Source: Methanobrevibacter gottschalkii DSM 11977 (GTDB lineage Archaea > Methanobacteriota > Methanobacteria > Methanobacteriales > Methanobacteriaceae). From it: DNA of 64,000 nucleotides. Position 1 is the stretch's first letter. Each line of letters opens with the position of its first letter. Position numbers and translations under genes: made by a program. Shown here one piece after another: positions 1 to 64,000 of this stretch. The notes beneath the pieces are model-generated. The model made no database searches. It worked only from the letters and a program-made list of their open reading frames with translations, and was not told the origin of the DNA. The stretch lies in the NCBI RefSeq assembly GCF_003814835.1, contig NZ_RKRG01000003.1, positions 248,001 to 312,000 of the forward strand. The letters run 5' to 3'.

Positions 1-1
1 T

Positions 2-3000
2 GAAAAAACTATTATAAAAAATATTCAATTTGATATTAAAGGTTCTTTGATAATTCAAAATGTAACTCTGATTAATTCTAAAATAACCAATAATGCAAAT
101 ATAACATTGGTTAATTCAATTTTTAAAGATTCTTCATCATTCATTGGAGGAGTTTTAAAGTCAAACCCAAATACTTTTGTAACTATAACTAATTGTACAT
201 TTTTAAATAATCATGCAAATAGGTATGCTGGAGTTATTTATTCAAATAATTCTAATTTAAATATCTGTAACTCAAGTTTTGTTGGAAATTATGCTAATTA
301 TTATGGTGGAGCTATTTATTGTGAGAAAAATTCAAAGTTAACAATTATAAATACTGATTTCACAAATAATCATGCAAAAAATGATGCTGGAGGAGCAATA
401 TATGGTATGGATTCAGATATTCTTGCCAATTATTTAAGTATTTCAAATTCTTCATCCACTTTCGGTGGTGCAATAACTGCACTCAATACAAATTTGAATT
501 TAACTAATTTCAATGCTTGGAATAATAAAGCAAAATATCGTGGCGGGGTTATTTATTCAGTTTATGGTTATTATATTGTTATGAACTCCACATTTGAAAA
601 TAACACAGCATCTGATGGAGGTGCGTTATTTATTGACTCACCACATTCAGTGAATGTTTCATCAAACAAATTCATTAAAAACAACGCTTTAAATATTGGT
701 GGAGCTGTTTATATAATTTCTAATAAAAATTATTTCATTCCTGATAATTTATTTTTAAATAACTCTGCAAGTTTTAATAATGATTTTTATAAAACTATGT
801 TGTCTAATTTAACTATTGGAAATAATAATTATGTTTTAATTAATTATAATGGATCCCATATAGGTAATCTTCCAAGCAGTTATGATTTAAGAGAATTAAA
901 TCAGACAACTTCTGTAAAAAATCAGGGATCTGGGGGTAATTGTTGGGCATTTGCAGCAATAGCTAGTTTGGAATCCTGTATTTTAAAAGCTACAGGAAAT
1001 GCATATAACCTTTCTGAAGAAAACATGAAAAATCTAATGACATTATACTCCAATTATGGATGGAAAGTTTCTCCTAATGATGGGGGCTATACTTCAATGG
1101 GCATTGGATATCTTACTTCCTGGTTAGGAGCTATAAATGAAAGTGATGATTCATATTATGAGTCATCTGCATTATCACCAGTACTTGACAGTTTTATTCA
1201 TGTTCAAAATATTCTATTTTTAAAAAGAAATAGTTATACTGATAATGATGAAATAAAAAGAGCTATCATTGAACATGGTGCTGTTTCAACAAGTGTATTT
1301 TGGAAAGTAGAGAAATATGCTAATGGTGAAAATTACTATAATTATGAATATGCTTCGGGTTCTAATCATGCAGTAGTTATTGTCGGATGGGATGATAATT
1401 ATTCTAAAAATAATTTTATTAAAAAGGCTCCAGGAGATGGAGCATGGATAATTAAAAACAGTTGGGGTACTGGTAGTGGTGATGGCGGATATTATTATGT
1501 TTCTTATTATGATGCACGTTTAGCACCAATAAATACTTCATCTGTTACTTACACATTTGTTTTAGCAGATTCGATTAAATATGATAAAAATTATCAATAT
1601 GATATCCCAGGAATGACTGATTATCTATTGAATTCATCGGATCGTGTCTGGTATAAAAATAAGTTTACAGCGACTGACGATGAATATTTAACCGCTGTTT
1701 CTACATACTTCCAAAAAGAAACTTCATGGGATTTGTCAATCTATGTAAATAATAAACTGATGTTAACTCAATCAGGTAATTCTAGTGCAAGCTACTCAAC
1801 AATTGAATTAAACCGATTCATAATTCTTAAAAAAGGTGACATTTTTGAAATTGAATTTAAAATAACTGTTGATGGTGATGCAGGGGTTCCGATATCAGAA
1901 ATAGCTTCTCTTAATAATCTGTTTTATGGTGAAAATATTTCATATGTTAGTTATGATGGGAAAAAATGGATTGATTTATTTGATGTAAGATGGACATATC
2001 CTGGCCATACATATAATGATTCGCAAGTAGCTTGTATTAAAGCATTCACGGTATTGAATAAAATTAACTCCACTATTGTCCTAACAATTACAGATGAGAA
2101 TAATCCAGTTGAAATAACTGCTAAAGTTTTAAACCAGTATGGAAATCCTATTAAAACGGGTAAAGTCACTTTTAATATTGAAGGAAAAGATTACATTGCT
2201 AAAATTAATAATGGATTTGCAAAATTGATTCATATTTTTAATGGAAATGAAAATAAACTAATCATTGCTTCTTTTAGCGGTGCCGGATTTATCGAATCTT
2301 TCTCAGATATAACTTTTTGTCCAGAGCAGGTTTCAATTAAAGCAAGTGACATGGTTTCATATTATAATAAAAATTCTTATTCCATAACTTTGCTTGACAT
2401 ATACTCAAAACCGGTTGCAGATAAGGAAGTTAAATTTAAAATCAATAATCTGGAATATGTTGCAATAACTAATGAAAATGGTATTGCCGCAATTACATTT
2501 AACTTATATCCTAATGTTTATGATGTTATAATTGGGTTTAATTCTATCAATTTTGATAATTATAATGTTACTAAAAAAATCACTATCAAATCTACAATTT
2601 CCATTCCAGAAAATACCGTTTATACCTATAATTCAAAATATCCAATTAAATTGTTAAACAATAATGGAAATCCATTATCCAATTGTAAATTCAAACTTGT
2701 TATTAATGGCATAACAAATTATGCACATACTGATTCTAATGGTGCTTTTAAATACAATATTAATTTAAAACCGGGAAAACACACTATAACAGTTATCAAT
2801 ACAAAAACAGGTGAGAAATCTACCCAAAAAATTAAAGTTGTCTCAAGAATAACTCAAAATAAAGATTTTTCAATGTATTATGGTGCTGGTAGAAATTATA
2901 AAGTTAAAGTTGCAGATGATTATGGAAAAGTTAAGAAAAATCTTAAAATATCTTTTAGAGTGAATGGCAAGACATATTATAGATATACTAATGAAAAAGG

Positions 3001-3355
3001 TTATGCATATCTAAAAATTTCTTTAAAACCTGGAAAATACACTATAACTGCCAATTATAAAGGATATAAAGTATCCAATAAAATTCGTGTTAAACCAACA
3101 ATCATAACTAAAAGTATTGCAGTCAAAAAAGGAAAAACAGGCAAATTCACAGCCAAATTATTGAATAACAAAGGCAAGATTTTAAAATATAAAACAATCA
3201 ATTTCAAATTCAGAGGCAAAACCTACAAAGTTAAAACCAATAAATATGGAATAGCTACTTTAAAGATTGCTAAAAAATATAAAATTACCAGATATTCAAT
3301 AATTACTAGTTATCGTAGTGAAAAAATAAAGAATACCATTAAAATTAAAAGATAA
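2..3355 (+). CDS. Adhesin-like surface protein with papain-family protease (5' end cut by window)
   Basis: The frame is open from base 2, so the N-terminus and any signal peptide lie outside the window; residues below are counted from the TTG at 47 for convenience. Residues 1-260 are Asn/Gly-rich right-handed beta-helix repeats with recurring GGAIY-like turns. Residues about 272-510 form a C1A papain-like peptidase with Gln293, Cys299 (GNCWAFAAIASLES), His441 (SNHAVVIVGWDD) and Asn471 (IIKNSWG), so the catalytic set is complete. Residues about 515-680 resemble the lectin-like beta-sandwich that often follows such peptidases. Residues 685-1102 are Ig-like repeats that become very Lys-rich. There is no C-terminal membrane helix, so attachment to the wall through the basic repeats is inferred. 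It probably acts outside the cell; the substrate is unknown. Confidence 0.85.
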   Translation, partial: EKTIIKNIQFDIKGSLIIQNVTLINSKITNNANITLVNSIFKDSSSFIGGVLKSNPNTFVTITNCTFLNNHANRYAGVIYSNNSNLNICNSSFVGNYANYYGGAIYCEKNSKLTIINTDFTNNHAKNDAGGAIYGMDSDILANYLSISNSSSTFGGAITALNTNLNLTNFNAWNNKAKYRGGVIYSVYGYYIVMNSTFENNTASDGGALFIDSPHSVNVSSNKFIKNNALNIGGAVYIISNKNYFIPDNLFLNNSASFNNDFYKTMLSNLTIGNNNYVLINYNGSHIGNLPSSYDLRELNQTTSVKNQGSGGNCWAFAAIASLESCILKATGNAYNLSEENMKNLMTLYSNYGWKVSPNDGGYTSMGIGYLTSWLGAINESDDSYYESSALSPVLDSFIHVQNILFLKRNSYTDNDEIKRAIIEHGAVSTSVFWKVEKYANGENYYNYEYASGSNHAVVIVGWDDNYSKNNFIKKAPGDGAWIIKNSWGTGSGDGGYYYVSYYDARLAPINTSSVTYTFVLADSIKYDKNYQYDIPGMTDYLLNSSDRVWYKNKFTATDDEYLTAVSTYFQKETSWDLSIYVNNKLMLTQSGNSSASYSTIELNRFIILKKGDIFEIEFKITVDGDAGVPISEIASLNNLFYGENISYVSYDGKKWIDLFDVRWTYPGHTYNDSQVACIKAFTVLNKINSTIVLTITDENNPVEITAKVLNQYGNPIKTGKVTFNIEGKDYIAKINNGFAKLIHIFNGNENKLIIASFSGAGFIESFSDITFCPEQVSIKASDMVSYYNKNSYSITLLDIYSKPVADKEVKFKINNLEYVAITNENGIAAITFNLYPNVYDVIIGFNSINFDNYNVTKKITIKSTISIPENTVYTYNSKYPIKLLNNNGNPLSNCKFKLVINGITNYAHTDSNGAFKYNINLKPGKHTITVINTKTGEKSTQKIKVVSRITQNKDFSMYYGAGRNYKVKVADDYGKVKKNLKISFRVNGKTYYRYTNEKGYAYLKISLKPGKYTITANYKGYKVSNKIRVKPTIITKSIAVKKGKTGKFTAKLLNNKGKILKYKTINFKFRGKTYKVKTNKYGIATLKIAKKYKITRYSIITSYRSEKIKNTIKIKR

Positions 3356-3373
3356 GGTTAATAATAACCTTAT
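3352..3373. terminator. Bidirectional hairpin between converging genes
   Basis: Perfect 9-bp stem (ATAAGGTTA / TAACCTTAT) with a 4-nt loop. It includes the stop codon of the protease-adhesin and sits just beyond the stop of thyA on the other strand. A stretch of A/T flanks it on both sides, so it could end transcription from both directions. Confidence 0.55.
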
Positions 3374-4068
3374 TTATTTGTTTTTATCAGTTTACGGGCT
3401 GCCTTTAAATCAGTATTGTAAATATGGCCTGAGGTTGAATGGTAGTGAACTCCACCGAAGTTCAGCTTTTCACCAACAATTTCTTTGTTTACTTCTTCTT
3501 TCATTTTAAGGCCTAAATATGCAATGAAAAACATATTGGAGTAGAATGCACCGAAAATATCATTACTTCTGAATATGCAGTGAATGGTTAGTTCATTGTC
3601 ACGGACAATACATTGTAAAAATTGGAGACATGGTATATCTTCTCTATCAGCGTCAAGTTCAGGGTCTATTGTAACGGCTACTGCACGATTTGAACCGGTT
3701 GCTGTCAATATTCTTTTTTTCATTGTGTTAAACTGATCAACATCAAAATGTGCAAAGATACGATTTGGATAAGTGTATACAAATCCCTGATCATCCGGAT
3801 TTTCTGCGGATTTTACATATTCATAAAGTGCATCGCTTTTAATAGGACAACCTTCTATGTCAAATTTTCCAGATTTAATGTCATCTAACATCATTTTTGT
3901 AGTGTAATGTTGATATTTAGCTCTGAATTTCAAATCTAACGGATCATCAATTATATAAAAATTCCCTAAACTTTCTATTAAATGATGATTAGAGTCTTTA
4001 TAAGTTTCTTTTCCTTGTTTTAAGATTTTATCCACAAAATCTAAATAACATTGATTAATGGTTAGCAT
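3370..4068 (-). CDS. thyA: Thymidylate synthase, methanogen type
   Basis: 232 residues, close to the usual length of the archaeal thymidylate synthase family and shorter than the bacterial ThyA. The C-terminal two thirds carry the family signature: the nucleophile Cys147 in IPCLQFLQ, the phosphate-binding RSND motif at 167-170 followed by IFGAFYSNMFF, and the GVHYHSTSGHIY stretch near 207-217 that binds the nucleotide sugar. It methylates dUMP to dTMP in the cytoplasm; in methanogens the one-carbon donor is probably a tetrahydromethanopterin derivative, which is inference. The ATG at 4068 is the only good start. It converges on the protease-adhesin across a shared hairpin. A dCMP or dUMP hydroxymethylase activity cannot be excluded by reading alone. 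Confidence 0.85.
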   Translation of the reverse strand: MLTINQCYLDFVDKILKQGKETYKDSNHHLIESLGNFYIIDDPLDLKFRAKYQHYTTKMMLDDIKSGKFDIEGCPIKSDALYEYVKSAENPDDQGFVYTYPNRIFAHFDVDQFNTMKKRILTATGSNRAVAVTIDPELDADREDIPCLQFLQCIVRDNELTIHCIFRSNDIFGAFYSNMFFIAYLGLKMKEEVNKEIVGEKLNFGGVHYHSTSGHIYNTDLKAARKLIKTNK

Positions 4069-4277
4069 AATAACAGTCCTTTATTAAATTAATTAAATCT
4101 ATGTTTTTACTTAAATATAAATGTTTAAATTAATAAGTTAAAATTAAAAGCAGGAATGATTTGTTTTATGTTAATGTATATTTTTTTAAAAAATAATTTA
4201 AACAATTGCTATAATTCTTATTTTAAAATTAATTTTAGAGATACTTTTTTTGATTATTTTGATGTTTTTGTTAGTGA

Positions 4278-4850
4278 CTAATCATCACTAACATTTTTTA
4301 TAAATTTTACCGGAACTCCTCCAACAATAGTTTCTGGTTCAACATTTTTAGTTACAACTGCTCCTGCTGCAACAATGGCTCCTTTACCGATAGTCACTCC
4401 TGGAAGAATAGTTACATTTGAACCAATCCAAACTTTATCTTCAATGTGTATGGGGGAAGGATACATGTCTGCTCTGTTTTCAGGTTCTTTTGCATGATTT
4501 AATGTTAAAAGACATACATTATGACCTATTAAAACCTCATCATCAATGAATATCCCACCTTGATCCTGCATTTTGCATCCTGAATTTATAAAAACATTTT
4601 CTCCAATATGGATATTTTTACCGAAATCAGTATTGAAAGGAGGAATTAACCCTAATGTTTTATTTATAGGTTTATTTGTTAATTCAGCAAATAATTTTTG
4701 AATTTCTTCAGGAGTATGATATTCACTATTGATTTTATGAGTAATTTTCAATGCATTATTCAAGGATTCATGCATAAATAAATGTTGTGTGGAGCCGGCA
4801 TAAATTCTTTTTCCGCTATTTACATATTCCAGATATTCTTCAAGTTCCAT
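4278..4850 (-). CDS. Sugar O-acetyltransferase, hexapeptide-repeat (maltose/galactoside acetyltransferase type)
   Basis: 190 residues, matching the LacA/Maa family. The N-terminal helix cap ([19 protein letters not shown]) is followed by left-handed beta-helix hexapeptide repeats from about residue 70, including the typical stretch [16 protein letters not shown], then [12 protein letters not shown] with the catalytic His, and [26 protein letters not shown]. It transfers acetyl from acetyl-CoA to a sugar hydroxyl; the acceptor is unknown. The ATG at 4850 has an AGGTGAT site 4 nt upstream. It stands alone on the minus strand, with an inverted repeat next to its likely TATA box. Confidence 0.85.
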
Positions 4851-4908
4851 TTAATCACCTGTTATGCTATTATTTGATGTTTATGATTAATAATTTTAGG
4901 GATAATAT

Positions 4909-4935
4909 ATAAGGTCAGATGAGCACTGACCTTAT
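4909..4935. promoter_or_regulatory. 10-bp inverted repeat touching the acetyltransferase promoter
   Basis: Arms ATAAGGTCAG and CTGACCTTAT are perfectly complementary around a 7-nt spacer. Read on the minus strand, the right part of the repeat runs directly into TTATATATTA (about 4903-4912), a good TATA box about 55 nt before the acetyltransferase ATG. A regulator bound here would cover the BRE/TATA region, so an operator is inferred. A transcribed hairpin is the alternative. Confidence 0.45.
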
Positions 4936-5151
4936 TTCTCAAAGACTAATATCATTTTCCATGATTTTTTGCAGAGATGATGAAATCTCCACATTAATTA
5001 ATTGAATAATATAATATAATTATTTTTTCTTGTTTTAAAGTACAATTATTAATATATTTATTCATTGAATGATTTTAAATCACTTTTAATAAATGGAAAA
5101 ATATTATTGTTTTTTTAGATTATCTATTCGCTAAAGAAATATTTTTATATT

Positions 5152-6938
5152 TCCGTGGGTGTCCGCCAAAAATGATTTTTGAGTGTGGATTCTAGTAAAT
5201 GGTCACATCAAGCTTTAATTGGTGTGTAGTGGATATACTTTCACAAAAATCAACAATATCTTCTTTATTATTTTGTTCTCCTTGAATAAGATTATATAAT
5301 CTTTTTATATTGTATGCTAGTGCATCTAGGTTGAGTCTTTCTCCGGTTTTTACCATTCCGATTACTATTTCTTGTTCTACATGGTATTGTTCTTTGAATA
5401 TTCCGAATGGTCCTTCTACACTTGGTCTTTTTTTGAATTCTTCTTTATATTCTTCTTTTTCCATTTTGAAGAACATTGCTCTTTCTAATCTGCCACTGTT
5501 TTCTGTGATGGTTTTATGTGTTTGTTTGTCTGTTAAGCAGGATTTTCTGTGAATGCAGTATTTACATGCAGTATAATTGTTGTAGAGTCTTTTTATTTTG
5601 TCAGGTTTGTCTGGTTCTTCGCTTGGTTGTGTTTATTTTTTGTAGAAGTACATTGGTTGTCCTGTTGGGCACATAAATAAGTCTAGGTCGGATATGTAGT
5701 AAAAGTGGTCTTTATGGAATTGGTTTGGATTTAATTTGCCTATTTTTTCTTTGGATTGTTTTCTTGTTGGTATTAATCCATCTATTCCTTTGTTTACAAA
5801 GTATGATAGGCTTATTTAATTTAAATATATTGTATCTTCACTCATGTGTTTTGGTACTTTTCCTATGTTTTTTATTGCTTTGTCAGCTACTTCTGGTAGT
5901 TGGTAATGGTCTGTAGGGTTTTGTGTGACGTTTAATGCGCAGATTAGTTTGGTGTCGTAATCGACTGCAGATTGGATATTATAAGCAACCAGGAAGTTTC
6001 CTTTTTTGCCTTTCATCATGCGTGCTTCAATATCATTCATTGGTATTTTATCCTGTCCTGTGATTTTGAATTGAGTTCTGATGTCATATAATATTTCTAA
6101 TTTTTCATCATTGGACATTTCCTTGTCATTTAGTATTTTTTGAGCTGGTTTATTGAGTTTTTCAAGCTTTTTAGAGTCAACTTCCAGTCCTTTGTAGAAC
6201 TGGATCAGCAAATTGGTTTCTTTTTTGCTGATCATATTTTGGTTAGAATTGAATGCTTTTTTGATGGTCCCATCGACTACAACATGATTAAATTCAGTGA
6301 ATCCTTTTTTTACGGCCATTTTTAATGTCATTTGAAGCAATACTTCATAATAACGTCCAAATTCATCACGATACCTTTGAATTGAACGTTCAGAGGGTTT
6401 AATTCTAACAAACGAATTTATATATGTCATGGTACTTTGTCATTTCTGCAATGACTCTAGCACTTTCAATATGGTCTATTTTTGCATAAACAAGTAATTT
6501 TAACATGGAACATGGAGGATATGAAGGCCTACCGCCTTTTTTCTTATTCTCTTTAATTCCCAAAATCGGATAAAATTCTTCAATAAAATCAACCACAAAA
6601 CGAGAAATATGATTCTCTGGAACATTAAAATCATAAGTCCTAATGCCTAATTCAGCCTGATTCTTAATAACTTTCTTACTAACCATAAATAACCAACACA
6701 TAATAACTCATATCTAATATAAAATATGTACATCATAGTATATAAATATTACTATTCTAAAAATGACTAAAATCAAATATAAATAAATCATTATAATCCA
6801 TATTAAAAATTATGAATAATAAATAATTAAAATTAAATTCTAATTAATTTAATGAAAAAAATTAACAAAATAAGAAAATTATAACGCAGTTATAAAAAAT
6901 TCAAAATAAAAAAAATTAGTTTTGGCGGACACCTCCGT
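5152..6938. mobile_element. Decayed IS1182-like insertion sequence
   Basis: Both ends carry the same 14-base inverted repeat: GGTGTCCGCCAAAA at 5158-5171 and its complement at 6920-6933. Directly outside lies TCCGT on both sides (5152-5156 and 6934-6938), a likely 5-bp target duplication with one base of slack on the left. Between the ends is a broken minus-strand transposase gene. The readable ends and direct repeats suggest a fairly recent insertion that has since lost its function. Confidence 0.8.
5192..6701 (-). pseudogene. Transposase of IS1182-like family, broken by frameshifts and a stop
   Basis: Three pieces read in order on the minus strand. 6701-6405 holds the N-terminal domain (PSYPPCSMLKLLVYAKIDH). 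6430-5816 continues in another frame with FVRIKPSERSIQRYRDEF and the DDE-type core (VVVDGTIKKAF). After a second frame change near 5816 the frame continues through YFVNKGIDGLIPTRKQSKEK and a Cys cluster (MCPTGQP, YTACKYCIHRKSC), interrupted by a TAA at 5633-5635, and ends with GRLERAMFFKMEKEEYKEEF and SVEGPFGIFKEQYHVEQEI at 5192. Gene order and motifs fit IS1182-family transposases. Two frameshifts plus a stop make it inactive unless recoded. Confidence 0.8.
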
Positions 6939-7060
6939 AGAAAATAAAAATTTCATAACGGAATTGATGAAGTTTTGAAGCAATAATTTTTTCTTAAAAA
7001 TTGAATACTTATTTTAGTTTTACCCTTAAAAATTAATTATTTGTTTAATTTTGAGATAGT

Positions 7061-7069
7061 TTTATATAT
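7061..7069 (+). promoter_or_regulatory. TATA box of HTH-cupin gene
   Basis: TTTATATAT about 68-76 nt before the ATG at 7137, in an otherwise gene-free stretch after the insertion sequence. The predicted start of transcription lies near 7090, giving a leader of about 45 nt. Confidence 0.45.
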
Positions 7070-7136
7070 TTAATTGAATAAAGTTATAAATACTTAGATT
7101 TTTTTAAGTAAATCCAAAATTTAAGATGTGAAAAAT

Positions 7137-7709
7137 ATGACAAATGAAAATTTTGCAAAAAAAATTAAAGACATAAGAGCTAGACAGAACATGACTATTG
7201 AAGATCTTGCTGAGAGAAGTGGGGTAAAACTTGAAGTTTTAAAAGCTATGGAATCTGGAGAGGTTATTCCATCACTCACTCCATTAACAAAAATGGCAAG
7301 GGCACTAGGTGTACGTTTAGGCACATTTTTAGATGATACTCCGGAACTTGGTCCAGTAGTTACAAGAAACGGAAAAACTGAAAATTCTCTTTACTTCTCA
7401 GGTAGGGAAGATGTAACTAATGCAACTAATTTAGAATTCCACTCATTAGGTGCAGGTAAAATTGATAGAAACATAGATCCTTTCATAATTGATATTGAAT
7501 TTGAAGAAGGTGAAAAAGAATTATCTTCTCACGAAGGTGAAGAATTTATTTATGTTTTAGAAGGTGAAATTGAAGTAATTTATGGAAAAGATTCATTTAC
7601 TATTGGAAAAGGAGATACCATCTTTTATGATTCAGTAGTGCCACACCATCTTCACGCAAGTGGCGAAAATAAAGCAAAAATACTCGCAGTATTATACACT
7701 CCATATTAA
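7137..7709 (+). CDS. XRE-family regulator with C-terminal cupin domain
   Basis: 190 residues from the ATG at 7137; a GTG at 7128 would add three residues. Residues 5-60 are an XRE/Cro helix-turn-helix (FAKKIKDIRARQNMTIEDLA, then SGVKLEVLKAMESG and LTKMARALGVRLGTFL). Residues about 110-188 are a small cupin barrel with SSHEGEEFIYVLEGEIEVIY and GDTIFYDSVVPHHLHA, whose His and Glu residues could bind a metal or small ligand. This architecture is typical of one-component regulators that sense a metabolite. The acyl-CoA synthetase starting about 175 bases downstream on the same strand is the obvious candidate target; that is inferred from position only. Confidence 0.85.
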   Translation: MTNENFAKKIKDIRARQNMTIEDLAERSGVKLEVLKAMESGEVIPSLTPLTKMARALGVRLGTFLDDTPELGPVVTRNGKTENSLYFSGREDVTNATNLEFHSLGAGKIDRNIDPFIIDIEFEEGEKELSSHEGEEFIYVLEGEIEVIYGKDSFTIGKGDTIFYDSVVPHHLHASGENKAKILAVLYTPY

Positions 7710-7731
7710 ATTAGATAGAGGGCTTGATAAA

Positions 7732-7887
7732 ATGTTTGAGATAGAATTAAAACAACAAAAAATTAGCAATGGTTTAATCAGATTTTTCACAAGTATTTTG
7801 GATTTGCATTCTTTGTTGTTGTGTTTGCAAGAATATTTTACAAGTATGAATAATGTTGAAATTAAAAAAATGGAGGTTTTCCAATGA
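7732..7887 (+). CDS. Possible 51-residue ORF between regulator and acyl-CoA synthetase
   Basis: An ATG at 7732 is preceded by a weak GAGGG at spacing 9 and opens 51 codons with a hydrophobic middle ([20 protein letters not shown]). Its TGA overlaps the ATG of the acyl-CoA synthetase (ATGA at 7884-7887), a layout seen in translational coupling. I recognise no family, and the synthetase has its own strong GGAGG site inside this ORF. It may simply be a leader. Confidence 0.25.
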
Positions 7888-9548
7888 GTGAATTATTTAC
7901 TGAACTGCCGTTAGGGAAGTTTTTCGAATCAATGGTTGAAAAGCAGCCTGATCATGAATTTATCATTTATCCGGATAGGAACTTAAGATTTACATATAAA
8001 GAATTTGATGAAAGAGTTGACAATTTAGCAAAAGGAATGTTAGCTATTGGAATTGAAAAAGGAGATCATGTTGGCATATGGGCTAAAAATGTACCTGAAT
8101 GGTTAACTTACATGTTTGCAACTGCAAAAATTGGTGCAACAATTGTTACTGTTAATACTGCTTATCAGTCTCATGAATTGGAATATGTGCTTGGCCAATC
8201 TGATATGAGAGCATTAGCTATGACTGATGCATTTAGGGATATTAACTATTTTGATATTATAAGTGAGCTTGTACCTGAACTTAAAACTTGTGCAAGAGGT
8301 CATTTGGTATCTGAAAAATTTCCTCACTTAAAATTCGTGTTCCATGTAGGTCAGGAAAAACATCGTGGAATGTATAATACTAATGAGTTATTATTACTGG
8401 GCATGAGTTATGATGGAGAAAAATATCAGGAAATTAAAGATTCAGTTTCACAAAATGATGTAATCAATATGCAGTATACATCTGGAACTGAAGGTTTTCC
8501 GAAAGGTGTAATGTTAACCAGCCGTAATATTGTAAACGATGGTTATTACATAGGGGAAAATATGAATTATACATCTAATGACAAATTACTTTTACAAGTG
8601 CCTCTTTTCCATTGTTTTGGAACTGTACTTGGTGTAATGGCGGTTATTACTCATGGTTCCACTATGGTTGTACTTGAAGAGTATGATCCGCTGCTTGCCA
8701 TATCCTCCATTCAAAAAGAAAAATGTACAGCTATTTATGGTGTACCTACAATGTTTATTGGTATGATGAACCATCCAATGTTCGATATGTTCGACATGTC
8801 TTCATTACGTACAGGTATTATGGCAGGATCAACTTGTCCTGTTGAAACAATGAAAGATGCAATAGAAAAAATGAACATGAAAGAAATTACTAGTGTATAT
8901 GGACTTACTGAAGCGGCACCGGGTTTCACACAAACAAATGCTGCCGATTCATTTGAGAAAAAAATCAATACTGTGGGACGTAAATTTCCAAATATTGAAG
9001 TAAAAATAGTTGATCCTGAGACTGGTGAAGAAGTGGGCGTTGGAGAAACAGGTGAGATAATGTGCAGAGGGTTCAATGTTATGAAAGGATATTATAACAT
9101 GCCTGAAAAAACAGCAGAAACAATAGAACCTGATGGATGGTTACACTCCGGAGACCTTGCAACAGTAGATGAAGACGGATATTATTCAATTGTCGGTCGT
9201 ATTAAAGACATGATTATTAGGGGTGGGGAAAACATTTACCCGCGTGAAATTGAAGAATATTTATTCACTAATGAATGTGTGCAAGATGTTCAAGTGGCAG
9301 GGATTCCTGATGAAAAATATGGTGAAATCGTTGGGGCATTTATTATTAAAGAGGATGGTTTTGATGATGTTACTGAAGCAGACATTCGTGATTTCTGCAT
9401 TGGATCTATTGCAAGATATAAAGTGCCTAAATATGTGTTCTTTGTTGATGAATTTCCACTCACCACCAGTGGTAAAATACAAAAATATAAATTGGGAGAT
9501 TTAGGTCTTAGATTATTAGATGAAAGGCGCCAGAGAGGAGAGTTATAA
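7884..9548 (+). CDS. Acyl-CoA synthetase (AMP-forming), ANL superfamily
   Basis: 554 residues, full length for fatty or short-chain acyl-CoA ligases. It shows the adenylation motifs in order: the phosphate loop [15 protein letters not shown] near 197-211 (Glu where Thr is usual), [11 protein letters not shown] near 338, [17 protein letters not shown] near 420, the hinge [20 protein letters not shown] near 437-456, and the C-terminal lysine region [15 protein letters not shown]. It would activate a carboxylic acid to its CoA thioester using ATP. The exact acid cannot be told; acetate, propionate or a branched or fatty acid are all possible. A strong GGAGG lies 8 nt before the ATG. It follows the HTH-cupin gene and is probably co-transcribed with it. 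Confidence 0.88.
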
Positions 9549-9669
9549 CTTTCCTTATAATTACTTTTTTTATTATTAATTGATTTTGTAAGTTTTTATC
9601 AAAAAATAGGGTAATATCATTGATTTTTGAAGATTTTTTAGCATGGATTTGAGTTATTTTGAAATTTAA

Positions 9670-10200
9670 AGGATTTTTTTAAAAGTCTTTAAAATATATT
9701 TTTTTTCAAATGTTTTACTTTTCTAAATCTTAATGTCATGTGTTTTTTTAATTGTTCTTCAGATTTTTTGGCATTTTAGCGTAAATTTGGCATGATTTTG
9801 TGTAAGTATAGTCTAATTTTTTTCATTATGGTATATACTTCGAAAACTATAATCAGCATTGAATAATATTTTCATCGTATGTTTAACTTATTGTGTAGTT
9901 TTAAATTATTTCTTGATTTGCTTTGTCTAAAATTATGAATTGTTCGTCTATTAATTTGGATTGATCTTTAGAACCTTTTTTTCTTTTTAATACTTTCATT
10001 ATCCATTCATTTCATTATTTTATTCAATTATATGCTGTTCCTTGATTAATTCCATGTTTATTTATGGTGTTATGTATTTATCCTATAAAATATCTAGAAT
10101 TGCATATATTTAAACTCGTGTGGTTTTTTAACTTCTTAATTTCCTTTTGAATCTCAAATAATTCCAAATATTTTTCAATTAATTTTTGACTAAATATGGT
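9670..10200 (-). pseudogene. Relic of an IS630-like transposase
   Basis: The kilobase between the synthetase and the adhesin has no intact gene, but minus-strand translation gives a recognisable, interrupted order. First comes KYLELFEIQKEIKKL, then HNTINKHGINQGTAYN followed by stops where WIKKWN would be expected, then LKRKKGSKDQSKLIDEQF at about 9910-10000. After a frame change come EVYTIMKKIRLYLHKIMP and NAKKSEEQLKKTHDIKI, then KSKTFEKKIYFKDF at about 9680-9850. These match the helix-turn-helix and linker pattern of IS630-type transposases. The DDE catalytic part is gone, no inverted repeats were found, and several stops are present. The rest of 9549-10555 looks empty apart from a TA repeat and the adhesin promoter. 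Confidence 0.6.
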
Positions 10201-10290
10201 ATAATCATTATTTATAATTTTTAGTGTCAACTACTATGCACATTATAAATTGGATAAAAAAATCAACTAAATATTTGATATTCATGCAAA

Positions 10291-10312
10291 TATATATATA
10301 TATATATATATA
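10291..10312. repeat. (TA)11 microsatellite
   Basis: Eleven uninterrupted TA units about 245 bp before the adhesin start. The tract may vary in length between strains; no function is evident. Confidence 0.9.
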
Positions 10313-10495
10313 ATAAAATGATTTAAATAAAATCTTTTGTTTAAATCTAGTTATGATAGATTGATATTTAGTATTGGTTTATTATAAATTGAAATATTCT
10401 CTATTTAAAGTGTTATATTTCATTTGCAATCTGAATAAAATATTAGACAGGGTATTTATTAGCTATTTTGGATATAAATCTGTTAAATAGACCAT

Positions 10496-10547
10496 ATTTA
10501 TATTAAATGGAGTTAAATAAATTGGTTTTGTCTAATAAAATAAGGAG
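10496..10547 (+). promoter_or_regulatory. Promoter and ribosome binding site of the 10556 adhesin
   Basis: ATTTATATT at 10496-10504 is a TATA box about 52 nt before the start codon, and AAGGAG at 10542-10547 is a good ribosome binding site 8 nt before the ATG. The implied leader is short (about 30 nt). Confidence 0.5.
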
Positions 10548-10555
10548 TTAAAAAA

Positions 10556-13500
10556 ATGAGGAAAAATAATTATTTAGTATTTCTATTAATATTTTCATTA
10601 TTTTTAACTATTTCTTCAGTATCTGCATTAAACGTGGATGATAATGCGACAATAGAAGATACTAATTTGAATTCAATGGATGTTAATTTTGATATTTCCA
10701 ATGGCGAATTCAATAGTATTAATATTGATAAAACGTTCGATACAAATATAGATGCTGATGCAGGAAAAGACACAAATATTGAGGAAAAAACTATTAGTAT
10801 TACTAATTCTAATAATTCCATTCTTTCCACTAAAGAGAATAATGTTAAAAATAATTTTAAATTAAATTCCGGTTCATTAAGAGCAGGTAATATAATTTAT
10901 ATTAGTTCTGATGGTACTGGGGATGGTTTGACTAGTAATAATCCAACAAACTGGGCTAATGGATACATTAATGCTCAATCAGGCGATACAATTTCTTTCC
11001 TTGATGGAACTTATAATCTTGTAAATGTAAATTTAAATAAAGATTTAGTTTTAAAAGCTTTTAATGAAGGAAATGCAATAATAAATGCAAATAGAGCTGG
11101 TAATGTCTTTTCTATTAATAATAATAGAAATATAACCATAAATGGTTTAACATTTATAAATGGGAAATCTACTGGAAATGGTGGAGCAATTTCATTTAAT
11201 TCAGGAGCCCTAACTGTAATTAATTGTAGATTTATTAATAATACTGCAAGTTCTTATGGTGGAGCAATATATCTTAGAGATGGAAAGTTAACCATAGTCA
11301 ATACAACTTTCGTAAATAATTCAGCTGATGTTGGTGGAGCAGCAATAGCAGACACCATTAGTATTACTCATTCTGATTTCATTAATAATACTGCAGATGG
11401 TTCTGGTGGAGCTATAAGAGCTTATGATAATTTAACAATTGTTGATTCTATTTTTACTAATAATACTTCTATAAATGGTCAAGGTGGAGCTTTATATACT
11501 CCAAATGTTGACATAAATAATTCAATTTTTGTTAATAATACTTCATTAAATGGTGGAGGGGCAATATACTCCAGCAATGAATATTTAATTAATAATTCTG
11601 TATTCGTTAATAACTCTGCTATTGATGGTGATGGTGGAGCAGTTTCATCATATCGTACTGGCAATATAAACAATTCTAATTTTACCAATAACTCTGCTAA
11701 AAAAAGTGGTGGAGCAGCATATGCTAGAGAGAGTATTGAAATTGATAATTCTAGCTTCAATAAAAATTATGCTGGTGCTGGTGGAGCAGTACGTGCTCAA
11801 TCAGAAGTTAATATTACTAATTCAAATTTTACCAACAATGTTGCTAACAATGAGGGTGGAGCAATATATTCTAATGGAAAAATTGTTGTTAATAATTTAA
11901 CTTTTATCAACAACTCTGCTATTGAAAGTGATGGTGGAGCAATATTCTCTGTAGAAGATGTTGAAGTAGATAATTCCAATTTTATAAATAATTATGCAGG
12001 TGAACTTGGTGGGGCAATAAGTGCTTATAATGAACTTACTGTTAATAATTCTAATTTCACCAACAATAATGCAAAATATTATGGTGGTGGAGTTTATGCT
12101 AATGTGTTGAATTCTAATAGAGATAATTTTGTTAATAATACTGCAGAATATAATGGTGGAGGAGCTTATGTATTCTCTAATGCTAATATTAATGGGTCAA
12201 ATTTTGATTCAAATACTGCAGTGAATGGTGGAGGATTATTCAGCACTGGAAATTCTAGTGTTAATAATTCTAATTTCATTAATAATAATGCTTATGATGG
12301 ATCTGCAATTATTAGTGGAAATTTACATTTAAATAATAACAATTTAGAAAATAACACATCTAGAGGTTATGGAATTGTATATGCTGAAAATGCAACTATT
12401 GAAAATAATAAATTTATAGATAATGATGCATTAGAAGATAAAGAAATCTATGTATTAAATGAATTAAGTCAAAGCAATAATACTTTAAGCCCTAATCAAA
12501 TAGAAAATATTAATGCTAATACAGTAAAAGTGAATACTATTAATGGTACTACTTATTTGGTTGATTTAGAAGATGGGTTAAAAGGATATTGTTTACAAAG
12601 AACATTAAATTTCCCTGATTATGTATATTTATTAAATAATCTTAGTTTAGCACATAACCAATTAACTGGTGAAGATGTTAGTGAATACTTAAAGATTTTA
12701 ATTTATAAATATTATTTCTCAGATAAAAAAGACAATATAACTTACAGTTTATGGGACTTTACAGACAGTGATTTTAGAAATAGTAATAACAATTTAACTA
12801 AAAAAGTAATTGCATTATATAATTCTGGATTCCGTGTACCTGATTCTAATGCTAGTTTAATATTGGATAATGGTACTCAAGTATTATTTGATTTTTATAG
12901 TGCTGGAAGTTCAACAACTCAAAATTTATTCCTATTTAATATTACATATATGGGAAACAATTATGACATGAAAGTTGAAAAAATTACATTAAACAAATCT
13001 GTAATTAATGGAAATAAAACAAAATTCATAATTAGAGTAACAAACATTGGTGATACAATTCTCCATGGTGTTACTGTATTTGAAAAAGAGTATGATGGTT
13101 TAGTTTATGATTCATATATTGATGAAGGAAATAATTGGAATTATAACAATGGTAAATGGATTTACAAAAAACAATTAAACATTAATGAATCTGCAGAATT
13201 TACTGTTGTATTTAAAACAATAAAATCCGGTAATTTCACAAATATCATAATTTCATCATCCAATGAAACTACAAATAAAACCACTAACAATACCACTACT
13301 GTTTACACTCCTAATCTAACTGTTGAGAAGCTTTCTTTGAATAGAACTGTTTATGTTGGTAATCAGACTGTCTTTACTATTGTTGTCCGTAATACCGGTG
13401 ATTGTGATTTAGGTGAGGTTTTTGTCGTTGAAAAAGCTCCAGAAGGTCTTGCTTACAGTTCATTTAAAGGCACCGACTGGTCATACAACAATGGCAAATT

Positions 13501-14164
13501 TACTTATGGTAAAACTTTAAAGGTTGGTGAGTCTGTTAGTTTTGAGATTGTATTCGATGCTGTTAGTTCTGGTAATTGGACTAATGTTGTTGTTGCAGGT
13601 TCAAATTTAACAGGTAATAAAACTGGTAATAATACTACTAAGGTTTATAATCCTGGTTTGAAGGTTGAAAAAATCACTTTGGATCCTGTTGTGTCTGTTG
13701 GTGAGATTACATCTTTTGAAATTATAGTGACTAATACTGGTGATTGTAAACTTGGTGATGTTTTTGTTCATGAAGATAGTTATGAAGGTTTAAGGTTCCA
13801 TAGTTTCAGGGGTGATATGTGGAAACAGAAAGGTGATACTTTCTATTATCAGGGTGTTTTAAATCCTGGTGAGTCAGCATCATTTGTAATTTTATTTACT
13901 ACTTTAAAACCTGGAAATTTCACAAATATTGTTACTGCCGGTTCCAATGTTACTAACAATACCACTACTGAAAACAAAACCAAAGTAATAGAAAATCACA
14001 CTAACAATAATACTAATGGTATTAATAAAACAGTTAATAATGAAACCAAAGAGGTTAATGTTCATAAGGTTGATACTTCAAGAGCAACTGGTAATCCGTT
14101 ACTAGCATTACTCATGGTTCTTTTAATGATTAGTGTGACTTCTGTTAGAAAATTCAAAAAATAA
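10556..14164 (+). CDS. Adhesin-like protein: beta-helix, DUF11 repeats, C-terminal membrane anchor
   Basis: 1202 residues. Residues 1-25 are a signal peptide (hydrophobic LVFLLIFSLFLTISSVSA). After an acidic linker, residues about 110-640 consist of more than 15 beta-helix coils with the recurring pattern of an Asn-rich turn and GGA(I/V/A)Y, like polymorphic membrane protein repeats. Residues about 800-1115 hold three DUF11-type Ig-like modules, each beginning with a VEK(I/L) strand and containing (V/R)NTGD or TNIGD. The end is ATGNPLLALL, a hydrophobic helix and RKFKK. The protein should be exported, held by the C-terminal helix and projected by the DUF11 stalk; binding to host glycans or to partner microbes is inference from the family. 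It stands as a single gene with its own promoter. Confidence 0.88.
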   Translation: MRKNNYLVFLLIFSLFLTISSVSALNVDDNATIEDTNLNSMDVNFDISNGEFNSINIDKTFDTNIDADAGKDTNIEEKTISITNSNNSILSTKENNVKNNFKLNSGSLRAGNIIYISSDGTGDGLTSNNPTNWANGYINAQSGDTISFLDGTYNLVNVNLNKDLVLKAFNEGNAIINANRAGNVFSINNNRNITINGLTFINGKSTGNGGAISFNSGALTVINCRFINNTASSYGGAIYLRDGKLTIVNTTFVNNSADVGGAAIADTISITHSDFINNTADGSGGAIRAYDNLTIVDSIFTNNTSINGQGGALYTPNVDINNSIFVNNTSLNGGGAIYSSNEYLINNSVFVNNSAIDGDGGAVSSYRTGNINNSNFTNNSAKKSGGAAYARESIEIDNSSFNKNYAGAGGAVRAQSEVNITNSNFTNNVANNEGGAIYSNGKIVVNNLTFINNSAIESDGGAIFSVEDVEVDNSNFINNYAGELGGAISAYNELTVNNSNFTNNNAKYYGGGVYANVLNSNRDNFVNNTAEYNGGGAYVFSNANINGSNFDSNTAVNGGGLFSTGNSSVNNSNFINNNAYDGSAIISGNLHLNNNNLENNTSRGYGIVYAENATIENNKFIDNDALEDKEIYVLNELSQSNNTLSPNQIENINANTVKVNTINGTTYLVDLEDGLKGYCLQRTLNFPDYVYLLNNLSLAHNQLTGEDVSEYLKILIYKYYFSDKKDNITYSLWDFTDSDFRNSNNNLTKKVIALYNSGFRVPDSNASLILDNGTQVLFDFYSAGSSTTQNLFLFNITYMGNNYDMKVEKITLNKSVINGNKTKFIIRVTNIGDTILHGVTVFEKEYDGLVYDSYIDEGNNWNYNNGKWIYKKQLNINESAEFTVVFKTIKSGNFTNIIISSSNETTNKTTNNTTTVYTPNLTVEKLSLNRTVYVGNQTVFTIVVRNTGDCDLGEVFVVEKAPEGLAYSSFKGTDWSYNNGKFTYGKTLKVGESVSFEIVFDAVSSGNWTNVVVAGSNLTGNKTGNNTTKVYNPGLKVEKITLDPVVSVGEITSFEIIVTNTGDCKLGDVFVHEDSYEGLRFHSFRGDMWKQKGDTFYYQGVLNPGESASFVILFTTLKPGNFTNIVTAGSNVTNNTTTENKTKVIENHTNNNTNGINKTVNNETKEVNVHKVDTSRATGNPLLALLMVLLMISVTSVRKFKK

Positions 14165-14223
14165 ATATAAAAATTAAGGATTCATTATTATAAAACTCCT
14201 TAATTTTTTTCTTCTTTTTTTAA

Positions 14224-14560
14224 GTGTTGGCAGAACTTACTGAGTTTTAATTGCTGAATTATTGATTTAGTTCTCATAAATTTTTTAAATCTTCTGTTGA
14301 ATTATTTATTTCATGAATAATATTGTATAGTCTGATTAAATTGTATGATAATTCATTTAAGTATACTTTTTTTTGTTCATACTATTTCAATGACTAATTC
14401 TTTTTCTATTTGAAATTATTCTTTCAATATTCCAAATTATCCTTCAACAATTTATATTTTGGCATTTTTCATTATATTTTAAAATGAATTATTAAAAAAT
14501 ATAAAAATTAAGTCAAAAATTTTCTGATGAAAAGTCAAAAAATTAAATTTGCCAGACCCC
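14224..14560. mobile_element. Internally deleted relic of the same IS1182-like family
   Basis: Minus-strand translation of about 14260-14465 gives VEG.FGILKE.FQIEKELVIE and, further on, YLNELSYNLIRLYNIIHEIN. This parallels, position by position, SVEGPFGIFKEQYHVEQEI and LDALAYNIKRLYNLIQGEQ at the C-terminus of the transposase at 5192-5476. It is interrupted by stops. GTGTTGGCAGAA at 14224 and the complement of GGGGTCTGGCAAA at 14548-14560 look like worn versions of the intact element's ends. The distance from the left end to the coding relic also matches the other copy. Only about 340 bp remain of some 1780 bp. Confidence 0.55.
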
Positions 14561-14623
14561 AAATTTTTTACGAGTAACTATTTTCATAATCTTTTTATTA
14601 AATCAGTTTCATAAGTTTATATA

Positions 14624-15589
14624 ATGACTTTTTTAGATAATATTTCAGATAAAATTAACTATGAAACTTTGAACAATATTATAAAATTTGAATTTGATGG
14701 TGTTTCAACTAATTGGATGGATGAAAATGATCCATTCATTGAAAGAATTCAAAAATCTAGTTTGAATAAAGTTTTCTTAAAAGAACATATTCTAAAAGAA
14801 ATTGAAATTAAAAACATTTTGGATGAAGGTATTGACTTTTTAAATTCACAAAAATATGTTAATGCAATAGAATCTTTTGATGAAGTGCTGTTTTATGATG
14901 AAGGGTATGCAGAAGCTTTAATTAATAAATCATATGCTCTTTTTGGTCAGAAACATTTTGTTAAATCTTTAAGATATTATAAACGTGCCATTAAAGTGAA
15001 TAATGATTTGAAAGATGTTGAATATCATAAATTGCTTTTAAGTTGTTCCAATAAGGAAAGAAGTAATTTTTCAAAATTAAAATTAAATATTTATTCTGGG
15101 GATGAACTATTTGCAAAAGGAGAATATAAAAAAGCACTTGAAAGATATGATGGTGCTTTAGCTAATCCATCTCTATTTAAAGATAAAATACTTTTTAAGT
15201 TACTCAATAAAAAAGCTACAACATTACTTAAATTAAACGATTTTGAAAATGCATTGGCATGTTTTAAAGAGTCTTTAAATGCAAAGATTAGTGATTATGC
15301 ATATTATGGCTGTGGCGTATGCCAATATGAATTGAAGTTAGATGGTGCTTCTGAAAGCCTATCTCATGCAAACAATGTTAAAAAAAATCAATTACTGGAA
15401 AAAGGATTAATTTTTAATGAAATTGGTTTATATGAAAATGCCTTAAGTACTTTCAATGAAATATTCAATAATCATTTTAAAGTTGATGAACTTTATATCA
15501 AATCCTTAAATGGTAAAATGCATGCAATGAGGAGTTTAAAAATGGATATGGATGAAATTGAAGATATTTATTCAATATTGCTAAACTAA
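14624..15589 (+). CDS. TPR repeat protein
   Basis: 321 residues with no signal peptide. Helical-hairpin repeats are visible at about 65-135 (FLNSQKYVNAIESFDEVLFY, then GYAEALINKSYALFGQKHFV) and again at 160-290 (ELFAKGEYKKALERYDGAL, LLNKKATTLLKLNDFENALA, GLIFNEIGLYENALSTFNEI). These follow the tetratricopeptide spacing of small residues. TPR proteins usually act as scaffolds for protein complexes; the partner is unknown. The first 60 residues are not TPR and contain a Trp-acidic patch. It opens a run of plus-strand genes leading to pantoate kinase. The ATG at 14624 lacks a clear ribosome site and may be nearly leaderless. Confidence 0.75.
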   Translation: MTFLDNISDKINYETLNNIIKFEFDGVSTNWMDENDPFIERIQKSSLNKVFLKEHILKEIEIKNILDEGIDFLNSQKYVNAIESFDEVLFYDEGYAEALINKSYALFGQKHFVKSLRYYKRAIKVNNDLKDVEYHKLLLSCSNKERSNFSKLKLNIYSGDELFAKGEYKKALERYDGALANPSLFKDKILFKLLNKKATTLLKLNDFENALACFKESLNAKISDYAYYGCGVCQYELKLDGASESLSHANNVKKNQLLEKGLIFNEIGLYENALSTFNEIFNNHFKVDELYIKSLNGKMHAMRSLKMDMDEIEDIYSILLN

Positions 15590-15622
15590 ATATTTATATT
15601 CTTTTAAACTATAGTTATAATC

Positions 15623-15997
15623 ATGAAATTTTCAGGATTCATGAATGTTTACCAATTAGATGACATGAGTTGGGAATATCAGTTTGGAGGCAAATCACTT
15701 AAAGCTCAAACATTAAAAGAATTAGAAGTTCTTGTTGGTCTTTATGGTTTAAAATGGGGTGTACTGGATAAAAATCTGGTTGAAAAGTCTCTTGAAATAG
15801 ATAAAAACAATGTCACTGGTTTTTTAAATGTTTATAAAAAAGAGGGTTTCTGGCACTATAGGGGAACTGATTTGAAATCCCATAGTCTTGAAGTGTTAAA
15901 GAAAAAAGTTTTAAGCGAAAACCTCGATTGGGTAGAAACTGACAGGGAACTTGCTTATAAAAATTGGAAACTGGATTTAAGGAAATTTAAAAAATAA
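15623..15997 (+). CDS. Small protein of two homologous repeats, function unknown
   Basis: 124 residues, made of an internal duplication. Residues 4-56 begin SGFMNVYQLDDMSWEY, with KSLKAQTLKELEVLV and LKWGVLDKNL. Residues 66-116 begin TGFLNVYKKEGFWHYRG, with LKSHSLEVLKKKVL and LDWVETDREL. Each half aligns strand by strand, suggesting a beta-beta-alpha unit repeated as a pseudo-dimer. I do not recognise the family. It lies 34 bp after the TPR gene and 36 bp before pantoate kinase on the same strand, so co-expression is plausible. No membrane segment or cysteine is present. Confidence 0.7.
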   Translation: MKFSGFMNVYQLDDMSWEYQFGGKSLKAQTLKELEVLVGLYGLKWGVLDKNLVEKSLEIDKNNVTGFLNVYKKEGFWHYRGTDLKSHSLEVLKKKVLSENLDWVETDRELAYKNWKLDLRKFKK

Positions 15998-16032
15998 TAA
16001 ATTTTAATTATTTTGATTAACAATTAATAATT

Positions 16033-16875
16033 ATGAGTGTTTTTGTTCCGGGTCATGTAACCGGTTTTTTTAATATTGAAAATCATGAGTCCAAATTAAA
16101 AAATGGATCTTGTGGAGTTGGATTTTTACTAACAAAAGGTGTTATGACAACTGTTATTGAATCAGATAACTTTGAATTTGAAGTTAATCTTGGTGATGAC
16201 ACTATTGTCTGTGAAGTCTTAAGAATTTTGAATTTGGATAACAGTAATTTTAAAATTATTCAGGATATTCAGCTTCCAATCGGGGCAGGATTTGGAACAT
16301 CTGCTGCTTCAGCTTTAAGTTTAACACTGGCTTTAAATGATTTTCTTAATCTGGGTTATTCAAAAGAATTATGCGGTCAAATTGCACATATGGCTGAAGT
16401 TAATTTAGGTGCGGGTTTAGGTGATGTAATAGCTCAAACAGGCAGTGGTTTAGTTTTAAGAACAAAATCCGGTGCACCTGGTATTGGAGAAATCAAATCA
16501 TTCAATCAGGATGTTTATATTGCATACAAAACTTTTGGACCAATTGAAACATCAGAGATTATCACGGATGCCAATTATAAAAAGATTATTTCAGAAGTAG
16601 GTTTAAAGTATCTGGAATTATTTGAAGAAAAACCTAGTTTGGATAATTTTTTAATCTTTTCGAAAAAATTTTCCTGTGAGACTGGATTAATGTCTCCTGA
16701 AGTGAAAAAACAGATTGAATATTTCGAATCTATTGATGATGTATTAGGCAGTTCAATGGCAATGCTTGGAAATACAGTATTTGCATTGTCATATAATGAA
16801 GATACATTTAAAAAATTAAACATTGAAGAGTTACATATAGATAAATTAAATAATAATGGTATTGTTTATGATTAA
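16033..16875 (+). CDS. Pantoate kinase (GHMP superfamily)
   Basis: 280 residues, the usual length of archaeal pantoate kinase. The N-terminus VFVPGHVTGFFNIENHES and the GHMP phosphate-binding loop LPIGAGFGTSAASALSLTLA near residues 77-96 are diagnostic of this COG1829-type enzyme. It phosphorylates pantoate to 4-phosphopantoate, the archaeal route to coenzyme A that replaces pantothenate synthetase and kinase. The partner phosphopantothenate synthetase is not in this window. The downstream methyltransferase overlaps its 3' end by a few bases, so the two are probably translated from one message. Confidence 0.88.
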   Translation: MSVFVPGHVTGFFNIENHESKLKNGSCGVGFLLTKGVMTTVIESDNFEFEVNLGDDTIVCEVLRILNLDNSNFKIIQDIQLPIGAGFGTSAASALSLTLALNDFLNLGYSKELCGQIAHMAEVNLGAGLGDVIAQTGSGLVLRTKSGAPGIGEIKSFNQDVYIAYKTFGPIETSEIITDANYKKIISEVGLKYLELFEEKPSLDNFLIFSKKFSCETGLMSPEVKKQIEYFESIDDVLGSSMAMLGNTVFALSYNEDTFKKLNIEELHIDKLNNNGIVYD

Positions 16876-17401
16876 ACTTAGCTATGATATAAAGAATTAT
16901 AGAAAGCAAATCTTAGATTTAACTCAAAATGGAGATACGATAATAGAATTGGGTTGTCATGTGGGCAATACGACAAAAATTCTATTGGATAATTTTAGAG
17001 ATTCAAAGATAATGGCACTTGATAATTCTCCTGAAGCAACAATAAAAATGAATGAAATTTTGTGTGATAATTTGGAATTTATTAATGCTGATGTACGTCT
17101 TCATGAAACATTGCTTGAGGTATTTAAAAGAATTCAAAAGTGTGATATTTTATCCATTGATTTAGGTGGAGGATATCATCCCGATACGGTTTTTAAAGTA
17201 TTTTATATTTGGTCCTCAACATTTAAACCAAAACATACATTAATTAGAAATAGGGGTATTTTAGAATTTTTTAATTCGGCGGGGAGCAGTGATGAGGATT
17301 ATGAATCATGTGAGGGATTTCTCGATTCTTATCATGATTCGGGAATTCCCCCACAAATTAAAGAATTTGAATTATGGACACCGAATCTTGGGAAATATTG
17401 A
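16868..17401 (+). CDS. SAM-dependent methyltransferase-like protein
   Basis: 177 residues from the ATG at 16868, which overlaps the pantoate kinase stop by 8 nt; an ATG at 16856 would add four residues. The Rossmann core shows motif I as TIIELGCHVGNTTKILLD (residues about 24-41), an acidic strand end in KIMALDNSPEA, and INADVR followed by DILSIDLGGGYHPD. The C-terminal half contains LWTPNLGKY at the very end. The substrate is unknown. Conserved linkage in methanogens could tie it to RNA or coenzyme modification, but that is a guess. Confidence 0.7.
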   Translation: MIKLSYDIKNYRKQILDLTQNGDTIIELGCHVGNTTKILLDNFRDSKIMALDNSPEATIKMNEILCDNLEFINADVRLHETLLEVFKRIQKCDILSIDLGGGYHPDTVFKVFYIWSSTFKPKHTLIRNRGILEFFNSAGSSDEDYESCEGFLDSYHDSGIPPQIKEFELWTPNLGKY

Positions 17402-17533
17402 AATTATAAACTTTACACTTAAATTTAATTAAATCCTATTTTTCAATAATTCATCATGTAAATATTTATTTTTATTCAATTTTTATAAATCAACTTTAAT
17501 ATTTTATTCAAAAGAGACATTAAATTGTATATT

Positions 17534-17557
17534 ATTGTACAATTAAAATTTATATAC
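17534..17557 (+). promoter_or_regulatory. Promoter of the ADH synthase / DHQ synthase II genes, with adjoining palindrome
   Basis: AAAATTTATATAC at 17545-17557 is a strong BRE/TATA combination 46-58 nt before the ATG at 17603. The perfect 10-bp palindrome ATTGTACAAT at 17534-17543 directly abuts the BRE, where a regulator could act. Confidence 0.55.
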
Positions 17558-17602
17558 TTTAATAAACATATATATTATTCATAAACATGAAAAGGTTATA
17601 TT

Positions 17603-18394
17603 ATGATAGGTAAAAAGATTCGTTTAGAAAGAATCATAAATAGAAATACTGGCAGAACTGTTATTGCACCAATGGATCATGGTGTATCAAGCGGTCCAAT
17701 TCCGGGTATAATAAATATGGATGAGACTGTTGAAGAAATCGCTCAGGGAGGAGCTGATGCAATATTAATGCATAAAGGTATTGTGCAACAGGGACACCGT
17801 GGTTATGGTAAAGATATTGGATTAATTGTACATTTATCTGCAAGTACTTCTCTTGCACCGGATCCAAATGATAAAGTAACTGTAACAAGTGTTGAAAAAG
17901 CAATTCAACTTGGAGCTGATGCGGTATCTATTCATGTCAATCTCGGAAGTGAAACAGAAAGCTTGATGTTGCAGGAATTAGGTCAAGTTGCAGAAACTTG
18001 TGATTACTGGGGTATGCCTCTTCTTGCAATGATGTACCCAAGGGGGCAAAAAGTGGAAAATGAACATGATGTGGAATTTGTAAAACACGCTGCACGTGTA
18101 GGTTCAGAACTTGGAGTGGATATTGTAAAGACCAACTACACCGGAGATCCTGATACATTCAAGGAAGTTGTTGAAGGTGCTATTGTACCAGTAGTTATTG
18201 CCGGCGGTCCAAAAGTAGAAACTGATGAAGAGTTATTGCAGATGGTTAGAGATTCTCTTGATGTTGGCGGGGCAGGTGTTGCATTCGGACGTAATTTATT
18301 CCAAGCTGAAAATCCGGGTAAGATTACAAGAGCAATATCTGAAGTTGTTCACCATGATTTGGATGTTGAAGAAGCTTTAGAATTCTTAAAATAG
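17603..18394 (+). CDS. aroA': 2-amino-3,7-dideoxy-D-threo-hept-6-ulosonate (ADH) synthase
   Basis: 263 residues, class I aldolase fold, full length. Motifs: [17 protein letters not shown] near 20-36, DAILMHKGI near 52, the Schiff-base lysine Lys176 in [12 protein letters not shown], and the phosphate-binding VVIAGGPK and [13 protein letters not shown] near 200 and 224. In methanogens this enzyme condenses a 6-deoxy-5-ketofructose phosphate with aspartate semialdehyde, the first step of the alternative route to dehydroquinate and aromatic amino acids. Its partner, DHQ synthase II, starts 9 bp later behind a GGTGG site, so the two form an operon. Plain fructose-bisphosphate aldolase is the alternative, but this gene pairing argues for ADH synthase. 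Confidence 0.9.
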
Positions 18395-18402
18395 GTGGTT
18401 AA

Positions 18403-19533
18403 ATGCAAAATAAATTCGCTTGGATAAGTACTCCTGATGAATTATGGGATGATAAGAAAGAGATGATCACTACTGCATTAGAATCAGGTATTGACTATGT
18501 TTTGGATTTTGATGATATTGAAGAGATTAGGAAACTTGGCAATGTGAAAATCATTGCAAATACTGATGATGCAGATATCTATTTGGTAGGTATTAATGGT
18601 GAAGGAGATGGCTTTGTTGAATTAAATGATGATTTCACTGATTCAATTGATATTGCTAATGCAAAAAAAGCAAAAAGCGAAGGAAAAACTGTATGCGCCT
18701 ATATAAAAATAACTGATAAAGCCCATGAGCAATTAGCTGTAAGATTAGGTTCAATTGTTGATTATATTATTTTAATTGGTACCGACTGGACAATTATCCC
18801 ACTTGAAAATATTATTGCCGATTTACAGAAGTTGGATGTAAAGATTATTGCAGCTGTTCGTGATGTGGATGGTGCTCGTGTTGCCCTTGAAACTTTAGAG
18901 CATGGAACTGATGGCATAATATTTGAAGCAAATGACTTCAATAATATTAAAAAAATCGCCCAAAATGTTATTGAAGCATCACAAGTAAAATATGAATTAA
19001 AACTAGCTACTGTAACTAAAGTAAAACCCTTAGGTTCAGGCGATAGGGTATGTGTTGATACAACTGACATGATGAAACCTGGAGAAGGGATGTTAATCGG
19101 TTCCTATTCAAAATCCATGTTTTTAGTGCATTCAGAATCACTTGAAAGTGAATATGTTGCTTCAAGACCATTCAGAGTAAATGCTGGCCCTGTTCAAGCA
19201 TATGTGATGGTTCCTGGAAATAAGACAAGATACTTATCTGAACTTGTTGCCGGAGATGAAATATTAATCGTTAATACCGAAGGTGAAACTAGAACTGCAT
19301 ATGTTGGAAGAAGTAAAATTGAAAGAAGGCCTTTATTATTGCTTGAAGCAAAATATGAAGGTAAAACTATCAGAACACTCCTGCAAAATGCAGAAACCAT
19401 TAGAATAGTTGATGAAAATAACAATCCATTGTCAGTGGCTGATGTTAAACCGGGAGATAAAGTTAAAGTTTATATAGAAACTAATGCACGTCATTTTGGA
19501 ATTGCTATTGATGAGACAATCATTGAACAATGA
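18403..19533 (+). CDS. aroB': 3-dehydroquinate synthase II
   Basis: 376 residues, matching the archaeal DHQ synthase II family, which is unrelated to bacterial AroB. The N-terminus KFAWISTPDELWDDKKEM, the central VKIIAAVRDVDGARVALETL and the C-terminal half (PLGSGDRVCVDTTDMMKPGE, GMLIGSYSKSMFLVHSES, then VNAGPVQAYVMVPGNKTRYL) are characteristic. It performs oxidative deamination and cyclisation of ADH to 3-dehydroquinate, using NAD. It follows ADH synthase by 8 bp and precedes the RNA phosphodiesterase by 9 bp, so at least three genes are tightly packed. Confidence 0.92.
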   Translation: MQNKFAWISTPDELWDDKKEMITTALESGIDYVLDFDDIEEIRKLGNVKIIANTDDADIYLVGINGEGDGFVELNDDFTDSIDIANAKKAKSEGKTVCAYIKITDKAHEQLAVRLGSIVDYIILIGTDWTIIPLENIIADLQKLDVKIIAAVRDVDGARVALETLEHGTDGIIFEANDFNNIKKIAQNVIEASQVKYELKLATVTKVKPLGSGDRVCVDTTDMMKPGEGMLIGSYSKSMFLVHSESLESEYVASRPFRVNAGPVQAYVMVPGNKTRYLSELVAGDEILIVNTEGETRTAYVGRSKIERRPLLLLEAKYEGKTIRTLLQNAETIRIVDENNNPLSVADVKPGDKVKVYIETNARHFGIAIDETIIEQ

Positions 19534-19542
19534 GGTTATGGC

Positions 19543-20100
19543 ATGTCACAGCTACGGGCATTTTTAGCTATAGATTTGGATGACGGGTTAAAACCAAAAA
19601 TTAATAAAATTATTAAACAGTTTAAACAAATTGATGCAAAAATAAGGTATGTAGAATTAAATAATATGCATTTAACCTTAAAATTCTTTGGAGAAATTGA
19701 CACTGATGGTTTGGAATTGTTGGAAAATAAAATAGCAGATGTTGTATCTGAATTCAAACCTTTTAATATAAAAATTAAAGGATGTGGCGCATTTCCAAAT
19801 TATAGTCATATAAAAGTGATTTGGATTGGAATTGATGAAGATTCAATTATCAAAGAATTGCATGATAACCTTGATGGGGAATTTGTTAAATTAGGTTTCG
19901 GTAAAGATAAAAACTTTTCAACACATCTGACTATTGGACGTATGAAATCAGCTAAAAATAAAGTTCAAGTCAGATCAACTATCGGGGAATTTAGTGATAT
20001 TGAAATTGGTGAGATGACAGTAAACAGTATTACTTTAAAAAAATCTACTCTAACTCCTTCCGGACCAATTTATGAAGATTTAAAAGTATTTGAATTGTGA
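19543..20100 (+). CDS. thpR: RNA 2',3'-cyclic phosphodiesterase (2H family, LigT/ThpR)
   Basis: 185 residues with the two H-x-T/S-h motifs of the 2H phosphoesterases: His43 in MHLTLKFFGE and His128 in STHLTIGRM. The N-terminal LRAFLAIDLDDGLKPKI and the C-terminal TLKKSTLTPSGPIYEDLKVF strands are typical. It hydrolyses 2',3'-cyclic phosphate RNA ends and can join tRNA halves in reverse. It sits directly before the CCA-adding enzyme, separated by 4 bases if the latter starts at 20105, so both probably serve tRNA repair or maturation from one message. Confidence 0.9.
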   Translation: MSQLRAFLAIDLDDGLKPKINKIIKQFKQIDAKIRYVELNNMHLTLKFFGEIDTDGLELLENKIADVVSEFKPFNIKIKGCGAFPNYSHIKVIWIGIDEDSIIKELHDNLDGEFVKLGFGKDKNFSTHLTIGRMKSAKNKVQVRSTIGEFSDIEIGEMTVNSITLKKSTLTPSGPIYEDLKVFEL

Positions 20101-20104
20101 TTTC

Positions 20105-21460
20105 ATGGATTATAGTTTAATATTAAATGATATAAAACCAACAACTGATGAAACAAAAGAAATTAATGAAGTTTCATCAAGAATAATTAATTTTTTACAA
20201 GTTTTGTGTGATGAAAATAACATAAATGCTAAAGTTAATCTAGTTGGTTCTGTCGCTAAAAACACGGCTCTTAAAGGCAAATCCGACATTGATATTTTTA
20301 TAGCATTTCCATTAGATACTGATAAATTGTATTTAAAGGAAACTGGTCTTGATTTAGCTCATAAATGTTGCAGGGAATTTAAAAGCGTTCCAGAACATCA
20401 TTTTGCATCACACCCTTATGTAACTGCAGATATTGAAGGTTATGAGGTGGATATTGTCCCATGCTATGCAATTGAAGACGGAAGCCAGCTAAAATCTGCA
20501 GTGGATAGAACAATATTGCACACTCGTTTTGTTAAATCTAATTTGGTTGAAGGACAGGAAGATGAAGTTTTACTATTAAAGCGTTTCATGGCAATGACTG
20601 GAACATATGGTTCTGAATTTAAAGTTGGTGGATTTGCAGGTTATTTGTGTGAATTATTAATTATTCATTATGGAACTTTTGAAAATACATTAAAATCAGC
20701 TATTAACTGGCAATATGGCCATGTCATTGATTTGGAAAATTATGGAACTTCCAGATTATTCAATGATCCTTTAATTGTTATTGATCCAACTGATATGAAT
20801 CGCAATGTTGGAGCTGCACTTAGAATTAATAAATTATCTGAATTTATTCAATCTGCTCGTAATTATATATTCTCGGATAATAAAAAAAACTATTTTTATC
20901 CAATAAAACGAAATTTAAACAAAAATGAATTAATTAAGGAGTTTAATACTAGAAATAGTGATATTATTGCTATTAAATTCAATGTTCCGAATATTCCTAT
21001 TGATACTCTTCATCCCCAGCTTAAAAAAACAACGGAAGCTCTTGAACGTAAGTTAAATGATGAGGAATTCAATGTTTTTAAGGCAGATTATTGGAGTGAT
21101 GAATTGTTTTCTTGTGTAATTTTACTTGAAATGGCATCATCAAACTTAAATGATATTAAAGTTAATGTAGGACCTAAAATATTCTTTAATAAAGCATGTG
21201 AAAATTTTGTTAAAAAATACGGTCGTGAAAATTGTTATATTCAAGAGGATTTCTTAGTTCACACACAAAAAAGGGATTTTAATAATGCTTTAAAATTAAT
21301 CGAACATATTTTTACTTCTGAACACATTGGTCTTATTAAAGTTGGTAAAAACCTTAAAAAGAGCATTATTAACACTTATGAATTCATTGATCTTGATGAA
21401 ATTTCTAGTGAGGAGTTCTTGGATGATTTTATCCATCCAGGACAACATATAATTAGATGA
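20105..21460 (+). CDS. cca: CCA-adding enzyme (archaeal class I tRNA nucleotidyltransferase)
   Basis: 451 residues from the ATG at 20105; a TTG at 20090 would overlap the upstream gene and add five residues. The catalytic stretch is VGSVAKNTALKGKSDIDIFI with Asp61 and Asp63, and the third carboxylate follows in DIEGYEVDIVPCY. The archaeal body (LLLKRFMAMTGTYGSEFKVG, then GFAGYLCELLIIHYG) and the C-terminal tail domain are complete. It adds or repairs the 3' CCA of tRNA without a template. Small hairpin ATAGGT/ACCTAT at 21521-21538 follows the stop. Confidence 0.93.
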   Translation: MDYSLILNDIKPTTDETKEINEVSSRIINFLQVLCDENNINAKVNLVGSVAKNTALKGKSDIDIFIAFPLDTDKLYLKETGLDLAHKCCREFKSVPEHHFASHPYVTADIEGYEVDIVPCYAIEDGSQLKSAVDRTILHTRFVKSNLVEGQEDEVLLLKRFMAMTGTYGSEFKVGGFAGYLCELLIIHYGTFENTLKSAINWQYGHVIDLENYGTSRLFNDPLIVIDPTDMNRNVGAALRINKLSEFIQSARNYIFSDNKKNYFYPIKRNLNKNELIKEFNTRNSDIIAIKFNVPNIPIDTLHPQLKKTTEALERKLNDEEFNVFKADYWSDELFSCVILLEMASSNLNDIKVNVGPKIFFNKACENFVKKYGRENCYIQEDFLVHTQKRDFNNALKLIEHIFTSEHIGLIKVGKNLKKSIINTYEFIDLDEISSEEFLDDFIHPGQHIIR

Positions 21461-21647
21461 TTCTATGCATGATAATAAACTGAAATAGTTTTAATTGTAA
21501 ATTCTTCAAAAAAGCAATTAATAGGTTACTTTACCTATCATTATCAGTAACTTATTTTAAAATGCTTAATAATTTGCATGCATGTTTTCAGTTTTTTACC
21601 TGAATGATGTCTGCAGTTTTTAGGCTCATATTAGTATTGTTTGTGGA

Positions 21648-21722
21648 ATGGCAGTAGGTTCTATAATAGGATACTTATATATCAATTATTATCTGAACAA
21701 ACATCGTAATTATTTCAATTAA
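21648..21722 (+). other. 24-codon hydrophobic mini-ORF or gene relic
   Basis: In the 300-nt gap after the CCA enzyme, an ATG opens MAVGSIIGYLYINYYLNKHR plus four residues. The same frame extends upstream for eight codons (AHISIVCG) to a stop. It looks like the tail of a membrane protein, not random sequence, but it has no clear ribosome site. A worn gene end is the likelier reading. Nothing else was recognised in 21461-21763. Confidence 0.25.
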
Positions 21723-21763
21723 TTTAGAAACTTTTATTATATAAATTATCCAAATTATTAATT

Positions 21764-22315
21764 ATGTCTGAGATTAAAAAGTTAACTGCAGATGTTGATG
21801 TCGGGGAATATTTTGAAAAGTATGTTGATTTTGAAAAATTTTCAAAACTTTGCATTGAAGAACAGGAAGAGTTAGGGTATAATTGGAACTATCCTCCCTT
21901 TGATTTTGATGTAGAAGAATTATGGAAATCATATAACAAACTTAAAATTATTGCTTTTAAAATTGATTTTTCAAAAGAAGAATTGGACCATACCTTTGAA
22001 GAGAAAGAACTGGAATTTGTTTTAAAAAGATTTGAGCGTATAAAAGGCAGATTAATGAATGATGTTTATATGCTTGAAAATGAAGATTCAATGGGATTAT
22101 ATATGGGCAAATGCAATCTCTGCATGAGATGTACAAGGGAATTTGGAATGCCTTGTAAAATGCCAGTTAAAATGAGGTATGCATTTGAAGGATTAGGTGC
22201 AGATGTGGATAAAACTATTGAGGACTTATTTGGATATAAGATACTTTATGCTCATAATGGTAAACTGCCTGAATATTTAATATTTGTTGGTGGATTGCTG
22301 TATGATAAAAAATAG
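21764..22315 (+). CDS. DUF2284 predicted metal-binding protein
   Basis: 183 residues. The C-terminal third has the cysteine-rich stretch MGKCNLCMRCTREFGMPCKM (about 112-131) followed by KMRYAFEGLGADVDKTIED and a hydrophobic end, which matches DUF2284 proteins of methanogens and clostridia. Four cysteines could hold an Fe-S cluster or zinc. The N-terminal half is acidic and lacks recognisable motifs. It ends 11 bp before npdG, with the npdG ribosome site in the gap, so an F420-linked redox role is suggested by position only. Confidence 0.7.
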   Translation: MSEIKKLTADVDVGEYFEKYVDFEKFSKLCIEEQEELGYNWNYPPFDFDVEELWKSYNKLKIIAFKIDFSKEELDHTFEEKELEFVLKRFERIKGRLMNDVYMLENEDSMGLYMGKCNLCMRCTREFGMPCKMPVKMRYAFEGLGADVDKTIEDLFGYKILYAHNGKLPEYLIFVGGLLYDKK

Positions 22316-22326
22316 AAGGTGATAAA

Positions 22327-23013
22327 ATGATTGTAAGTGTTATAGGTGGAACTGGACCACAAGGCCTTGGAATCGCAGAAAGACTAGCTATTGCTGGATT
22401 AGAAGTAATTGTTGGTTCAAGAAAAGAAGAAAAAGCATTAGACATAGTTGCAAAAGCTAAAGAAGAATTTGCTGACTATGACTTGAACATGACTGGTATG
22501 GCAAATGAAGATGCTGCAAAAGCAGGCGATGTATTGATTATCACCGTCCCATTAGCTGCTCAAAAACCGACTCTTGAGGGAATCAAAGAATTCTGTAATG
22601 ATAAGATTGTTATGGATGCAACTGTACCTTTAGAAACAGCTATTGGTGGAAAACCATTTAGATTCGTTGATTTGATGGAAGGGTCTGCTGCTGAAAGGAC
22701 AGCTTCTATATTAAAAGGAACTGGTGCAAAAGTAATATGTGCATTTTGTAATATTTCAAACTCACATCTTGCAAACATTCCAGAGGAAATTGACTGTGAC
22801 TGTTTAATTGCAGGTGATGATAAGGAATCTAAAGAAATTGCAGCTGAAATTATTGATAAAATACCTGGAGTCAAAACAATTGACTGTGGCATTTTAGAAA
22901 AAGCACGTATTATCGAAAAAATCACTCCATTGTTAATAGGATTAAACATTAAATACAAATCCCATTACGGTGGTTTAAGAATTACAGGAATTCCTGCTCT
23001 TGATAAGGAATAA
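22327..23013 (+). CDS. npdG: F420H2:NADP+ oxidoreductase
   Basis: 228 residues, full length. The N-terminal dinucleotide fold starts VSVIGGTGPQGLGIAERLA, and GSRKEEKA at the end of strand 2 gives the positive charges that prefer NADP. Further signatures are IITVPLAAQKPTLEGIKEF, MDATVPLETAIGG, and the F420-binding C-terminus GLNIKYKSHYGGLRITGIPA. It moves hydride between coenzyme F420 and NADP, supplying NADPH for biosynthesis. AAGGTGATAAA before the ATG is a strong ribosome site. It is probably the second gene of a pair with the DUF2284 protein and ends at a long hairpin. Confidence 0.94.
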   Translation: MIVSVIGGTGPQGLGIAERLAIAGLEVIVGSRKEEKALDIVAKAKEEFADYDLNMTGMANEDAAKAGDVLIITVPLAAQKPTLEGIKEFCNDKIVMDATVPLETAIGGKPFRFVDLMEGSAAERTASILKGTGAKVICAFCNISNSHLANIPEEIDCDCLIAGDDKESKEIAAEIIDKIPGVKTIDCGILEKARIIEKITPLLIGLNIKYKSHYGGLRITGIPALDKE

Positions 23014-23024
23014 CTGATTAATGC

Positions 23025-23100
23025 TGATTTATTTAAGGCATCAATAGTTAGATAATATTGATGTTTCCTTAAATGAATCATCAACTTTTTTTGATTGTTT
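23025..23100 (+). terminator. Long-stem hairpin with T-rich tail after npdG
   Basis: Left arm TGATTTATTTAAGG then CATCAATA (23025-23046) pairs with ATATTGATG, then CCTTAAATGAATCA (to 23080), with one mismatch and a 3-nt bulge, around an 8-nt loop. A T-rich run (TTTTTTTGATTGTTTTTTT) follows. This is longer than a usual archaeal terminator and may also shield against the converging CAT-like gene. Confidence 0.55.
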
Positions 23101-23194
23101 TTTTAAAATATTCTGCAAGTATTGTGGCAAAAAATCTATTATCTAATTCAAACTTGCAGATATTGGATATTCTATAAAGAGTGTCAGCATAAAT

Positions 23195-23818
23195 CTAAAA
23201 TTTATCAAACTCTTTTTGAGCATTTTCATAAAAATATCCTAATTCACGTCCATTAACAAAAATATGGCTTACCGTAATGGATATGCTCATTTCATACTTT
23301 TCATTAACTTTTCCCCAAGTAATTAATGGCTGAATTTGGTTTCCGGATAAAACACAGTTTGTAATCATATCAAAGTCAACCCAAGGAATGCATGAAAAGT
23401 TTGCAATATTTTCCAAATCTCTTTTTTCCATTTCAATAGTAAATCCTTCTTCTTTTCCACTTAAAATATTTTTTGAGTAATCTTTTATATAATCATGCCA
23501 TTTTAAAATGTCATTAAACTCCTGTGGTGTTTTGACTCTCATTTCTCTATAAATTTTATTTCCTTCATCCATTATTGGACTTACGCCATCAAGATAATCA
23601 TGTTCAATAGCTTTTCCATTAATTATTCTTCTTTTAAGTTCTGGAACTGAATTTACAGCATTCATTAAACAGCCAAGACTCATGATAAAAAATGATTTAT
23701 TGTTTTCATGACACCACTTCCATAATTTTTCAACGTTTATTTTAGCACTCATTGAGTATCTTGCTGATAGAAAATTAATAAACGGATTTTCATCTAAATT
23801 GAATTTGATTTCTTTCAT
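23195..23818 (-). CDS. Chloramphenicol acetyltransferase-like protein
   Basis: 207 residues, slightly short of the 215-220 usual for CAT. The fold is recognisable from NPFINFLSARYSMSAKINVE and KSFFIMSLGCLMNAVNSVPE at the start, IPWVDFDMITN in the middle and the catalytic region ITVSHIFVNGRELGYFYEN at the end. Classical CAT has HHxVxDG there; here a single SH precedes Asn-Gly, so the catalytic His is kept but the Asp is replaced. Antibiotic resistance is therefore not assured; it may acetylate another small molecule. It diverges from the flavoenzyme gene at 23893. Confidence 0.75.
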   Translation of the reverse strand: MKEIKFNLDENPFINFLSARYSMSAKINVEKLWKWCHENNKSFFIMSLGCLMNAVNSVPELKRRIINGKAIEHDYLDGVSPIMDEGNKIYREMRVKTPQEFNDILKWHDYIKDYSKNILSGKEEGFTIEMEKRDLENIANFSCIPWVDFDMITNCVLSGNQIQPLITWGKVNEKYEMSISITVSHIFVNGRELGYFYENAQKEFDKF

Positions 23819-23892
23819 TGTATAACCTTAATCTTTTTATATTATTTTTTTATATATATTATAATGTATAAATCATATGTGGTTTTGATAAG

Positions 23893-25224
23893 ATGAAAGT
23901 TATTATTGTAGGTGGTGGAGCTGGGGGTATATCTACAGCTTCAAATATTCGTAAACTTGATGAAAATATTGAAATTACAGTCATCACAAGAGATAATAAA
24001 GTAGCATATTCCCCATGTGCTATTCCTTATGTATTGTCCGGTACAATCGAATCTTTTGATGATATTGTAATGAGAACTCCTGAAGATTATAAAAATAAAA
24101 ATATTGATGTTATTATTGAAGCAGAAGTTACAGCTGTGGATTCTAATAAAAAAACAGTTACCTATCAAAAAAATGGTAAAGAAACTGTCATGGATTATGA
24201 TAAATTAGTTCTTGCAACTGGCGGTAATCCTTTTATCCCTCCAATGCAGGGTGTTGATTTGGATGGTGTATTCAGAATTCGCAATATTGATGATGGTATG
24301 AAAGTTCAGGAAGCTTTAAAAGATGCTAAATGTGCAATTGTCACTGGTGCAGGCTTAATTGGTATTGAAATTGCATTTGCACTTAAAAAAAGAGGTTTAA
24401 ATGTTATTTTAAGCGAAATGTTACCTCAAATAGTTCCAAGGTCTCTTGATAAAGATATGTCTGATATTCTGGTGAAATATCTTGAAATGGAAGGAATCCA
24501 AGTTGTTTTAGGAAAACCTATTACTAAATTAATTGGTGATGGAAAAGTTGAAAAGGCATGCTTTGGAGATGAAGATATCTATGATGCAGACATGGTTATC
24601 ATGGCCACTGGTGTTAGAGCTGAATTGGATTTAGCTGAAATGGCCGGCTGTGAAATTGGAAGATGGGCAATTCTTGTCAATGACAGAATGGAAACTTCAG
24701 TAGAAGATGTTTATGCTGTTGGAGATTGTGTGGAATCTAAAGATTTAATTTTAGGTTCAAATACTATTTCTCAATTAGGCACTACTGCAGTTCGTGAATC
24801 TAAAACATTAGCTCGTACTATTTGTGGTAAAAAATCTAAATTTAATCCGGTTTTAAACTCAATGGTTTCAAAAGTTGGGGATCTGGAATTTGGTGCAGTT
24901 GGATATACTACTAGTTTTGCACAACAAAATAGAATCATGCCTGTTGTACAAAAGGTACAAGCACTTACAAGAGCTCGTTATTATCCTAATGCTAAACCAA
25001 TGGATATTAAAGTTATCTGTGATGGGAACGGAACTATTATTGGTTGTCAAATCATAGCGGAAGAAAGAGTAGCTGAAAGAATTGACACTATGACTTTAGC
25101 TATTACTGAAGGTTTAACATGTTTTGATTTAAGTAATATGGAATTTGCTTATGCACCACCTGTTTCAATGGTTACAGACCCATTAATACTTGCTGTTGAA
25201 GAAGTAAGTAAAAAATTCAGTTAA
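23893..25224 (+). CDS. CoA-disulfide reductase / NADH oxidase-like flavoenzyme
   Basis: 443 residues. FAD fold at the start (IIVGGGAGGISTASNIRKL), the single redox cysteine Cys42 in YSPCAIPYVLSG, the second dinucleotide fold near 150 (IVTGAGLIGIEIAFALKKRG), the FAD signature VYAVGDCVE near 276, and a C-terminal dimerisation domain. The single active Cys, without a CxxxxC pair, places it with CoA-disulfide reductases, NADH oxidases and polysulfide reductases. The physiological substrate (oxygen, CoA disulfide or persulfide) cannot be told. It ends 23 bp before the Mrp ATPase gene, which is probably co-transcribed, suggesting redox and Fe-S upkeep. Confidence 0.88.
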   Translation: MKVIIVGGGAGGISTASNIRKLDENIEITVITRDNKVAYSPCAIPYVLSGTIESFDDIVMRTPEDYKNKNIDVIIEAEVTAVDSNKKTVTYQKNGKETVMDYDKLVLATGGNPFIPPMQGVDLDGVFRIRNIDDGMKVQEALKDAKCAIVTGAGLIGIEIAFALKKRGLNVILSEMLPQIVPRSLDKDMSDILVKYLEMEGIQVVLGKPITKLIGDGKVEKACFGDEDIYDADMVIMATGVRAELDLAEMAGCEIGRWAILVNDRMETSVEDVYAVGDCVESKDLILGSNTISQLGTTAVRESKTLARTICGKKSKFNPVLNSMVSKVGDLEFGAVGYTTSFAQQNRIMPVVQKVQALTRARYYPNAKPMDIKVICDGNGTIIGCQIIAEERVAERIDTMTLAITEGLTCFDLSNMEFAYAPPVSMVTDPLILAVEEVSKKFS

Positions 25225-25247
25225 ATAAAAATTTTGGAGATGATAAA

Positions 25248-26228
25248 ATGGCGGCACATGGACATGGTCATCATGGTCACGGAGGCCAAATGACACCTGA
25301 ACAGCAAAAACAAATGATAGAACAAGATTTAAGACTGGCTAAAAATTTAGGCCAAATCAAACATAAAATTGTTGTTATGAGTGGGAAGGGTGGAGTAGGA
25401 AAATCCACTGTTGCAGCAAATATTGCTGAAACTTTACAAAAATTAGGTTTTAAAACAGGTATTTTAGATGCAGATATTCACGGTCCGAATATTCCTAAAA
25501 TGTTGGGTGTGGATTTATATGGTGAACAATTCAATGAATACCAATTCAAGGTATTTAAAGAAATTACTGAATCTGGAATGGCAGATAAGGACTTCAAAAA
25601 TGATGAAGAAAAATTAGCATTCATTGAAGCTAAAAAAGAAGAATATAAACATTCCATGTTTCCAGTAGTAGCTCCAAGTGGTCTTAAAGTAATGTCTATG
25701 GCATTCTTGTTGGATGGTATTGACAGACCTATTATTTGGAGAGGACCTCAAAAAACAGGTGCTATTAAACAATTAATTTCAGATGCTCATTGGGGTTCAC
25801 TTGATTATTTAATCATTGATAACCCGCCAGGAACTGGAGATGAACCATTGACCGTTTTACAGACTATTCCTGATGCAGATGCAGTTATTATGGTAACTAC
25901 TCCTAATGTTGTATCTCAAGAGGATGTTTTAAAATGTGTAAAAATGGTTGAAATGATGAATATCAAACAAATTGGTCTTATTGAAAACATGGCTTACTAT
26001 ATTTGCCCACATTGTGATGAAAAACTTTACATATTTGGTGAAGGTAATGGTGAAGCATTTGCAGAAGAAATGGAAATCACTTACTTAGGCGATTTGCCGA
26101 TTGAAGAAAAAGTTTCTGATGCACCAAATAATGAAGGGGCAATTTCTGTAATTGATCCTAATGATGAAGTTTCAAAAAGATTTGTTGAAATTGTTAAAGA
26201 TATTCAAAAAGAGTTTATAAAAGAGTAG
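25248..26228 (+). CDS. Mrp/NBP35-type Fe-S cluster carrier ATPase (ApbC)
   Basis: 326 residues. A His/Gly-rich N-terminus (AHGHGHHGHGGQ) precedes a P-loop ATPase with the deviant Walker A MSGKGGVGKSTVAAN (44-58), the switch DADIHGPNIPKMLGV, and LIIDNPPGTGDE as Walker B. The CPHC pair near 245 is the cluster-binding motif. Residues about 100-130 form an acidic/lysine-rich insertion. It carries and hands over iron-sulfur clusters. The His-rich start could bind metal. A GGAGATG site precedes the ATG. The 3' end overlaps the converging SseB-like gene by 14 bp. Confidence 0.92.
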   Translation: MAAHGHGHHGHGGQMTPEQQKQMIEQDLRLAKNLGQIKHKIVVMSGKGGVGKSTVAANIAETLQKLGFKTGILDADIHGPNIPKMLGVDLYGEQFNEYQFKVFKEITESGMADKDFKNDEEKLAFIEAKKEEYKHSMFPVVAPSGLKVMSMAFLLDGIDRPIIWRGPQKTGAIKQLISDAHWGSLDYLIIDNPPGTGDEPLTVLQTIPDADAVIMVTTPNVVSQEDVLKCVKMVEMMNIKQIGLIENMAYYICPHCDEKLYIFGEGNGEAFAEEMEITYLGDLPIEEKVSDAPNNEGAISVIDPNDEVSKRFVEIVKDIQKEFIKE

Positions 26229-26613
26229 GGTTAATAATATAACTTACTCTTGCAATATTTACAATATATCCTAAGAAATTAGGATCCTTTTTTAATTTTT
26301 TAAAGTAATCTAATTTTTCAATTATATATTCCTTATTTTCAGCCATATCATTTAGTGAAAAATAATCCATTGCGATAATGTACTCTTTTTCATCTGTATA
26401 AATTGGAACTAAATACTCTCCGTCATTTGCATAAGGAATCCTCACAGGTTTTCCATTTTCAATAGATATTATAAATTCTTTATTTCTGATATAACCTTTA
26501 ATTTCTTCTTCTGTTTTATTAATTGCAGTTTTATTTTGGTTTTCACCATGCATATAAATCATATTAATATGATTTTTCAATTCAGGATGTTTAATTTCTT
26601 TTAATTTCATCAT
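26215..26613 (-). CDS. SseB-like domain protein, single copy
   Basis: 132 residues. The middle part, FIISIENGKPVRIPYANDGE then YLVPIYTDEKEYIIAMDYF, resembles the SseB core (a strand, then a 'hxxhPhFTDxxEa' motif). The same pattern (IPIFTDIREYAIGSAKI and FVIPVFTDEEEANKAIELF) occurs in the genes at 35067 and 35513, so they are paralogs. SseB-type proteins are small cytoplasmic proteins of unclear role. Start could be the ATG at 26613 or 26610. It overlaps the end of the Mrp gene tail to tail. Confidence 0.6.
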   Translation of the reverse strand: MMKLKEIKHPELKNHINMIYMHGENQNKTAINKTEEEIKGYIRNKEFIISIENGKPVRIPYANDGEYLVPIYTDEKEYIIAMDYFSLNDMAENKEYIIEKLDYFKKLKKDPNFLGYIVNIARVSYIINPTLL

Positions 26614-26643
26614 ATCATATTTTATTTTTTATAATTAAATAGT

Positions 26644-27513
26644 TTATTCAATTTCATCTTTTGGTATGAATCTTAAAGCAGATGAATTTATGCAGTATCT
26701 GGGACTTCCTCCGGGACCATCATAGAATAGGTGCCCTAAATGGGAGTTAGATTTAGCGCTTCTAATTTCTATACGTGTGGTTCCATGGGAATAATCTCTA
26801 TTTTTTATAACTGCTTCTTTATTAATCGGTTTTGAAAATGATGGCCAACCGCATCCTGAGTCGAATTTGTCCTGTGAAGAAAATAAAACTTCACCGCTAA
26901 CAACATCTACATATACACCATCTTCAAAAAAGTTTGTATATTTGCCACTAAATGGCGCTTCTGTCATGGATAGCTGTGTTATTTCATACTCCTCTTTAGT
27001 TAAGTGGTTAAATTCTTCATTGTTTATTAGATTTAAATCAACATGACAGTATCCTTGAGGATTTTTCTCAAGATATTTTTGATGATACTCCTCAGCAGCA
27101 TAAAAACAGTTAATTGGAGATAATTCAATAGATATTCTATTTGATTCTAATTTTTGTTTATCTTTTATAAATTTTAAAATAATATTCTTTTGCGGATTTT
27201 CCTGCCAGTAAATTCCTGTTCTGTACTGGGTTCCAATATCATTTCCCTGGCGATTTTCACTAAATGGATCAATTATTTTGTAATAATTTTCTAAAATTTC
27301 TTCTAATGTAATTATTTTAGGATTGTATGTTACTTTAACAGTTTCTGCATGCCCAGTTTTTCCGCTACAAACTTTTTCATATGTTGGTGCTAAATCTCTA
27401 CCATTGGCATATCCAACCTCAGTTTGATTAACTCCTTTTAATCTGGAAATGAATGCCTCGACACCCCAAAAGCATCCCCCAGCCAAGTAAATAACTTTTT
27501 GATTTGCAAACAT
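26644..27513 (-). CDS. msrAB: Peptide methionine sulfoxide reductase, MsrA-MsrB fusion
   Basis: 289 residues from the ATG at 27513; a TTG at 27534 would add seven. Residues 1-150 are MsrA with the nucleophile Cys14 in [11 protein letters not shown] and [12 protein letters not shown]. Residues 160-289 are MsrB with [22 protein letters not shown] and the catalytic Cys in [11 protein letters not shown]. The CxxC zinc pairs of many MsrB are absent (VDVVSGE and EIRSAKS stand in their place), so this is the zinc-free form. It repairs both S and R forms of oxidised methionine, protecting an anaerobe from oxidants. The order MsrA-MsrB is common in bacteria, so transfer is possible. Confidence 0.93.
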
Positions 27514-27592
27514 AATATATAATTTTATTTTCAAACATAAAATATTTTTATTATGTAATCTATAATTATTAAATAAAATTGGAGGAAATTCT

Positions 27593-27787
27593 ATGTTTTA
27601 TAGTACAATAATGAAAATTGATTCAATTGATAGATTGAGGGATATCAGAGATGCATTGCTCGTTGAACAGGGTATTAATCCTACCCGTCAAGGAGAGCAG
27701 GCTATAAAAGTCGTTGTTGAAAGAATTGACGAAATTCAAGCTACATTAGATAAGTCTGCAACTAAAAATTTAAACAGAAATAGATAA
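27593..27787 (+). CDS. Small protein of unknown function, 64 residues
   Basis: A GGAGG site at optimal spacing supports the ATG at 27593 (a second ATG follows six codons later). The sequence is mostly amphipathic helix with [17 protein letters not shown] and [17 protein letters not shown], and a basic tail. There is no signal peptide or cysteine. The next small gene begins directly after its stop codon, so the two are surely one transcript. I do not recognise the family. Confidence 0.65.
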
Positions 27788-28072
27788 GTGATTCTTGTGA
27801 TAAGACGTGTAACAAGTGGCAGACGTTTACTTAGAAAAAGAATGTATAAATCACCACATGCCCGTCATAAAAATGCCACATATCATCGGGAAAATAAAAG
27901 CCTTGTTAAAATTCATCAAAATAAGTTTAAAGATATGAACGGTCCTAATATAAAACCTAAAAGAAGGCCTAAACGTGAAGTTCTTGATGGATTTAAAATG
28001 TCTTATAGATATAAATATTACAATAGGGATATTGTAGAAGAAACTGAAGAATCAGATGAGAAATCTGATTAG
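27788..28072 (+). CDS. Small, very basic protein of unknown function
   Basis: About 94 residues from a GTG at 27788 that abuts the upstream TAA; a GTG at 27797 is an alternative. The first 75 residues are rich in Arg, Lys and His (RRVTSGRRLLRKRMYKSPHA) and the last 12 are acidic (EETEESDEKSD). The charge suggests contact with nucleic acid, perhaps ribosome or RNA, but no family motif is seen. Codon use looks normal for the region. Coupled translation with the 27593 gene is likely. Confidence 0.6.
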   Translation: MILVIRRVTSGRRLLRKRMYKSPHARHKNATYHRENKSLVKIHQNKFKDMNGPNIKPKRRPKREVLDGFKMSYRYKYYNRDIVEETEESDEKSD

Positions 28073-28145
28073 TTCTTTTGTTTCAACTTTTTTTAAAAAT
28101 AAAATAAGTAATTAATTCAATCTAGTTAAAGAATTTGCCGGATTA

Positions 28146-28454
28146 TTAAATGCTGTTGTTTATACGATTTATTTTATCTTCTTCTTTTGATTTAAGATAT
28201 TCAAAAATGTGTTTCCCTTCATCTGTTAGGGAATATAATTTTCCTTTGTGAATATTCGGTGTTGCGCAATAAACAATATTCTGTTTTTTTAATTGTGATA
28301 ATAGATTACTAATATGATTTGTGCGAACGCCAATAGCATCTCCCAATTCTTTTGGAGTATATAAATTATATTCCATATATAATATTATATTTTTCCTGTG
28401 TTCTGATCCTTGAACATATGCTATTTTTTCTAATAGTTTTTTATCTCTACACAT
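28146..28454 (-). CDS. Winged-helix transcriptional regulator
   Basis: 102 residues. A helix-turn-helix is visible in TPKELGDAIGVRTNHISNLL with recognition helix NHISNLLSQLKKQ, followed by a wing ending KLYSLTDEGKHIFEYL, as in MarR/ArsR-like archaeal regulators. It is a homolog of the protein encoded divergently at 28618, which shares the NHIS(N/R) core, C..hx(K/R)GRLYxLTEKG-like wing. The shared upstream region contains a motif also found before the NhaC antiporter gene. The target genes are unknown. Confidence 0.8.
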   Translation of the reverse strand: MCRDKKLLEKIAYVQGSEHRKNIILYMEYNLYTPKELGDAIGVRTNHISNLLSQLKKQNIVYCATPNIHKGKLYSLTDEGKHIFEYLKSKEEDKINRINNSI

Positions 28455-28512
28455 ATGCTATACTTTTGTTTTACTTTAAAGGCATGGATATATATAATAT
28501 TTAACATAAATA

Positions 28513-28531
28513 GTACATTAATAGCAAATTC
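28513..28531. promoter_or_regulatory. Motif shared with the NhaC promoter
   Basis: GTACATTAATAGCAAATTC lies between the two divergent winged-helix genes. It matches GTACATTAATAGCTAATTT at 36616-36634 in 16 of 19 positions, including an unbroken 13-base block. An operator for one of the winged-helix proteins is a reasonable inference. Confidence 0.4.
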
Positions 28532-28617
28532 ATAATACACTTAAATATTTCATTTAAAAATCATTATTTTATTGGTTTAAGATTTATGTGTAATGTAGTA
28601 AATTAAATTAGGGTGTT

Positions 28618-28884
28618 TTGTTGGATAATTCAGTTAAGTATATTTTAAAATCGTCTTATCGTGTTCGTGTTCTTCAGGCAATCGGTCATGATGTAAAAAC
28701 ACCCTCCCAAATTGCAAAAGATAGTTCCGTGTTAAATAATCATATTAGCAGAACATTAAGACAATTATACGAACATGATTTAATAGAGTTGATTAATCCT
28801 GAAATGCATTGTGGCAGATTGTATAGACTTACTGAAAAGGGTCTGGTTGTTTTGAGTATTATTAATAATGAATCTGTCCAATAA
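28618..28884 (+). CDS. Winged-helix transcriptional regulator, paralog of the 28146 gene
   Basis: 88 residues from TTG at 28618 or 28621; GGGTG at 28611-28615 region supports a start there. The helix-turn-helix is TPSQIAKDSSVLNNHISRTL and the wing CGRLYRLTEKGLVVLSI. It is a minimal DNA-binding domain with no sensor domain. It faces the 28146 gene head to head over about 160 bp, a layout typical for regulators that control each other. A short hairpin (CTTTTTT/AAAAAAG) with a T-run follows its stop and may end transcription. Confidence 0.75.
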   Translation: MLDNSVKYILKSSYRVRVLQAIGHDVKTPSQIAKDSSVLNNHISRTLRQLYEHDLIELINPEMHCGRLYRLTEKGLVVLSIINNESVQ

Positions 28885-29566
28885 TTTGATTTTTGAATAG
28901 CTTTTTTCAAAAAAGATTTTTTTCGTTTTTGGACAGGGTTGATGGAATTTCAAAATTAGTTTTATACTTAAATTTCACTTTTTAGATATTTTTACTTGTT
29001 TTTTAGTGTGGTTTTGCTTAAATTGTTGTTTGTTTATCATGTATTTTTTGTTTAAATAGGTGTTGTGCTTAATTTTTCAGGTATTTTTGGCATATGCTGC
29101 TCTGTTTAATTAGGAGTTATAAGTGTTTTTGATTAGTATCAATTGTGATTTGTTTAATTTTGCTCGTTTTGTGGTAGATTTTATTTTCAGGAGACTGTTG
29201 GTCTGTTAAGGATATATGTATAAAATCTCTGAAATGAACCAATATGTAAAAATCATTCAAAAATCAGTTTACAAACAAAATTTTTTTGAAAATTAATCAT
29301 CCAAACATATAACAAAACCCGTCAAAAATACGAATATTAAATCAACAATAATAAAAATGATAATATTGGCTCCGTATTTTTAAAAAATTTTCATGCTAAA
29401 ACTAAATTACTTAAACATAAAAAATTAAAAACAAAAAATTACACAAGTTTTTGAAAGAGTCAAGAGCCCAAAGTGCCTAGAGTATTTATATTATGAATAA
29501 TAAAATTTAATAAAGAAAAATAGTATGAATTTATACTTTTTTTCTATTGTAATTTGGAGGTAATTT
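28885..29566. other. 680-nt gap without a recognisable gene
   Basis: After a hairpin with T-run (about 28899-28925) the stretch is AT-rich in all frames, with no ORF that I would trust and no clear transposase relic. Near its right end are TATA-like boxes AGTATTTATATTA (29481) and AATTTATAC (29528), and the GGAGG of the next adhesin at 29556-29560. Confidence 0.5.
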
Positions 29567-32500
29567 ATGAAATTATTTAACAATAATTTTATATCTGTAT
29601 TATTAATATTATTCGTTTTAGTTCTTGCTGTTAATTCAGTTAGTGCTACTGATAATAATATTACGGATATAAATAATGTTAATTCTAATTTATCCAATGT
29701 ATTGAAAAGTTCTTCTAGTTTAAATGATGGAGATGCTATTTCATATGATTTAATGGATAATAAAGATGTTATTTCTCAAAAATTTTCTTCAAATAGTAAT
29801 ACAAATGATAAGTCAAATATGTCTGATGTGGTTGATTCTATTGAATCTGTTGCAGAACCTACTAGTTTGGATAGTCCTATACTCAGGTCTGTTGTTCCTA
29901 GCGGCATTACATTTGATGGAGTTTTCCATGTTGGTACTGGACAACAATATTCAAATATACAAGACGCATTAGATCAATGTAGGAGAGGCGGATATAATTA
30001 TCAAATTATTATACATGAAGGTACATATACTGGATATGGTAATAAAAATTTAGTTATTGAGCCTACTACTTGGTGGAACCCTAATTTTGGTTACTTGGAT
30101 ATTAGAACTGCAAATGATGGTGATGTGGTAATATTAAATGCAGAAAGATCTCCAAGCATTTTAACTATTAATTCTAGAAATGTTCATATTACTGGATTGA
30201 CATTTATGAATGCTTATAATTATGGTAGTGGTGGAACATCTGGTGCTGGTGTTGCTATAAATATTAGGAAAGGAACTGTATCTATAGATAATTGTTCTTT
30301 TATTAATAATGAAGCTAGAAATCTTTGGGGAGGTGCAGTCCATATTGATTCAAGTATAACAAATCGTATTTCTAATATAGATATTACAAACTCTTTATTT
30401 GTTAATAATAGTGCTGAGGTAGGTGGAGCATTCCGTTCTGAAAGATATTCTAGTAATATTAATATAATTAATACTACATTTATTAATAATACTGCTACTG
30501 AACATGGTGGTGTAGCATGTTTATTTAGTACAGATGTGACATTTGCAAATTGTACTTTTATAAATAACTCTGCTCCTTCATCTGGAGGTATTCATTTTCA
30601 TGTTGGCGGATCACATATCGATAATTGTACTTTTATAAATAATAGTGCTTATGGTACTGGTTCTTCTGAAGAAGGTTATGGTGGAGCTATTGCGTTAGTT
30701 TATAGTACTAGTGATGGTGTTATTATTTCTAATTCTAGTTTTTCCAATAACTTTGCCGGTAAATATGGTGGTGCCATTGATGTAAATGGCAGTGGTAGTA
30801 ATGCTAAAATATTGAACTGTAATTTTGAAAACAATACTGCCGGTTATGGTGGCGCTATCCGTGTTCAAGGTTCTAACACTGTTATTGATAATAACAGTTT
30901 AATTAATAATAAGGCTATTAATACTGATGGTGGTGGAATTCATGTTGAAGGTAGTAATACTCAAATTTCAAATACTATTTTTAGAAATAATTCTGCTGCT
31001 GCTAATGGAGGTGCTTTAGCTATTGTTGCTGGTGATAATACATTTGTTTCCAATTCAGTCATTGCTAATAACACTGCTGTGAATGGTGCGGGTGCTTATA
31101 TTCAAGGAAGAAGAGTAACTATATCCGATTCTATTGTCGCTAACAATACTGCAGACCAAAATGGTGCAGGAGTTTATATTGATGGAAGTTATGCTACTAT
31201 AAAAGACTCTACTATTTATAATAATAATGCTACTGTTAATGGTGGTGGAGCTTATATAAATGGTAGGGATGCTACTATCTCCAATGTTAACTTTGTGTTA
31301 AACAATGCTATTCCTGATGAAGAAGCTTTGGATGATGGTCTTGGTGGAGCTATTTTTATTGCTGGTAGTAATAGTTATATTGAGGATAGTAATTTTACTT
31401 ATAATACTGCTCGTAATGGTTCTGCTATTTATATAGATCCGACAAGTTCTATAGCAAATAATTATATTTATAACTGTAATTTCACTGAAAATCAAGCTTG
31501 GAGTTATTGGTTACCTATTTTCTATAATGATGTAACTAAAACTATTGAATCTAATTTAACTGGTGGAAATAATATATTAAATGCTATTTACAATAATGGA
31601 AGTAACTTACATATTTTCATTGATGGCGTAAATCCTGTTTTGGGATGGGAAAACTCTCAAAATGGTACAATAATGTATCAAGATAACCGTGAGTTTAATC
31701 AAACTATTGTAACTCTTGTTTGGGATAGGCATGGTAATTTAGTATTTAATGAAACTGCAGTTACTGATTTAGCAGGTAATGTTTGTTATGATATTCCTCA
31801 AGATACACATTTATGGTTTATAGTTAGTATGACTCATTTAGAGGATACTTATTATAAAGAAATTACTAATATTACGGGTATTAATATTAATCCTGGTTTG
31901 ACTATTACTGATGTAACTATGTATGAGGGTAATTCAACTCCTCAAACAATATATATTGTTTTAGCTGATGATGATGCTAATCCTATACCAAATGAAGGTC
32001 CAATCATGATTTATGTCATGGTTAATGGTAATAAGATTCTTCTTGGTAGTGGTAATACTAGTAAGAATGCAGTATTGATTCTTAATGAAAGTGCTGTATT
32101 TAAAACATTAAATCCCGGCAATTATACTATTATTGCAGAATGTACATATGCATATTATAATGAAACTACTCAATCCATATCTAATAAAACTGTATCAACT
32201 GAAGGTATTTTAGAAGTTCTTCCATATATCTGGAGTCTTAATAAAACTATTTCTCATGTTAATGGTATTCCATATATTGAGGGTATGGTTATCCAGATAA
32301 ATGATAATGTTACTTTTAATATAACTGTATTTAATGAAGTTAATACTACGTTATATGGATTAAAATTAATTGATTTAAATACTGAAGGATTAAGTTATGT
32401 TTCTACTTTACCTTCCAATTGGAATTATGAAGGTAATAATGTATGGACATTAGATAATCTAGTTAATTATGGAAATTCATCATTATTTGTTACTTTTAAA

Positions 32501-34396
32501 GTACTTAAAACTGGTAATTTAACTAATATTGTTAATTGTAGTTTTCTTGATGGTTTTAAAAATAAAAGTGCTAACATTACTTTTGCAGTTAATTTAACTG
32601 CTGATTTGGGTGTTAGTAAGGTTGTTAATGTTTCTAATCCTAATTACGGTGATTTTATTAAGTATACTGTAGTTGTTTCTAATGCTGGTCCTGATGATGC
32701 TACTGGTGTTGTTGTTAATGAGACTTTGCCTGTGGGTTTGGTTTATGTTAGTGATGATGCTAGTGTTGGTAGTTATGATCATGTTGCTGGTTTGTGGACT
32801 GTTGGTAGTTTGGCTAAAGGTGATAGTGCTACTTTGATTGTTGTTGTGCGTGTTGGTGGTACTGGTAATATTCAGAATTTTGTGAATGTTAGTGGTGCTG
32901 AGTATGATAATAATACTGGTAATAATAAGGCCAATGTTACTGTTGCTGTTAATGCTAGTGCTGATTTGGGTGTTAGTAAGGTTGTTAATGTTTCTAATCC
33001 TAATTACGGTGATTTTATTAAGTATACTGTAGTTGTTTCTAATGCTGGTCCTGATGATGCTACTGGTGTTGTTGTTAATGAGACTTTGCCTGTGGGTTTG
33101 GTTTATGTTAGTGATGATGCTAGTGTTGGTAGTTATGATCATGTTGCTGGTTTGTGGACTGTTGGTAGTTTGGCTAAAGGTGATAGTGCTACTTTGATTG
33201 TTGTTGTGCGTGTTGGTGGTACTGGTAATATTCAGAATTTTGTGAATGTTAGTGGTGCTGAGTATGATAATAATACTGGTAATAATAAGGCCAATGTTAC
33301 TGTTGCTGTTAATCAGCTTAAAACTTATATTATCGTTTTTAATAATACTGTTTATCCTGGTGATGATGTTACTGTTATTGTTACTGTTACTACTCAAAAC
33401 GGTTCATTATTTAATGGTAATGTTAATGTTGCTTTAAATGATACTGCAAACACTACTAAAGTGGTTACTATTGTTGATGGTACTGGTAGTTTTAAGGTTA
33501 CAGTTGATAAAAATCTTGTTAATGGCTATGTAATTGGTATTAATGCTAGTTATGATGGTAATGATACTTATATTGGATCTAAAGGTTTTGGTTGGATTAA
33601 GGTTTTACCAGTCAAATTCCATGTTGAAAAAACTATTGTAAAAGGTAATGAATTTTTCATTGGTGATGAGATAATATTTAATATTACTGTTTATAATGAT
33701 TGTAATGGTACTTTATACAATTTAGTTGTTAGTGATGTTCTTCCTAATGGTGTTGTGCTTATTAATAGTGGTTTTGGGCTTTGGACTTATGATGGTGGCT
33801 CTTCTTGGAGTTATGGTGATTTAAGTGCAGGCGCTAGTGCTACTTTGATTATTAAGTCTAGTGCAGTTAAAGCTGGTAGTTTCACTAATGATGCTAAAGC
33901 TACAGTAAATGATGTTCTTGATAATAGTAGTTTGGTTGATTTCAGTATTTCAAAATTAAATACTAGTATCAGTGTATCTAATGTTACAGGGCATCCTGGT
34001 GATGTAGTTGTTATAACTATTAAAGTTAGTACTGGAGATAATGTTCCGTTTAATGGTGATGTTGATGTTATTTTACTCGATGGTAAAAAAATTATTGTTC
34101 ATGTAACTAATGGTATTGCTAAGTTTAAATGGACTATTCCTAAAAATGCTAAGAATAATACTATATTTAGTATTTTCGTATCATTTGCTGGTAGTTCAAA
34201 ATACTTTGGATCTAATAATACTGGATTTATCAAAGTAATTGATAATAAACAAAACAAAACTAATCATACAGATAACAATGATTTTACTGATAAATGTAAT
34301 AAAGGGATTATTAAAAATACTGGTAATCCATTATTAGTTTTATTAATTTCAATTGTTATTTTGGTTATATCATTAAAACGTAGAAAAGACTATTAA
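29567..34396 (+). CDS. Large adhesin-like protein: beta-helix, DUF11 and Ig-like repeats, membrane anchor
   Basis: 1609 residues. Signal peptide FISVLLILFVLVLAVNSVSA (residues about 7-26). Residues 110-660 are beta-helix coils with repeated (F/S)xNNxAxxxGGA patterns. Residues about 775-885 form an Ig-like domain. Then follow a DUF11-type module (about 890-1010), two identical DUF11 modules of 120 residues (about 1012-1250), an Ig-like module with PGDDVTVIVTVTTQNG, another DUF11 (about 1345-1465) and a last Ig-like domain. The end TGNPLLVLLISIVILVIS plus KRRKDY matches the end of the 10556 adhesin. It is exported and anchored at the C-terminus; the ligand is unknown. A GGAGG precedes the ATG and a hairpin follows the stop. 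The identical modules show recent recombination. Confidence 0.88.
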   Translation: MKLFNNNFISVLLILFVLVLAVNSVSATDNNITDINNVNSNLSNVLKSSSSLNDGDAISYDLMDNKDVISQKFSSNSNTNDKSNMSDVVDSIESVAEPTSLDSPILRSVVPSGITFDGVFHVGTGQQYSNIQDALDQCRRGGYNYQIIIHEGTYTGYGNKNLVIEPTTWWNPNFGYLDIRTANDGDVVILNAERSPSILTINSRNVHITGLTFMNAYNYGSGGTSGAGVAINIRKGTVSIDNCSFINNEARNLWGGAVHIDSSITNRISNIDITNSLFVNNSAEVGGAFRSERYSSNINIINTTFINNTATEHGGVACLFSTDVTFANCTFINNSAPSSGGIHFHVGGSHIDNCTFINNSAYGTGSSEEGYGGAIALVYSTSDGVIISNSSFSNNFAGKYGGAIDVNGSGSNAKILNCNFENNTAGYGGAIRVQGSNTVIDNNSLINNKAINTDGGGIHVEGSNTQISNTIFRNNSAAANGGALAIVAGDNTFVSNSVIANNTAVNGAGAYIQGRRVTISDSIVANNTADQNGAGVYIDGSYATIKDSTIYNNNATVNGGGAYINGRDATISNVNFVLNNAIPDEEALDDGLGGAIFIAGSNSYIEDSNFTYNTARNGSAIYIDPTSSIANNYIYNCNFTENQAWSYWLPIFYNDVTKTIESNLTGGNNILNAIYNNGSNLHIFIDGVNPVLGWENSQNGTIMYQDNREFNQTIVTLVWDRHGNLVFNETAVTDLAGNVCYDIPQDTHLWFIVSMTHLEDTYYKEITNITGININPGLTITDVTMYEGNSTPQTIYIVLADDDANPIPNEGPIMIYVMVNGNKILLGSGNTSKNAVLILNESAVFKTLNPGNYTIIAECTYAYYNETTQSISNKTVSTEGILEVLPYIWSLNKTISHVNGIPYIEGMVIQINDNVTFNITVFNEVNTTLYGLKLIDLNTEGLSYVSTLPSNWNYEGNNVWTLDNLVNYGNSSLFVTFKVLKTGNLTNIVNCSFLDGFKNKSANITFAVNLTADLGVSKVVNVSNPNYGDFIKYTVVVSNAGPDDATGVVVNETLPVGLVYVSDDASVGSYDHVAGLWTVGSLAKGDSATLIVVVRVGGTGNIQNFVNVSGAEYDNNTGNNKANVTVAVNASADLGVSKVVNVSNPNYGDFIKYTVVVSNAGPDDATGVVVNETLPVGLVYVSDDASVGSYDHVAGLWTVGSLAKGDSATLIVVVRVGGTGNIQNFVNVSGAEYDNNTGNNKANVTVAVNQLKTYIIVFNNTVYPGDDVTVIVTVTTQNGSLFNGNVNVALNDTANTTKVVTIVDGTGSFKVTVDKNLVNGYVIGINASYDGNDTYIGSKGFGWIKVLPVKFHVEKTIVKGNEFFIGDEIIFNITVYNDCNGTLYNLVVSDVLPNGVVLINSGFGLWTYDGGSSWSYGDLSAGASATLIIKSSAVKAGSFTNDAKATVNDVLDNSSLVDFSISKLNTSISVSNVTGHPGDVVVITIKVSTGDNVPFNGDVDVILLDGKKIIVHVTNGIAKFKWTIPKNAKNNTIFSIFVSFAGSSKYFGSNNTGFIKVIDNKQNKTNHTDNNDFTDKCNKGIIKNTGNPLLVLLISIVILVISLKRRKDY
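32599..33313 (+). repeat. Perfect tandem duplication, 360-bp period
   Basis: 32599-32953 and 32959-33313 are identical base for base (355 nt), each encoding one DUF11 module starting ADLGVSKVVNVSNPN. The 5-nt joins differ slightly from the flanks. The lack of any silent change shows that the copies arose or were homogenised recently. The stretch is also richer in GTT/GGT codons than its neighbours. Confidence 0.97.
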
Positions 34397-34424
34397 ACAT
34401 GTAAAAATTTTACTATTTGGAGTT

Positions 34425-34457
34425 GGAGAATTTTTATTCTCCTTTTTTCTTTTTTTG
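34425..34457 (+). terminator. Terminator hairpin after the 29567 adhesin
   Basis: Stem GGAGAAT (34425-34431) / ATTCTCC (34436-34442), short loop, then a run of T broken by a single C. It lies about 30 nt after the stop codon. The rest of the gap up to 34787 shows only AT-rich sequence and a doubtful 26-codon ORF at 34584. Confidence 0.65.
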
Positions 34458-34787
34458 AACAATTACTAATATTTCAGATGGTCGAATTTTTAGTTAAAAA
34501 AGTTGTTGAAAGAAATTTTGGTTAAAATTGATATAAAAGTTCTTATTTTTTATTTTAGAGTTTTTTACCGAAAGTTTATACATAATGAGTTATGGCATAT
34601 TTTTATGGAAATTTGATAATAAAATTGAGGAATATTTAGAGTTTTTTCTGAAATTGCCGAAATAAAAATATGGAAAATATATAGAGGTAAAAAGGTTAAA
34701 TGCACAGTTAAATAACATTTGCATATAATTTTTTAATGAAAAATTGAATGTAATAAAGTTCAGTTTAAACTTTATACATAAAAATAG

Positions 34788-35057
34788 TTATTTTAATAAT
34801 TCTTCTTTTAAAATAATTTTATTTTTAGAATGTATGTCTAAAATAATGCCGGAAAATTCATCATCGTTATTTGCAAGCTTTTTAAATAATTCAATTGAAA
34901 CTTCATAAGGTATATAATCAGCTAATTTTAAGTATTCAAAACCCTTTTTGTATTCTTCCATGTTTGAAAATACAATTATTTTAAAATCATCAAGACTTCC
35001 AGTAACAAGAAAATCTTTTTCATGACCTTCACCTATTGTAGGGCAAATAAAGTTCAT
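34788..35057 (-). CDS. Third gene of SseB-like operon, 89 residues
   Basis: The ATG at 35057 is chosen because AGGTG sits just before it at good spacing; a GTG at 35066 lies within that site. The protein reads MNFICPTIGEGHEKDFLVTG, IIVFSNMEEYKKGFEYLKLA and ends with IILDIHSKNKIILKEEL. The central 'VFSNMEEYKKG' takes the place of the 'IPIFTDxxE' motif of the two upstream genes, and 'IILDIHSKN' parallels 'FVINPHSQN' in its neighbour, so it looks like a shortened relative. It follows the 35067 gene without a gap. Function unknown. Confidence 0.6.
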   Translation of the reverse strand: MNFICPTIGEGHEKDFLVTGSLDDFKIIVFSNMEEYKKGFEYLKLADYIPYEVSIELFKKLANNDDEFSGIILDIHSKNKIILKEELLK

Positions 35058-35066
35058 TTTAAACAC

Positions 35067-35510
35067 CTAAAAACTCGCATTTCTATCCATATTAAAGTTC
35101 TGTGAATGTGGATTAATTACAAATCCTTGAAAATATTCATCTTCATCAGCTAGTTTAGATATGTCTTCTGGACTGAGGACATTCATCTCTAATTTATCTA
35201 AGAATAATTTGGATATTTTTGCACTTCCAATAGCATATTCTCTAATATCTGTAAAAATTGGAATAATATATTTTTTGCTTTTTTCAGTTAAAGTTAATTT
35301 AACAGGTTTTCCACTCTCATCCACTAATGTAAAATAAATCTCGTTAGGAAATGTGTTTTTAATATTTTTTTTGATAACTTCAAGCTCAAGAGCATTTTCG
35401 CTCTTGAGTTTTTTGGCCATATCTGCATATATTTGAATATATTCCTTTAATTGGCTTTTTGAAGCTTTCACATTATTTTTTTGGTAATCTTCGTAATCTT
35501 TAATATTCAT
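35067..35510 (-). CDS. SseB-like protein, second gene of operon
   Basis: 147 residues. An N-terminal helix rich in Lys/Gln (EDYQKNNVKASKSQLKEYIQ) precedes the SseB-like core: YFTLVDESGKPVKLTL, YIIPIFTDIREYAIGSAKIS, LSPEDISKLADEDEYFQGFV and INPHSQNF. Starts 2 bp after the stop of the 35513 gene. The core aligns with the single gene at 26215 (IENGKPVRIPYAND, LVPIYTDEKEYIIAMDYF). SseB-type domains are found across bacteria and archaea, often in tandem, with no assigned chemistry. Confidence 0.65.
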   Translation of the reverse strand: MNIKDYEDYQKNNVKASKSQLKEYIQIYADMAKKLKSENALELEVIKKNIKNTFPNEIYFTLVDESGKPVKLTLTEKSKKYIIPIFTDIREYAIGSAKISKLFLDKLEMNVLSPEDISKLADEDEYFQGFVINPHSQNFNMDRNASF

Positions 35511-35512
35511 AT

Positions 35513-36001
35513 TTATTCACAACATTCGTGAACATCTTCACCACCGATTACAAAATCCCATTGTGGTGCATTAATGGCAAGTCCAATGAATTCTTCATCT
35601 TCAGCATATTCAGAAACAATTTCATTACCAGTTTTTTTATCACAAACAAATTCATTTTCTTCAAATTGTTCTTTGAAAAGTTCAATAGCTTTATTTGCTT
35701 CTTCTTCATCAGTAAAAACAGGAATAACAAATTCCTCTACTTCTTCATCTTCTTCACTTATAATTAATGCAACAATTTCTTTTTGTTCACTTTTAGCATT
35801 AGATACAATAATGAATTCTTCGCTGAAAACAATGTGTTCAATATCATGATAAATGTTACCTAATTGTTCGATTTGTTCTTTGTGCTCTTCTTCAAATGTG
35901 TCATCAAGTTCTTCTGATTCGCTTAATGCCGCTTCAATCTTTTCGTTTAAATCATCATCAATTTCAATAAATTTTTTAACTAATTCTTTAAGTTCGCTCA
36001 T
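35513..36001 (-). CDS. SseB-like acidic protein, first gene of operon
   Basis: 162 residues from the ATG at 36001, fixed by GGTGATATA directly upstream; longer starts up to 36079 lack such a site. It is extremely acidic (EIDDDLNEKIEAALSESEEL; EEDEEVEEFVIPVFTDEEEA). The SseB-like core is EEFIIVSNAKSEQKEIVALI and FVIPVFTDEEEANKAIELF, and it ends in GEDVHECCE, with a Cys pair and His that might bind metal. It leads a three-gene operon whose promoter lies inside an inverted repeat at 36118-36161. The function is unknown. Confidence 0.65.
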   Translation of the reverse strand: MSELKELVKKFIEIDDDLNEKIEAALSESEELDDTFEEEHKEQIEQLGNIYHDIEHIVFSEEFIIVSNAKSEQKEIVALIISEEDEEVEEFVIPVFTDEEEANKAIELFKEQFEENEFVCDKKTGNEIVSEYAEDEEFIGLAINAPQWDFVIGGEDVHECCE

Positions 36002-36117
36002 TATATCACCGTATGTGTAATAATCATTAAAATAAGTTTTTTTTTTAAAACAAATGAACATTCTCTTCCTAAACACCACTAAAGGAATGCAAACGAATGC
36101 TCATTTCAACCATCACC

Positions 36118-36161
36118 ATTGTTCATATTATAAAAAAATAGTATATAACAATATGAACAAT
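36118..36161. promoter_or_regulatory. 12-bp inverted repeat spanning the SseB-like operon promoter
   Basis: ATTGTTCATATT (36118-36129) and AATATGAACAAT (36150-36161) are exact reverse complements, 20 nt apart, centre to centre 32 bp or three helical turns. The spacer holds TTATATAC (on the minus strand), a good TATA box at about 36142-36149 for the leftward operon. Two repressor dimers, or one looping protein, could enclose the promoter. This is inferred from sequence only. Confidence 0.5.
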
Positions 36162-36587
36162 AATATTTTTATTTTCAACCTATATAAAGTTTAAGGTTCA
36201 AAATTAGCTTTCAGTAGCTTTTATTAAGGGATATATAAGTTTATTTGTATTAACATCATTATTGTTTTTTTCATAATATTTTATAAATTTTCTTTTTAAT
36301 TAGTCAATTTTTATTTTCCTTTGAATATACTGGGTGGTTTGATGAATAATGTTTATAAGTGTAAAAATGGTTCAGGTAGAAGATGTTCTATGTTTTTATG
36401 AATTATATGTGCCGTTATAATTTTAATGATTATTTTTTTGAATTTTTTCATGTGATTCAAAATATCTGAATTTTGAATTTAAAAATTTTAAAATTTATCT
36501 TAAAATTCAATATATTTATATAATTTTTAGTTAATTCATAAATTTTAAATGTTAAATCTTTTATATTATTAGAACTAAAATAATTGT
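36162..36587. other. Intergenic stretch without a recognisable gene
   Basis: Very AT-rich with frequent stops in all frames. It separates the leftward SseB-like operon from the rightward antiporter gene. Apart from the promoter elements listed on both sides I see no relic or structured RNA. Confidence 0.5.
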
Positions 36588-36634
36588 GTACATTATAAGT
36601 TAATTTTAACGATTGTACATTAATAGCTAATTTA
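36588..36634. promoter_or_regulatory. Two direct repeats before the NhaC gene
   Basis: GTACATTATAAGTTAATTT (36588-36606) and GTACATTAATAGCTAATTT (36616-36634) agree in 15 of 19 positions and are 28 bp apart. The second also recurs between the two winged-helix genes at 28513. Sites of a shared regulator are the natural reading. Confidence 0.45.
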
Positions 36635-36701
36635 TTCAATTAAATTAGATTAATACAATTGAACGGTTTATTTTAATAAATGTAAGGAAAATGGTGTGAT
36701 A

Positions 36702-38444
36702 ATGAATATTAATAATAATATGAAGTTGGGTCTAATTGCAGCTATATCTATTATAGCTCTTTTTGTTTTATCTTTATGGATTTCCCAAACACCTGCTAAT
36801 GATGATAATTCTATTCGTTTTGGTATTTTAACATTATTGCCGCCTTTAGTAGCTATTGGTTTGGCGTTTATTACTAAAGAAACAATCTTGTCATTATTTA
36901 TGGGTGTATTTGTGGGGGAATTTATGTTGTGTGTAAATGATTTAAATATTGTTTCCACAGCAATTAATGCATTTTTACAAATGGGTTCTCAAATCATCTC
37001 ATGTATGGCTGATCCTTGGAATGCAGGTATTATTCTTCAATGTTTACTTATTGGAGGTATAATTCAACTTGTAACAAAAATGGGTGGAGCAAAAGCTCTT
37101 GCAGATACATTTGCTAGGAGAGCGGATACTCCAAGAAAAGCTCAATTATTCACTTGGTTTTTGGGATTATGTGTATTCTTTGATGATTACGCAAACTCTT
37201 TGATTGTTGGTCCTATTATGAGACCAGTTATGGACAAACTTAAAGTATCTAGGGAAAAATTAGCATTCATTGTAGATGCAACTGCAGCTCCTGTTGCAGG
37301 TATTGCTATTATTTCTACTTGGATTGGTTTGGAAATCAGTTTAATCGCTGCTGGATTTGAATCTGTTGGTGTAACTAATGTCACAGGTTTCGGTATATTT
37401 TTACAAACTATCCCATACAGGTTCTACAACATTTTCATTTTACTTTTCATAGTTATTTCATCAATAACTTTATATGAATTTGGGCCAATGAAAAAAGCGG
37501 AACAAACTGCACGTAAAAGAAAAGAAAATGAAGAAATCATTGTTCCAAATGCTCCTGGTTTTGATGAGGTTAAACCAGTTGAAGGAATTAAATTATCTAT
37601 ATGGAATGCAATTATACCTATTGGTACTTTAATTATAGGTGCTCTTATTGCATTCTATTGGAGTGGATACACCACTATTTTAGGTGGAGAGGATCAAGCT
37701 CTCATTGCTATAATGAAATCATCTCCATTATCATTTAATGGTGTTTTTACTGCTTTATCACAATCTGATGCTTCCGTTGCTCTTTTCCAAGCTGCACTTC
37801 TTGCTTCTATTGTGGCTATAGTGATGGCTGTTGGTGAGAGAATACTCACTATTGAAGATGCAATCTCTGAATGGATTGGAGGTATGAAAACTATTGTTAT
37901 TACTGGTGTAATATTGCTTCTTGCTTGGTCTTTAGGTGGAGTAATTGGTGATGTTGGAACTGCTAATTATTTGGTGGGTGTTCTTAAGAATACATTGCCT
38001 CAATTTATTGTTCCTGCATTAATCTTTATTTTAGGTGCTTTAATTTCATTTGCGACAGGTACTGCATATGGTACTATGAGTATTTTAATGCCTTTGGCAA
38101 TTCCATTGGCTTGGGCAGTAGGTAGTGGTGACATGTCATTTACTATTGTCTGTACTAGTGGTGTATTGACTGGAGCTATCTTTGGTGATCACTGTTCTCC
38201 TATTTCAGATACAACAATTTTATCATCTATGGGAACTAGTTGTAATCATATTGATCATGTTCAGACACAAATTTATTATGCAATATTCGTTGCATCTGTT
38301 GCTATCTTCATCGGTTACATCCCAGCAGGTTTAGGAATCCCTTGGTTCATTTCAATTCCTATTGGTGTTGTTGTAATGTATGTTGGACTTAAAATTTTAG
38401 GTCAAAAAGTAGATTTTGATGAAGTTGAGGAATCATCCTCATAG
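36702..38444 (+). CDS. Na+/H+ antiporter, NhaC family
   Basis: 580 residues from the ATG at 36702, where GGTGTGATA is the ribosome site; the GTG at 36696 is part of that site. About 12-13 membrane helices. Family signatures: FDDYANSLIVGPIMRPV, FATGTAYGTMSILMPLAIPL and FGDHCSPISDTTILSSMGTS. A cytoplasmic loop rich in Lys/Glu (residues about 260-290) separates two halves. It exchanges sodium and protons across the cell membrane, important in methanogens, which run on both gradients. It stands alone. Two sequence repeats upstream suggest control. An amino acid or organic-acid exchange function is possible, since the superfamily is mixed. Confidence 0.88.
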   Translation: MNINNNMKLGLIAAISIIALFVLSLWISQTPANDDNSIRFGILTLLPPLVAIGLAFITKETILSLFMGVFVGEFMLCVNDLNIVSTAINAFLQMGSQIISCMADPWNAGIILQCLLIGGIIQLVTKMGGAKALADTFARRADTPRKAQLFTWFLGLCVFFDDYANSLIVGPIMRPVMDKLKVSREKLAFIVDATAAPVAGIAIISTWIGLEISLIAAGFESVGVTNVTGFGIFLQTIPYRFYNIFILLFIVISSITLYEFGPMKKAEQTARKRKENEEIIVPNAPGFDEVKPVEGIKLSIWNAIIPIGTLIIGALIAFYWSGYTTILGGEDQALIAIMKSSPLSFNGVFTALSQSDASVALFQAALLASIVAIVMAVGERILTIEDAISEWIGGMKTIVITGVILLLAWSLGGVIGDVGTANYLVGVLKNTLPQFIVPALIFILGALISFATGTAYGTMSILMPLAIPLAWAVGSGDMSFTIVCTSGVLTGAIFGDHCSPISDTTILSSMGTSCNHIDHVQTQIYYAIFVASVAIFIGYIPAGLGIPWFISIPIGVVVMYVGLKILGQKVDFDEVEESSS

Positions 38445-38484
38445 CTTCATTATTTTTTTAATTTTTAATAAAATTCAGGTTTTC

Positions 38485-39195
38485 CTAAAAATATGCATCA
38501 CAAAGATGTTTATAAGTGCAATATTTGCATAAAAATTGTTTTTTAGCTGGGAACTTTTCATTATTGATGTTATTTCTGACTTCATGAAGTGTTTTGATTG
38601 CTTCATCGATTTCTTTATAATTTAAATATTTACGTTTATTTTCTTCATCACAAATATCAAGTAACCTTAAACGACCATTTTTAGTAAAGAAAACTCCCAC
38701 ACGTGAAACCGGTTTTCTGCAAACATTTTCAACAAGCAACTTATAATAACAAAGTTCACGACGATATTTTGAAAAAGAACTTGAATTGGAAGTCTTATAA
38801 TCAATAACAACTAATTCACCATTTTCATCTTCTAAAATAATATCACAGATTCCAGAAAAACGATTTTCTTCATCAAGTAAATATTCTTCCTGTGAATAGA
38901 GTTTAAAATCATTTTCAACAAACACTTCTTCAAAAAAAGAACTTAGATTATCAACATGCGGTGTTAAATCATATCCGATATCCTCTTCATGAACTATTTT
39001 TAAAAGTTCATTATCAATATCAATATTATCTAGGTTATCACCAAACTTTTTAGCAAATTTTTCAGCGATTAAATGAACATCACTTCCAAGAGCCATATAT
39101 TTGTTTTGCGGAACTTCAACTTCATCAATATATTGAAATTTAAACTCAAGCGGACATTTTAAATATGTATTAACTTTTGATTTTGATAATTTCAT
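38485..39195 (-). CDS. PD-(D/E)XK nuclease, RecB/Cas4-like
   Basis: 236 residues. The start SKSKVNTYLKCPLEFKFQYI is the RecB-type entry helix with a first Cys (residue 14). The catalytic core is FSGICDIILEDENGELVVID followed by YKTSN, giving D-x(n)-VIDYK. It ends with a Cys triplet FLCKYCTYKHLCDAYF. The four cysteines are placed as in AddB/Cas4 nucleases that hold a 4Fe-4S cluster. It probably cuts single-stranded DNA ends. No cas genes or repeats lie nearby, so a CRISPR role is not supported; it may act in DNA repair. It converges with the antiporter gene. Confidence 0.82.
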   Translation of the reverse strand: MKLSKSKVNTYLKCPLEFKFQYIDEVEVPQNKYMALGSDVHLIAEKFAKKFGDNLDNIDIDNELLKIVHEEDIGYDLTPHVDNLSSFFEEVFVENDFKLYSQEEYLLDEENRFSGICDIILEDENGELVVIDYKTSNSSSFSKYRRELCYYKLLVENVCRKPVSRVGVFFTKNGRLRLLDICDEENKRKYLNYKEIDEAIKTLHEVRNNINNEKFPAKKQFLCKYCTYKHLCDAYF

Positions 39196-39283
39196 AGGTA
39201 CAGTTTTATTAAAACTTTTTTAAATAAATTATTATTATTTTAAATACTTTAAATTATAATAATATAAAGTAGGTGAAATTATA

Positions 39284-39790
39284 ATGAAAAGATTATACGC
39301 CTTACTTATTATATTGATTGTTATTTATATTGGGATTAATTCATTCAGTTTGATTTTCAATGATAATGGAACTAATGATGCCAATGATGTTAATGAAAGT
39401 ATGATAACTGTAGGAGCAAGTAGTTTGCCCGAAATTGAAAACTTTACAGACAATACTTTAAATGATACAACTATTAGTTTAGTTGATTCAAATAAAAATA
39501 TGACAATTCTAGTTTCAGAAATTGATAATTCCCAATCAATTAGTGATATCTTCAATAATTTTGTAAGCAGTAATGATATTAGTTCAACTCAGACTATTGA
39601 TCAAAATGGTGTAACAACTTATTTGGCATACAGCAGTGGAAGTGATTCATATAATGCTGATATTTTCTTTAATAAAAATGGTCAAAATTATTGTATTAGT
39701 GGAGATAATATTTTATCTTCAGATAGTGATTACTTTATAAATCACTGTAAAGGTATTATAGATGCAATTAGTATAAATTCAACTAGTTAA
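39284..39790 (+). CDS. Membrane-anchored extracellular protein, function unknown
   Basis: 168 residues. Residues 4-27 (LYALLIILIVIYIGINSFSL) are an uncleaved signal anchor or signal peptide. The rest is Asn/Ser/Asp-rich with N-glycosylation sites (NFT, NDT, NMT, NST), as in other exported proteins of this organism. A weak repeat of VGASSLPEIENF and LVDSNKNMTILVSEIDNS strands suggests a small beta domain. I do not recognise the family, though short proteins of this shape are common in Methanobrevibacter. It lies 21 bp before the flavoprotein gene, so the two could share a message. Confidence 0.6.
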   Translation: MKRLYALLIILIVIYIGINSFSLIFNDNGTNDANDVNESMITVGASSLPEIENFTDNTLNDTTISLVDSNKNMTILVSEIDNSQSISDIFNNFVSSNDISSTQTIDQNGVTTYLAYSSGSDSYNADIFFNKNGQNYCISGDNILSSDSDYFINHCKGIIDAISINSTS

Positions 39791-39811
39791 ATAAATTTGG
39801 GGAGTAATTTT

Positions 39812-40354
39812 ATGAAAATTGTAGCACTTCAAGCAAGTCCTCGTAAAGATGGAAATTGTGATGTATTAATGGATGAAATGATTAGAGGTATTGAAGAGAA
39901 TGGTGGAAAAGTAACTAAATATTATTTGGAAAATCAGGAAATTGCACCATGTAAAGCCTGTTTATACTGTGCTGAAAATCCGGAATGTGTACGTGCAGAC
40001 GATGGAAACAAAATATTGGATGAAATGATTGAAGCTGATGGAGTAATATTTGCAACTCCAGTTTACTATGGTCAAATGTCTGCTCAAGGTAAATTAATTA
40101 TTGATCGTTTTTACAGTATTGGCCAAAACCCTAATAAAAGTTTATCTGGTAAAGCAGCATTGATTTTCACTGAAAACCAACCAGAACATACTTATGATAG
40201 TTACATTGAGCTTACAAAAGCATCTCCATTTGAATTTATGGGTTATGATGTAATTGGACATGTGGATGCAGGTAATGCAGGTCCAGCAGGTATTGTTGCC
40301 GAAGAACAAAAAGATAAATTAAAAGAAGCATACGAGCTTGGTTTAAAATTTTAA
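39812..40354 (+). CDS. Iron-sulfur flavoprotein-like NADPH:FMN reductase family protein
   Basis: 180 residues; the ATG at 39812 is chosen for the GGGGAG just upstream. A flavodoxin-like fold starts KIVALQASPRKDGNCDVLMD, and the compact motif C47-x2-C-x2-C-x5-C (APCKACLYCAENPEC) is the kind that carries a 4Fe-4S cluster in Isf proteins. FATPVYYGQMSAQGKLIIDR is the FMN-binding loop. Such proteins pass electrons from ferredoxin to oxygen, peroxide or other acceptors and are thought to protect methanogens from oxidants. A ferredoxin gene follows 140 bp later. A simple FMN reductase with zinc-like cysteines is the alternative. Confidence 0.82.
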   Translation: MKIVALQASPRKDGNCDVLMDEMIRGIEENGGKVTKYYLENQEIAPCKACLYCAENPECVRADDGNKILDEMIEADGVIFATPVYYGQMSAQGKLIIDRFYSIGQNPNKSLSGKAALIFTENQPEHTYDSYIELTKASPFEFMGYDVIGHVDAGNAGPAGIVAEEQKDKLKEAYELGLKF

Positions 40355-40494
40355 ACCTTATTTTTTCTTTTTTTTTAATAATGTTATCTTTTTATATGAT
40401 TTTTATCATTTGTTTCAATTATTTCTAAATCGGCTTGTTTATAAAAAAACTGTTTAGATAAATTTTAATTACTATTTTTAATAAATATTACTTT

Positions 40495-40734
40495 ATGGGA
40501 TTAAGTTCATTTTTTAAAAGAGTAAAAAAAGATGCCAAAAACGAAGAAATTGTTGAATGTCACATTGACATCAATACGGATGATTGTGATGGATGTGAAA
40601 AATGTGGTATTGCATGTCCAAATAATGTTTTTATGATGGTTGATAATGTTTCTAAAGTACGTGATTCTCAAGTCTGTAAAAATTGCAAAATATGCATGGC
40701 AATTTGTCCTAATGATTGTATAACTGTTAACTAA
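40495..40734 (+). CDS. 2[4Fe-4S] ferredoxin with basic N-terminus
   Basis: 79 residues. Two full cluster motifs: CDGCEKCGIACP (residues about 29-40) and CKNCKICMAICP (about 62-73). The first 17 residues (GLSSFFKRVKKDAKNEE) are basic and helical and are not usual for small ferredoxins; they may dock the protein to a partner. It would shuttle electrons in the cytoplasm. No ribosome site is obvious, and the TATA-like sequence close upstream suggests a short leader. Confidence 0.88.
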   Translation: MGLSSFFKRVKKDAKNEEIVECHIDINTDDCDGCEKCGIACPNNVFMMVDNVSKVRDSQVCKNCKICMAICPNDCITVN

Positions 40735-40882
40735 TTTTTAATATTTACATTCATCACATTATAGTAAATACATCATAAATTATTTTTATAGCTTTTATCG
40801 AACAAAGTAATATAACTAATTATTTTTTCAAAATACTAAAAATATAATAAGAAATCTCATTATTTTGAAGTTAGCATATACA

Positions 40883-41179
40883 TTATATTTCTATTTTATT
40901 AGCTTCAATAAGTTGAATATCATTGCTTTCAATAAATTCTTCACAGTCTGCATTAAAATTTAAAAAGTGCGGTGAAGCCATGTGTTTTTTAAGATATTCC
41001 GGACTTTCCCATTTTTCAACAAAAGTCAATGAATCATCTTCACTGGATTTCAATAATTGGTAATCAATATTACCTTCTTCAAGTAAAGATTCATAAATTA
41101 ATTCTTCTGCAAGTTCTAAGATACTGTCTTGACAACCTTCCTTAGGTTGAATTTTTGCTAAAACAAGTAAAAAATCCAT
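40883..41179 (-). CDS. Antibiotic biosynthesis monooxygenase (ABM) domain protein
   Basis: 98 residues, single domain of the dimeric alpha-beta barrel fold. LLVLAKIQPKEGCQDSILEL is the first strand-helix, NIDYQLLKSSEDDSLTFVEK and WESPEYLKKHMASPHFLNF complete the pattern (W-x4-L-x3H). Members include quinol monooxygenases and haem-degrading enzymes, but many act as small detoxifying or signalling proteins. GGTG precedes the ATG. It stands between the ferredoxin and the NifU-like gene on the opposite strand. Confidence 0.82.
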   Translation of the reverse strand: MDFLLVLAKIQPKEGCQDSILELAEELIYESLLEEGNIDYQLLKSSEDDSLTFVEKWESPEYLKKHMASPHFLNFNADCEEFIESNDIQLIEANKIEI

Positions 41180-41298
41180 ATTTAAACACCAATTTTTAGT
41201 ATTGTTTTTATATTACTTAAATTATTTTAATTAATTTTCATAAAATACATTAATAAAAAAAGAAATATATTAGTCTAGTAAAATATTGGAGAAAGAAG

Positions 41299-41991
41299 AT
41301 GATATATTCAACAGAAATTGAAAATATGTGTCTTGTTCGCAAAGGTGCAAATCATGACCCTGCTCCAATCCCTGAAGAGGGTAAATGGGTTAAAGCAAAA
41401 GAAATAAGTGATATTTCTGGTTTTACACATGGTATTGGTTGGTGTGCACCGCAACAAGGTTGTTGTAAATTAACATTAAATGTTAAAGATGGAATTATTG
41501 AAGAAGCATTAATTGAAACTTTAGGATGTTCAGGAATGACTCACTCAGCAGCTATGGCTGGTGAAATTTTAGTTGGAAAAACTATTCTTGAAGCATTAAA
41601 CACTGATCTTGTTTGTGATGCTATTAACACTGCAATGCGTGAATTATTCTTACAAATTGTTTATGGGAGAACTCAATCTGCATTTTCAGAAGGAGGTCTT
41701 CAAATTGGCGCTGGACTTGAAGATTTAGGAAAAGGTCACAGAAGCCAAGTCGGAACAATTTACTCAACAAAAGAAAAAGGCCCAAGATATTTGGAATTAA
41801 CTGAAGGTTATATTACTGAAATCGGGCTTGATGGAGATAATGAAATAATAGGTTATAAATATATCAATCTTGGAGTCATGCTGGATTTTATTAAAGAGGG
41901 TATTGACCCATTGGAAGCTATAAAAAAAGCTACTGGTCAATACGGAAGATTTGATGATGCAGTTAAAAAAATAGATCCTAGGAGTGAATAA
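41299..41991 (+). CDS. NifU/IscU-like iron-sulfur scaffold protein
   Basis: 230 residues, longer than IscU (about 130). The region WCAPQQGCCKLTLNVKDGII then LIETLGCSGMTHSAAMAGEI resembles the IscU/NifU N-terminal scaffold, with cysteines at CAPQQGCC and GCSG able to coordinate a cluster. Residues about 125-160 (QIGAGLEDLGKGHRSQVGTI) and the C-terminal GYKYINLGVMLDFIKEGID are an added domain seen in the relatives that accompany GGGtGRT proteins. It should build or hold an Fe-S cluster. The GGGtGRT gene follows 2 bp after its stop, with AGGAGTG inside its 3' end, so the two are translated together. Confidence 0.85.
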   Translation: MIYSTEIENMCLVRKGANHDPAPIPEEGKWVKAKEISDISGFTHGIGWCAPQQGCCKLTLNVKDGIIEEALIETLGCSGMTHSAAMAGEILVGKTILEALNTDLVCDAINTAMRELFLQIVYGRTQSAFSEGGLQIGAGLEDLGKGHRSQVGTIYSTKEKGPRYLELTEGYITEIGLDGDNEIIGYKYINLGVMLDFIKEGIDPLEAIKKATGQYGRFDDAVKKIDPRSE

Positions 41992-41993
41992 GT

Positions 41994-42995
41994 ATGAGTC
42001 TGTTTGAAAGTTATGAAAGAAGAATTAATCAAATCACTCCGGTTTTAGAGAAATATGGGATTAAAGACCTTGAAGAAGCAAAACAGATATGTCTTGACAA
42101 AGGTTTTAATCCATATGATATTGTAAAAAATGTTCAACCGATTTGTTTTGAGAATGCATGTTGGGCATATACTCTTGGAGCTGCAATTGCCATTAAACAA
42201 GGCTGTGTGAAAGCTTCTGATGCTGCAAAGGCAATTGGTGAAGGTTTACAGGCATTTTGTATTCCTGGAAGTGTTGCAGATGACCGACAAGTAGGATTGG
42301 GTCATGGTAATTTAGCATCAATGCTTTTGAGTGATGAAAGTGAATGTTTCGCATTTCTTGCAGGTCATGAAAGTTTTGCAGCTGCTGAAGGAGCTATTGG
42401 TATTGCAAACTCTGCAAATGAAGTACGCAAAAAACCTTTAAGAGTTATTTTGAACGGTCTTGGAAAAGATGCTGCATTAATTATTTCTAGAATTAATGGT
42501 TTTACTCATGTTGAAACAGAATTTGATTATTTCACTGGTGAAGTAAAAATAGTTAAAGAAAAAGCATATTCCGATGGTGAAAGGGCAAAAGTAAGATGTT
42601 ATGGTGCTGATGATGTGCGTGAGGGTGTAGCTATTATGCATTTGGAAGGAGTTGATGTATCGATTACAGGTAACTCAACCAATCCGACACGTTTTCAACA
42701 TCCCGTAGCCGGAACATATAAAAAAGAATGCATTTTACAGGGTAAAAAATACTTTTCTGTTGCATCTGGTGGAGGAACAGGTAGGACTTTACACCCAGAC
42801 AATATGGCAGCGGGTCCTGCTTCATATGGTATGACTGATACACTTGGAAGGATGCATTCTGATGCTCAGTTTGCAGGTTCTTCATCAGTTCCCGCTCATG
42901 TGGAAATGATGGGATTAATAGGTATGGGTAACAACCCAATGGTTGGTGCATCTGTTGCAGTTGCAGTAGCTGTTGAAAAAGCAATGAAACAATAA
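41994..42995 (+). CDS. GGGtGRT family protein
   Basis: 333 residues. The name-giving motif appears in FSVASGGGTGRTLHPDNMAA near residues 256-275. Other conserved features: FENACWAYTLGAAIAIKQGC near 50, DRQVGLGHGNLASMLL near 98, ITGNSTNPTRFQHPVAGTYK near 222 and a glycine-rich end (LIGMGNNPMVGASVAVAVAV). The family is widespread in anaerobes, has no well-established activity that I know of, and keeps company with the NifU-like gene, as here. The many small residues and conserved Asp/Arg suggest an enzyme or ligand-binding protein whose maturation needs an Fe-S cluster; this is inference. Confidence 0.85.
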   Translation: MSLFESYERRINQITPVLEKYGIKDLEEAKQICLDKGFNPYDIVKNVQPICFENACWAYTLGAAIAIKQGCVKASDAAKAIGEGLQAFCIPGSVADDRQVGLGHGNLASMLLSDESECFAFLAGHESFAAAEGAIGIANSANEVRKKPLRVILNGLGKDAALIISRINGFTHVETEFDYFTGEVKIVKEKAYSDGERAKVRCYGADDVREGVAIMHLEGVDVSITGNSTNPTRFQHPVAGTYKKECILQGKKYFSVASGGGTGRTLHPDNMAAGPASYGMTDTLGRMHSDAQFAGSSSVPAHVEMMGLIGMGNNPMVGASVAVAVAVEKAMKQ

Positions 42996-42999
42996 AAAG

Positions 43000-43022
43000 G
43001 GGAATTATTCCCTAACTATATT
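43000..43022 (+). terminator. Short hairpin after the GGGtGRT gene
   Basis: GGGAAT (43000-43005) pairs with ATTCCC (43007-43012) across one base; AT-rich sequence with a T-run follows, just before the Nudix ribosome site. It is probably a weak terminator that separates the two units. Confidence 0.35.
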
Positions 43023-43038
43023 TTTTTGGAGAATTAAT

Positions 43039-43458
43039 ATGTCCACTTTATGGGGTTTAACTGCAAGAGGAATTTGCCAGTTCAATGATAAAATTTTACT
43101 TTTGAAAATTAGATCTAATTCGGCTCATGATGCTGAGAAATGGGAAATTCCCGGTGGTAAAGTTAAAAAATGCGAATTTTTTGATGATGCATTAAAAAGA
43201 GAATATCTTGAAGAAACTGGTTTGGAAATTGATGTTCAGGAACTTTATAATGTAGTTCGAAATGATTATACTGCCTGCAAGACAAAAGAAGATGTCAAAT
43301 CAATTCAATTAATAATGAAAGTATCATGTGATAATGATGAAGTTAAAATAAGCGGAGAACATGATGATTTTGGATGGTTTAGCTGGAATGAAATAGATGA
43401 AATGATTGCTGGTGAATTATTAACACCTGCAGCAATCATGGCCTTTAGTAAGGATTAA
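43039..43458 (+). CDS. Nudix hydrolase
   Basis: 139 residues. The Nudix box is complete: G-x5-E-x7-REYLEETGL in GGKVKKCEFFDDALK followed by REYLEETGLEID. WEIPGG in front places it with the MutT-like group. It removes nucleoside diphosphate-linked groups, with a substrate range that cannot be read from sequence (8-oxo-dGTP, dihydroneopterin triphosphate or others). A GGAGAATTAAT ribosome site fixes the ATG. Confidence 0.9.
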   Translation: MSTLWGLTARGICQFNDKILLLKIRSNSAHDAEKWEIPGGKVKKCEFFDDALKREYLEETGLEIDVQELYNVVRNDYTACKTKEDVKSIQLIMKVSCDNDEVKISGEHDDFGWFSWNEIDEMIAGELLTPAAIMAFSKD

Positions 43459-43472
43459 CTTCTTTTTTATTT

Positions 43473-44270
43473 TTAAATCAAACCTAGTATTTTTGCGGCA
43501 TTCTCATATAAAATTTGAGATTTTTCTTTTTCAGTTAAATCAAGTTTATTAAAATACTCCATTTCACTGACAGATTCCCACATAGGATAATCAGTTCCCC
43601 ATAACACTTTATCCGCACCATATGCATGAATTAGATTTACTGCAGTTTCAGGAGTTAAATCATATAAACTGGAACTTAAATCAACATATAAATTTGGAGT
43701 TCCAGCTAATTTTTCAGTAGCTTCTTCCCATACACTCCAACCTGCAAAATGAGCACCAATAAATGTTATATTAGGGAATTTATCCAAAAATGGTTTTATT
43801 TGATCAGGATTGGAATAATTATATCTGAAATCTCCACAATGAACCATCAGAGGTACATTACCTTTATTCACAACGTCTCCAATCTTAAATGCGCGTTCTT
43901 CATTCATCGCAAATTGCTGAAAATCAGGATGTATTTTAACTCCTTTAAGGCCAAGTTCAATTAAATAATCAAAATCACCTTGAATATCTTCACTATCCGG
44001 GTGTAGAGTTCCAAATCCTGTAAATATATCTGGATGAGTATTTACAGATTCAGCAATAAATTCATTAATGGATTTTACTTGTTTTGGAGTTGTTGCAACT
44101 GAATGGATTAAATAATGAGTAACACCAACTTTGTTACCATCTTCTATTAAACCACTTACTTTTCCATTTAAAGACATATCTAAATCATAAAAATCTTTAA
44201 TTCCAACAACTGCCTTTGATGCTATTTTTTCTGGATAAATATGGCAATGTGCGTTTATAATTTTTTGCAT
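43473..44270 (-). CDS. Amidohydrolase-family metal-dependent hydrolase (Amidohydro_2)
   Basis: 265 residues, TIM-barrel. Metal ligands are visible as NAHCHIYP at residues 6-13, KGVKIHPDFQQFAM, VPLMVHCGDFRY, FIGAHFAGW and the terminal Asp in LWGTDYPMWE. This group includes decarboxylases such as 2-amino-3-carboxymuconate semialdehyde decarboxylase and various hydrolases; nothing here selects a substrate. It converges with the Nudix gene (14 bp apart) and follows the unknown gene at 44320 on the same strand with about 50 bp between. Confidence 0.85.
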   Translation of the reverse strand: MQKIINAHCHIYPEKIASKAVVGIKDFYDLDMSLNGKVSGLIEDGNKVGVTHYLIHSVATTPKQVKSINEFIAESVNTHPDIFTGFGTLHPDSEDIQGDFDYLIELGLKGVKIHPDFQQFAMNEERAFKIGDVVNKGNVPLMVHCGDFRYNYSNPDQIKPFLDKFPNITFIGAHFAGWSVWEEATEKLAGTPNLYVDLSSSLYDLTPETAVNLIHAYGADKVLWGTDYPMWESVSEMEYFNKLDLTEKEKSQILYENAAKILGLI

Positions 44271-44319
44271 ATAATTAACCTTCTGTTCTGATAGGGATGT
44301 TATTATTTATTAATTTAAA

Positions 44320-44970
44320 TTAATATAATTGTTTACCTGAGTATATATTCTCTTCACTGTAAATTCTAATTAATCTGTCAATTAAATCATAATACATTAA
44401 TCTATAACCTACTGCACCACCTTGCGGAGTTTGTACATTATTTAAAGATTTATCTGAAAATTCACCACAATTGTTTATAATATACCACATTCCATGAGGT
44501 GTATAAATGAATAATTCTCCTTCACCTTTTTCACAACCTCTTTTAAAGCTATCTTTCGGATCATAAATTTTTGTTGAATGAACGGCTAACCGGCTCAAAT
44601 CTTGTTCGGGTCTTGTTCCACCTTTGTCAAATAATATTTTTAACCATTCATAAGATTGATCAATAAGATTTGCTTTTTTAACGGGGTCTGCAAATGCTTC
44701 TTTTACTTTATTTTGTCTTTTTTCCAGAGTATTGGTAATTCCCAATATTTCTTCTACTTTACTTACATCTTTTTCAAGACATCTATAACCTTCAGGTCTT
44801 CCAGTTACTTGAACATTGCCTTCTACAAAGTCCATTCTTCTAAAATCTTTAAAAAAGGGTTTTACTTTTTCAAATTCTTCATCTGGAATTTTTTTGTTTA
44901 ATCCATATAGATAACCATATTCATTAGCATCGTAACATTTAGTCTCTAGTTTTAATTCATTATTTGTCAT
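44320..44970 (-). CDS. Protein of unknown function, 216 residues
   Basis: I do not recognise this family. There is no signal peptide or membrane helix, and the sequence looks like a soluble, folded alpha/beta protein: YGYLYGLNKKIPDEEFEKVK, VEGNVQVTGRPEGYRCLEKD, LIDQSYEWLKILFDKGGTRP, GEGELFIYTPHGMWYIINNC and GGAVGYRLMYYDLIDRLIRI. Conserved-looking Trp, His, Cys and Arg residues cluster in the C-terminal half and might make an active site. GGAGATATTGC upstream supports the ATG at 44970. It may share a transcript with the amidohydrolase gene. Confidence 0.6.
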   Translation of the reverse strand: MTNNELKLETKCYDANEYGYLYGLNKKIPDEEFEKVKPFFKDFRRMDFVEGNVQVTGRPEGYRCLEKDVSKVEEILGITNTLEKRQNKVKEAFADPVKKANLIDQSYEWLKILFDKGGTRPEQDLSRLAVHSTKIYDPKDSFKRGCEKGEGELFIYTPHGMWYIINNCGEFSDKSLNNVQTPQGGAVGYRLMYYDLIDRLIRIYSEENIYSGKQLY

Positions 44971-45167
44971 GCAATATCTCCTTGTTTGATTATATCATAA
45001 TTATTTTAAAACATATAAACATTATTAGTTTAATAAAAAATGAACAAATTTAGATTATTTTGACTAATATAATTAACTATATTTAATTAAATTGATTTTA
45101 AATAAAAATATTTTAATTTATTTTTAAACCAGTAAGATATTTTTATAATGAAATTTAATATGATAAT

Positions 45168-46115
45168 ATGGTAAAGGTAAGTATTTTTGGATCAACTGGA
45201 ACAATAGGTAAAAATGTTGCATTTACATTAGCAAGAATGGATACAGTTGATGAAATTGTTATGGTTTCAAGACCTAAAAGTCTTGATAAAGTTAAAGGGG
45301 AGACTTATGATATGTATGATGCACTTGCTGCAAGGGATATTGATTGTAAGCTAATCCCCACATGCGATTTTAATGAAATTAGAGGTTCTGAAATTGTACT
45401 CATTGCTGCTGGAATTCATCGTCAGCCCGGAATGAATAGGCTTGAATTAGCTATTCCAAATGCAAAAATTGTAAGATATTATTCAAAACAAATTGCTAAA
45501 TATGCACCAGATTCAATAATCCTGGTTGCTACCAACCCTGTTGATGTTATGACAACAATTGCACTTGAAGCATCAGGATTTAATAAAATGAAAGTAATTG
45601 GTGTTGGAAACCACTTAGATTCTCTTAGATTGAAAAATTATTTCTCAAGAAAAATTAATATTAATAGTTCTGAAGTTCACACAAGGGTTGTAGGCGAACA
45701 TGGAAATCATATGGTTCCACTTTTAAGTTCAACATCCATTGGAGGTATTCCTTTGAAATATTTCGAATTTGCTAAATTGGATGTTGATGCTTTAGTTGAA
45801 CAACTTAAAAATGCTGGAAATACAATTATTTCTAAAAAAGGAGCTACTGAATATGGTCCTGCTTTTGCAATTTCAAACTTAATTTCAACCATGATAACTG
45901 ATTCTCATAAAGTTCTAACGGTTAGTTTTTACTTGGAAGGTGAAGTTGAAGGTGTTCGAAACGTTTCTTTAGGTGTTCCGGCTATTACATCTAAAAATGG
46001 AATAGAAATGATTGTTCCAATTCATATGAATGATGTTGAAAAAGAAAGTTTCATAGAAGCTGCTAATGTAGTTCGTGATACAACTTACAAAGTTAAAGAG
46101 AATCTTAATATTTAA
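45168..46115 (+). CDS. mdh: Malate dehydrogenase (LDH/MDH superfamily)
   Basis: 315 residues. Dinucleotide fold VSIFGSTGTIGKNVAFTLA; the end of strand 2 is VMVSRPKS, with Ser-Arg instead of an acidic residue, which favours NADP. The substrate loop AGIHRQPGMNRLEL holds the Arg that selects a dicarboxylate, ATNPVDVM and the catalytic His in VVGEHGNHMVPLL complete the site. It interconverts malate and oxaloacetate, feeding the incomplete citric-acid route of these methanogens. The start ATG lies shortly after a TATA-like sequence and may be leaderless. A related L-2-hydroxycarboxylate dehydrogenase activity (coenzyme M or B precursor route) is the main alternative. Confidence 0.88.
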   Translation: MVKVSIFGSTGTIGKNVAFTLARMDTVDEIVMVSRPKSLDKVKGETYDMYDALAARDIDCKLIPTCDFNEIRGSEIVLIAAGIHRQPGMNRLELAIPNAKIVRYYSKQIAKYAPDSIILVATNPVDVMTTIALEASGFNKMKVIGVGNHLDSLRLKNYFSRKININSSEVHTRVVGEHGNHMVPLLSSTSIGGIPLKYFEFAKLDVDALVEQLKNAGNTIISKKGATEYGPAFAISNLISTMITDSHKVLTVSFYLEGEVEGVRNVSLGVPAITSKNGIEMIVPIHMNDVEKESFIEAANVVRDTTYKVKENLNI

Positions 46116-46312
46116 TTTTCAGCGTATTTTGGTAAAATTTTAGATATCTTTTAATTTAGGTTTTCATTGGTTTTAAATGAAAGTTTTCTTTTTATTGGCA
46201 TAAATTAATGCATATTAGTATTTATGTCCAATAGATTTACTTATTCAATTATTTAAAAGTTATAATTCAAATCAGATAATCTTTTCATAGTAGATTTAAA
46301 AAAGGTGGATAA

Positions 46313-46756
46313 ATGAAGTTAGTTGTTCAAAGAGTTACTCATGCCAGTGTTGAAGTTAATAATGAAGTTGTTGGTGAAATTGGCAATGGGTTAATGGTGT
46401 TAGTTGGTTTTGGTGTGAATGATACTAAAAATGAGGCTGATTATCTTTCTCGTAAACTTGTAAAATTAAGAATTTTTCAAGATGAAAATGGTCGTATGAA
46501 TAAATCTGTGAAAGATATTGGAGGTAAATTACTATTAATTCCTCAATTTACTTTATATGCTTCAAATAAAAAGAATAGACCTTCTTTTCACAAAGCATTA
46601 ACTCCAGACATTGCAACTAAATTATTTGATTATTTTGCATCAAAATGTTCTGAAGAAGTTGATGTCGAAACTGGGGAATTTGGAGCATATATGAAAGTAG
46701 ATTTATTGAATAATGGTCCTGTAACAATTCTACTTGAAAAAGAAGCTGATGAATAA
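46313..46756 (+). CDS. dtd: D-aminoacyl-tRNA deacylase, bacterial type (DTD1)
   Basis: 147 residues, typical length. It begins KLVVQRVTHASVEVNNEVVG and keeps NRPSFHKAL near 88-96 and the Gly-cisPro motif in LLNNGPVTILLE. The usual SQFTLYA active-site segment reads PQFTLYA, with Pro77 for Ser. The enzyme removes D-amino acids wrongly attached to tRNA. Most archaea use the unrelated DTD2 instead, so a bacterial-type copy suggests transfer from bacteria. A strong AAGGTGGATAA site precedes the ATG. It stands alone. Confidence 0.9.
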   Translation: MKLVVQRVTHASVEVNNEVVGEIGNGLMVLVGFGVNDTKNEADYLSRKLVKLRIFQDENGRMNKSVKDIGGKLLLIPQFTLYASNKKNRPSFHKALTPDIATKLFDYFASKCSEEVDVETGEFGAYMKVDLLNNGPVTILLEKEADE

Positions 46757-46849
46757 TAACAATTTAAATACATACATATAAAAATTATAAACAAAATATT
46801 ATTATTCAATTAATGTATTAATCATCAAATATTGAATTAAGGTGATATG

Positions 46850-47992
46850 ATGACAGAATTTTCATTAAATGTTGATGAAATAAAAGAAAATGTTGAAACA
46901 ACTTTAAAAGAAGAAGAAAAGAAATTAGAAGATTCAAATATTAAAAATCAAGCTCAAGACAATGCAGTTGCAATTTTTGACGCTGATTTAAATAATCCGC
47001 AAGCAAGGGAAAAGATATTGAAACCATTAGATAATTTTGGTTTAAATGAGATGTCTAGATCTGCAGCTCATAATGAAATGTTAGCTACTAGATTTGTTGA
47101 TTTAACAAAAGGAGGTAAAGAATCGGATAATATTGGAGAAAATCTGATGGAATTAAATAGGGAAATAAAAGATTTGGATCCAAGTAAAATAAATTTTGCA
47201 AAAAAAGGTTTACTCGGAAATTTAATGAATCCTGTTAGAAAATACTTTGCTAAATATGAAAAAGCTGAAAATGCTATTTCTGATATTGTTCAGTCACTTG
47301 ACAAAAGTAGTAAAGTCCTTCAGAATGATAATACAACTCTTTTAAATGAAGAAAATTATTTAAGGGAAGTTACTAATAAACTTCTTGCAGATATTGAACT
47401 TGCAAAACAAATGGATGCCTCTATTGAAGCACAAATTCAAACTGCAGAAATTGAAGGGATTGATGAAGAAAAAATTAAATTTGTTCGTGAAGAGATTTTA
47501 TTCCCTCTTAGACAAAGAATCATGGATATGCAACAAATGATTGTTGTAAATCAACAAGGAATTGTATCTCTTAATGTAATTAGAAGAAATAATAAGGAAT
47601 TGATTCGTGGTGTTAAACGTGCGCAAAATGTAACTGTTTCAGCTTTAAGAACAGGTGTAATGGTTGCTAGTGCTCTTTACGATCAAAAAATTGTCATGGA
47701 TAAAATTAATATCATTAATTCTACAACTGAACACATTATAGAATCTACTTCACATATGCTTAAAGAACAAGGAAGTGAAATACAAAAGCACAGTGCTGAG
47801 ACTATGATTTCACCTGAAGTTCTAAAAGTTTCATTTTCCGAAGCAATTCAAGCTATTGAAGATGTAAGCACATATAAAGAACAGGCCCTTCCTAAAATGA
47901 AAGAAACAATTGTGATGTTCAGTGACCTAGCTACTGAAGGTCAAAAAGTTGTTGAAAAGATTGAAACAACTAATGAAAATTTATTAAAATAG
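46850..47992 (+). CDS. TelA-family toxic anion resistance protein
   Basis: 380 residues; the second ATG at 46850 is chosen for spacing to GGTGAT. It is almost entirely helical with long coiled-coil segments. The family signature is DPSKINFAKKGLLGNLMNPV followed by RKYFAKYEKAENAI near residues 100-135. VTVSALRTGVMVASALYDQK near 265 is also typical. TelA proteins are linked to tellurite and other toxic anions in bacteria, usually next to TerD or XpaC genes; none is nearby here. The true role is probably envelope stress. A short inverted repeat follows the stop (about 47991-48010). Confidence 0.88.
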   Translation: MTEFSLNVDEIKENVETTLKEEEKKLEDSNIKNQAQDNAVAIFDADLNNPQAREKILKPLDNFGLNEMSRSAAHNEMLATRFVDLTKGGKESDNIGENLMELNREIKDLDPSKINFAKKGLLGNLMNPVRKYFAKYEKAENAISDIVQSLDKSSKVLQNDNTTLLNEENYLREVTNKLLADIELAKQMDASIEAQIQTAEIEGIDEEKIKFVREEILFPLRQRIMDMQQMIVVNQQGIVSLNVIRRNNKELIRGVKRAQNVTVSALRTGVMVASALYDQKIVMDKINIINSTTEHIIESTSHMLKEQGSEIQKHSAETMISPEVLKVSFSEAIQAIEDVSTYKEQALPKMKETIVMFSDLATEGQKVVEKIETTNENLLK

Positions 47993-48155
47993 TGGGTTTA
48001 TAACCTACTAAATCTAATTTTTAAATATAATCTATTTTAACTAATTTTTACAGAAATTCATGTTTTAAAAAGAGTTTCTGATGTTTATTTGGGCAATATA
48101 CACCATGAATTTTACATGAAAAGTAATATTTATAACATGTTTTAAATTTATAATC

Positions 48156-48626
48156 ATGTTTAGACAGATGAGACGAATAAAACAGCAACTTACACAGGAA
48201 GAATGTATTGAAATATTAACTAATGAACCTCGTGGAGTATTAGCATTATTAGGTGATAATGAATATCCTTACACAGTTCCAATTAGTCATGTATATGCTG
48301 ATGGTAAAATTTATTTTCATGGGGCTCAAGAAGGACATAAAAATGATGCTGCTAAAAAATATCCTAAAGTTTCTTATTGTGTGATTGATAAAGGAGTTAA
48401 AAAGAAAGAAAACTGGTGGTACACATTTAAAAGTGTTATAGTTTTTGGAAAAATTAAAATTTTAACAAACAATAATGAAAAAAGGGATAGACTAACATAT
48501 CTTGGAGATAAGTTTTTCCCAACACATGAAGAAACAATTGATGAAATTAATAAATTATTGGACAGGACAGAGGTTTATGAAATCACCATTGAGCATATGA
48601 GTGGTAAATTAGTAAGGGAGAAATAA
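48156..48626 (+). CDS. Pyridoxamine-phosphate-oxidase-like flavoprotein (NimA-like)
   Basis: 156 residues of the split-barrel flavin-binding fold. MFRQMRRIKQQLTQEECIEI is followed by PRGVLALLGDNEYPYTVPIS, HVYADGKIYFHGAQEGHKND and VSYCVIDKGVKKKENWWYTF, the pattern of the Nim/FMN-binding group. Such proteins bind FMN or related flavins (F420 in some archaea) and reduce small molecules such as nitroimidazoles in vitro. The real substrate is unknown. It stands between TelA and the uracil-DNA glycosylase on the same strand with separate upstream regions. Confidence 0.85.
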   Translation: MFRQMRRIKQQLTQEECIEILTNEPRGVLALLGDNEYPYTVPISHVYADGKIYFHGAQEGHKNDAAKKYPKVSYCVIDKGVKKKENWWYTFKSVIVFGKIKILTNNNEKRDRLTYLGDKFFPTHEETIDEINKLLDRTEVYEITIEHMSGKLVREK

Positions 48627-48732
48627 TCGATGCTTTGTAATATATGAGTGTTAGGAAATTAGATAAAATTCTATAATTTAAGTAAATTTTCTGGAAAAAG
48701 TTAAAATATTATTATTGTACAAAGTATTTTTC

Positions 48733-49392
48733 ATGATTAACAATGATTGGGATTTAGCTTTAAATGATGAATTTGAAAAAGATTACTTTTTGAAAATTAA
48801 AGATTTTGTCAGTGAAGAATATAACTCAAAAACAATTTATCCTCCTTATGAGGATATATTTAATTCATTTAAATTAACTCCATTGAGTAATACAAAAGTT
48901 GTTATTTTAGGCCAGGATCCTTATCATGAGGAAGGTCAAGCTCATGGACTTGCATTTTCAACTCCGGAGGGCAGACCAATTCCCAGATCCTTAAAAAATA
49001 TTTTTAAAGAAATTAATAATGAGTATTCTTATCCAATTCCAGAGTCAGGCTGTTTGGAAAAATGGGCAAAGCAGGGTGTATTTTTATTAAATACTGTTTT
49101 AACAGTTGAAAAGGGCAATGCAAATTCTCACAGTAATTGCGGTTGGCAAACTTTTACAGATAATGTAATTAGAATATTGAATAACCAAACAAGACCTATT
49201 GTATTTTTGCTTTGGGGAAAACAGGCTGAAAAGAAAAAAGAATTAATAACAAATCCAAACCATTTAGTTCTAATTACATCTCACCCTTCTCCATTTTCAG
49301 CAAGAAGAGGTTTTTTAGGATCTAATCATTTTAAATTAGCTAATAAATTTTTAAAGGAAAATAATATTGATGAAATTAATTGGAAATTGTAA
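48733..49392 (+). CDS. ung: Uracil-DNA glycosylase, family 1
   Basis: 219 residues from the ATG at 48733; a TTG at 48715 would add six but no ribosome site supports it. The water-activating motif is VVILGQDPYHEEGQAHGLAF with Asp62. The DNA-minor-groove loop appears as SHPSPFSARRGFLGSNHF with the catalytic His. IPRSLKNIFKEINNEYSY and WAKQGVFLLNTVLTVEKG are also typical. It removes uracil from DNA. The bacterial-type family 1 enzyme is not the common archaeal type, so acquisition from bacteria is possible. Confidence 0.93.
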   Translation: MINNDWDLALNDEFEKDYFLKIKDFVSEEYNSKTIYPPYEDIFNSFKLTPLSNTKVVILGQDPYHEEGQAHGLAFSTPEGRPIPRSLKNIFKEINNEYSYPIPESGCLEKWAKQGVFLLNTVLTVEKGNANSHSNCGWQTFTDNVIRILNNQTRPIVFLLWGKQAEKKKELITNPNHLVLITSHPSPFSARRGFLGSNHFKLANKFLKENNIDEINWKL

Positions 49393-49471
49393 ATATTTTA
49401 CATCAAATATGCGTTTAGTATCAGCAATTTCCATTTCATGATTATTAATTTTAAATTAAATTGCCGTTTAA

Positions 49472-50038
49472 TTAAATTATAATTTCATAATCTGTTTTTC
49501 TATTGTCTCTCATTCTAGAATCCATATCTACTAAATCATAAACTAATGGATTAGCTATTAATATTGACCAGATTTCATAAGTCACTTGTATAAAATCATC
49601 ATTTAATTTTATATGGTTCTGGACAATTGGGCATTTGTATGGAAATTCACTTTCATCAAATATTAAATGAAATTCCCCTTTTTTATTTAAGTGCGGTATT
49701 AATGGAAATGTTCTGCATTGTATTGGTCGGATACTGCGATCACATTTTGGAGGGTTAATACATTTAACAAGATAAATTTGACCTTTCCAAGAATGAGGAT
49801 ATTTAATTTCAGATGAATCGATATAATATAACTTGTAACTATCACTATCTTCATACATTAATTCTTCACCGGGTAGAAGATATAGGGCCAAATCTTCATT
49901 ATGGTAGTCGTCTGCATCATAGACACAGCATATTTCTCCACACAATTTTCCACAGTCAAAATCAACGGGAGATACTTTATCTAGACGGTCATATATTTTT
50001 CGTATTGTTTTTTTCATTTCATCTGCAGTAATTTCCAT
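49472..50038 (-). CDS. YkgJ-type cysteine-cluster protein
   Basis: 188 residues. The cysteine pattern DFDCGKLCGEICCVYDAD near the start and KCINPPKCDRSIRPIQCRTF in the middle, followed by PLIPHL, defines the YkgJ/CxxCxxCC family (DUF/UPF0153-like). These proteins are thought to bind zinc or an Fe-S cluster; no reaction is established. It converges with the uracil-DNA glycosylase gene and lies just left of the MFS gene on the same strand, but the 90-bp gap does not suggest strict coupling. Confidence 0.75.
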   Translation of the reverse strand: MEITADEMKKTIRKIYDRLDKVSPVDFDCGKLCGEICCVYDADDYHNEDLALYLLPGEELMYEDSDSYKLYYIDSSEIKYPHSWKGQIYLVKCINPPKCDRSIRPIQCRTFPLIPHLNKKGEFHLIFDESEFPYKCPIVQNHIKLNDDFIQVTYEIWSILIANPLVYDLVDMDSRMRDNRKTDYEIII

Positions 50039-50127
50039 GTAAATTCAACTCAATTATTATATTTATTTTCTTATAATATTTGAAAATTGACCTAAAAAAG
50101 TAAAAAATTGATAGAGTTTCTATCAAT

Positions 50128-51513
50128 TCATCTTCCTGTATTAAATTTGTCACTAGATTTGATTCCAATGAGTGATGCGAAAATAGCCAGTATACATGCT
50201 GCTGTACAGATTCCGCAAATAGTTTGGGAAGCTTGTATAATCATGGTTGTATACTGTGGAGATAACTCTAAATTACCCATTATCCAAGCAAATACTAAAG
50301 TTAAAAGACCTAAACTCATGGTTTGGCCGATTGTTCTCATTGTGGCTTGTGAAGCTGATGCAGTTGGGGCATCTTTAGGTGGAACGGAGCTCATTATTGC
50401 ATTCATATTTGGAGATGAGAAAAGCCCCATACCAATACCTTGTAGAATCATAGCTATAATTACGAAATAAATTGGTGTTTCCCCATTTAAGAATGTTAAA
50501 ATTCCAAGTGCAATGGTGGCAATTGCCATTCCAGTTGCTGCCAGCTTTTGCGGATGTATTTTATCTGATAGTTTTCCGGCGTTCGGAGCCATTATTGCCA
50601 TAATGATTGGTGTGATAATCAGTATCATTCCAGACATTTGTGCATCCCAACCCCTTACATACTGTAAATGGTAATTTAGAATTGTTGTAACGACCATTAT
50701 TGCAAGATAACTGCATAATGCTGCAATATTGGATGATGTGAACTTTTTATTTTTAAATAAATTCATATTGAATACTGGGGATTTCTGTCTTAATTCATAT
50801 GCTCCAAATATCACTAATAAAATAATTCCAGTAACGGTTAATATTTTACCATTTGTTGTAATTAAAGTAGTGAATCCGTAAATGAATAATAAAATTCCAA
50901 TAGCATATATTATTGATCCAACTTTATCAATTGTATCATGCTGATATGTCTTCCATTCTTGTGGTATTTTTAATATTAATAATATTATGCATAATACTAA
51001 AAATGGAATTACAAAGTAAAACATTGCTCTCCAACCCAAGTTATGTACTAAAAACCCACAAATAACCGGTGAAAGTGATGTTGCAAGATAAACACCAGTC
51101 ACTGTAAAACCCAAAGCTTTTCCTCTGTTCTGAGGTTTAACTGCATGAACTACCATTGCCATTGCAGATACATTTAAAAATGCAACTCCTGCACCTTGAA
51201 TGATTCTAAATATTAAGAATGATTCAGTTGAAAATGCAAGACAAGCTCCAATTGAACCTAATAGGAATACAGTAATTCCTGCAAGTAGTGATTTTTTAAC
51301 ACCAAATTTTCCTGAAATTTGCCCTGCCGGAACTGTAAATACAGCAACAACAAGGAAAAATATAGTAGGCACCCAATTTTGAATAACGTTATTCATAGCA
51401 AAATCCTGTGCTATTGCTGGAACGCCTATTATTATACCATTTGATAAAAACACTGCAAAAAATGAAGTTATAAATGATACAAATATTACATATGTTTCAA
51501 ATTCAATTTTCAT
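50128..51513 (-). CDS. MFS drug-efflux transporter, DHA2-like
   Basis: 461 residues with about 14 membrane helices, the DHA2 (EmrB/QacA) layout. The first loop has GQISGKFGVKKSLLAGITVF (motif A), helix 4-5 shows RIIQGAGVAFLNVSAMAMVV, and motif C-like Gly/Pro patterns occur in TGVYLATSLSPVICGFLVHN. It likely exports drugs or toxic metabolites with proton exchange. GAGGGTAAATT precedes the ATG. The MarR-family gene lies directly upstream on the same strand (13 bp), so the two form a regulator-pump operon. Confidence 0.9.
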   Translation of the reverse strand: MKIEFETYVIFVSFITSFFAVFLSNGIIIGVPAIAQDFAMNNVIQNWVPTIFFLVVAVFTVPAGQISGKFGVKKSLLAGITVFLLGSIGACLAFSTESFLIFRIIQGAGVAFLNVSAMAMVVHAVKPQNRGKALGFTVTGVYLATSLSPVICGFLVHNLGWRAMFYFVIPFLVLCIILLILKIPQEWKTYQHDTIDKVGSIIYAIGILLFIYGFTTLITTNGKILTVTGIILLVIFGAYELRQKSPVFNMNLFKNKKFTSSNIAALCSYLAIMVVTTILNYHLQYVRGWDAQMSGMILIITPIIMAIMAPNAGKLSDKIHPQKLAATGMAIATIALGILTFLNGETPIYFVIIAMILQGIGMGLFSSPNMNAIMSSVPPKDAPTASASQATMRTIGQTMSLGLLTLVFAWIMGNLELSPQYTTMIIQASQTICGICTAACILAIFASLIGIKSSDKFNTGR

Positions 51514-51526
51514 AATTTACCCTCTA

Positions 51527-51970
51527 TTAGTTATTGTCAATAAGTTTCATACCATTAATTGCTATCTGTCTAATTTTTTCTTTTAATTCATAATCATTTT
51601 CATCAATTCCAACCTTAATTTCCCAATCAAGTGAAATTTTTCTTATTTTTGGAATTAATTCATCAGCTTTTTTTGTTGTTTTTAACATATATTTACGTCT
51701 GTTTTCAGGATTCATATTTCTAGTGATATATCCGTTGTTTTCAAGTTTTTTAAGGGATTTAGCAACATTTGCTTTACTTTCACCATAAATATTGACTAAG
51801 TCATCTTGTGAACAGTTAGGATTATCATGAATCAGCATTATATAACGTACTTCACGACCTAAATTAAGTTCCTGGATTTGTGAATTGAGGTATTTTAACT
51901 GATTTTTTGATATATTATGAATCCATCCAATTATTGGAGCATTATCAAAAACATCCGGACTTTTATCCAT
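51527..51970 (-). CDS. MarR-family transcriptional regulator
   Basis: 147 residues. The winged helix-turn-helix is CSQDDLVNIYGESKANVAKSL with the wing NGYITRNMNPENRRKYMLKT (the MarR D/N-x-R-x-R-x2 wing tip). Long helices at both ends would make the dimer. It precedes the MFS pump in one operon and probably represses it until an antibiotic or phenolic ligand binds. TAGGTGATAAAAT is the ribosome site. Two similar 14-base repeats lie just upstream of its TATA box. Confidence 0.92.
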   Translation of the reverse strand: MDKSPDVFDNAPIIGWIHNISKNQLKYLNSQIQELNLGREVRYIMLIHDNPNCSQDDLVNIYGESKANVAKSLKKLENNGYITRNMNPENRRKYMLKTTKKADELIPKIRKISLDWEIKVGIDENDYELKEKIRQIAINGMKLIDNN

Positions 51971-52002
51971 ATTTTATCACCTAAATTATTATATTCGAAT
52001 AA

Positions 52003-52043
52003 AGCAATATAAATGTTTCTAATGAAACTGTTGTTAATGAAAC
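52003..52043. promoter_or_regulatory. marR promoter with two candidate operators
   Basis: GTTTCTAATGAAAC (52015-52028) and GTTGTTAATGAAAC (52030-52043) repeat with a 15-bp step; the first is an inverted repeat (GTTTC/GAAAC). On the minus strand they sit right against ATTTATATTG (about 52003-52012), the likely TATA box of marR. Binding of MarR itself is inferred. Confidence 0.45.
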
Positions 52044-52128
52044 AATAATGTTGCCTACCAGAAAATAATTTAAAGTAATATGGTCAAATATATAACTAAT
52101 TTATAAAATGTTTTATGAGGTATGGTTT

Positions 52129-52428
52129 ATGAATAAAATTGAAATCGAATTAACCGATGAACAATTAGAAAAAGTAAAACAATTGGAAGCACAGAACATT
52201 AGTGTTGGACAAGCTATTGACATGCTTTTTGAAGTAAAGGAGAAGGCATTATTTGAAATTGAGAAAATTGAAAAATCAGGTTTGATAGATAAAGTTTCAA
52301 ATATTAATGTTAATAATAAAACTGAAAACCTGGAAGAAAATTATGGTGATTCTGAAAAAACTTATGAAATGGAAGTTCAAGACATCAAACACAGAATTAA
52401 ATGGGGTAAAGACTTCTTTAAATTCTAA
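52129..52428 (+). CDS. Small coiled-coil protein of unknown function
   Basis: 99 residues from the ATG at 52129, set by GAGG 8-9 nt upstream; the in-frame ATG at 52108 would place that site inside the gene. The sequence is acidic and helical (KIEIELTDEQLEKVKQLEAQ; SVGQAIDMLFEVKEKALFEI) with an Asn-rich middle. The first 40 residues have the look of a ribbon-helix-helix-like or dimerising region, but I would not claim DNA binding. It diverges from the MarR gene and is followed by the gene at 52481. Confidence 0.6.
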   Translation: MNKIEIELTDEQLEKVKQLEAQNISVGQAIDMLFEVKEKALFEIEKIEKSGLIDKVSNINVNNKTENLEENYGDSEKTYEMEVQDIKHRIKWGKDFFKF

Positions 52429-52480
52429 CTTTTCTTTTTTTTAAATTTTAATAGTCATTATTTAACTTCTGGGTGTAAAA

Positions 52481-53167
52481 TTGAATAGAAAGACAAAAAT
52501 AATAATTATTGCAATTTTTTTAATTATAGCAAGCATATTATTCGTTGGAAATAGATTTTTCATACCGCATTATGAAACTATTGCAGACACTGATATAGGT
52601 ACTGTAGAAGTGGCTACTTATGGAAATGCAAATGCTACAAAATGCATTGCATTAATTACTGGAATTCATCCAAGGGAAACACTGGCTATTAATCCGGAAA
52701 TTGATGCAGCAAAACAATTTGCAAATGATGATGTTAAAATAATTCATTATAAAGTCACTGTTACAAAAAATGCACAGGACTATAGTAAAGGACGTGCAAA
52801 TGGTGAAAGTCTTGTTCATAATTATGTAAATCCGAATGTTACTGCTTCTGATGCTGATGCTGTTATTATTAGTCATTCACATATTCCTGAATATGGTGAA
52901 GGATTTTATGTAGCTACTCCAGCAATGGACAATGCATCTGTTAAAATAGGTGAGAATATAAATCAATCAAGTGATTTTAATTATTATCCGGTCACCGGTA
53001 ATGAAACATACAAATCAACTTCTGCTGTGCTTGTTTCAAAACCGATTGCTGAAGCAGGTTATCCAACATTTGTATATGAAGTTCCAGAAAATGTCATGGA
53101 ATTTATTATAACTGGCAAAACAAAGGATTTATTCCAGTTAATTATTGAAAATACTTATGATAATTGA
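52481..53167 (+). CDS. Membrane-anchored extracellular protein, possibly a zinc hydrolase
   Basis: 228 residues from a TTG at 52481, chosen because GGGTG sits 5-9 nt before it and no ATG is nearby. Residues 5-24 are a hydrophobic anchor (KIIIIAIFLIIASILFVGN). Beyond it, CIALITGIHPRETLAINPEI recalls the HxxE zinc motif of M14/succinylglutamate desuccinylase-type enzymes, and DADAVIISHSHIPEYGEGFY supplies further His and Glu. PTFVYEVPENVMEF near the end is also like the catalytic Glu region of that fold. It would act outside the cell. I cannot name the substrate; a wall peptide or similar is conceivable. The assignment is tentative. Confidence 0.55.
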   Translation: MNRKTKIIIIAIFLIIASILFVGNRFFIPHYETIADTDIGTVEVATYGNANATKCIALITGIHPRETLAINPEIDAAKQFANDDVKIIHYKVTVTKNAQDYSKGRANGESLVHNYVNPNVTASDADAVIISHSHIPEYGEGFYVATPAMDNASVKIGENINQSSDFNYYPVTGNETYKSTSAVLVSKPIAEAGYPTFVYEVPENVMEFIITGKTKDLFQLIIENTYDN

Positions 53168-53208
53168 ATATATGATTTTAAAAAACAATTAAATTAGAGG
53201 TTAATTTT

Positions 53209-54663
53209 ATGGATTATGATGTTATTTATATCGGAAGTGGAAATGCGGCATGGCAAGGAGGCCGTTTTTTAAGAAAAGCGGGTCTTAAAATATTGATTAT
53301 TGAAGAAAGTTTATTTGGAGGAGCATGTGCAAACAGAGGTTGTAACTCCAAAGCATTGCTTGATGCACCATATGAAATTAAAGCATTGGCGGATAATTTT
53401 GAAGGAGTTGGAAAATCTGGTAATTTTGAAGTAAATTGGCCGGATTTAATGAAATTCAAACAACAACGTATTTCTGGAATGTCTAAATTTTTAGATGGTA
53501 AATTTAAAGAATATGATTTGGATGTTGCACATGGAAAAGGAATACTTGTCGATGAACATACAGTTAAGGTAGGTGATGACACATTCACCACAGATAAAAT
53601 TGTAATCTGCACAGGTTTAAAACCTGTTATTCCAGATATTAAGGGAAAAGAGTATTTGCATGATAGTACTGATTTTTTGGATATTGCAGAACTTCCAAAG
53701 CATACTATTATCATAGGGGCAGGATTTGTGGGCATGGAATTCGCATCAATAATTGCGGAAGCAGGTCTTGAAGCAGATGTAATTATTCGAGGAAATATGG
53801 CTTTAAAATATTTTCACCAACCTTATGTTCAAAATGTTATTGAAATTCTAAAAAAGAAGAATATTCGTTTCCATTTCAACCAAACTGTAAAAGAAATCAT
53901 TAAAGATAATAATGTCATAATTGATGATCCTGAAAGTAAAGTTTCAAATGTTGAAAACTCAATGAATAGTGATGAGCTCCTGAGAGATCCTCAAGCAAAA
54001 ATAAATAACAAGGCATATGAAAATGCTTTTACTGTTAATCTTGATAGTGGATGCAGTATAACTGGAGATTATGTTATTGCAGCTATGGGAAGGGAAGCTA
54101 ATGTAGAGGATATTGGTCTTGAAAATGTGGGATTAACATATACTAAAAAAGGAATCAAAGTAAATGGTCACTTACAGACAGCCGTTTCCAATATCTATGC
54201 TTCAGGAGATGTTGCAGATGTAGGCATTGCTAAACTTGTAACTGTTGCAATACATCACTCCAAATATCTCGCAAAAGAGTTATTGGGTAAGGCAGATGAA
54301 ATTACTTATCCAGTTATCCCGGCAGTTGCATATACTATTCCTAGAATTGCAACAGTTGGTGTTCCGGCATATATTGCAGAGGAAAGTGATGATTATGATG
54401 TTCACACTATAAGATATGGTAATTCCTATTCACTTGAACTTAAAAATGATAGGACTGCTGAGGCAAAAGTAATTGTTGATAAAGATTTAAATATTGTCGG
54501 TGCTGAAATATATGCGGCAGATGCAGAAAATGTAGCAAATATGTTTACATTTATTATTAATAAAAAAATAACCTTAAAAGATCTTGATGAGATGATTTAT
54601 GCATTCCCATCAAGCAGTTCCGTATGCTTGTATAAATTACATAATATTCATTATAAATTATAG
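53209..54663 (+). CDS. Dihydrolipoamide-dehydrogenase-like disulfide oxidoreductase
   Basis: 484 residues. FAD fold DVIYIGSGNAAWQGGRFLRK; redox pair C-x4-C in FGGACANRGCNSKALLDAP (the usual form is GGTCLNxGCIPSK, so the loop is divergent); NAD fold TIIIGAGFVGMEFASIIAEA; FAD loop IYASGDVADVG; and a C-terminal interface domain. It belongs to the class I pyridine nucleotide-disulfide family. Because methanogens lack 2-oxoacid dehydrogenase complexes, it more likely reduces another disulfide, mercury or a small thiol. The C-terminal domain lacks the usual HxxE pair (YAFPSSSSV stands there), which fits a changed substrate. An imperfect palindrome overlaps its stop. Confidence 0.85.
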   Translation: MDYDVIYIGSGNAAWQGGRFLRKAGLKILIIEESLFGGACANRGCNSKALLDAPYEIKALADNFEGVGKSGNFEVNWPDLMKFKQQRISGMSKFLDGKFKEYDLDVAHGKGILVDEHTVKVGDDTFTTDKIVICTGLKPVIPDIKGKEYLHDSTDFLDIAELPKHTIIIGAGFVGMEFASIIAEAGLEADVIIRGNMALKYFHQPYVQNVIEILKKKNIRFHFNQTVKEIIKDNNVIIDDPESKVSNVENSMNSDELLRDPQAKINNKAYENAFTVNLDSGCSITGDYVIAAMGREANVEDIGLENVGLTYTKKGIKVNGHLQTAVSNIYASGDVADVGIAKLVTVAIHHSKYLAKELLGKADEITYPVIPAVAYTIPRIATVGVPAYIAEESDDYDVHTIRYGNSYSLELKNDRTAEAKVIVDKDLNIVGAEIYAADAENVANMFTFIINKKITLKDLDEMIYAFPSSSSVCLYKLHNIHYKL

Positions 54664-54690
54664 TGTTTAACACTATTCTCTATTTTTAAG
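54660..54690 (+). terminator. Hairpin overlapping the stop codon of the 53209 gene
   Basis: ATAGTGTT (54660-54667) and AACACTAT (54669-54676) pair across one base, and the TAG stop is in the left arm. A T-rich stretch follows. No further gene is seen before 54901. Confidence 0.5.
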
Positions 54691-54900
54691 GTTGTTTTAA
54701 AAAGTTTCTTTTGTTGTTTTTTATTATTTTTATATTTGATGCATGATTTAGATTTTCTAAAATTATGGAGTATTTTTGTTTATTTAAAAAAGATTATATG
54801 TTTGTTTTGTATATAAGTAATAGTATTGTTGAATATTTAATATGTTAATAATTTATTTTAAATATTTTTATTGTAATGTAATTTGAAAAGAGATGTTAAA

Positions 54901-57855
54901 ATGAATAAAAAAATATTAATTTTACTTTTAATAGCTATTTTAACATTTTCCGTAGCTACCGTTAGTGCATCAGATAATACAACTGATGACTCTGTTATTG
55001 ATTCATCTAATCGAGATGTTGTTAGCGTAGATGATAATAATGTTGTTAGTGATGAATATGCGGTTAATAAAGTTTCTAATGGGGCGCTGGCTGATGTTAA
55101 TGGTGAAGAAAATGTAAATAATGATGTTGATATGGTTATAGATCCTATAAATAATGTATCTGTACTTCAAGGCGATAATGTTGATGTGAACATTACTGTT
55201 AAGAATATAGGGGAAAATAATGCTTCTAATGTTACAGTTAATTTTGAATTACCGGATGGATTTTCATTAATTGATTCTAATAATGTATCAGATAATACTT
55301 GGCATATAGGCGATTTGCAGTCAAGTAAATCTACTAACATCACTGTTAAATTAAATAATAGTGGAATTAATAATGGTGATTATGTTATTAACTTAACACT
55401 AAGAGCTAATGAAGGGATTGAAGAAATTTTTAAACAGAATGTAACTGTTAATGTTATAAAAAAACTTATTCAAACAAACTTAACTATTGATTTTGATAAA
55501 GAGTCATATGTATATGGTGATGATGTTGGAATTGATGTTAAGTTACCTGATGATGCTACTGGTAATGTGACTATAAAAATCAATGGCACAGAAAATAATG
55601 CAAGTATTAATGAGGTATTGATTTTATCTAATTTGACTCCTGGCAATTATGAAGTTAATGTTACCTATAGTGGGGATGATAAATATAATGGAAGCTCTGG
55701 TAAGGCTAGATTCACAATATCCAAAGCCAACACAACAGCTGCAATTGATATTGTCAGTATTAAAGTTGATGATGAGTTAAATATTACTATTAATTATGAT
55801 TCTGAAATTAATGGTAATGCCACTATTTATGTGGATAATATTAAAAATCAAACAATTGAAATTATTGATGGAAATGGAAATGTTACTATTAAAGGATTAT
55901 CCAAAGGAATGTATGATATTAAAGTAGCATTTGATGGAAATGATTGTTATAATTCATCCGAAACTAACAAAACTATTGAAATATCTAAAAACACAGTAAA
56001 CATGTTGATCAATGTAGGAGATATTGTTTATGGTAATGATTTGGTTATTAACCTCAAATTACCTGATAACTTAACTTCAAATGTCACTGTAAGTTTGGGT
56101 GATATTAATAGAAGTATTAATTGCAGCGGCAATGTAACATTTAAAGATATGAATGCTGGAAATTATACTGCAATTGTAAGTTATGGCGGTGATGAAAATT
56201 ACTTTAATGAAACAAAATATGTTGATTTTAAAATATATAAAGCTAGTACACAAACTACTGTCAATACATCAGATATTAATATAGGCGGAGTGTTAAATGT
56301 CAGTGTTGATCCTAAAATTGATGGAACAGCTACTGTTTATTTAAATGGAACTAAATATTCAGATGATATTGTAATAGTTAATGGTAGTGGAAATGTTGTT
56401 ATTTCAAATTTAATCGAAGGAACTTATAATGTTCTTGCTGTATTTAATGGAAATGATAATTATAATTCCTCATTAACCAATAAATCCATTAAAGTATCAA
56501 GAAATGTTTTTAACATTACTGTTAATGTTACTGATGTTTGTTATGGTCAAGATGTAATAATTAATATTACATTGCCTGGTGATGTTACCAACACAGTAGA
56601 TGTTGTTTTTGGTTATAACTCTCAAAATATTAATCTTGAAAATGGTGTTGGAACTGTTAAATTTAGTGATTTGGATGTGGGAAATTATAATGCAACTGTG
56701 ATATATTATGGTGATGCTAAATACTTAAAAAGCACTCAAATCATTAGTTTCAATGTTACTAAAGCTAAACCAACAGTTGATGTTAATATTTCAGGCAATA
56801 AGCTTGGTCAGGATTTAGTTATAAATATTGCATTGCCTAGTGATGTAAAAAATAATGTTACTGTTGGAATAGACAATATCTCTCAAGATGTTAAAGTTAC
56901 AAATGGTGTGGGTAAGGCAATATTTAAAGATTTAACAATTGGAGAGCATGTTTTGATAATTGATTATAGTGGTGATTCTAACTACTTGAATACTACTGAA
57001 GGAATTTATTTCAATGTATCTAAAGCAATACCGGTCATTGATATTGATGTTAAAAACATATATGTTAAAGGTAAGGAAGTTATAGATATAGCTCTTCCAG
57101 ATGATGCAACAGGTTCTGTAACTATTTTTATTAATGGAGTTGAACAAAAAACAGTTAATGATAACATTAGCAGCATTGTTTTAACCAAATCTGGTTTGGC
57201 TGCCGGAACTTATAATGTGATGGTTAGCTATACTGGAGATTCTAAATATGAATCTGCAAATACAACTGTTCAATTTAAAGTTTCAAAGTACAAAGCTAAA
57301 TTGACCGCATCATCAAAAACTTATAATGTTAAAGTAAAAACCAAATATTACTACATTACTTTAAAAAACAACAAGAATAAAGTAATGAAAAAGATTAAAG
57401 TCTATTTGAAAGTTAATGGTGTAACATATTCCGCTACAACTAATAGCTATGGTAAAGCATCTTTCAAACTTAGTAAATTAACTAAAAAAGGAACATATGA
57501 TGCTTTAATTACATATAAAGGCACTAGTTACTATAATAAATTAACTAAAAAAGTTACTATTGCGGTTAAAGCAACTCCAAAATTAACTGCTTATTCTGCA
57601 AAATTGAAAAAATCTGTTAATGCCAAAAAATATAGTGTAACTTTGAGAACAGACAAATATAAAGCAATGAAATATACAAAAGTTACTTTAAAAGTTAATG
57701 GTAAAATCTATACTTTAAAAACAAATAGTTTAGGTAAAGCAACTTTTAAAATTACTAATTTGAATAAAAAAGCTAAATTCCTTGCAGTTATTAGTTATTC
57801 TGGTAGTAAATACTATTATTCTGCAACTAAAAAAGTGATATTGACAGTCAGGTAG
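54901..57855 (+). CDS. Adhesin-like protein of Ig-like repeats with basic C-terminus
   Basis: 984 residues from the ATG at 54901 (a TTG at 54883 would put KRDVK in front of the signal). Signal peptide KKILILLLIAILTFSVATVSA. Residues about 75-190 are a CARDB/DUF11-like module. Residues 195-795 are six to seven Ig-like repeats, each about 95 residues, opening with a (Y/Q)GxDVxIxhxLPDD-like strand and ending in YSGDxxYxxS. Residues 800-984 are two Ig-like repeats very rich in Lys and Tyr (YYITLKNNKNKVMKKIKVYL; YSVTLRTDKYKAMKYTKVTL). There is no membrane anchor at the end. The basic repeats resemble the end of the protease-adhesin at the left edge and may hold the protein on the negatively charged wall. 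Single gene. Confidence 0.85.
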   Translation: MNKKILILLLIAILTFSVATVSASDNTTDDSVIDSSNRDVVSVDDNNVVSDEYAVNKVSNGALADVNGEENVNNDVDMVIDPINNVSVLQGDNVDVNITVKNIGENNASNVTVNFELPDGFSLIDSNNVSDNTWHIGDLQSSKSTNITVKLNNSGINNGDYVINLTLRANEGIEEIFKQNVTVNVIKKLIQTNLTIDFDKESYVYGDDVGIDVKLPDDATGNVTIKINGTENNASINEVLILSNLTPGNYEVNVTYSGDDKYNGSSGKARFTISKANTTAAIDIVSIKVDDELNITINYDSEINGNATIYVDNIKNQTIEIIDGNGNVTIKGLSKGMYDIKVAFDGNDCYNSSETNKTIEISKNTVNMLINVGDIVYGNDLVINLKLPDNLTSNVTVSLGDINRSINCSGNVTFKDMNAGNYTAIVSYGGDENYFNETKYVDFKIYKASTQTTVNTSDINIGGVLNVSVDPKIDGTATVYLNGTKYSDDIVIVNGSGNVVISNLIEGTYNVLAVFNGNDNYNSSLTNKSIKVSRNVFNITVNVTDVCYGQDVIINITLPGDVTNTVDVVFGYNSQNINLENGVGTVKFSDLDVGNYNATVIYYGDAKYLKSTQIISFNVTKAKPTVDVNISGNKLGQDLVINIALPSDVKNNVTVGIDNISQDVKVTNGVGKAIFKDLTIGEHVLIIDYSGDSNYLNTTEGIYFNVSKAIPVIDIDVKNIYVKGKEVIDIALPDDATGSVTIFINGVEQKTVNDNISSIVLTKSGLAAGTYNVMVSYTGDSKYESANTTVQFKVSKYKAKLTASSKTYNVKVKTKYYYITLKNNKNKVMKKIKVYLKVNGVTYSATTNSYGKASFKLSKLTKKGTYDALITYKGTSYYNKLTKKVTIAVKATPKLTAYSAKLKKSVNAKKYSVTLRTDKYKAMKYTKVTLKVNGKIYTLKTNSLGKATFKITNLNKKAKFLAVISYSGSKYYYSATKKVILTVR

Positions 57856-58045
57856 ATATGATTTAATATTTACCATACTTTCTTTTTTTTAAAATATTTT
57901 CCAGTTGTACTTTTAATTGATTATCTTTTTTTAAAACAGTTACTGGATAGTTAGGTTATTTTTTTAGAATCATAAAGTTTATATTTTATCTTAATATTAA
58001 CTATCAATTGTAATATTTTTCTTAAAAATTTATTTTGGTGTTTTT

Positions 58046-58528
58046 ATGTCTCAGTTTTCAATTAGGTTTGCAGAAAAAGAAGATGTTTCTTTAGTTTTGC
58101 AATTTATAACAGAATTGGCAGAATATGAAAAAATGTTGAATGAAGTAATAGCTAGTGAAGAATTATTGAATGAATGGATTTTTGATAAAAAAGTTGCAGA
58201 AGTTATATTTGCAATGGAGGATGATAAAGAAATTGGTTTTGCATTATTTTTCCATAATTTTTCAACATTCTTAGGTCGTGGAGGCATATATCTTGAAGAT
58301 TTATATGTAAAACCTGAATATCGTGGAAAAGGATATGGTAAAAATTTAATTAAAAGATTAGCAGAAATTGCTGTTGATAGGGGTTGCGGAAGATTAGAAT
58401 GGTGGTGTCTGGATTGGAATCGAACAAGTATTGAGTTTTACTTATCTCTTGGAGCTGAACCAATGGAAGATTGGACTGTATATAGAATTAGCGGAGATAC
58501 ATTAGAAGAATTAGGAAAAAAAGAATAA
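58046..58528 (+). CDS. GNAT-family N-acetyltransferase, diamine acetyltransferase-like
   Basis: 160 residues, typical of the spermidine/diamine N1-acetyltransferase-like branch. FSIRFAEKEDVSLVLQFITE starts the fold, the acetyl-CoA loop is YVKPEYRGKGYGKNLIKRLA (R/Q-x2-G-x-G), and LEWWCLDWNRTSIEFYLSLG is the motif B region. It acetylates an amine; polyamine is a fair guess but not proven. It ends 1 bp from the converging GNAT/YjdJ gene. Confidence 0.88.
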   Translation: MSQFSIRFAEKEDVSLVLQFITELAEYEKMLNEVIASEELLNEWIFDKKVAEVIFAMEDDKEIGFALFFHNFSTFLGRGGIYLEDLYVKPEYRGKGYGKNLIKRLAEIAVDRGCGRLEWWCLDWNRTSIEFYLSLGAEPMEDWTVYRISGDTLEELGKKE

Positions 58529-58529
58529 T

Positions 58530-58817
58530 TTAGAGCACATCTTTGCACTCTTTAGGATTTTCAAACATTAATTTTTTTGCATATGAGCATGATGGAACGA
58601 TTTTTACTTTTTCTTTTCTTGCTTCGTTAATAACTTTTTCTACGAGTTTTTTTCCGATTCCCTGTCCCTGGTAGTCTTTTTCCACATCAGTCAAGGTTAT
58701 TATCCAATTTTGTTTTAGTCTTGCAAAGTGGCATTGGCCAATTTGCCGATTGCCATCATATGCTATACTGCTGTTATCTTCTTTTTCAAATTCGATTTTA
58801 ATTTTATTTGAGTTCAT
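58530..58817 (-). CDS. YjdJ-like small GNAT acetyltransferase
   Basis: 95 residues from the ATG at 58817, which overlaps the 3' end of the YjdI-like gene by 14 nt in another frame. The small GNAT core reads IGQCHFARLKQNWIITLTDV, DYQGQGIGKKLVEKVINEAR and VKIVPSCSYAKKLMFENPKE. This matches the YjdJ/COG2388 family. In many bacteria the gene follows yjdI, as here. Substrate unknown. Confidence 0.85.
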   Translation of the reverse strand: MNSNKIKIEFEKEDNSSIAYDGNRQIGQCHFARLKQNWIITLTDVEKDYQGQGIGKKLVEKVINEARKEKVKIVPSCSYAKKLMFENPKECKDVL

Positions 58818-59040
58818 ATAACAGTGCTCCTGTTGGACATCTGTCAATAATTTCAGCTATTTCTTTTGCAGGAGCTTGTGAAACATCTACCCAAGGTCTC
58901 CTTGATACATCGAATACTTTGTTATTTCCCCTTATACATTCAGTTGCATGTTGACACAATTTAGGATTCCAAAAAACATTAATTTCATCATTTGAATAAG
59001 TTTTGTATCCTTTTTGTTCTAGTTCTTCTTGTTTTGACAA
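58804..59040 (-). CDS. YjdI-like (4Fe-4S) mono-cluster protein
   Basis: 78 residues from a TTG at 59040, supported by GGAGAG upstream. The cysteines appear as FWNPKLCQHATECIRGNNKV and IIDRCPTGALLYEL, the pattern of the divergent one-cluster ferredoxin Fer4_19. WVDVSQAPAKEIAEII is typical too. It probably binds an Fe-S cluster (three cysteines visible, His near the first). Its gene overlaps that of the YjdJ-like acetyltransferase, so the products should act together. Confidence 0.85.
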   Translation of the reverse strand: MSKQEELEQKGYKTYSNDEINVFWNPKLCQHATECIRGNNKVFDVSRRPWVDVSQAPAKEIAEIIDRCPTGALLYELK

Positions 59041-59263
59041 TTTAATCTCTCCTTTTAAAATGTTTAATTATTATTACTTATTTTATATTATATAAAAGTT
59101 ATTTATTTGATAGGCCAGTATTATTAATAATTTAGGTTACATTTTATTTTTTCACTGAATCAGGTTATGATAAACTGGATATATGAAAAATGTAGATTAT
59201 ATTTTTAAAAATTTTTTGAATGAAGGTTTAATTGTTTAATTCTTTCAAAATAGTTATTTATAA

Positions 59264-59299
59264 ACAAATTTATTTGTATATATACGAAAAGTTTATATA
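59264..59299 (+). promoter_or_regulatory. Strong BRE/TATA promoter with inverted repeat in front
   Basis: CGAAAAG (59285-59291) and TTTATATA (59292-59299) form a near-ideal archaeal BRE plus TATA box. Just upstream, ACAAAT-TT-ATTTGT (59264-59277) is an inverted repeat that may be an operator. Transcription should begin at about 59320. Confidence 0.6.
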
Positions 59300-59319
59300 C
59301 TACCGAACAAATATTAATA

Positions 59320-59425
59320 ATTTAGATGATTATCTTAAAGTATTATCACTTTTATATGTCAATCTTTTTCCCGAACTTAATGTTTTCTTTAAGATAATCC
59401 ATCTAAAGAAAGGTTGTTTTTTATT
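59320..59425 (+). ncRNA. Candidate structured RNA or ubiB leader
   Basis: The predicted start of transcription coincides with the left arm TTTAGATGATTATCTTAAAG (59321-59340). This pairs with CTTTAAGATAATCC then ATCTAAA (59387-59407) in a 20-21-bp stem with one unpaired base and a 46-nt loop. The sequence then runs into TTGTTTTTTATTA, a possible terminator. Promoter, long stem and T-run in order look like a small RNA gene; the alternative is a regulatory leader for the ubiB-like gene that starts at 59527. The 86-codon ORF that crosses it has no coding character. Confidence 0.45.
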
Positions 59426-59526
59426 ATACATTTTAAATCTTAATTTAGCTAGGAAACAATCTTTCAATTTCAACCATTTTTTATTATTCTAAAAAAATAA
59501 ATATTATTATTTACAATTTTTATTTA

Positions 59527-61176
59527 ATGAAAGTTATTGCTAGTACTAGAAATGATGATCTCAAAAGATTAAATGAAATTTATAAGGTTCTTAAAAAGAA
59601 TGATTTTGGTTATTTGATTGAAGAAAATACTTTTTTTAGGAAATTTCCATTTTTAAGAAACTATAAAATAGAAAAAGAAGATAATTTTTCCGATGAATCT
59701 GTCCCTTTGAGAATTAGAAAAGTACTGGAAGAATTAGGTCCAGCATATATTAAATTAGGGCAAATGTTAAGTACAAGGCCTGATTTAGTTGGTTTGGAAA
59801 TTGCAGAAGAACTTCAACAGTTAAGAGATAATACTCCTATAACTCCTTTTGATGAAATAAAAGAAGTCATTGAAGAAGAATTAGGCAAACCTATGGAAGA
59901 TATTTATAGTGATATTGACCAAAATCCCTTAGGATCTGCATCTATCGGGCAAGTTTTTAAGGCCCAACTTAAAAGAAATGGTGAAGAAGTAGCAATTAAA
60001 GTTCAAAAACCTAATTCCCGTGAAATTATAGAATCTGATATTAAAATAATGAAATTCCTTGCAAAAAGGATTGATAAATACATTTCAAGTTCTAAAACTT
60101 TTAATCTACCCACAATAGTTAATGAATTTGAAAGATCTATTCTTAAAGAAATTAATTATTTAGAAGAAGTAATGAATATGCAAAATCTTTCAAAAAACTT
60201 CAAAAATGTGAATTATATTAAAATTCCAAATGTATATATTGATTATTGCAGTGAAAAAATAATCACTATGGAATTAATAAAAGGAATTACAGTCACTGAA
60301 TTAATTGAAGGGGACTATCCTCATATTAATAAAAGATTAATTGCTAATTATGGTCTTAAATCCTATTTTAAACAAATTATGATTGATGGTTATTTCCATG
60401 CTGATCCCCACCCCGGAAATTTAATTGTAACACGGGATAATAAATTGTGTTATATTGACATGGGTATGATGGGGATTTTAAGTGAGGATTTTAAAGAAAA
60501 TTTAGCTGAATTTATGTTGCTTTTGATAAGTGGAAATACAGACAACATTATAAAACAATTAATTTATATGAATATAATTTCCCCATCACAAAATACACCG
60601 GAATTACGTGCGGATATTAATGACTTATTGAATTTGTATTATGGTGCGGAATTAAAGAATATGGATGGTGCAATGGAAGATTTACTTAATGCTATGGTTA
60701 AGAATAATGTTGTTCTTCCAAACGAATTTGTAATGATTGGTCGTGGTATTGCTTTGATTGAAGATACGGGTAAAAAGCTCGATCCTAATTTTAATGCTGC
60801 TACTGAATTGAAGAAATTATCTAGAAAGATTGTAGTTAATAAATATAAACCTGAAAGATTGGCAAAAGTCAGTTTGAATTATCTTTTACAATTGGAACAT
60901 CTAGCAAAAGACTTACCGGATACAATAAATAGCACTATTTCAAAATTGGAAGAAGGGAATATTGAAGTAAAATTAAAGCATGAAGGAATCGGTCATTTGA
61001 TTAATCAATTATCCATATCTTTAATTTTATCATCTTTAATTATTGGTTCATCTCTTGCTCTTATCACTGACGTTGGTCCGGATTTATTTGATTTTCCAAT
61101 ACTTGGATTAATCGGATTTGTTTTTAGCGGAGTTCTTGGAGCCTATTTAGTTTTAATAAATGTAATTGAAAGATGA
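59527..61176 (+). CDS. ABC1/UbiB family protein kinase-like protein
   Basis: 549 residues. Family signatures: [19 protein letters not shown] (the KxGQ motif, near 72-90), [27 protein letters not shown] with the ATP-contacting Lys, [12 protein letters not shown], the catalytic [15 protein letters not shown] and [10 protein letters not shown]. The last 55 residues make two membrane helices ([20 protein letters not shown] and [20 protein letters not shown]). UbiB proteins are atypical kinases or ATPases that support membrane isoprenoid lipid work. Methanogens make no ubiquinone, so the lipid served here is unknown. The ATG has no clear ribosome site. Confidence 0.9.
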
Positions 61177-61179
61177 TAT

Positions 61180-61670
61180 TTGTCGGTGAAACGATTGCGT
61201 TATCGGTTTTTCAAATCCATTTCAATTATTTTTTTCCTTATAAAATATGGCACTTGTCATGTTTTCACTGTCTATGTTCAAATTTATTTTCAACCTAATT
61301 AGGTATCACTCAATCACATTTGTGATTGCGGCAGGAAAGTTTATGAAATAAAGAGCATGTTCATATAACATCATTGCTTCTATCATTAATATCAATTCAT
61401 GATACAATTAAATAGAATAAACTGCTAGGGATAGACTTTTAAATCTTAATTTATTTAAAATTAAAACATCTACTGCTGGTACCATTAATCTTCACTTAAC
61501 CCATGTATATGTTTTATCTTATTTTTATAGGAGAGTAGTTCATGATGGGTCTGACAGGGTTGGTTTAATTTTAAGTGTAACATAAATAATGATTTTTATA
61601 GCTCCACTAAGCAACTACAGATCACAAAGTATTGCTAACAATTGCAGGTTACTAACATCAGCAGTATATT
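61180..61670 (-). pseudogene. Possible decayed gene, not identified
   Basis: Minus-strand translation of this gap between converging genes gives long protein-like runs broken by few stops: MVPAVDVLILNKLRFKSLSL, then ELILMIEAMMLYEHALYFIN and FPAAITNVIE, then YLIRLKINLNIDSENMTSAI, all in one frame. Another frame further upstream reads ADVSNLQLLAILCDL and GAIKIIIYVTLKIKPTLSDP. The GC content is above that of other gaps here. Three stops in about 105 codons is fewer than expected by chance at this base composition. I cannot name the family. The stretch also holds two palindromes listed separately. Confidence 0.3.
61293..61328. repeat. Two adjacent palindromes
   Basis: ACCTAATTAGGT (61293-61304) is a perfect 12-bp palindrome; seven bases on, CAATCACATTTGTGATTG (61311-61328) is an 8-bp inverted repeat around two bases. 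They lie about 120 bp after ubiB. They might act as terminator or binding sites; nothing else supports either. Confidence 0.45.
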
Positions 61671-61729
61671 AAATTGCAATAATTGCCATATGAAAAAAAT
61701 AAAAAAGTAGTGTTTAAATTCCTTAAACA

Positions 61730-63067
61730 CTATAATCCGAAGAATAAGTATATGATAAATACAAGTACCATTATCCAAACTAACCAATTCAGTTCTTTTG
61801 CTTTACCTGCAGCAATACTGGTAATTGCGTAAGTTACAAAACCGAATGCAATACCTAATGAGATGGAGTAGGTTAAAAGCATCATGATAATGGTCATGAA
61901 TACAGATGCAACGACAACTAAATCATCCCAATCCACATCTTTTAATTGAATCATCATTAAGATACCCACTATCACTAATGCAGCAGCAGTTACAGAAGAT
62001 GTAAATAAAGCTAATACTGTTGGGGCAAAGATAATTGAAATTAAAAATAGAATGCCTGTGACTATAGCAGTTAAACCGGTTCTACCACCAAGACCAATAC
62101 CAGTTGCACTTTCTACATATGCAGTTAATGTACTTGTACCTAAAATAGCACCAATAATACCACCAATTGCATCACCAAGGAATGCTTTGTCTATTCCATC
62201 AGCATTGCCTTCTTCATCAATGAAACCGCATTGATTTGCTAAAGGAATTAAAGTTCCAGTTGTATCGAAAAATGTAACAAAAAGTAATGAGAATAAGATT
62301 AAAATTAAATTAGGGATATTTGTGAATAACTGGCTAAATCCAGATGCAAATGCACCAAATACAGATGTATCAATTGTTGTAGATACAAATTCAGTTGGAA
62401 CTGAAGGCATAGCTATGTCTCCAACACCAAATCCTGCAGCAGTAAATATAATGCCTAAAATAGCAGTAATTACTAAACCTATAAATACTGCGGCAGGCAC
62501 TTTTCTAACATATAAAATTAAAGTAACTGCAATACCGATTAATGCTAAAAGTGCAGGAGCAGAGAACAATGATCCTAAAGTAACCATTGTTGATGGATCA
62601 GCTACGATAATTCCAGCACCTTTTAAACCAATGAATGCTAAGAAAAAACCAATACCTGCACCAATAGCTAGTTTTAAATTGTGCGGGATTGCATTAAGAA
62701 TAGCTTCCCTAAGTCCAGAAACAGTTATTAATAAAAATATGATACTTGAAATGAATACTGCAGCAAGAGCAGCTTCCCAAGTGTTACCCATACCTAAAAT
62801 AATAGTATAAGTAAATAATGCATTCATACCCATACCAGGAGCTAATCCAACAGGATATTTAGAAACAAGCCCCATGATAATACACGCAATACCAGACGCA
62901 AGAGCAGTAGCGAAAAATACTCCAGTTGCAGGCATTCCTCCTTCAGCTAACATTCCAGGGTTTACTCCTAAAATATAGGACATAGCAAGGAATGTAGTGA
63001 GTCCTGCAATAACTTCAGTCTTAACGTCGGTGTTGTTTTCAGATAATTTGAAAAATTCATTTAACAT
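61730..63067 (-). CDS. NCS2-family purine permease, AzgA-like
   Basis: 445 residues with about 13 membrane helices. Signatures of the adenine/guanine/hypoxanthine branch: EVIAGLTTFLAMSYILGVNP near 19-38, VGLAPGMGMNALFTYTII, and FVTFFDTTGTLIPLANQCGF near 262. STLTAYVESATGIGLGGRTG near 312 is the conserved substrate-helix stretch. It imports a purine base with protons. AGAGGTGTTTT precedes the ATG, and a perfect 22-bp palindrome lies 43-64 bp upstream, so supply-dependent repression is likely. Confidence 0.92.
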   Translation of the reverse strand: MLNEFFKLSENNTDVKTEVIAGLTTFLAMSYILGVNPGMLAEGGMPATGVFFATALASGIACIIMGLVSKYPVGLAPGMGMNALFTYTIILGMGNTWEAALAAVFISSIIFLLITVSGLREAILNAIPHNLKLAIGAGIGFFLAFIGLKGAGIIVADPSTMVTLGSLFSAPALLALIGIAVTLILYVRKVPAAVFIGLVITAILGIIFTAAGFGVGDIAMPSVPTEFVSTTIDTSVFGAFASGFSQLFTNIPNLILILFSLLFVTFFDTTGTLIPLANQCGFIDEEGNADGIDKAFLGDAIGGIIGAILGTSTLTAYVESATGIGLGGRTGLTAIVTGILFLISIIFAPTVLALFTSSVTAAALVIVGILMMIQLKDVDWDDLVVVASVFMTIIMMLLTYSISLGIAFGFVTYAITSIAAGKAKELNWLVWIMVLVFIIYLFFGL

Positions 63068-63109
63068 AAAACACCTCTATGAAAACTTCAATATAACACA
63101 CAATATTTT

Positions 63110-63131
63110 TTAAGATTAAATTTAATCTTAA
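63110..63131. promoter_or_regulatory. Perfect 22-bp palindrome before the purine permease
   Basis: Half-site TTAAGATTAAA followed by its exact complement. On the minus strand it comes shortly after AT-rich TATA candidates (ATATTTATAAA, about 63155-63166), so it would overlap the transcription start. A repressor operator is the best reading. The gap between permease and the next gene (63068-63423) shows nothing else. Confidence 0.6.
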
Positions 63132-63423
63132 TAAAGTTTTCAATTTTTATATTTTTTTATAAATATTATTAAAGTTTGCTATAGTGATTTAAACTAGTTA
63201 TTCTTATAAAATTATTGGAATTTGGATAAATTAACTTAAAGAGTGTTTCAAATAATAATTTTAAATAAATTTTTCTTATTTGTCAAAGTTTGCAGTATTA
63301 TTTCAAATTGCTTTAGTATTACTATGGGTTGTATTATTGAGTCTTGGATATCTCTAATTTAAAATTTAATTTTAATAACATGTTTTTACAAATAATTATT
63401 TAAGAATAAACAGTGGTGCTATA

Positions 63424-64000
63424 ATGTTGAATATGTATTATGATATGATGATTAATAAATATATTAATCAAATTGACACATCCATTGATGCTTTGGAGTT
63501 AAAGCTAAGAGTCTGGGATTTTATTAATTCTTTAGATAAAACTGATTTGTCTGAAGAAGAAATTAAAAACATTGTTTCTAACATTGGGAATTTAGGAACT
63601 ACTTTAGAAGAATCCAATTCTCCTAAATTTGAGTGGTATTTAAATACAATAGTTGATAATGATTTATGCGCCAAATGTGGAGCTTGTAGTATTGTATGTC
63701 CAAATCATATAGTTGAATTTGAAGAAAAACCTTTCATTGTAAAAGAATGTTTACGTAAAGGAAATGGGATGTGTCAAGAAGTATGTCCTAGAGTAAATGC
63801 AGGGTCATATGAAATTAGAACACGTTTAAATTCTTTTGAAGAATATTATTATGGAAAATCAGATATAAAAGGCCAATCAGGTGGAGTTGTAACTAAATTT
63901 TTAGAATATCTGTTAAACGATAAAAAAATTGATGGTGCAGTTGTGATTGGTGGTAGTCACTGGAAACCTTCAAGTATGCTAGTTACAAACTCTCAAGATT
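63424..64000 (+). CDS. FrhB/FdhB-like F420-binding subunit (3' end outside window)
   Basis: The frame is open from the ATG at 63424, with GGTG 7-10 nt upstream, to the window end; 192 residues are visible. Residues about 1-75 are a helical extension (DALELKLRVWDFINSLDKTD). Then come the clusters: LCAKCGACSIVCPNHIVEFE and ECLRKGNGMCQEVCPRVNAG, and GQSGGVVTKFLEYLLNDKKI, the F420-binding domain of coenzyme F420 hydrogenase/dehydrogenase beta subunits. It would move electrons between F420 and an Fe-S partner. Which complex it serves (hydrogenase, formate dehydrogenase, sulfite or glutamate-related reductase) cannot be told, since partner genes would lie to the right. Confidence 0.85.
   Translation, partial: MLNMYYDMMINKYINQIDTSIDALELKLRVWDFINSLDKTDLSEEEIKNIVSNIGNLGTTLEESNSPKFEWYLNTIVDNDLCAKCGACSIVCPNHIVEFEEKPFIVKECLRKGNGMCQEVCPRVNAGSYEIRTRLNSFEEYYYGKSDIKGQSGGVVTKFLEYLLNDKKIDGAVVIGGSHWKPSSMLVTNSQD

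Follow-up and report, generated by a model that had tools for sequence, protein, structure and literature searches.

The bacterial trp and tnaC leaders are ribosome-dependent attenuators, or leader-peptide RNAs. Here we describe an element that has in common with attenuators of the trp/tnaC type a short leader ORF that has a ribosome-binding site and overlaps a hairpin, with a U-rich tract and then an operon behind it; unlike them, it is archaeal, carries no regulatory codon run, holds its AUG inside a stem, is near-invariant in sequence and is separable from the operon. The element lies in a 64,000-nt stretch of the genome of Methanobrevibacter gottschalkii DSM 11977 (hereafter, the window), and the genus Methanobrevibacter is a leading methane producer in the human gut and the rumen. 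The operon beside it encodes SseB-like proteins, for which we know of no agreed function.

Candidate structured RNAs, many of them with open function, have been obtained by comparative genomics (Weinberg et al. 2010; PMC2864571), and the present element likewise emerged from genome comparison and from changes that conserve base pairs; in that article's main text, Methanobrevibacter, smithii and Methanobact- are absent. Another small RNA of a methanogen, sRNA154 of Methanosarcina mazei, is named in PMC3600222, but its lineage differs. Among the matches listed, the accessible portions of the open-access literature (including PMC11549558, PMC13035836, PMC3600222 and PMC2864571) hold no description of the element, and no structured regulatory RNA of Methanobrevibacter is described in the open-access literature among those matches. 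In Rfam 15 no family reached its gathering score, the best being mir-367 (21.8 vs 54 bits; E 0.033 and 0.84), U6atac (12.5 vs 33 bits) and the S15 leader (18.2 vs 39.5 bits). We class the element as a putative new structured regulatory RNA, taken in the broad sense, whose form is specific to this lineage.

Two hairpins upstream of geneA

The original prediction for this region held that a 12-bp inverted repeat (IR) upstream of the first gene of the operon, geneA, brackets a TATA box at three helical turns. The repeat exists, and its 12-bp arms are perfect (Table 1). Taken by itself it is at chance level, and we rejected the idea that it is remarkable in its own right: the AT-rich window holds 3 perfect IRs of 12 bp whose spacers measure 3-40 nt, vs 0.7 expected, and 1 of the 20 first-order Markov simulations that gave this expectation reached 3. 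In the genome it is the sole exact pair with a spacer of 10-30 nt, and AATATGAACAAT recurs in four further exact copies, two of which fall within ORFs of at least 100 aa. Repeat copies elsewhere, which the original prediction had proposed to look for, thus amount to single arms, and a genome-wide regulon of paired IR sites was rejected because no second exact pair exists.

The two remaining elements of that picture, the bracketed TATA box and the spacing of three helical turns, were not borne out. The TATA-like string between the arms varies among relatives (GTTATATAC, GTTATGTAC, TTACATAC), whereas all 48 of 48 loci have, outside the IR and 26-27 nt before hairpin 1, a TATA-like box (TTTATATA, CTTATATA, CTTAAATA or CTATATAT). 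The loop measures 20 nt in 33 of the 48 loci and 18, 19, 21, 28 or 37 nt in the others, with 23 nt in genomes G001 and G006; varying spacing of this sort is tolerated by an RNA loop, but usually not by a two-arm DNA site. The usual archaeal TATA spacing would put the transcription start at the edge of the 5' arm or only just within it. Because the outer box keeps its distance from the IR, we read the IR as, most likely, the opening hairpin of a transcript. We expect from the TATA spacing that transcription starts at, or within a few nucleotides of, the 5' end of hairpin 1, and predict that the element is transcribed from this box towards the operon and acts as RNA.

Table 1. Features of the element, the operon and the neighbouring gene island (window positions)
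Feature	Position	Strand	Remarks
TATA-like box of the RNA, TTTATATA	36181..36188	-	48/48 loci
Hairpin 1, 5' arm, ATTGTTCATATT	36150..36161	-	paired in folds
Hairpin 1, loop, U-rich	36130..36149	-	18-37 nt over all loci
Hairpin 1, 3' arm, AATATGAACAAT	36118..36129	-	99.7% of cells paired
Linker with Shine-Dalgarno-like GGUGAU	36112..36117	-	invariant in two alignments, including one with divergent forms
Hairpin 2, with loop UUUAGUGGUGUUUA	36052..36106	-	outer 12-bp stem (36095-36106 with 36052-36063) and inner 4-bp stem (36084-36087 with 36066-36069)
Micro-ORF, MSIRLHSFSGV*	36069..36104	-	AUG within hairpin 2 stem
Tract from hairpin 2 to geneA ribosome-binding site	36028..36051	-	U-rich, poorly conserved
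geneA	35513..36001	-	162 aa, acidic; N-terminal helical hairpin and alpha/beta SseB-like domain
geneB	35067..35510	-	147 aa, SseB-like
geneC	34788..35057	-	89 aa; tie to geneB by profile comparison
Methionine sulfoxide reductase AB fusion (msrAB)	26644..27534	-	Pfam PMSR and SelR, run on L145 relative
Gene D, fourth paralog	26215..26613	-	adjoins msrAB; 99.9% probability with geneB; likewise placed in L145, L153, L154
NUBPL-type iron-transfer P-loop NTPase	25248..26228	+	Pfam run on L145 relative
Pyridine-nucleotide-disulfide oxidoreductase	23893..25224	+	Pfam run on L145 relative

Compensatory changes were seen in all three helices of the element, that is, in hairpin 1 and in the outer and inner stems of hairpin 2, and were assessed in three alignments. 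When 26 sequences were first aligned with MAFFT, 99.3% of cells were paired and 2 of 28 pairs showed two-sided changes, a number reached by 17 of 500 shuffles. A MAFFT alignment of hairpin 2 that took in the divergent G001 and G061 forms had 150 of 150 cells paired and two-sided changes at 6 of 15 pairs (the G061 form, at locus L098, folds into two hairpins flanking GGUGAU, and only its hairpin 2 part entered the alignment). A model-fitted alignment, with 29 sequences and a bias towards the structure, had two-sided changes at 7 of 28 pairs, including A-U to G-C on both sides of hairpin 1 in 3 of the 29 sequences. For the divergent-form and model-fitted alignments, none of 500 shuffles matched the percentage paired, the number of two-sided pairs or the covariation score, whereas the number of further pair types did not exceed that of shuffles in any of the three alignments (reached in 492, 490 and 469 of 500). 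Sliding the pairing by 1-3 columns left 37-56% of cells paired across the three alignments (37-54% for the divergent-form hairpin 2 alignment) vs 99-100% in register. The covariation rests on few sequence types, because 18 of the 28 pairs in the model-fitted alignment never vary; parsimony places 5 changes of hairpin 2 type on the geneA tree, in which one member (L056) is mis-framed. G-U pairs occur in the model-fitted alignment at one pair in 18 of 29 sequences and at another in 6 of 29, which indicates that the geneA-sense strand is the one that folds.

Folded singly, 11 near-full-length sequences gave z-scores of -3.2 to -5.3; an 88-nt piece without hairpin 1 gave a modest z of -2.2, and 6 of 200 shuffles did as well. 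Locus L008 is without most of the 5' arm of hairpin 1, and L020 is without both the 5' arm and the promoter; either hairpin 1 is dispensable in places or these are assembly errors. The single alternative structure counted, in which UAGUAU ahead of hairpin 1 would pair with the loop of that hairpin, was rejected, with 90.8% of cells paired and neither covariation nor two-sided changes. No CUGA or terminal ACA of the Box C/D and H/ACA kinds was seen by eye. Runs of T behind hairpin 2 are mildly enriched (32 of 47 loci, vs 23.4 in shuffles, largest 33), and the U-rich tract there is a possible termination region.

The original prediction named a lack of conservation of the repeat among its refuting outcomes; the entire element, IR included, is near-invariant. 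Over the 47 loci where the element is complete and geneA starts cleanly, the approximately 110 nt from the IR through hairpin 2 show a median pairwise identity of 97.3% (lowest, 75.8%), vs 61.7% for geneA DNA (75.9, 81.9 and 47.9% at the three codon positions), 56.5% for the 120 nt upstream and 54.2% for the stretch between element and geneA; the region 3' of hairpin 2 is not conserved. Counted with a few bases on either side, the 48 loci carry 26 distinct element sequences; trimmed to the hairpins, 47 loci carry 17, vs 47 distinct geneA proteins. Conservation of such degree is what is expected of ribosomal RNA. Where an RNA stays at a median identity of 97% across a genus and the DNA of the adjacent gene is down to 62%, the partner of that RNA must be a demanding one.

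Much of the evidence above bears on whether the arms instead form a DNA operator, where a repressor would bind the two 12-bp sites and loop or block the promoter. Perfectly symmetrical arms, the prevalence of the 20-nt loop and even the paired arm substitutions would also suit a symmetric protein site. Against this, the spacing of the arms is not constant, the TATA-like string between them varies and the one outside is kept, the genome has no second exact pair of arms, and hairpin 2, for which an operator has no need, is conserved and covaries to the same extent, with G-U pairs. On the strength of the variable loop, the external box and the RNA covariation, we rejected the framed promoter or operator and regard such a site as highly improbable. 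We put at roughly 0.8 the probability that the element, of approximately 110 nt, is instead a functional structured RNA, a figure that refers to its identity and leaves its mechanism aside. Our best reading is an RNA specific to this lineage; in most species it would constitute the 5' leader of geneA-B-C, and it is possibly independent of the operon as well.

The linker, the micro-ORF and candidate mechanisms

The GGUGAU of the linker resembles the ribosome-binding sites found before geneA; the layout, in which a ribosome-binding site lies between two hairpins, is unusual. It is followed at 5-7 nt by the AUG of a micro-ORF of 11-12 codons with a fixed stop, which is intact in 51 of 53 loci. 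Versions in relatives encode MSIRLYSFSGV*, MISIRLYSFSGV or MNIRLYSFSGV, with MSIRYYSFSGV* in G001 and G006; in the type 2 form the start is shifted by one codon and the frame is kept. The micro-ORF is broken in L028 (by a stop), in L064 (at the start) and in G061 (by an early stop). In the folded leaders of 47 loci, the linker has a mean unpaired probability of 0.59 and the micro-ORF AUG one of 0.07, vs 0.47 for the geneA ribosome-binding region and 0.31 for its AUG, which reveals no clear masking of geneA.

These features could be taken to mean that the locus is a micropeptide gene, whose conserved product MSIRLYSFSGV is what matters and whose hairpins regulate only its start. The well-placed GGUGAU, the fixed stop and the shifted type 2 start that stays in frame agree with this, as do the G001 and G006 changes AGC to AGT, CGT to CGC and TAT to TAC, each of which keeps the residue; the change TTG to TAT does not. 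However, third codon positions are nearly frozen, which a peptide does not require, and the RNA fold persists at the three loci where the ORF is broken, so that we think a micropeptide gene quite unlikely.

We prefer, tentatively, a mechanism in which the RNA responds to the ribosome. In particular, a 30S subunit would dock on GGUGAU between the hairpins, translation of the micro-ORF would melt hairpin 2, whose state ahead of the U-rich tract would set whether transcription or translation continues into the operon. Against the last, putative read-through step stand the unconserved region behind hairpin 2, a geneA ribosome-binding site with no clear masking and an excess of T-runs that is only mild. 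Identifying the partner of the RNA would test archaeal use of ribosome-responsive leaders.

A leader in this position might alternatively bind a small molecule, perhaps a redox-related ligand, as a riboswitch of the SseB-like operon. Such a role would fit the location of the element and the hairpin 2 loop, invariant in most sequences, as well as the redox-repair genes nearby (see below). Yet the stems are as fixed as the loops, unlike those of typical aptamers, no conserved expression platform follows hairpin 2, no Rfam match comes near threshold, and in four genomes the RNA is kept without running straight into geneA; we consider a riboswitch unlikely.

Distribution of the RNA and its separation from the operon

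A covariance model of the element detected it in 58 of the 67 genomes of the genus and in 34 of the 37 of good quality (those without it are G029, G048 and G066). As a rule the RNA occurs once per genome; where a second entry is listed, it is either a copy at a contig end or a weak opposite-strand match at the same place. Each of the 57 genomes in which geneA is close (E 1e-20 or better) also carries the RNA; among the remaining 10 genomes of the genus, only G061 has it. The element is found upstream of geneA at 53 of the 60 loci examined. Among the others, L024 has a transposase-like ORF in place of the element, L065 (G001) and L066 (G006) have it further upstream, and L067-L070, which carry distant relatives of geneA, have no element upstream. 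The RNA immediately precedes geneA in 54 genomes (53 plus G044), a count that includes L008 and L020, without the 5' arm of hairpin 1, and three elements cut by contig ends.

A convergent ORF of 234 aa lies between the RNA and geneA in G001 and G006; in G011 the two are split between contigs, each having a transposase-like ORF as neighbour; and in G061 the RNA is present and geneA has no match. In these four genomes, then, the RNA is kept without directly heading the operon. This raises the possibility that the RNA is itself the product, a trans-acting small RNA that sits beside the operon by ancestry. Its very high conservation, its intactness with compensatory changes in G001 and G006, and its retention in G061 are in line with a role in trans. 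The RNA nonetheless accompanies close geneA without exception and directly precedes it in most genomes, and in a search of both strands of 151 genomes with the 15-nt loop of hairpin 2, the exact matches within the genus, among those listed, are the element itself, and one-mismatch matches are about as frequent as for a reversed control pattern. We therefore see a trans-acting product as rather doubtful. The ribosome-responsive reading can be widened to cover both arrangements, in that a genus-specific RNA would sense translation, being switched between states by 30S docking and by the leader ORF with its stem-locked start codon, and controlling the SseB-like operon in cis and acting in trans where it lies apart from the operon; this combination, too, we regard as somewhat unlikely.

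Outside the genus nothing convincing was found in 150 and 151 genomes of the order and phylum, or in 24 genomes searched with a laxer filter; all searches of more than 40 genomes, that of the genus included, used stricter filters, which lose weak matches, and a strongly diverged form could escape them. Weak model matches outside the genus, and second ones inside it, were rejected as chance after inspection of their alignments (10 and 8 loci; the inspection left out a G086 match and several matches with E >0.2). We also rejected a G082 match, which lies inside a long ORF, as well as loop matches that were exact in G072 and G079 and one mismatch away in G008, none of which by eye had a GGUGAU-hairpin around it. 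A viral source was likewise rejected: a 21-nt piece of the element had no exact match in viral_contigs, and a search of phages gave no match.

The SseB-like proteins and their gene island

The operon comprises three adjacent minus-strand genes, as originally predicted, and the gaps of 0-10 bp claimed for them were confirmed: 2 nt separate geneA from geneB and 9 nt geneB from geneC, or 0 nt with a GTG start of geneC at 35066 (we chose the ATG because relatives start at the same place). The xIPIFTDxxE core, said to recur in related form in all three, is present in geneA and geneB, as IP-x-F-T-D-x-x-E followed further on by a G-x-x-I-N stretch, but geneC has only a degenerate form, IIVFSNMEE; gene D has the variant VPIYTDEKE. 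Profile-profile comparison linked A with B (93.7% probability), B with C (96.6%) and B with D (99.9%), vs a mere 3.9% for A with C compared directly. Gene D is the fourth copy that the original prediction had noticed, at 26215, and had called a distant paralog; paralogy holds, and in relatives gene D belongs to the same island as geneA-B-C. The claim that one member is extremely acidic and ends in a Cys pair stood in its first part (geneA has a pI of 4.05, with 32% D+E) and fell in its second: the first Cys occupies a column that is invariant in a 21-member alignment, and CC at the end is found in 10 of the 21.

The resemblance to SseB that gave the operon its description proved to be distant. 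In the window, geneA (13.7 bits) and geneB (15.0 bits) fall below the cut-off of 21 bits for SseB (PF07179), and geneC and gene D have no SseB match in Pfam at E 1. Relatives nonetheless match the Pfam model, at E 0.1 or better in 6 of 12 members of a geneA alignment (best, 2.3e-5) and in 7 of 8 members of a geneB alignment that comprises relatives and D (best, 8.5e-4), which strengthens the relationship for window proteins that are themselves sub-cut-off. Together with the profile comparisons, these matches support the view that geneA, geneB, geneC and D are divergent SseB-like paralogs with a distant relationship to SseB. Compared with SseB domain proteins, geneA and geneB share the core, geneA has an extra acidic helical hairpin, and geneC is short, at 89 aa. 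Elsewhere in the genome, a 296-aa ORF has two SseB matches above cut-off.

An AlphaFold model of geneA (pLDDT 86) consists of a helical hairpin at residues 3-60 and an alpha/beta domain, and had no Foldseek match at E 0.001. The best solved chains were those of TTHA0547 (Z 8.0; rmsd 2.9 over 89 residues), and Tic22 chains gave Z 7.2 and 6.6; both are at the level of common arrangements and too low to base a claim on. PDB sequence searches returned no convincing relative, and NCBIfam gave sub-threshold matches only. Matches to geneA are present in 61 of the 67 genomes of the genus, and its 20 loci in named genomes are all from Methanobrevibacter, including M. thaueri and M. millerae.

In loci L145, L153 and L154 the gene order is panE, leader, A, B, C, a small basic protein (opposite strand) and msrAB, followed by D, the NUBPL NTPase (opposite) and the pyridine-nucleotide-disulfide oxidoreductase (opposite); gene names come from Pfam run on L145 only, and those at other loci were assigned by likeness. 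The window holds the same gene set, inverted. From this inverted set and the synteny in the three relatives, gene D is part of the same island as geneA-B-C, and the SseB-like paralogs, as judged by gene order and protein likeness, sit within a conserved redox-repair gene island. With this island and its dedicated RNA, the SseB-like proteins gain a genetic handle. The original prediction had suggested a tightly controlled protein set, perhaps for stress or export: tight control would suit a leader so strongly conserved throughout the genus, a role in stress would be compatible with the methionine sulfoxide reductase, the oxidoreductase and the iron-transfer NTPase nearby, and no observation made here speaks for export. 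In L147, the ORF list shows no adjacent geneC-like ORF, and L163 has a similar order with extra genes. In the window itself, a Na+/H+ antiporter gene takes the place of the adjacent panE, and a 1609-aa beta-helix/DUF11 protein separates geneC from the rest of the island.

Separated and incomplete copies of the candidate RNA

In one genome (G011; loci L024, L104 and L099), the two-hairpin candidate RNA and geneA, the first gene of the SseB-like operon, lie on different contigs. On one contig a transposase-like ORF, which we assigned by eye to the IS605 TnpB type, lies upstream of geneA; on the other, such an ORF adjoins the 3' side of the RNA, as if an insertion sequence had split the two. The RNA itself is intact.

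In locus L020 (G037:C25), the apparent 3' end of panE is joined to the 3' arm of hairpin 1 (the 12-bp inverted repeat), and the promoter and 5' arm are missing because of this fusion, which may represent either a deletion or an assembly chimera. Elsewhere, at loci L043, L051, L054, L100 and L101, contigs of several draft assemblies stop within or beside the element, with G046 and G036 each carrying it at two contig ends. This pattern would suit an element that assembles poorly or varies within populations.

Hairpin 2 types and genomes without the RNA

On the geneA tree, loci with the type 2 form of hairpin 2, the downstream stem (L026, L027 and L042), are nested within type 1 species; this placement would fit either double changes that arose by convergence or a leader exchanged among species. 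Genomes that lack the RNA contain two to five diverged geneA-like matches each (G029:C7 and C2, G024:C15, G008:C79), mostly clustered near each other.

Genes between geneC and the rest of the redox-repair island

Features of the island and of the region beside geneC
Feature	Location	Strand	Basis
Conserved small protein of about 90 aa, highly basic	window 27788-28072	+	
Conserved small protein of about 90 aa, highly basic	L145:6190-6474	-	
1609-aa protein, beta-helix and DUF11 domains	window 29567-34396	+	domain search
Short ORF, winged-helix regulator-like	window 28146-28454	-	by eye
Short ORF, winged-helix regulator-like	window 28618-28884	+	by eye

A Pfam search at E 0.001 gave no match for the small basic protein, which relatives encode within the island on the strand opposite to geneC. 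In the window, the 1609-aa protein, whose translation contains two near-identical tandem DUF11 blocks, separates geneC from the remaining island genes; it is absent from the corresponding place in L145, L153, L154 and L163. Between msrAB and this protein lie the two short opposite-strand ORFs, which to the eye resemble related winged-helix regulators.
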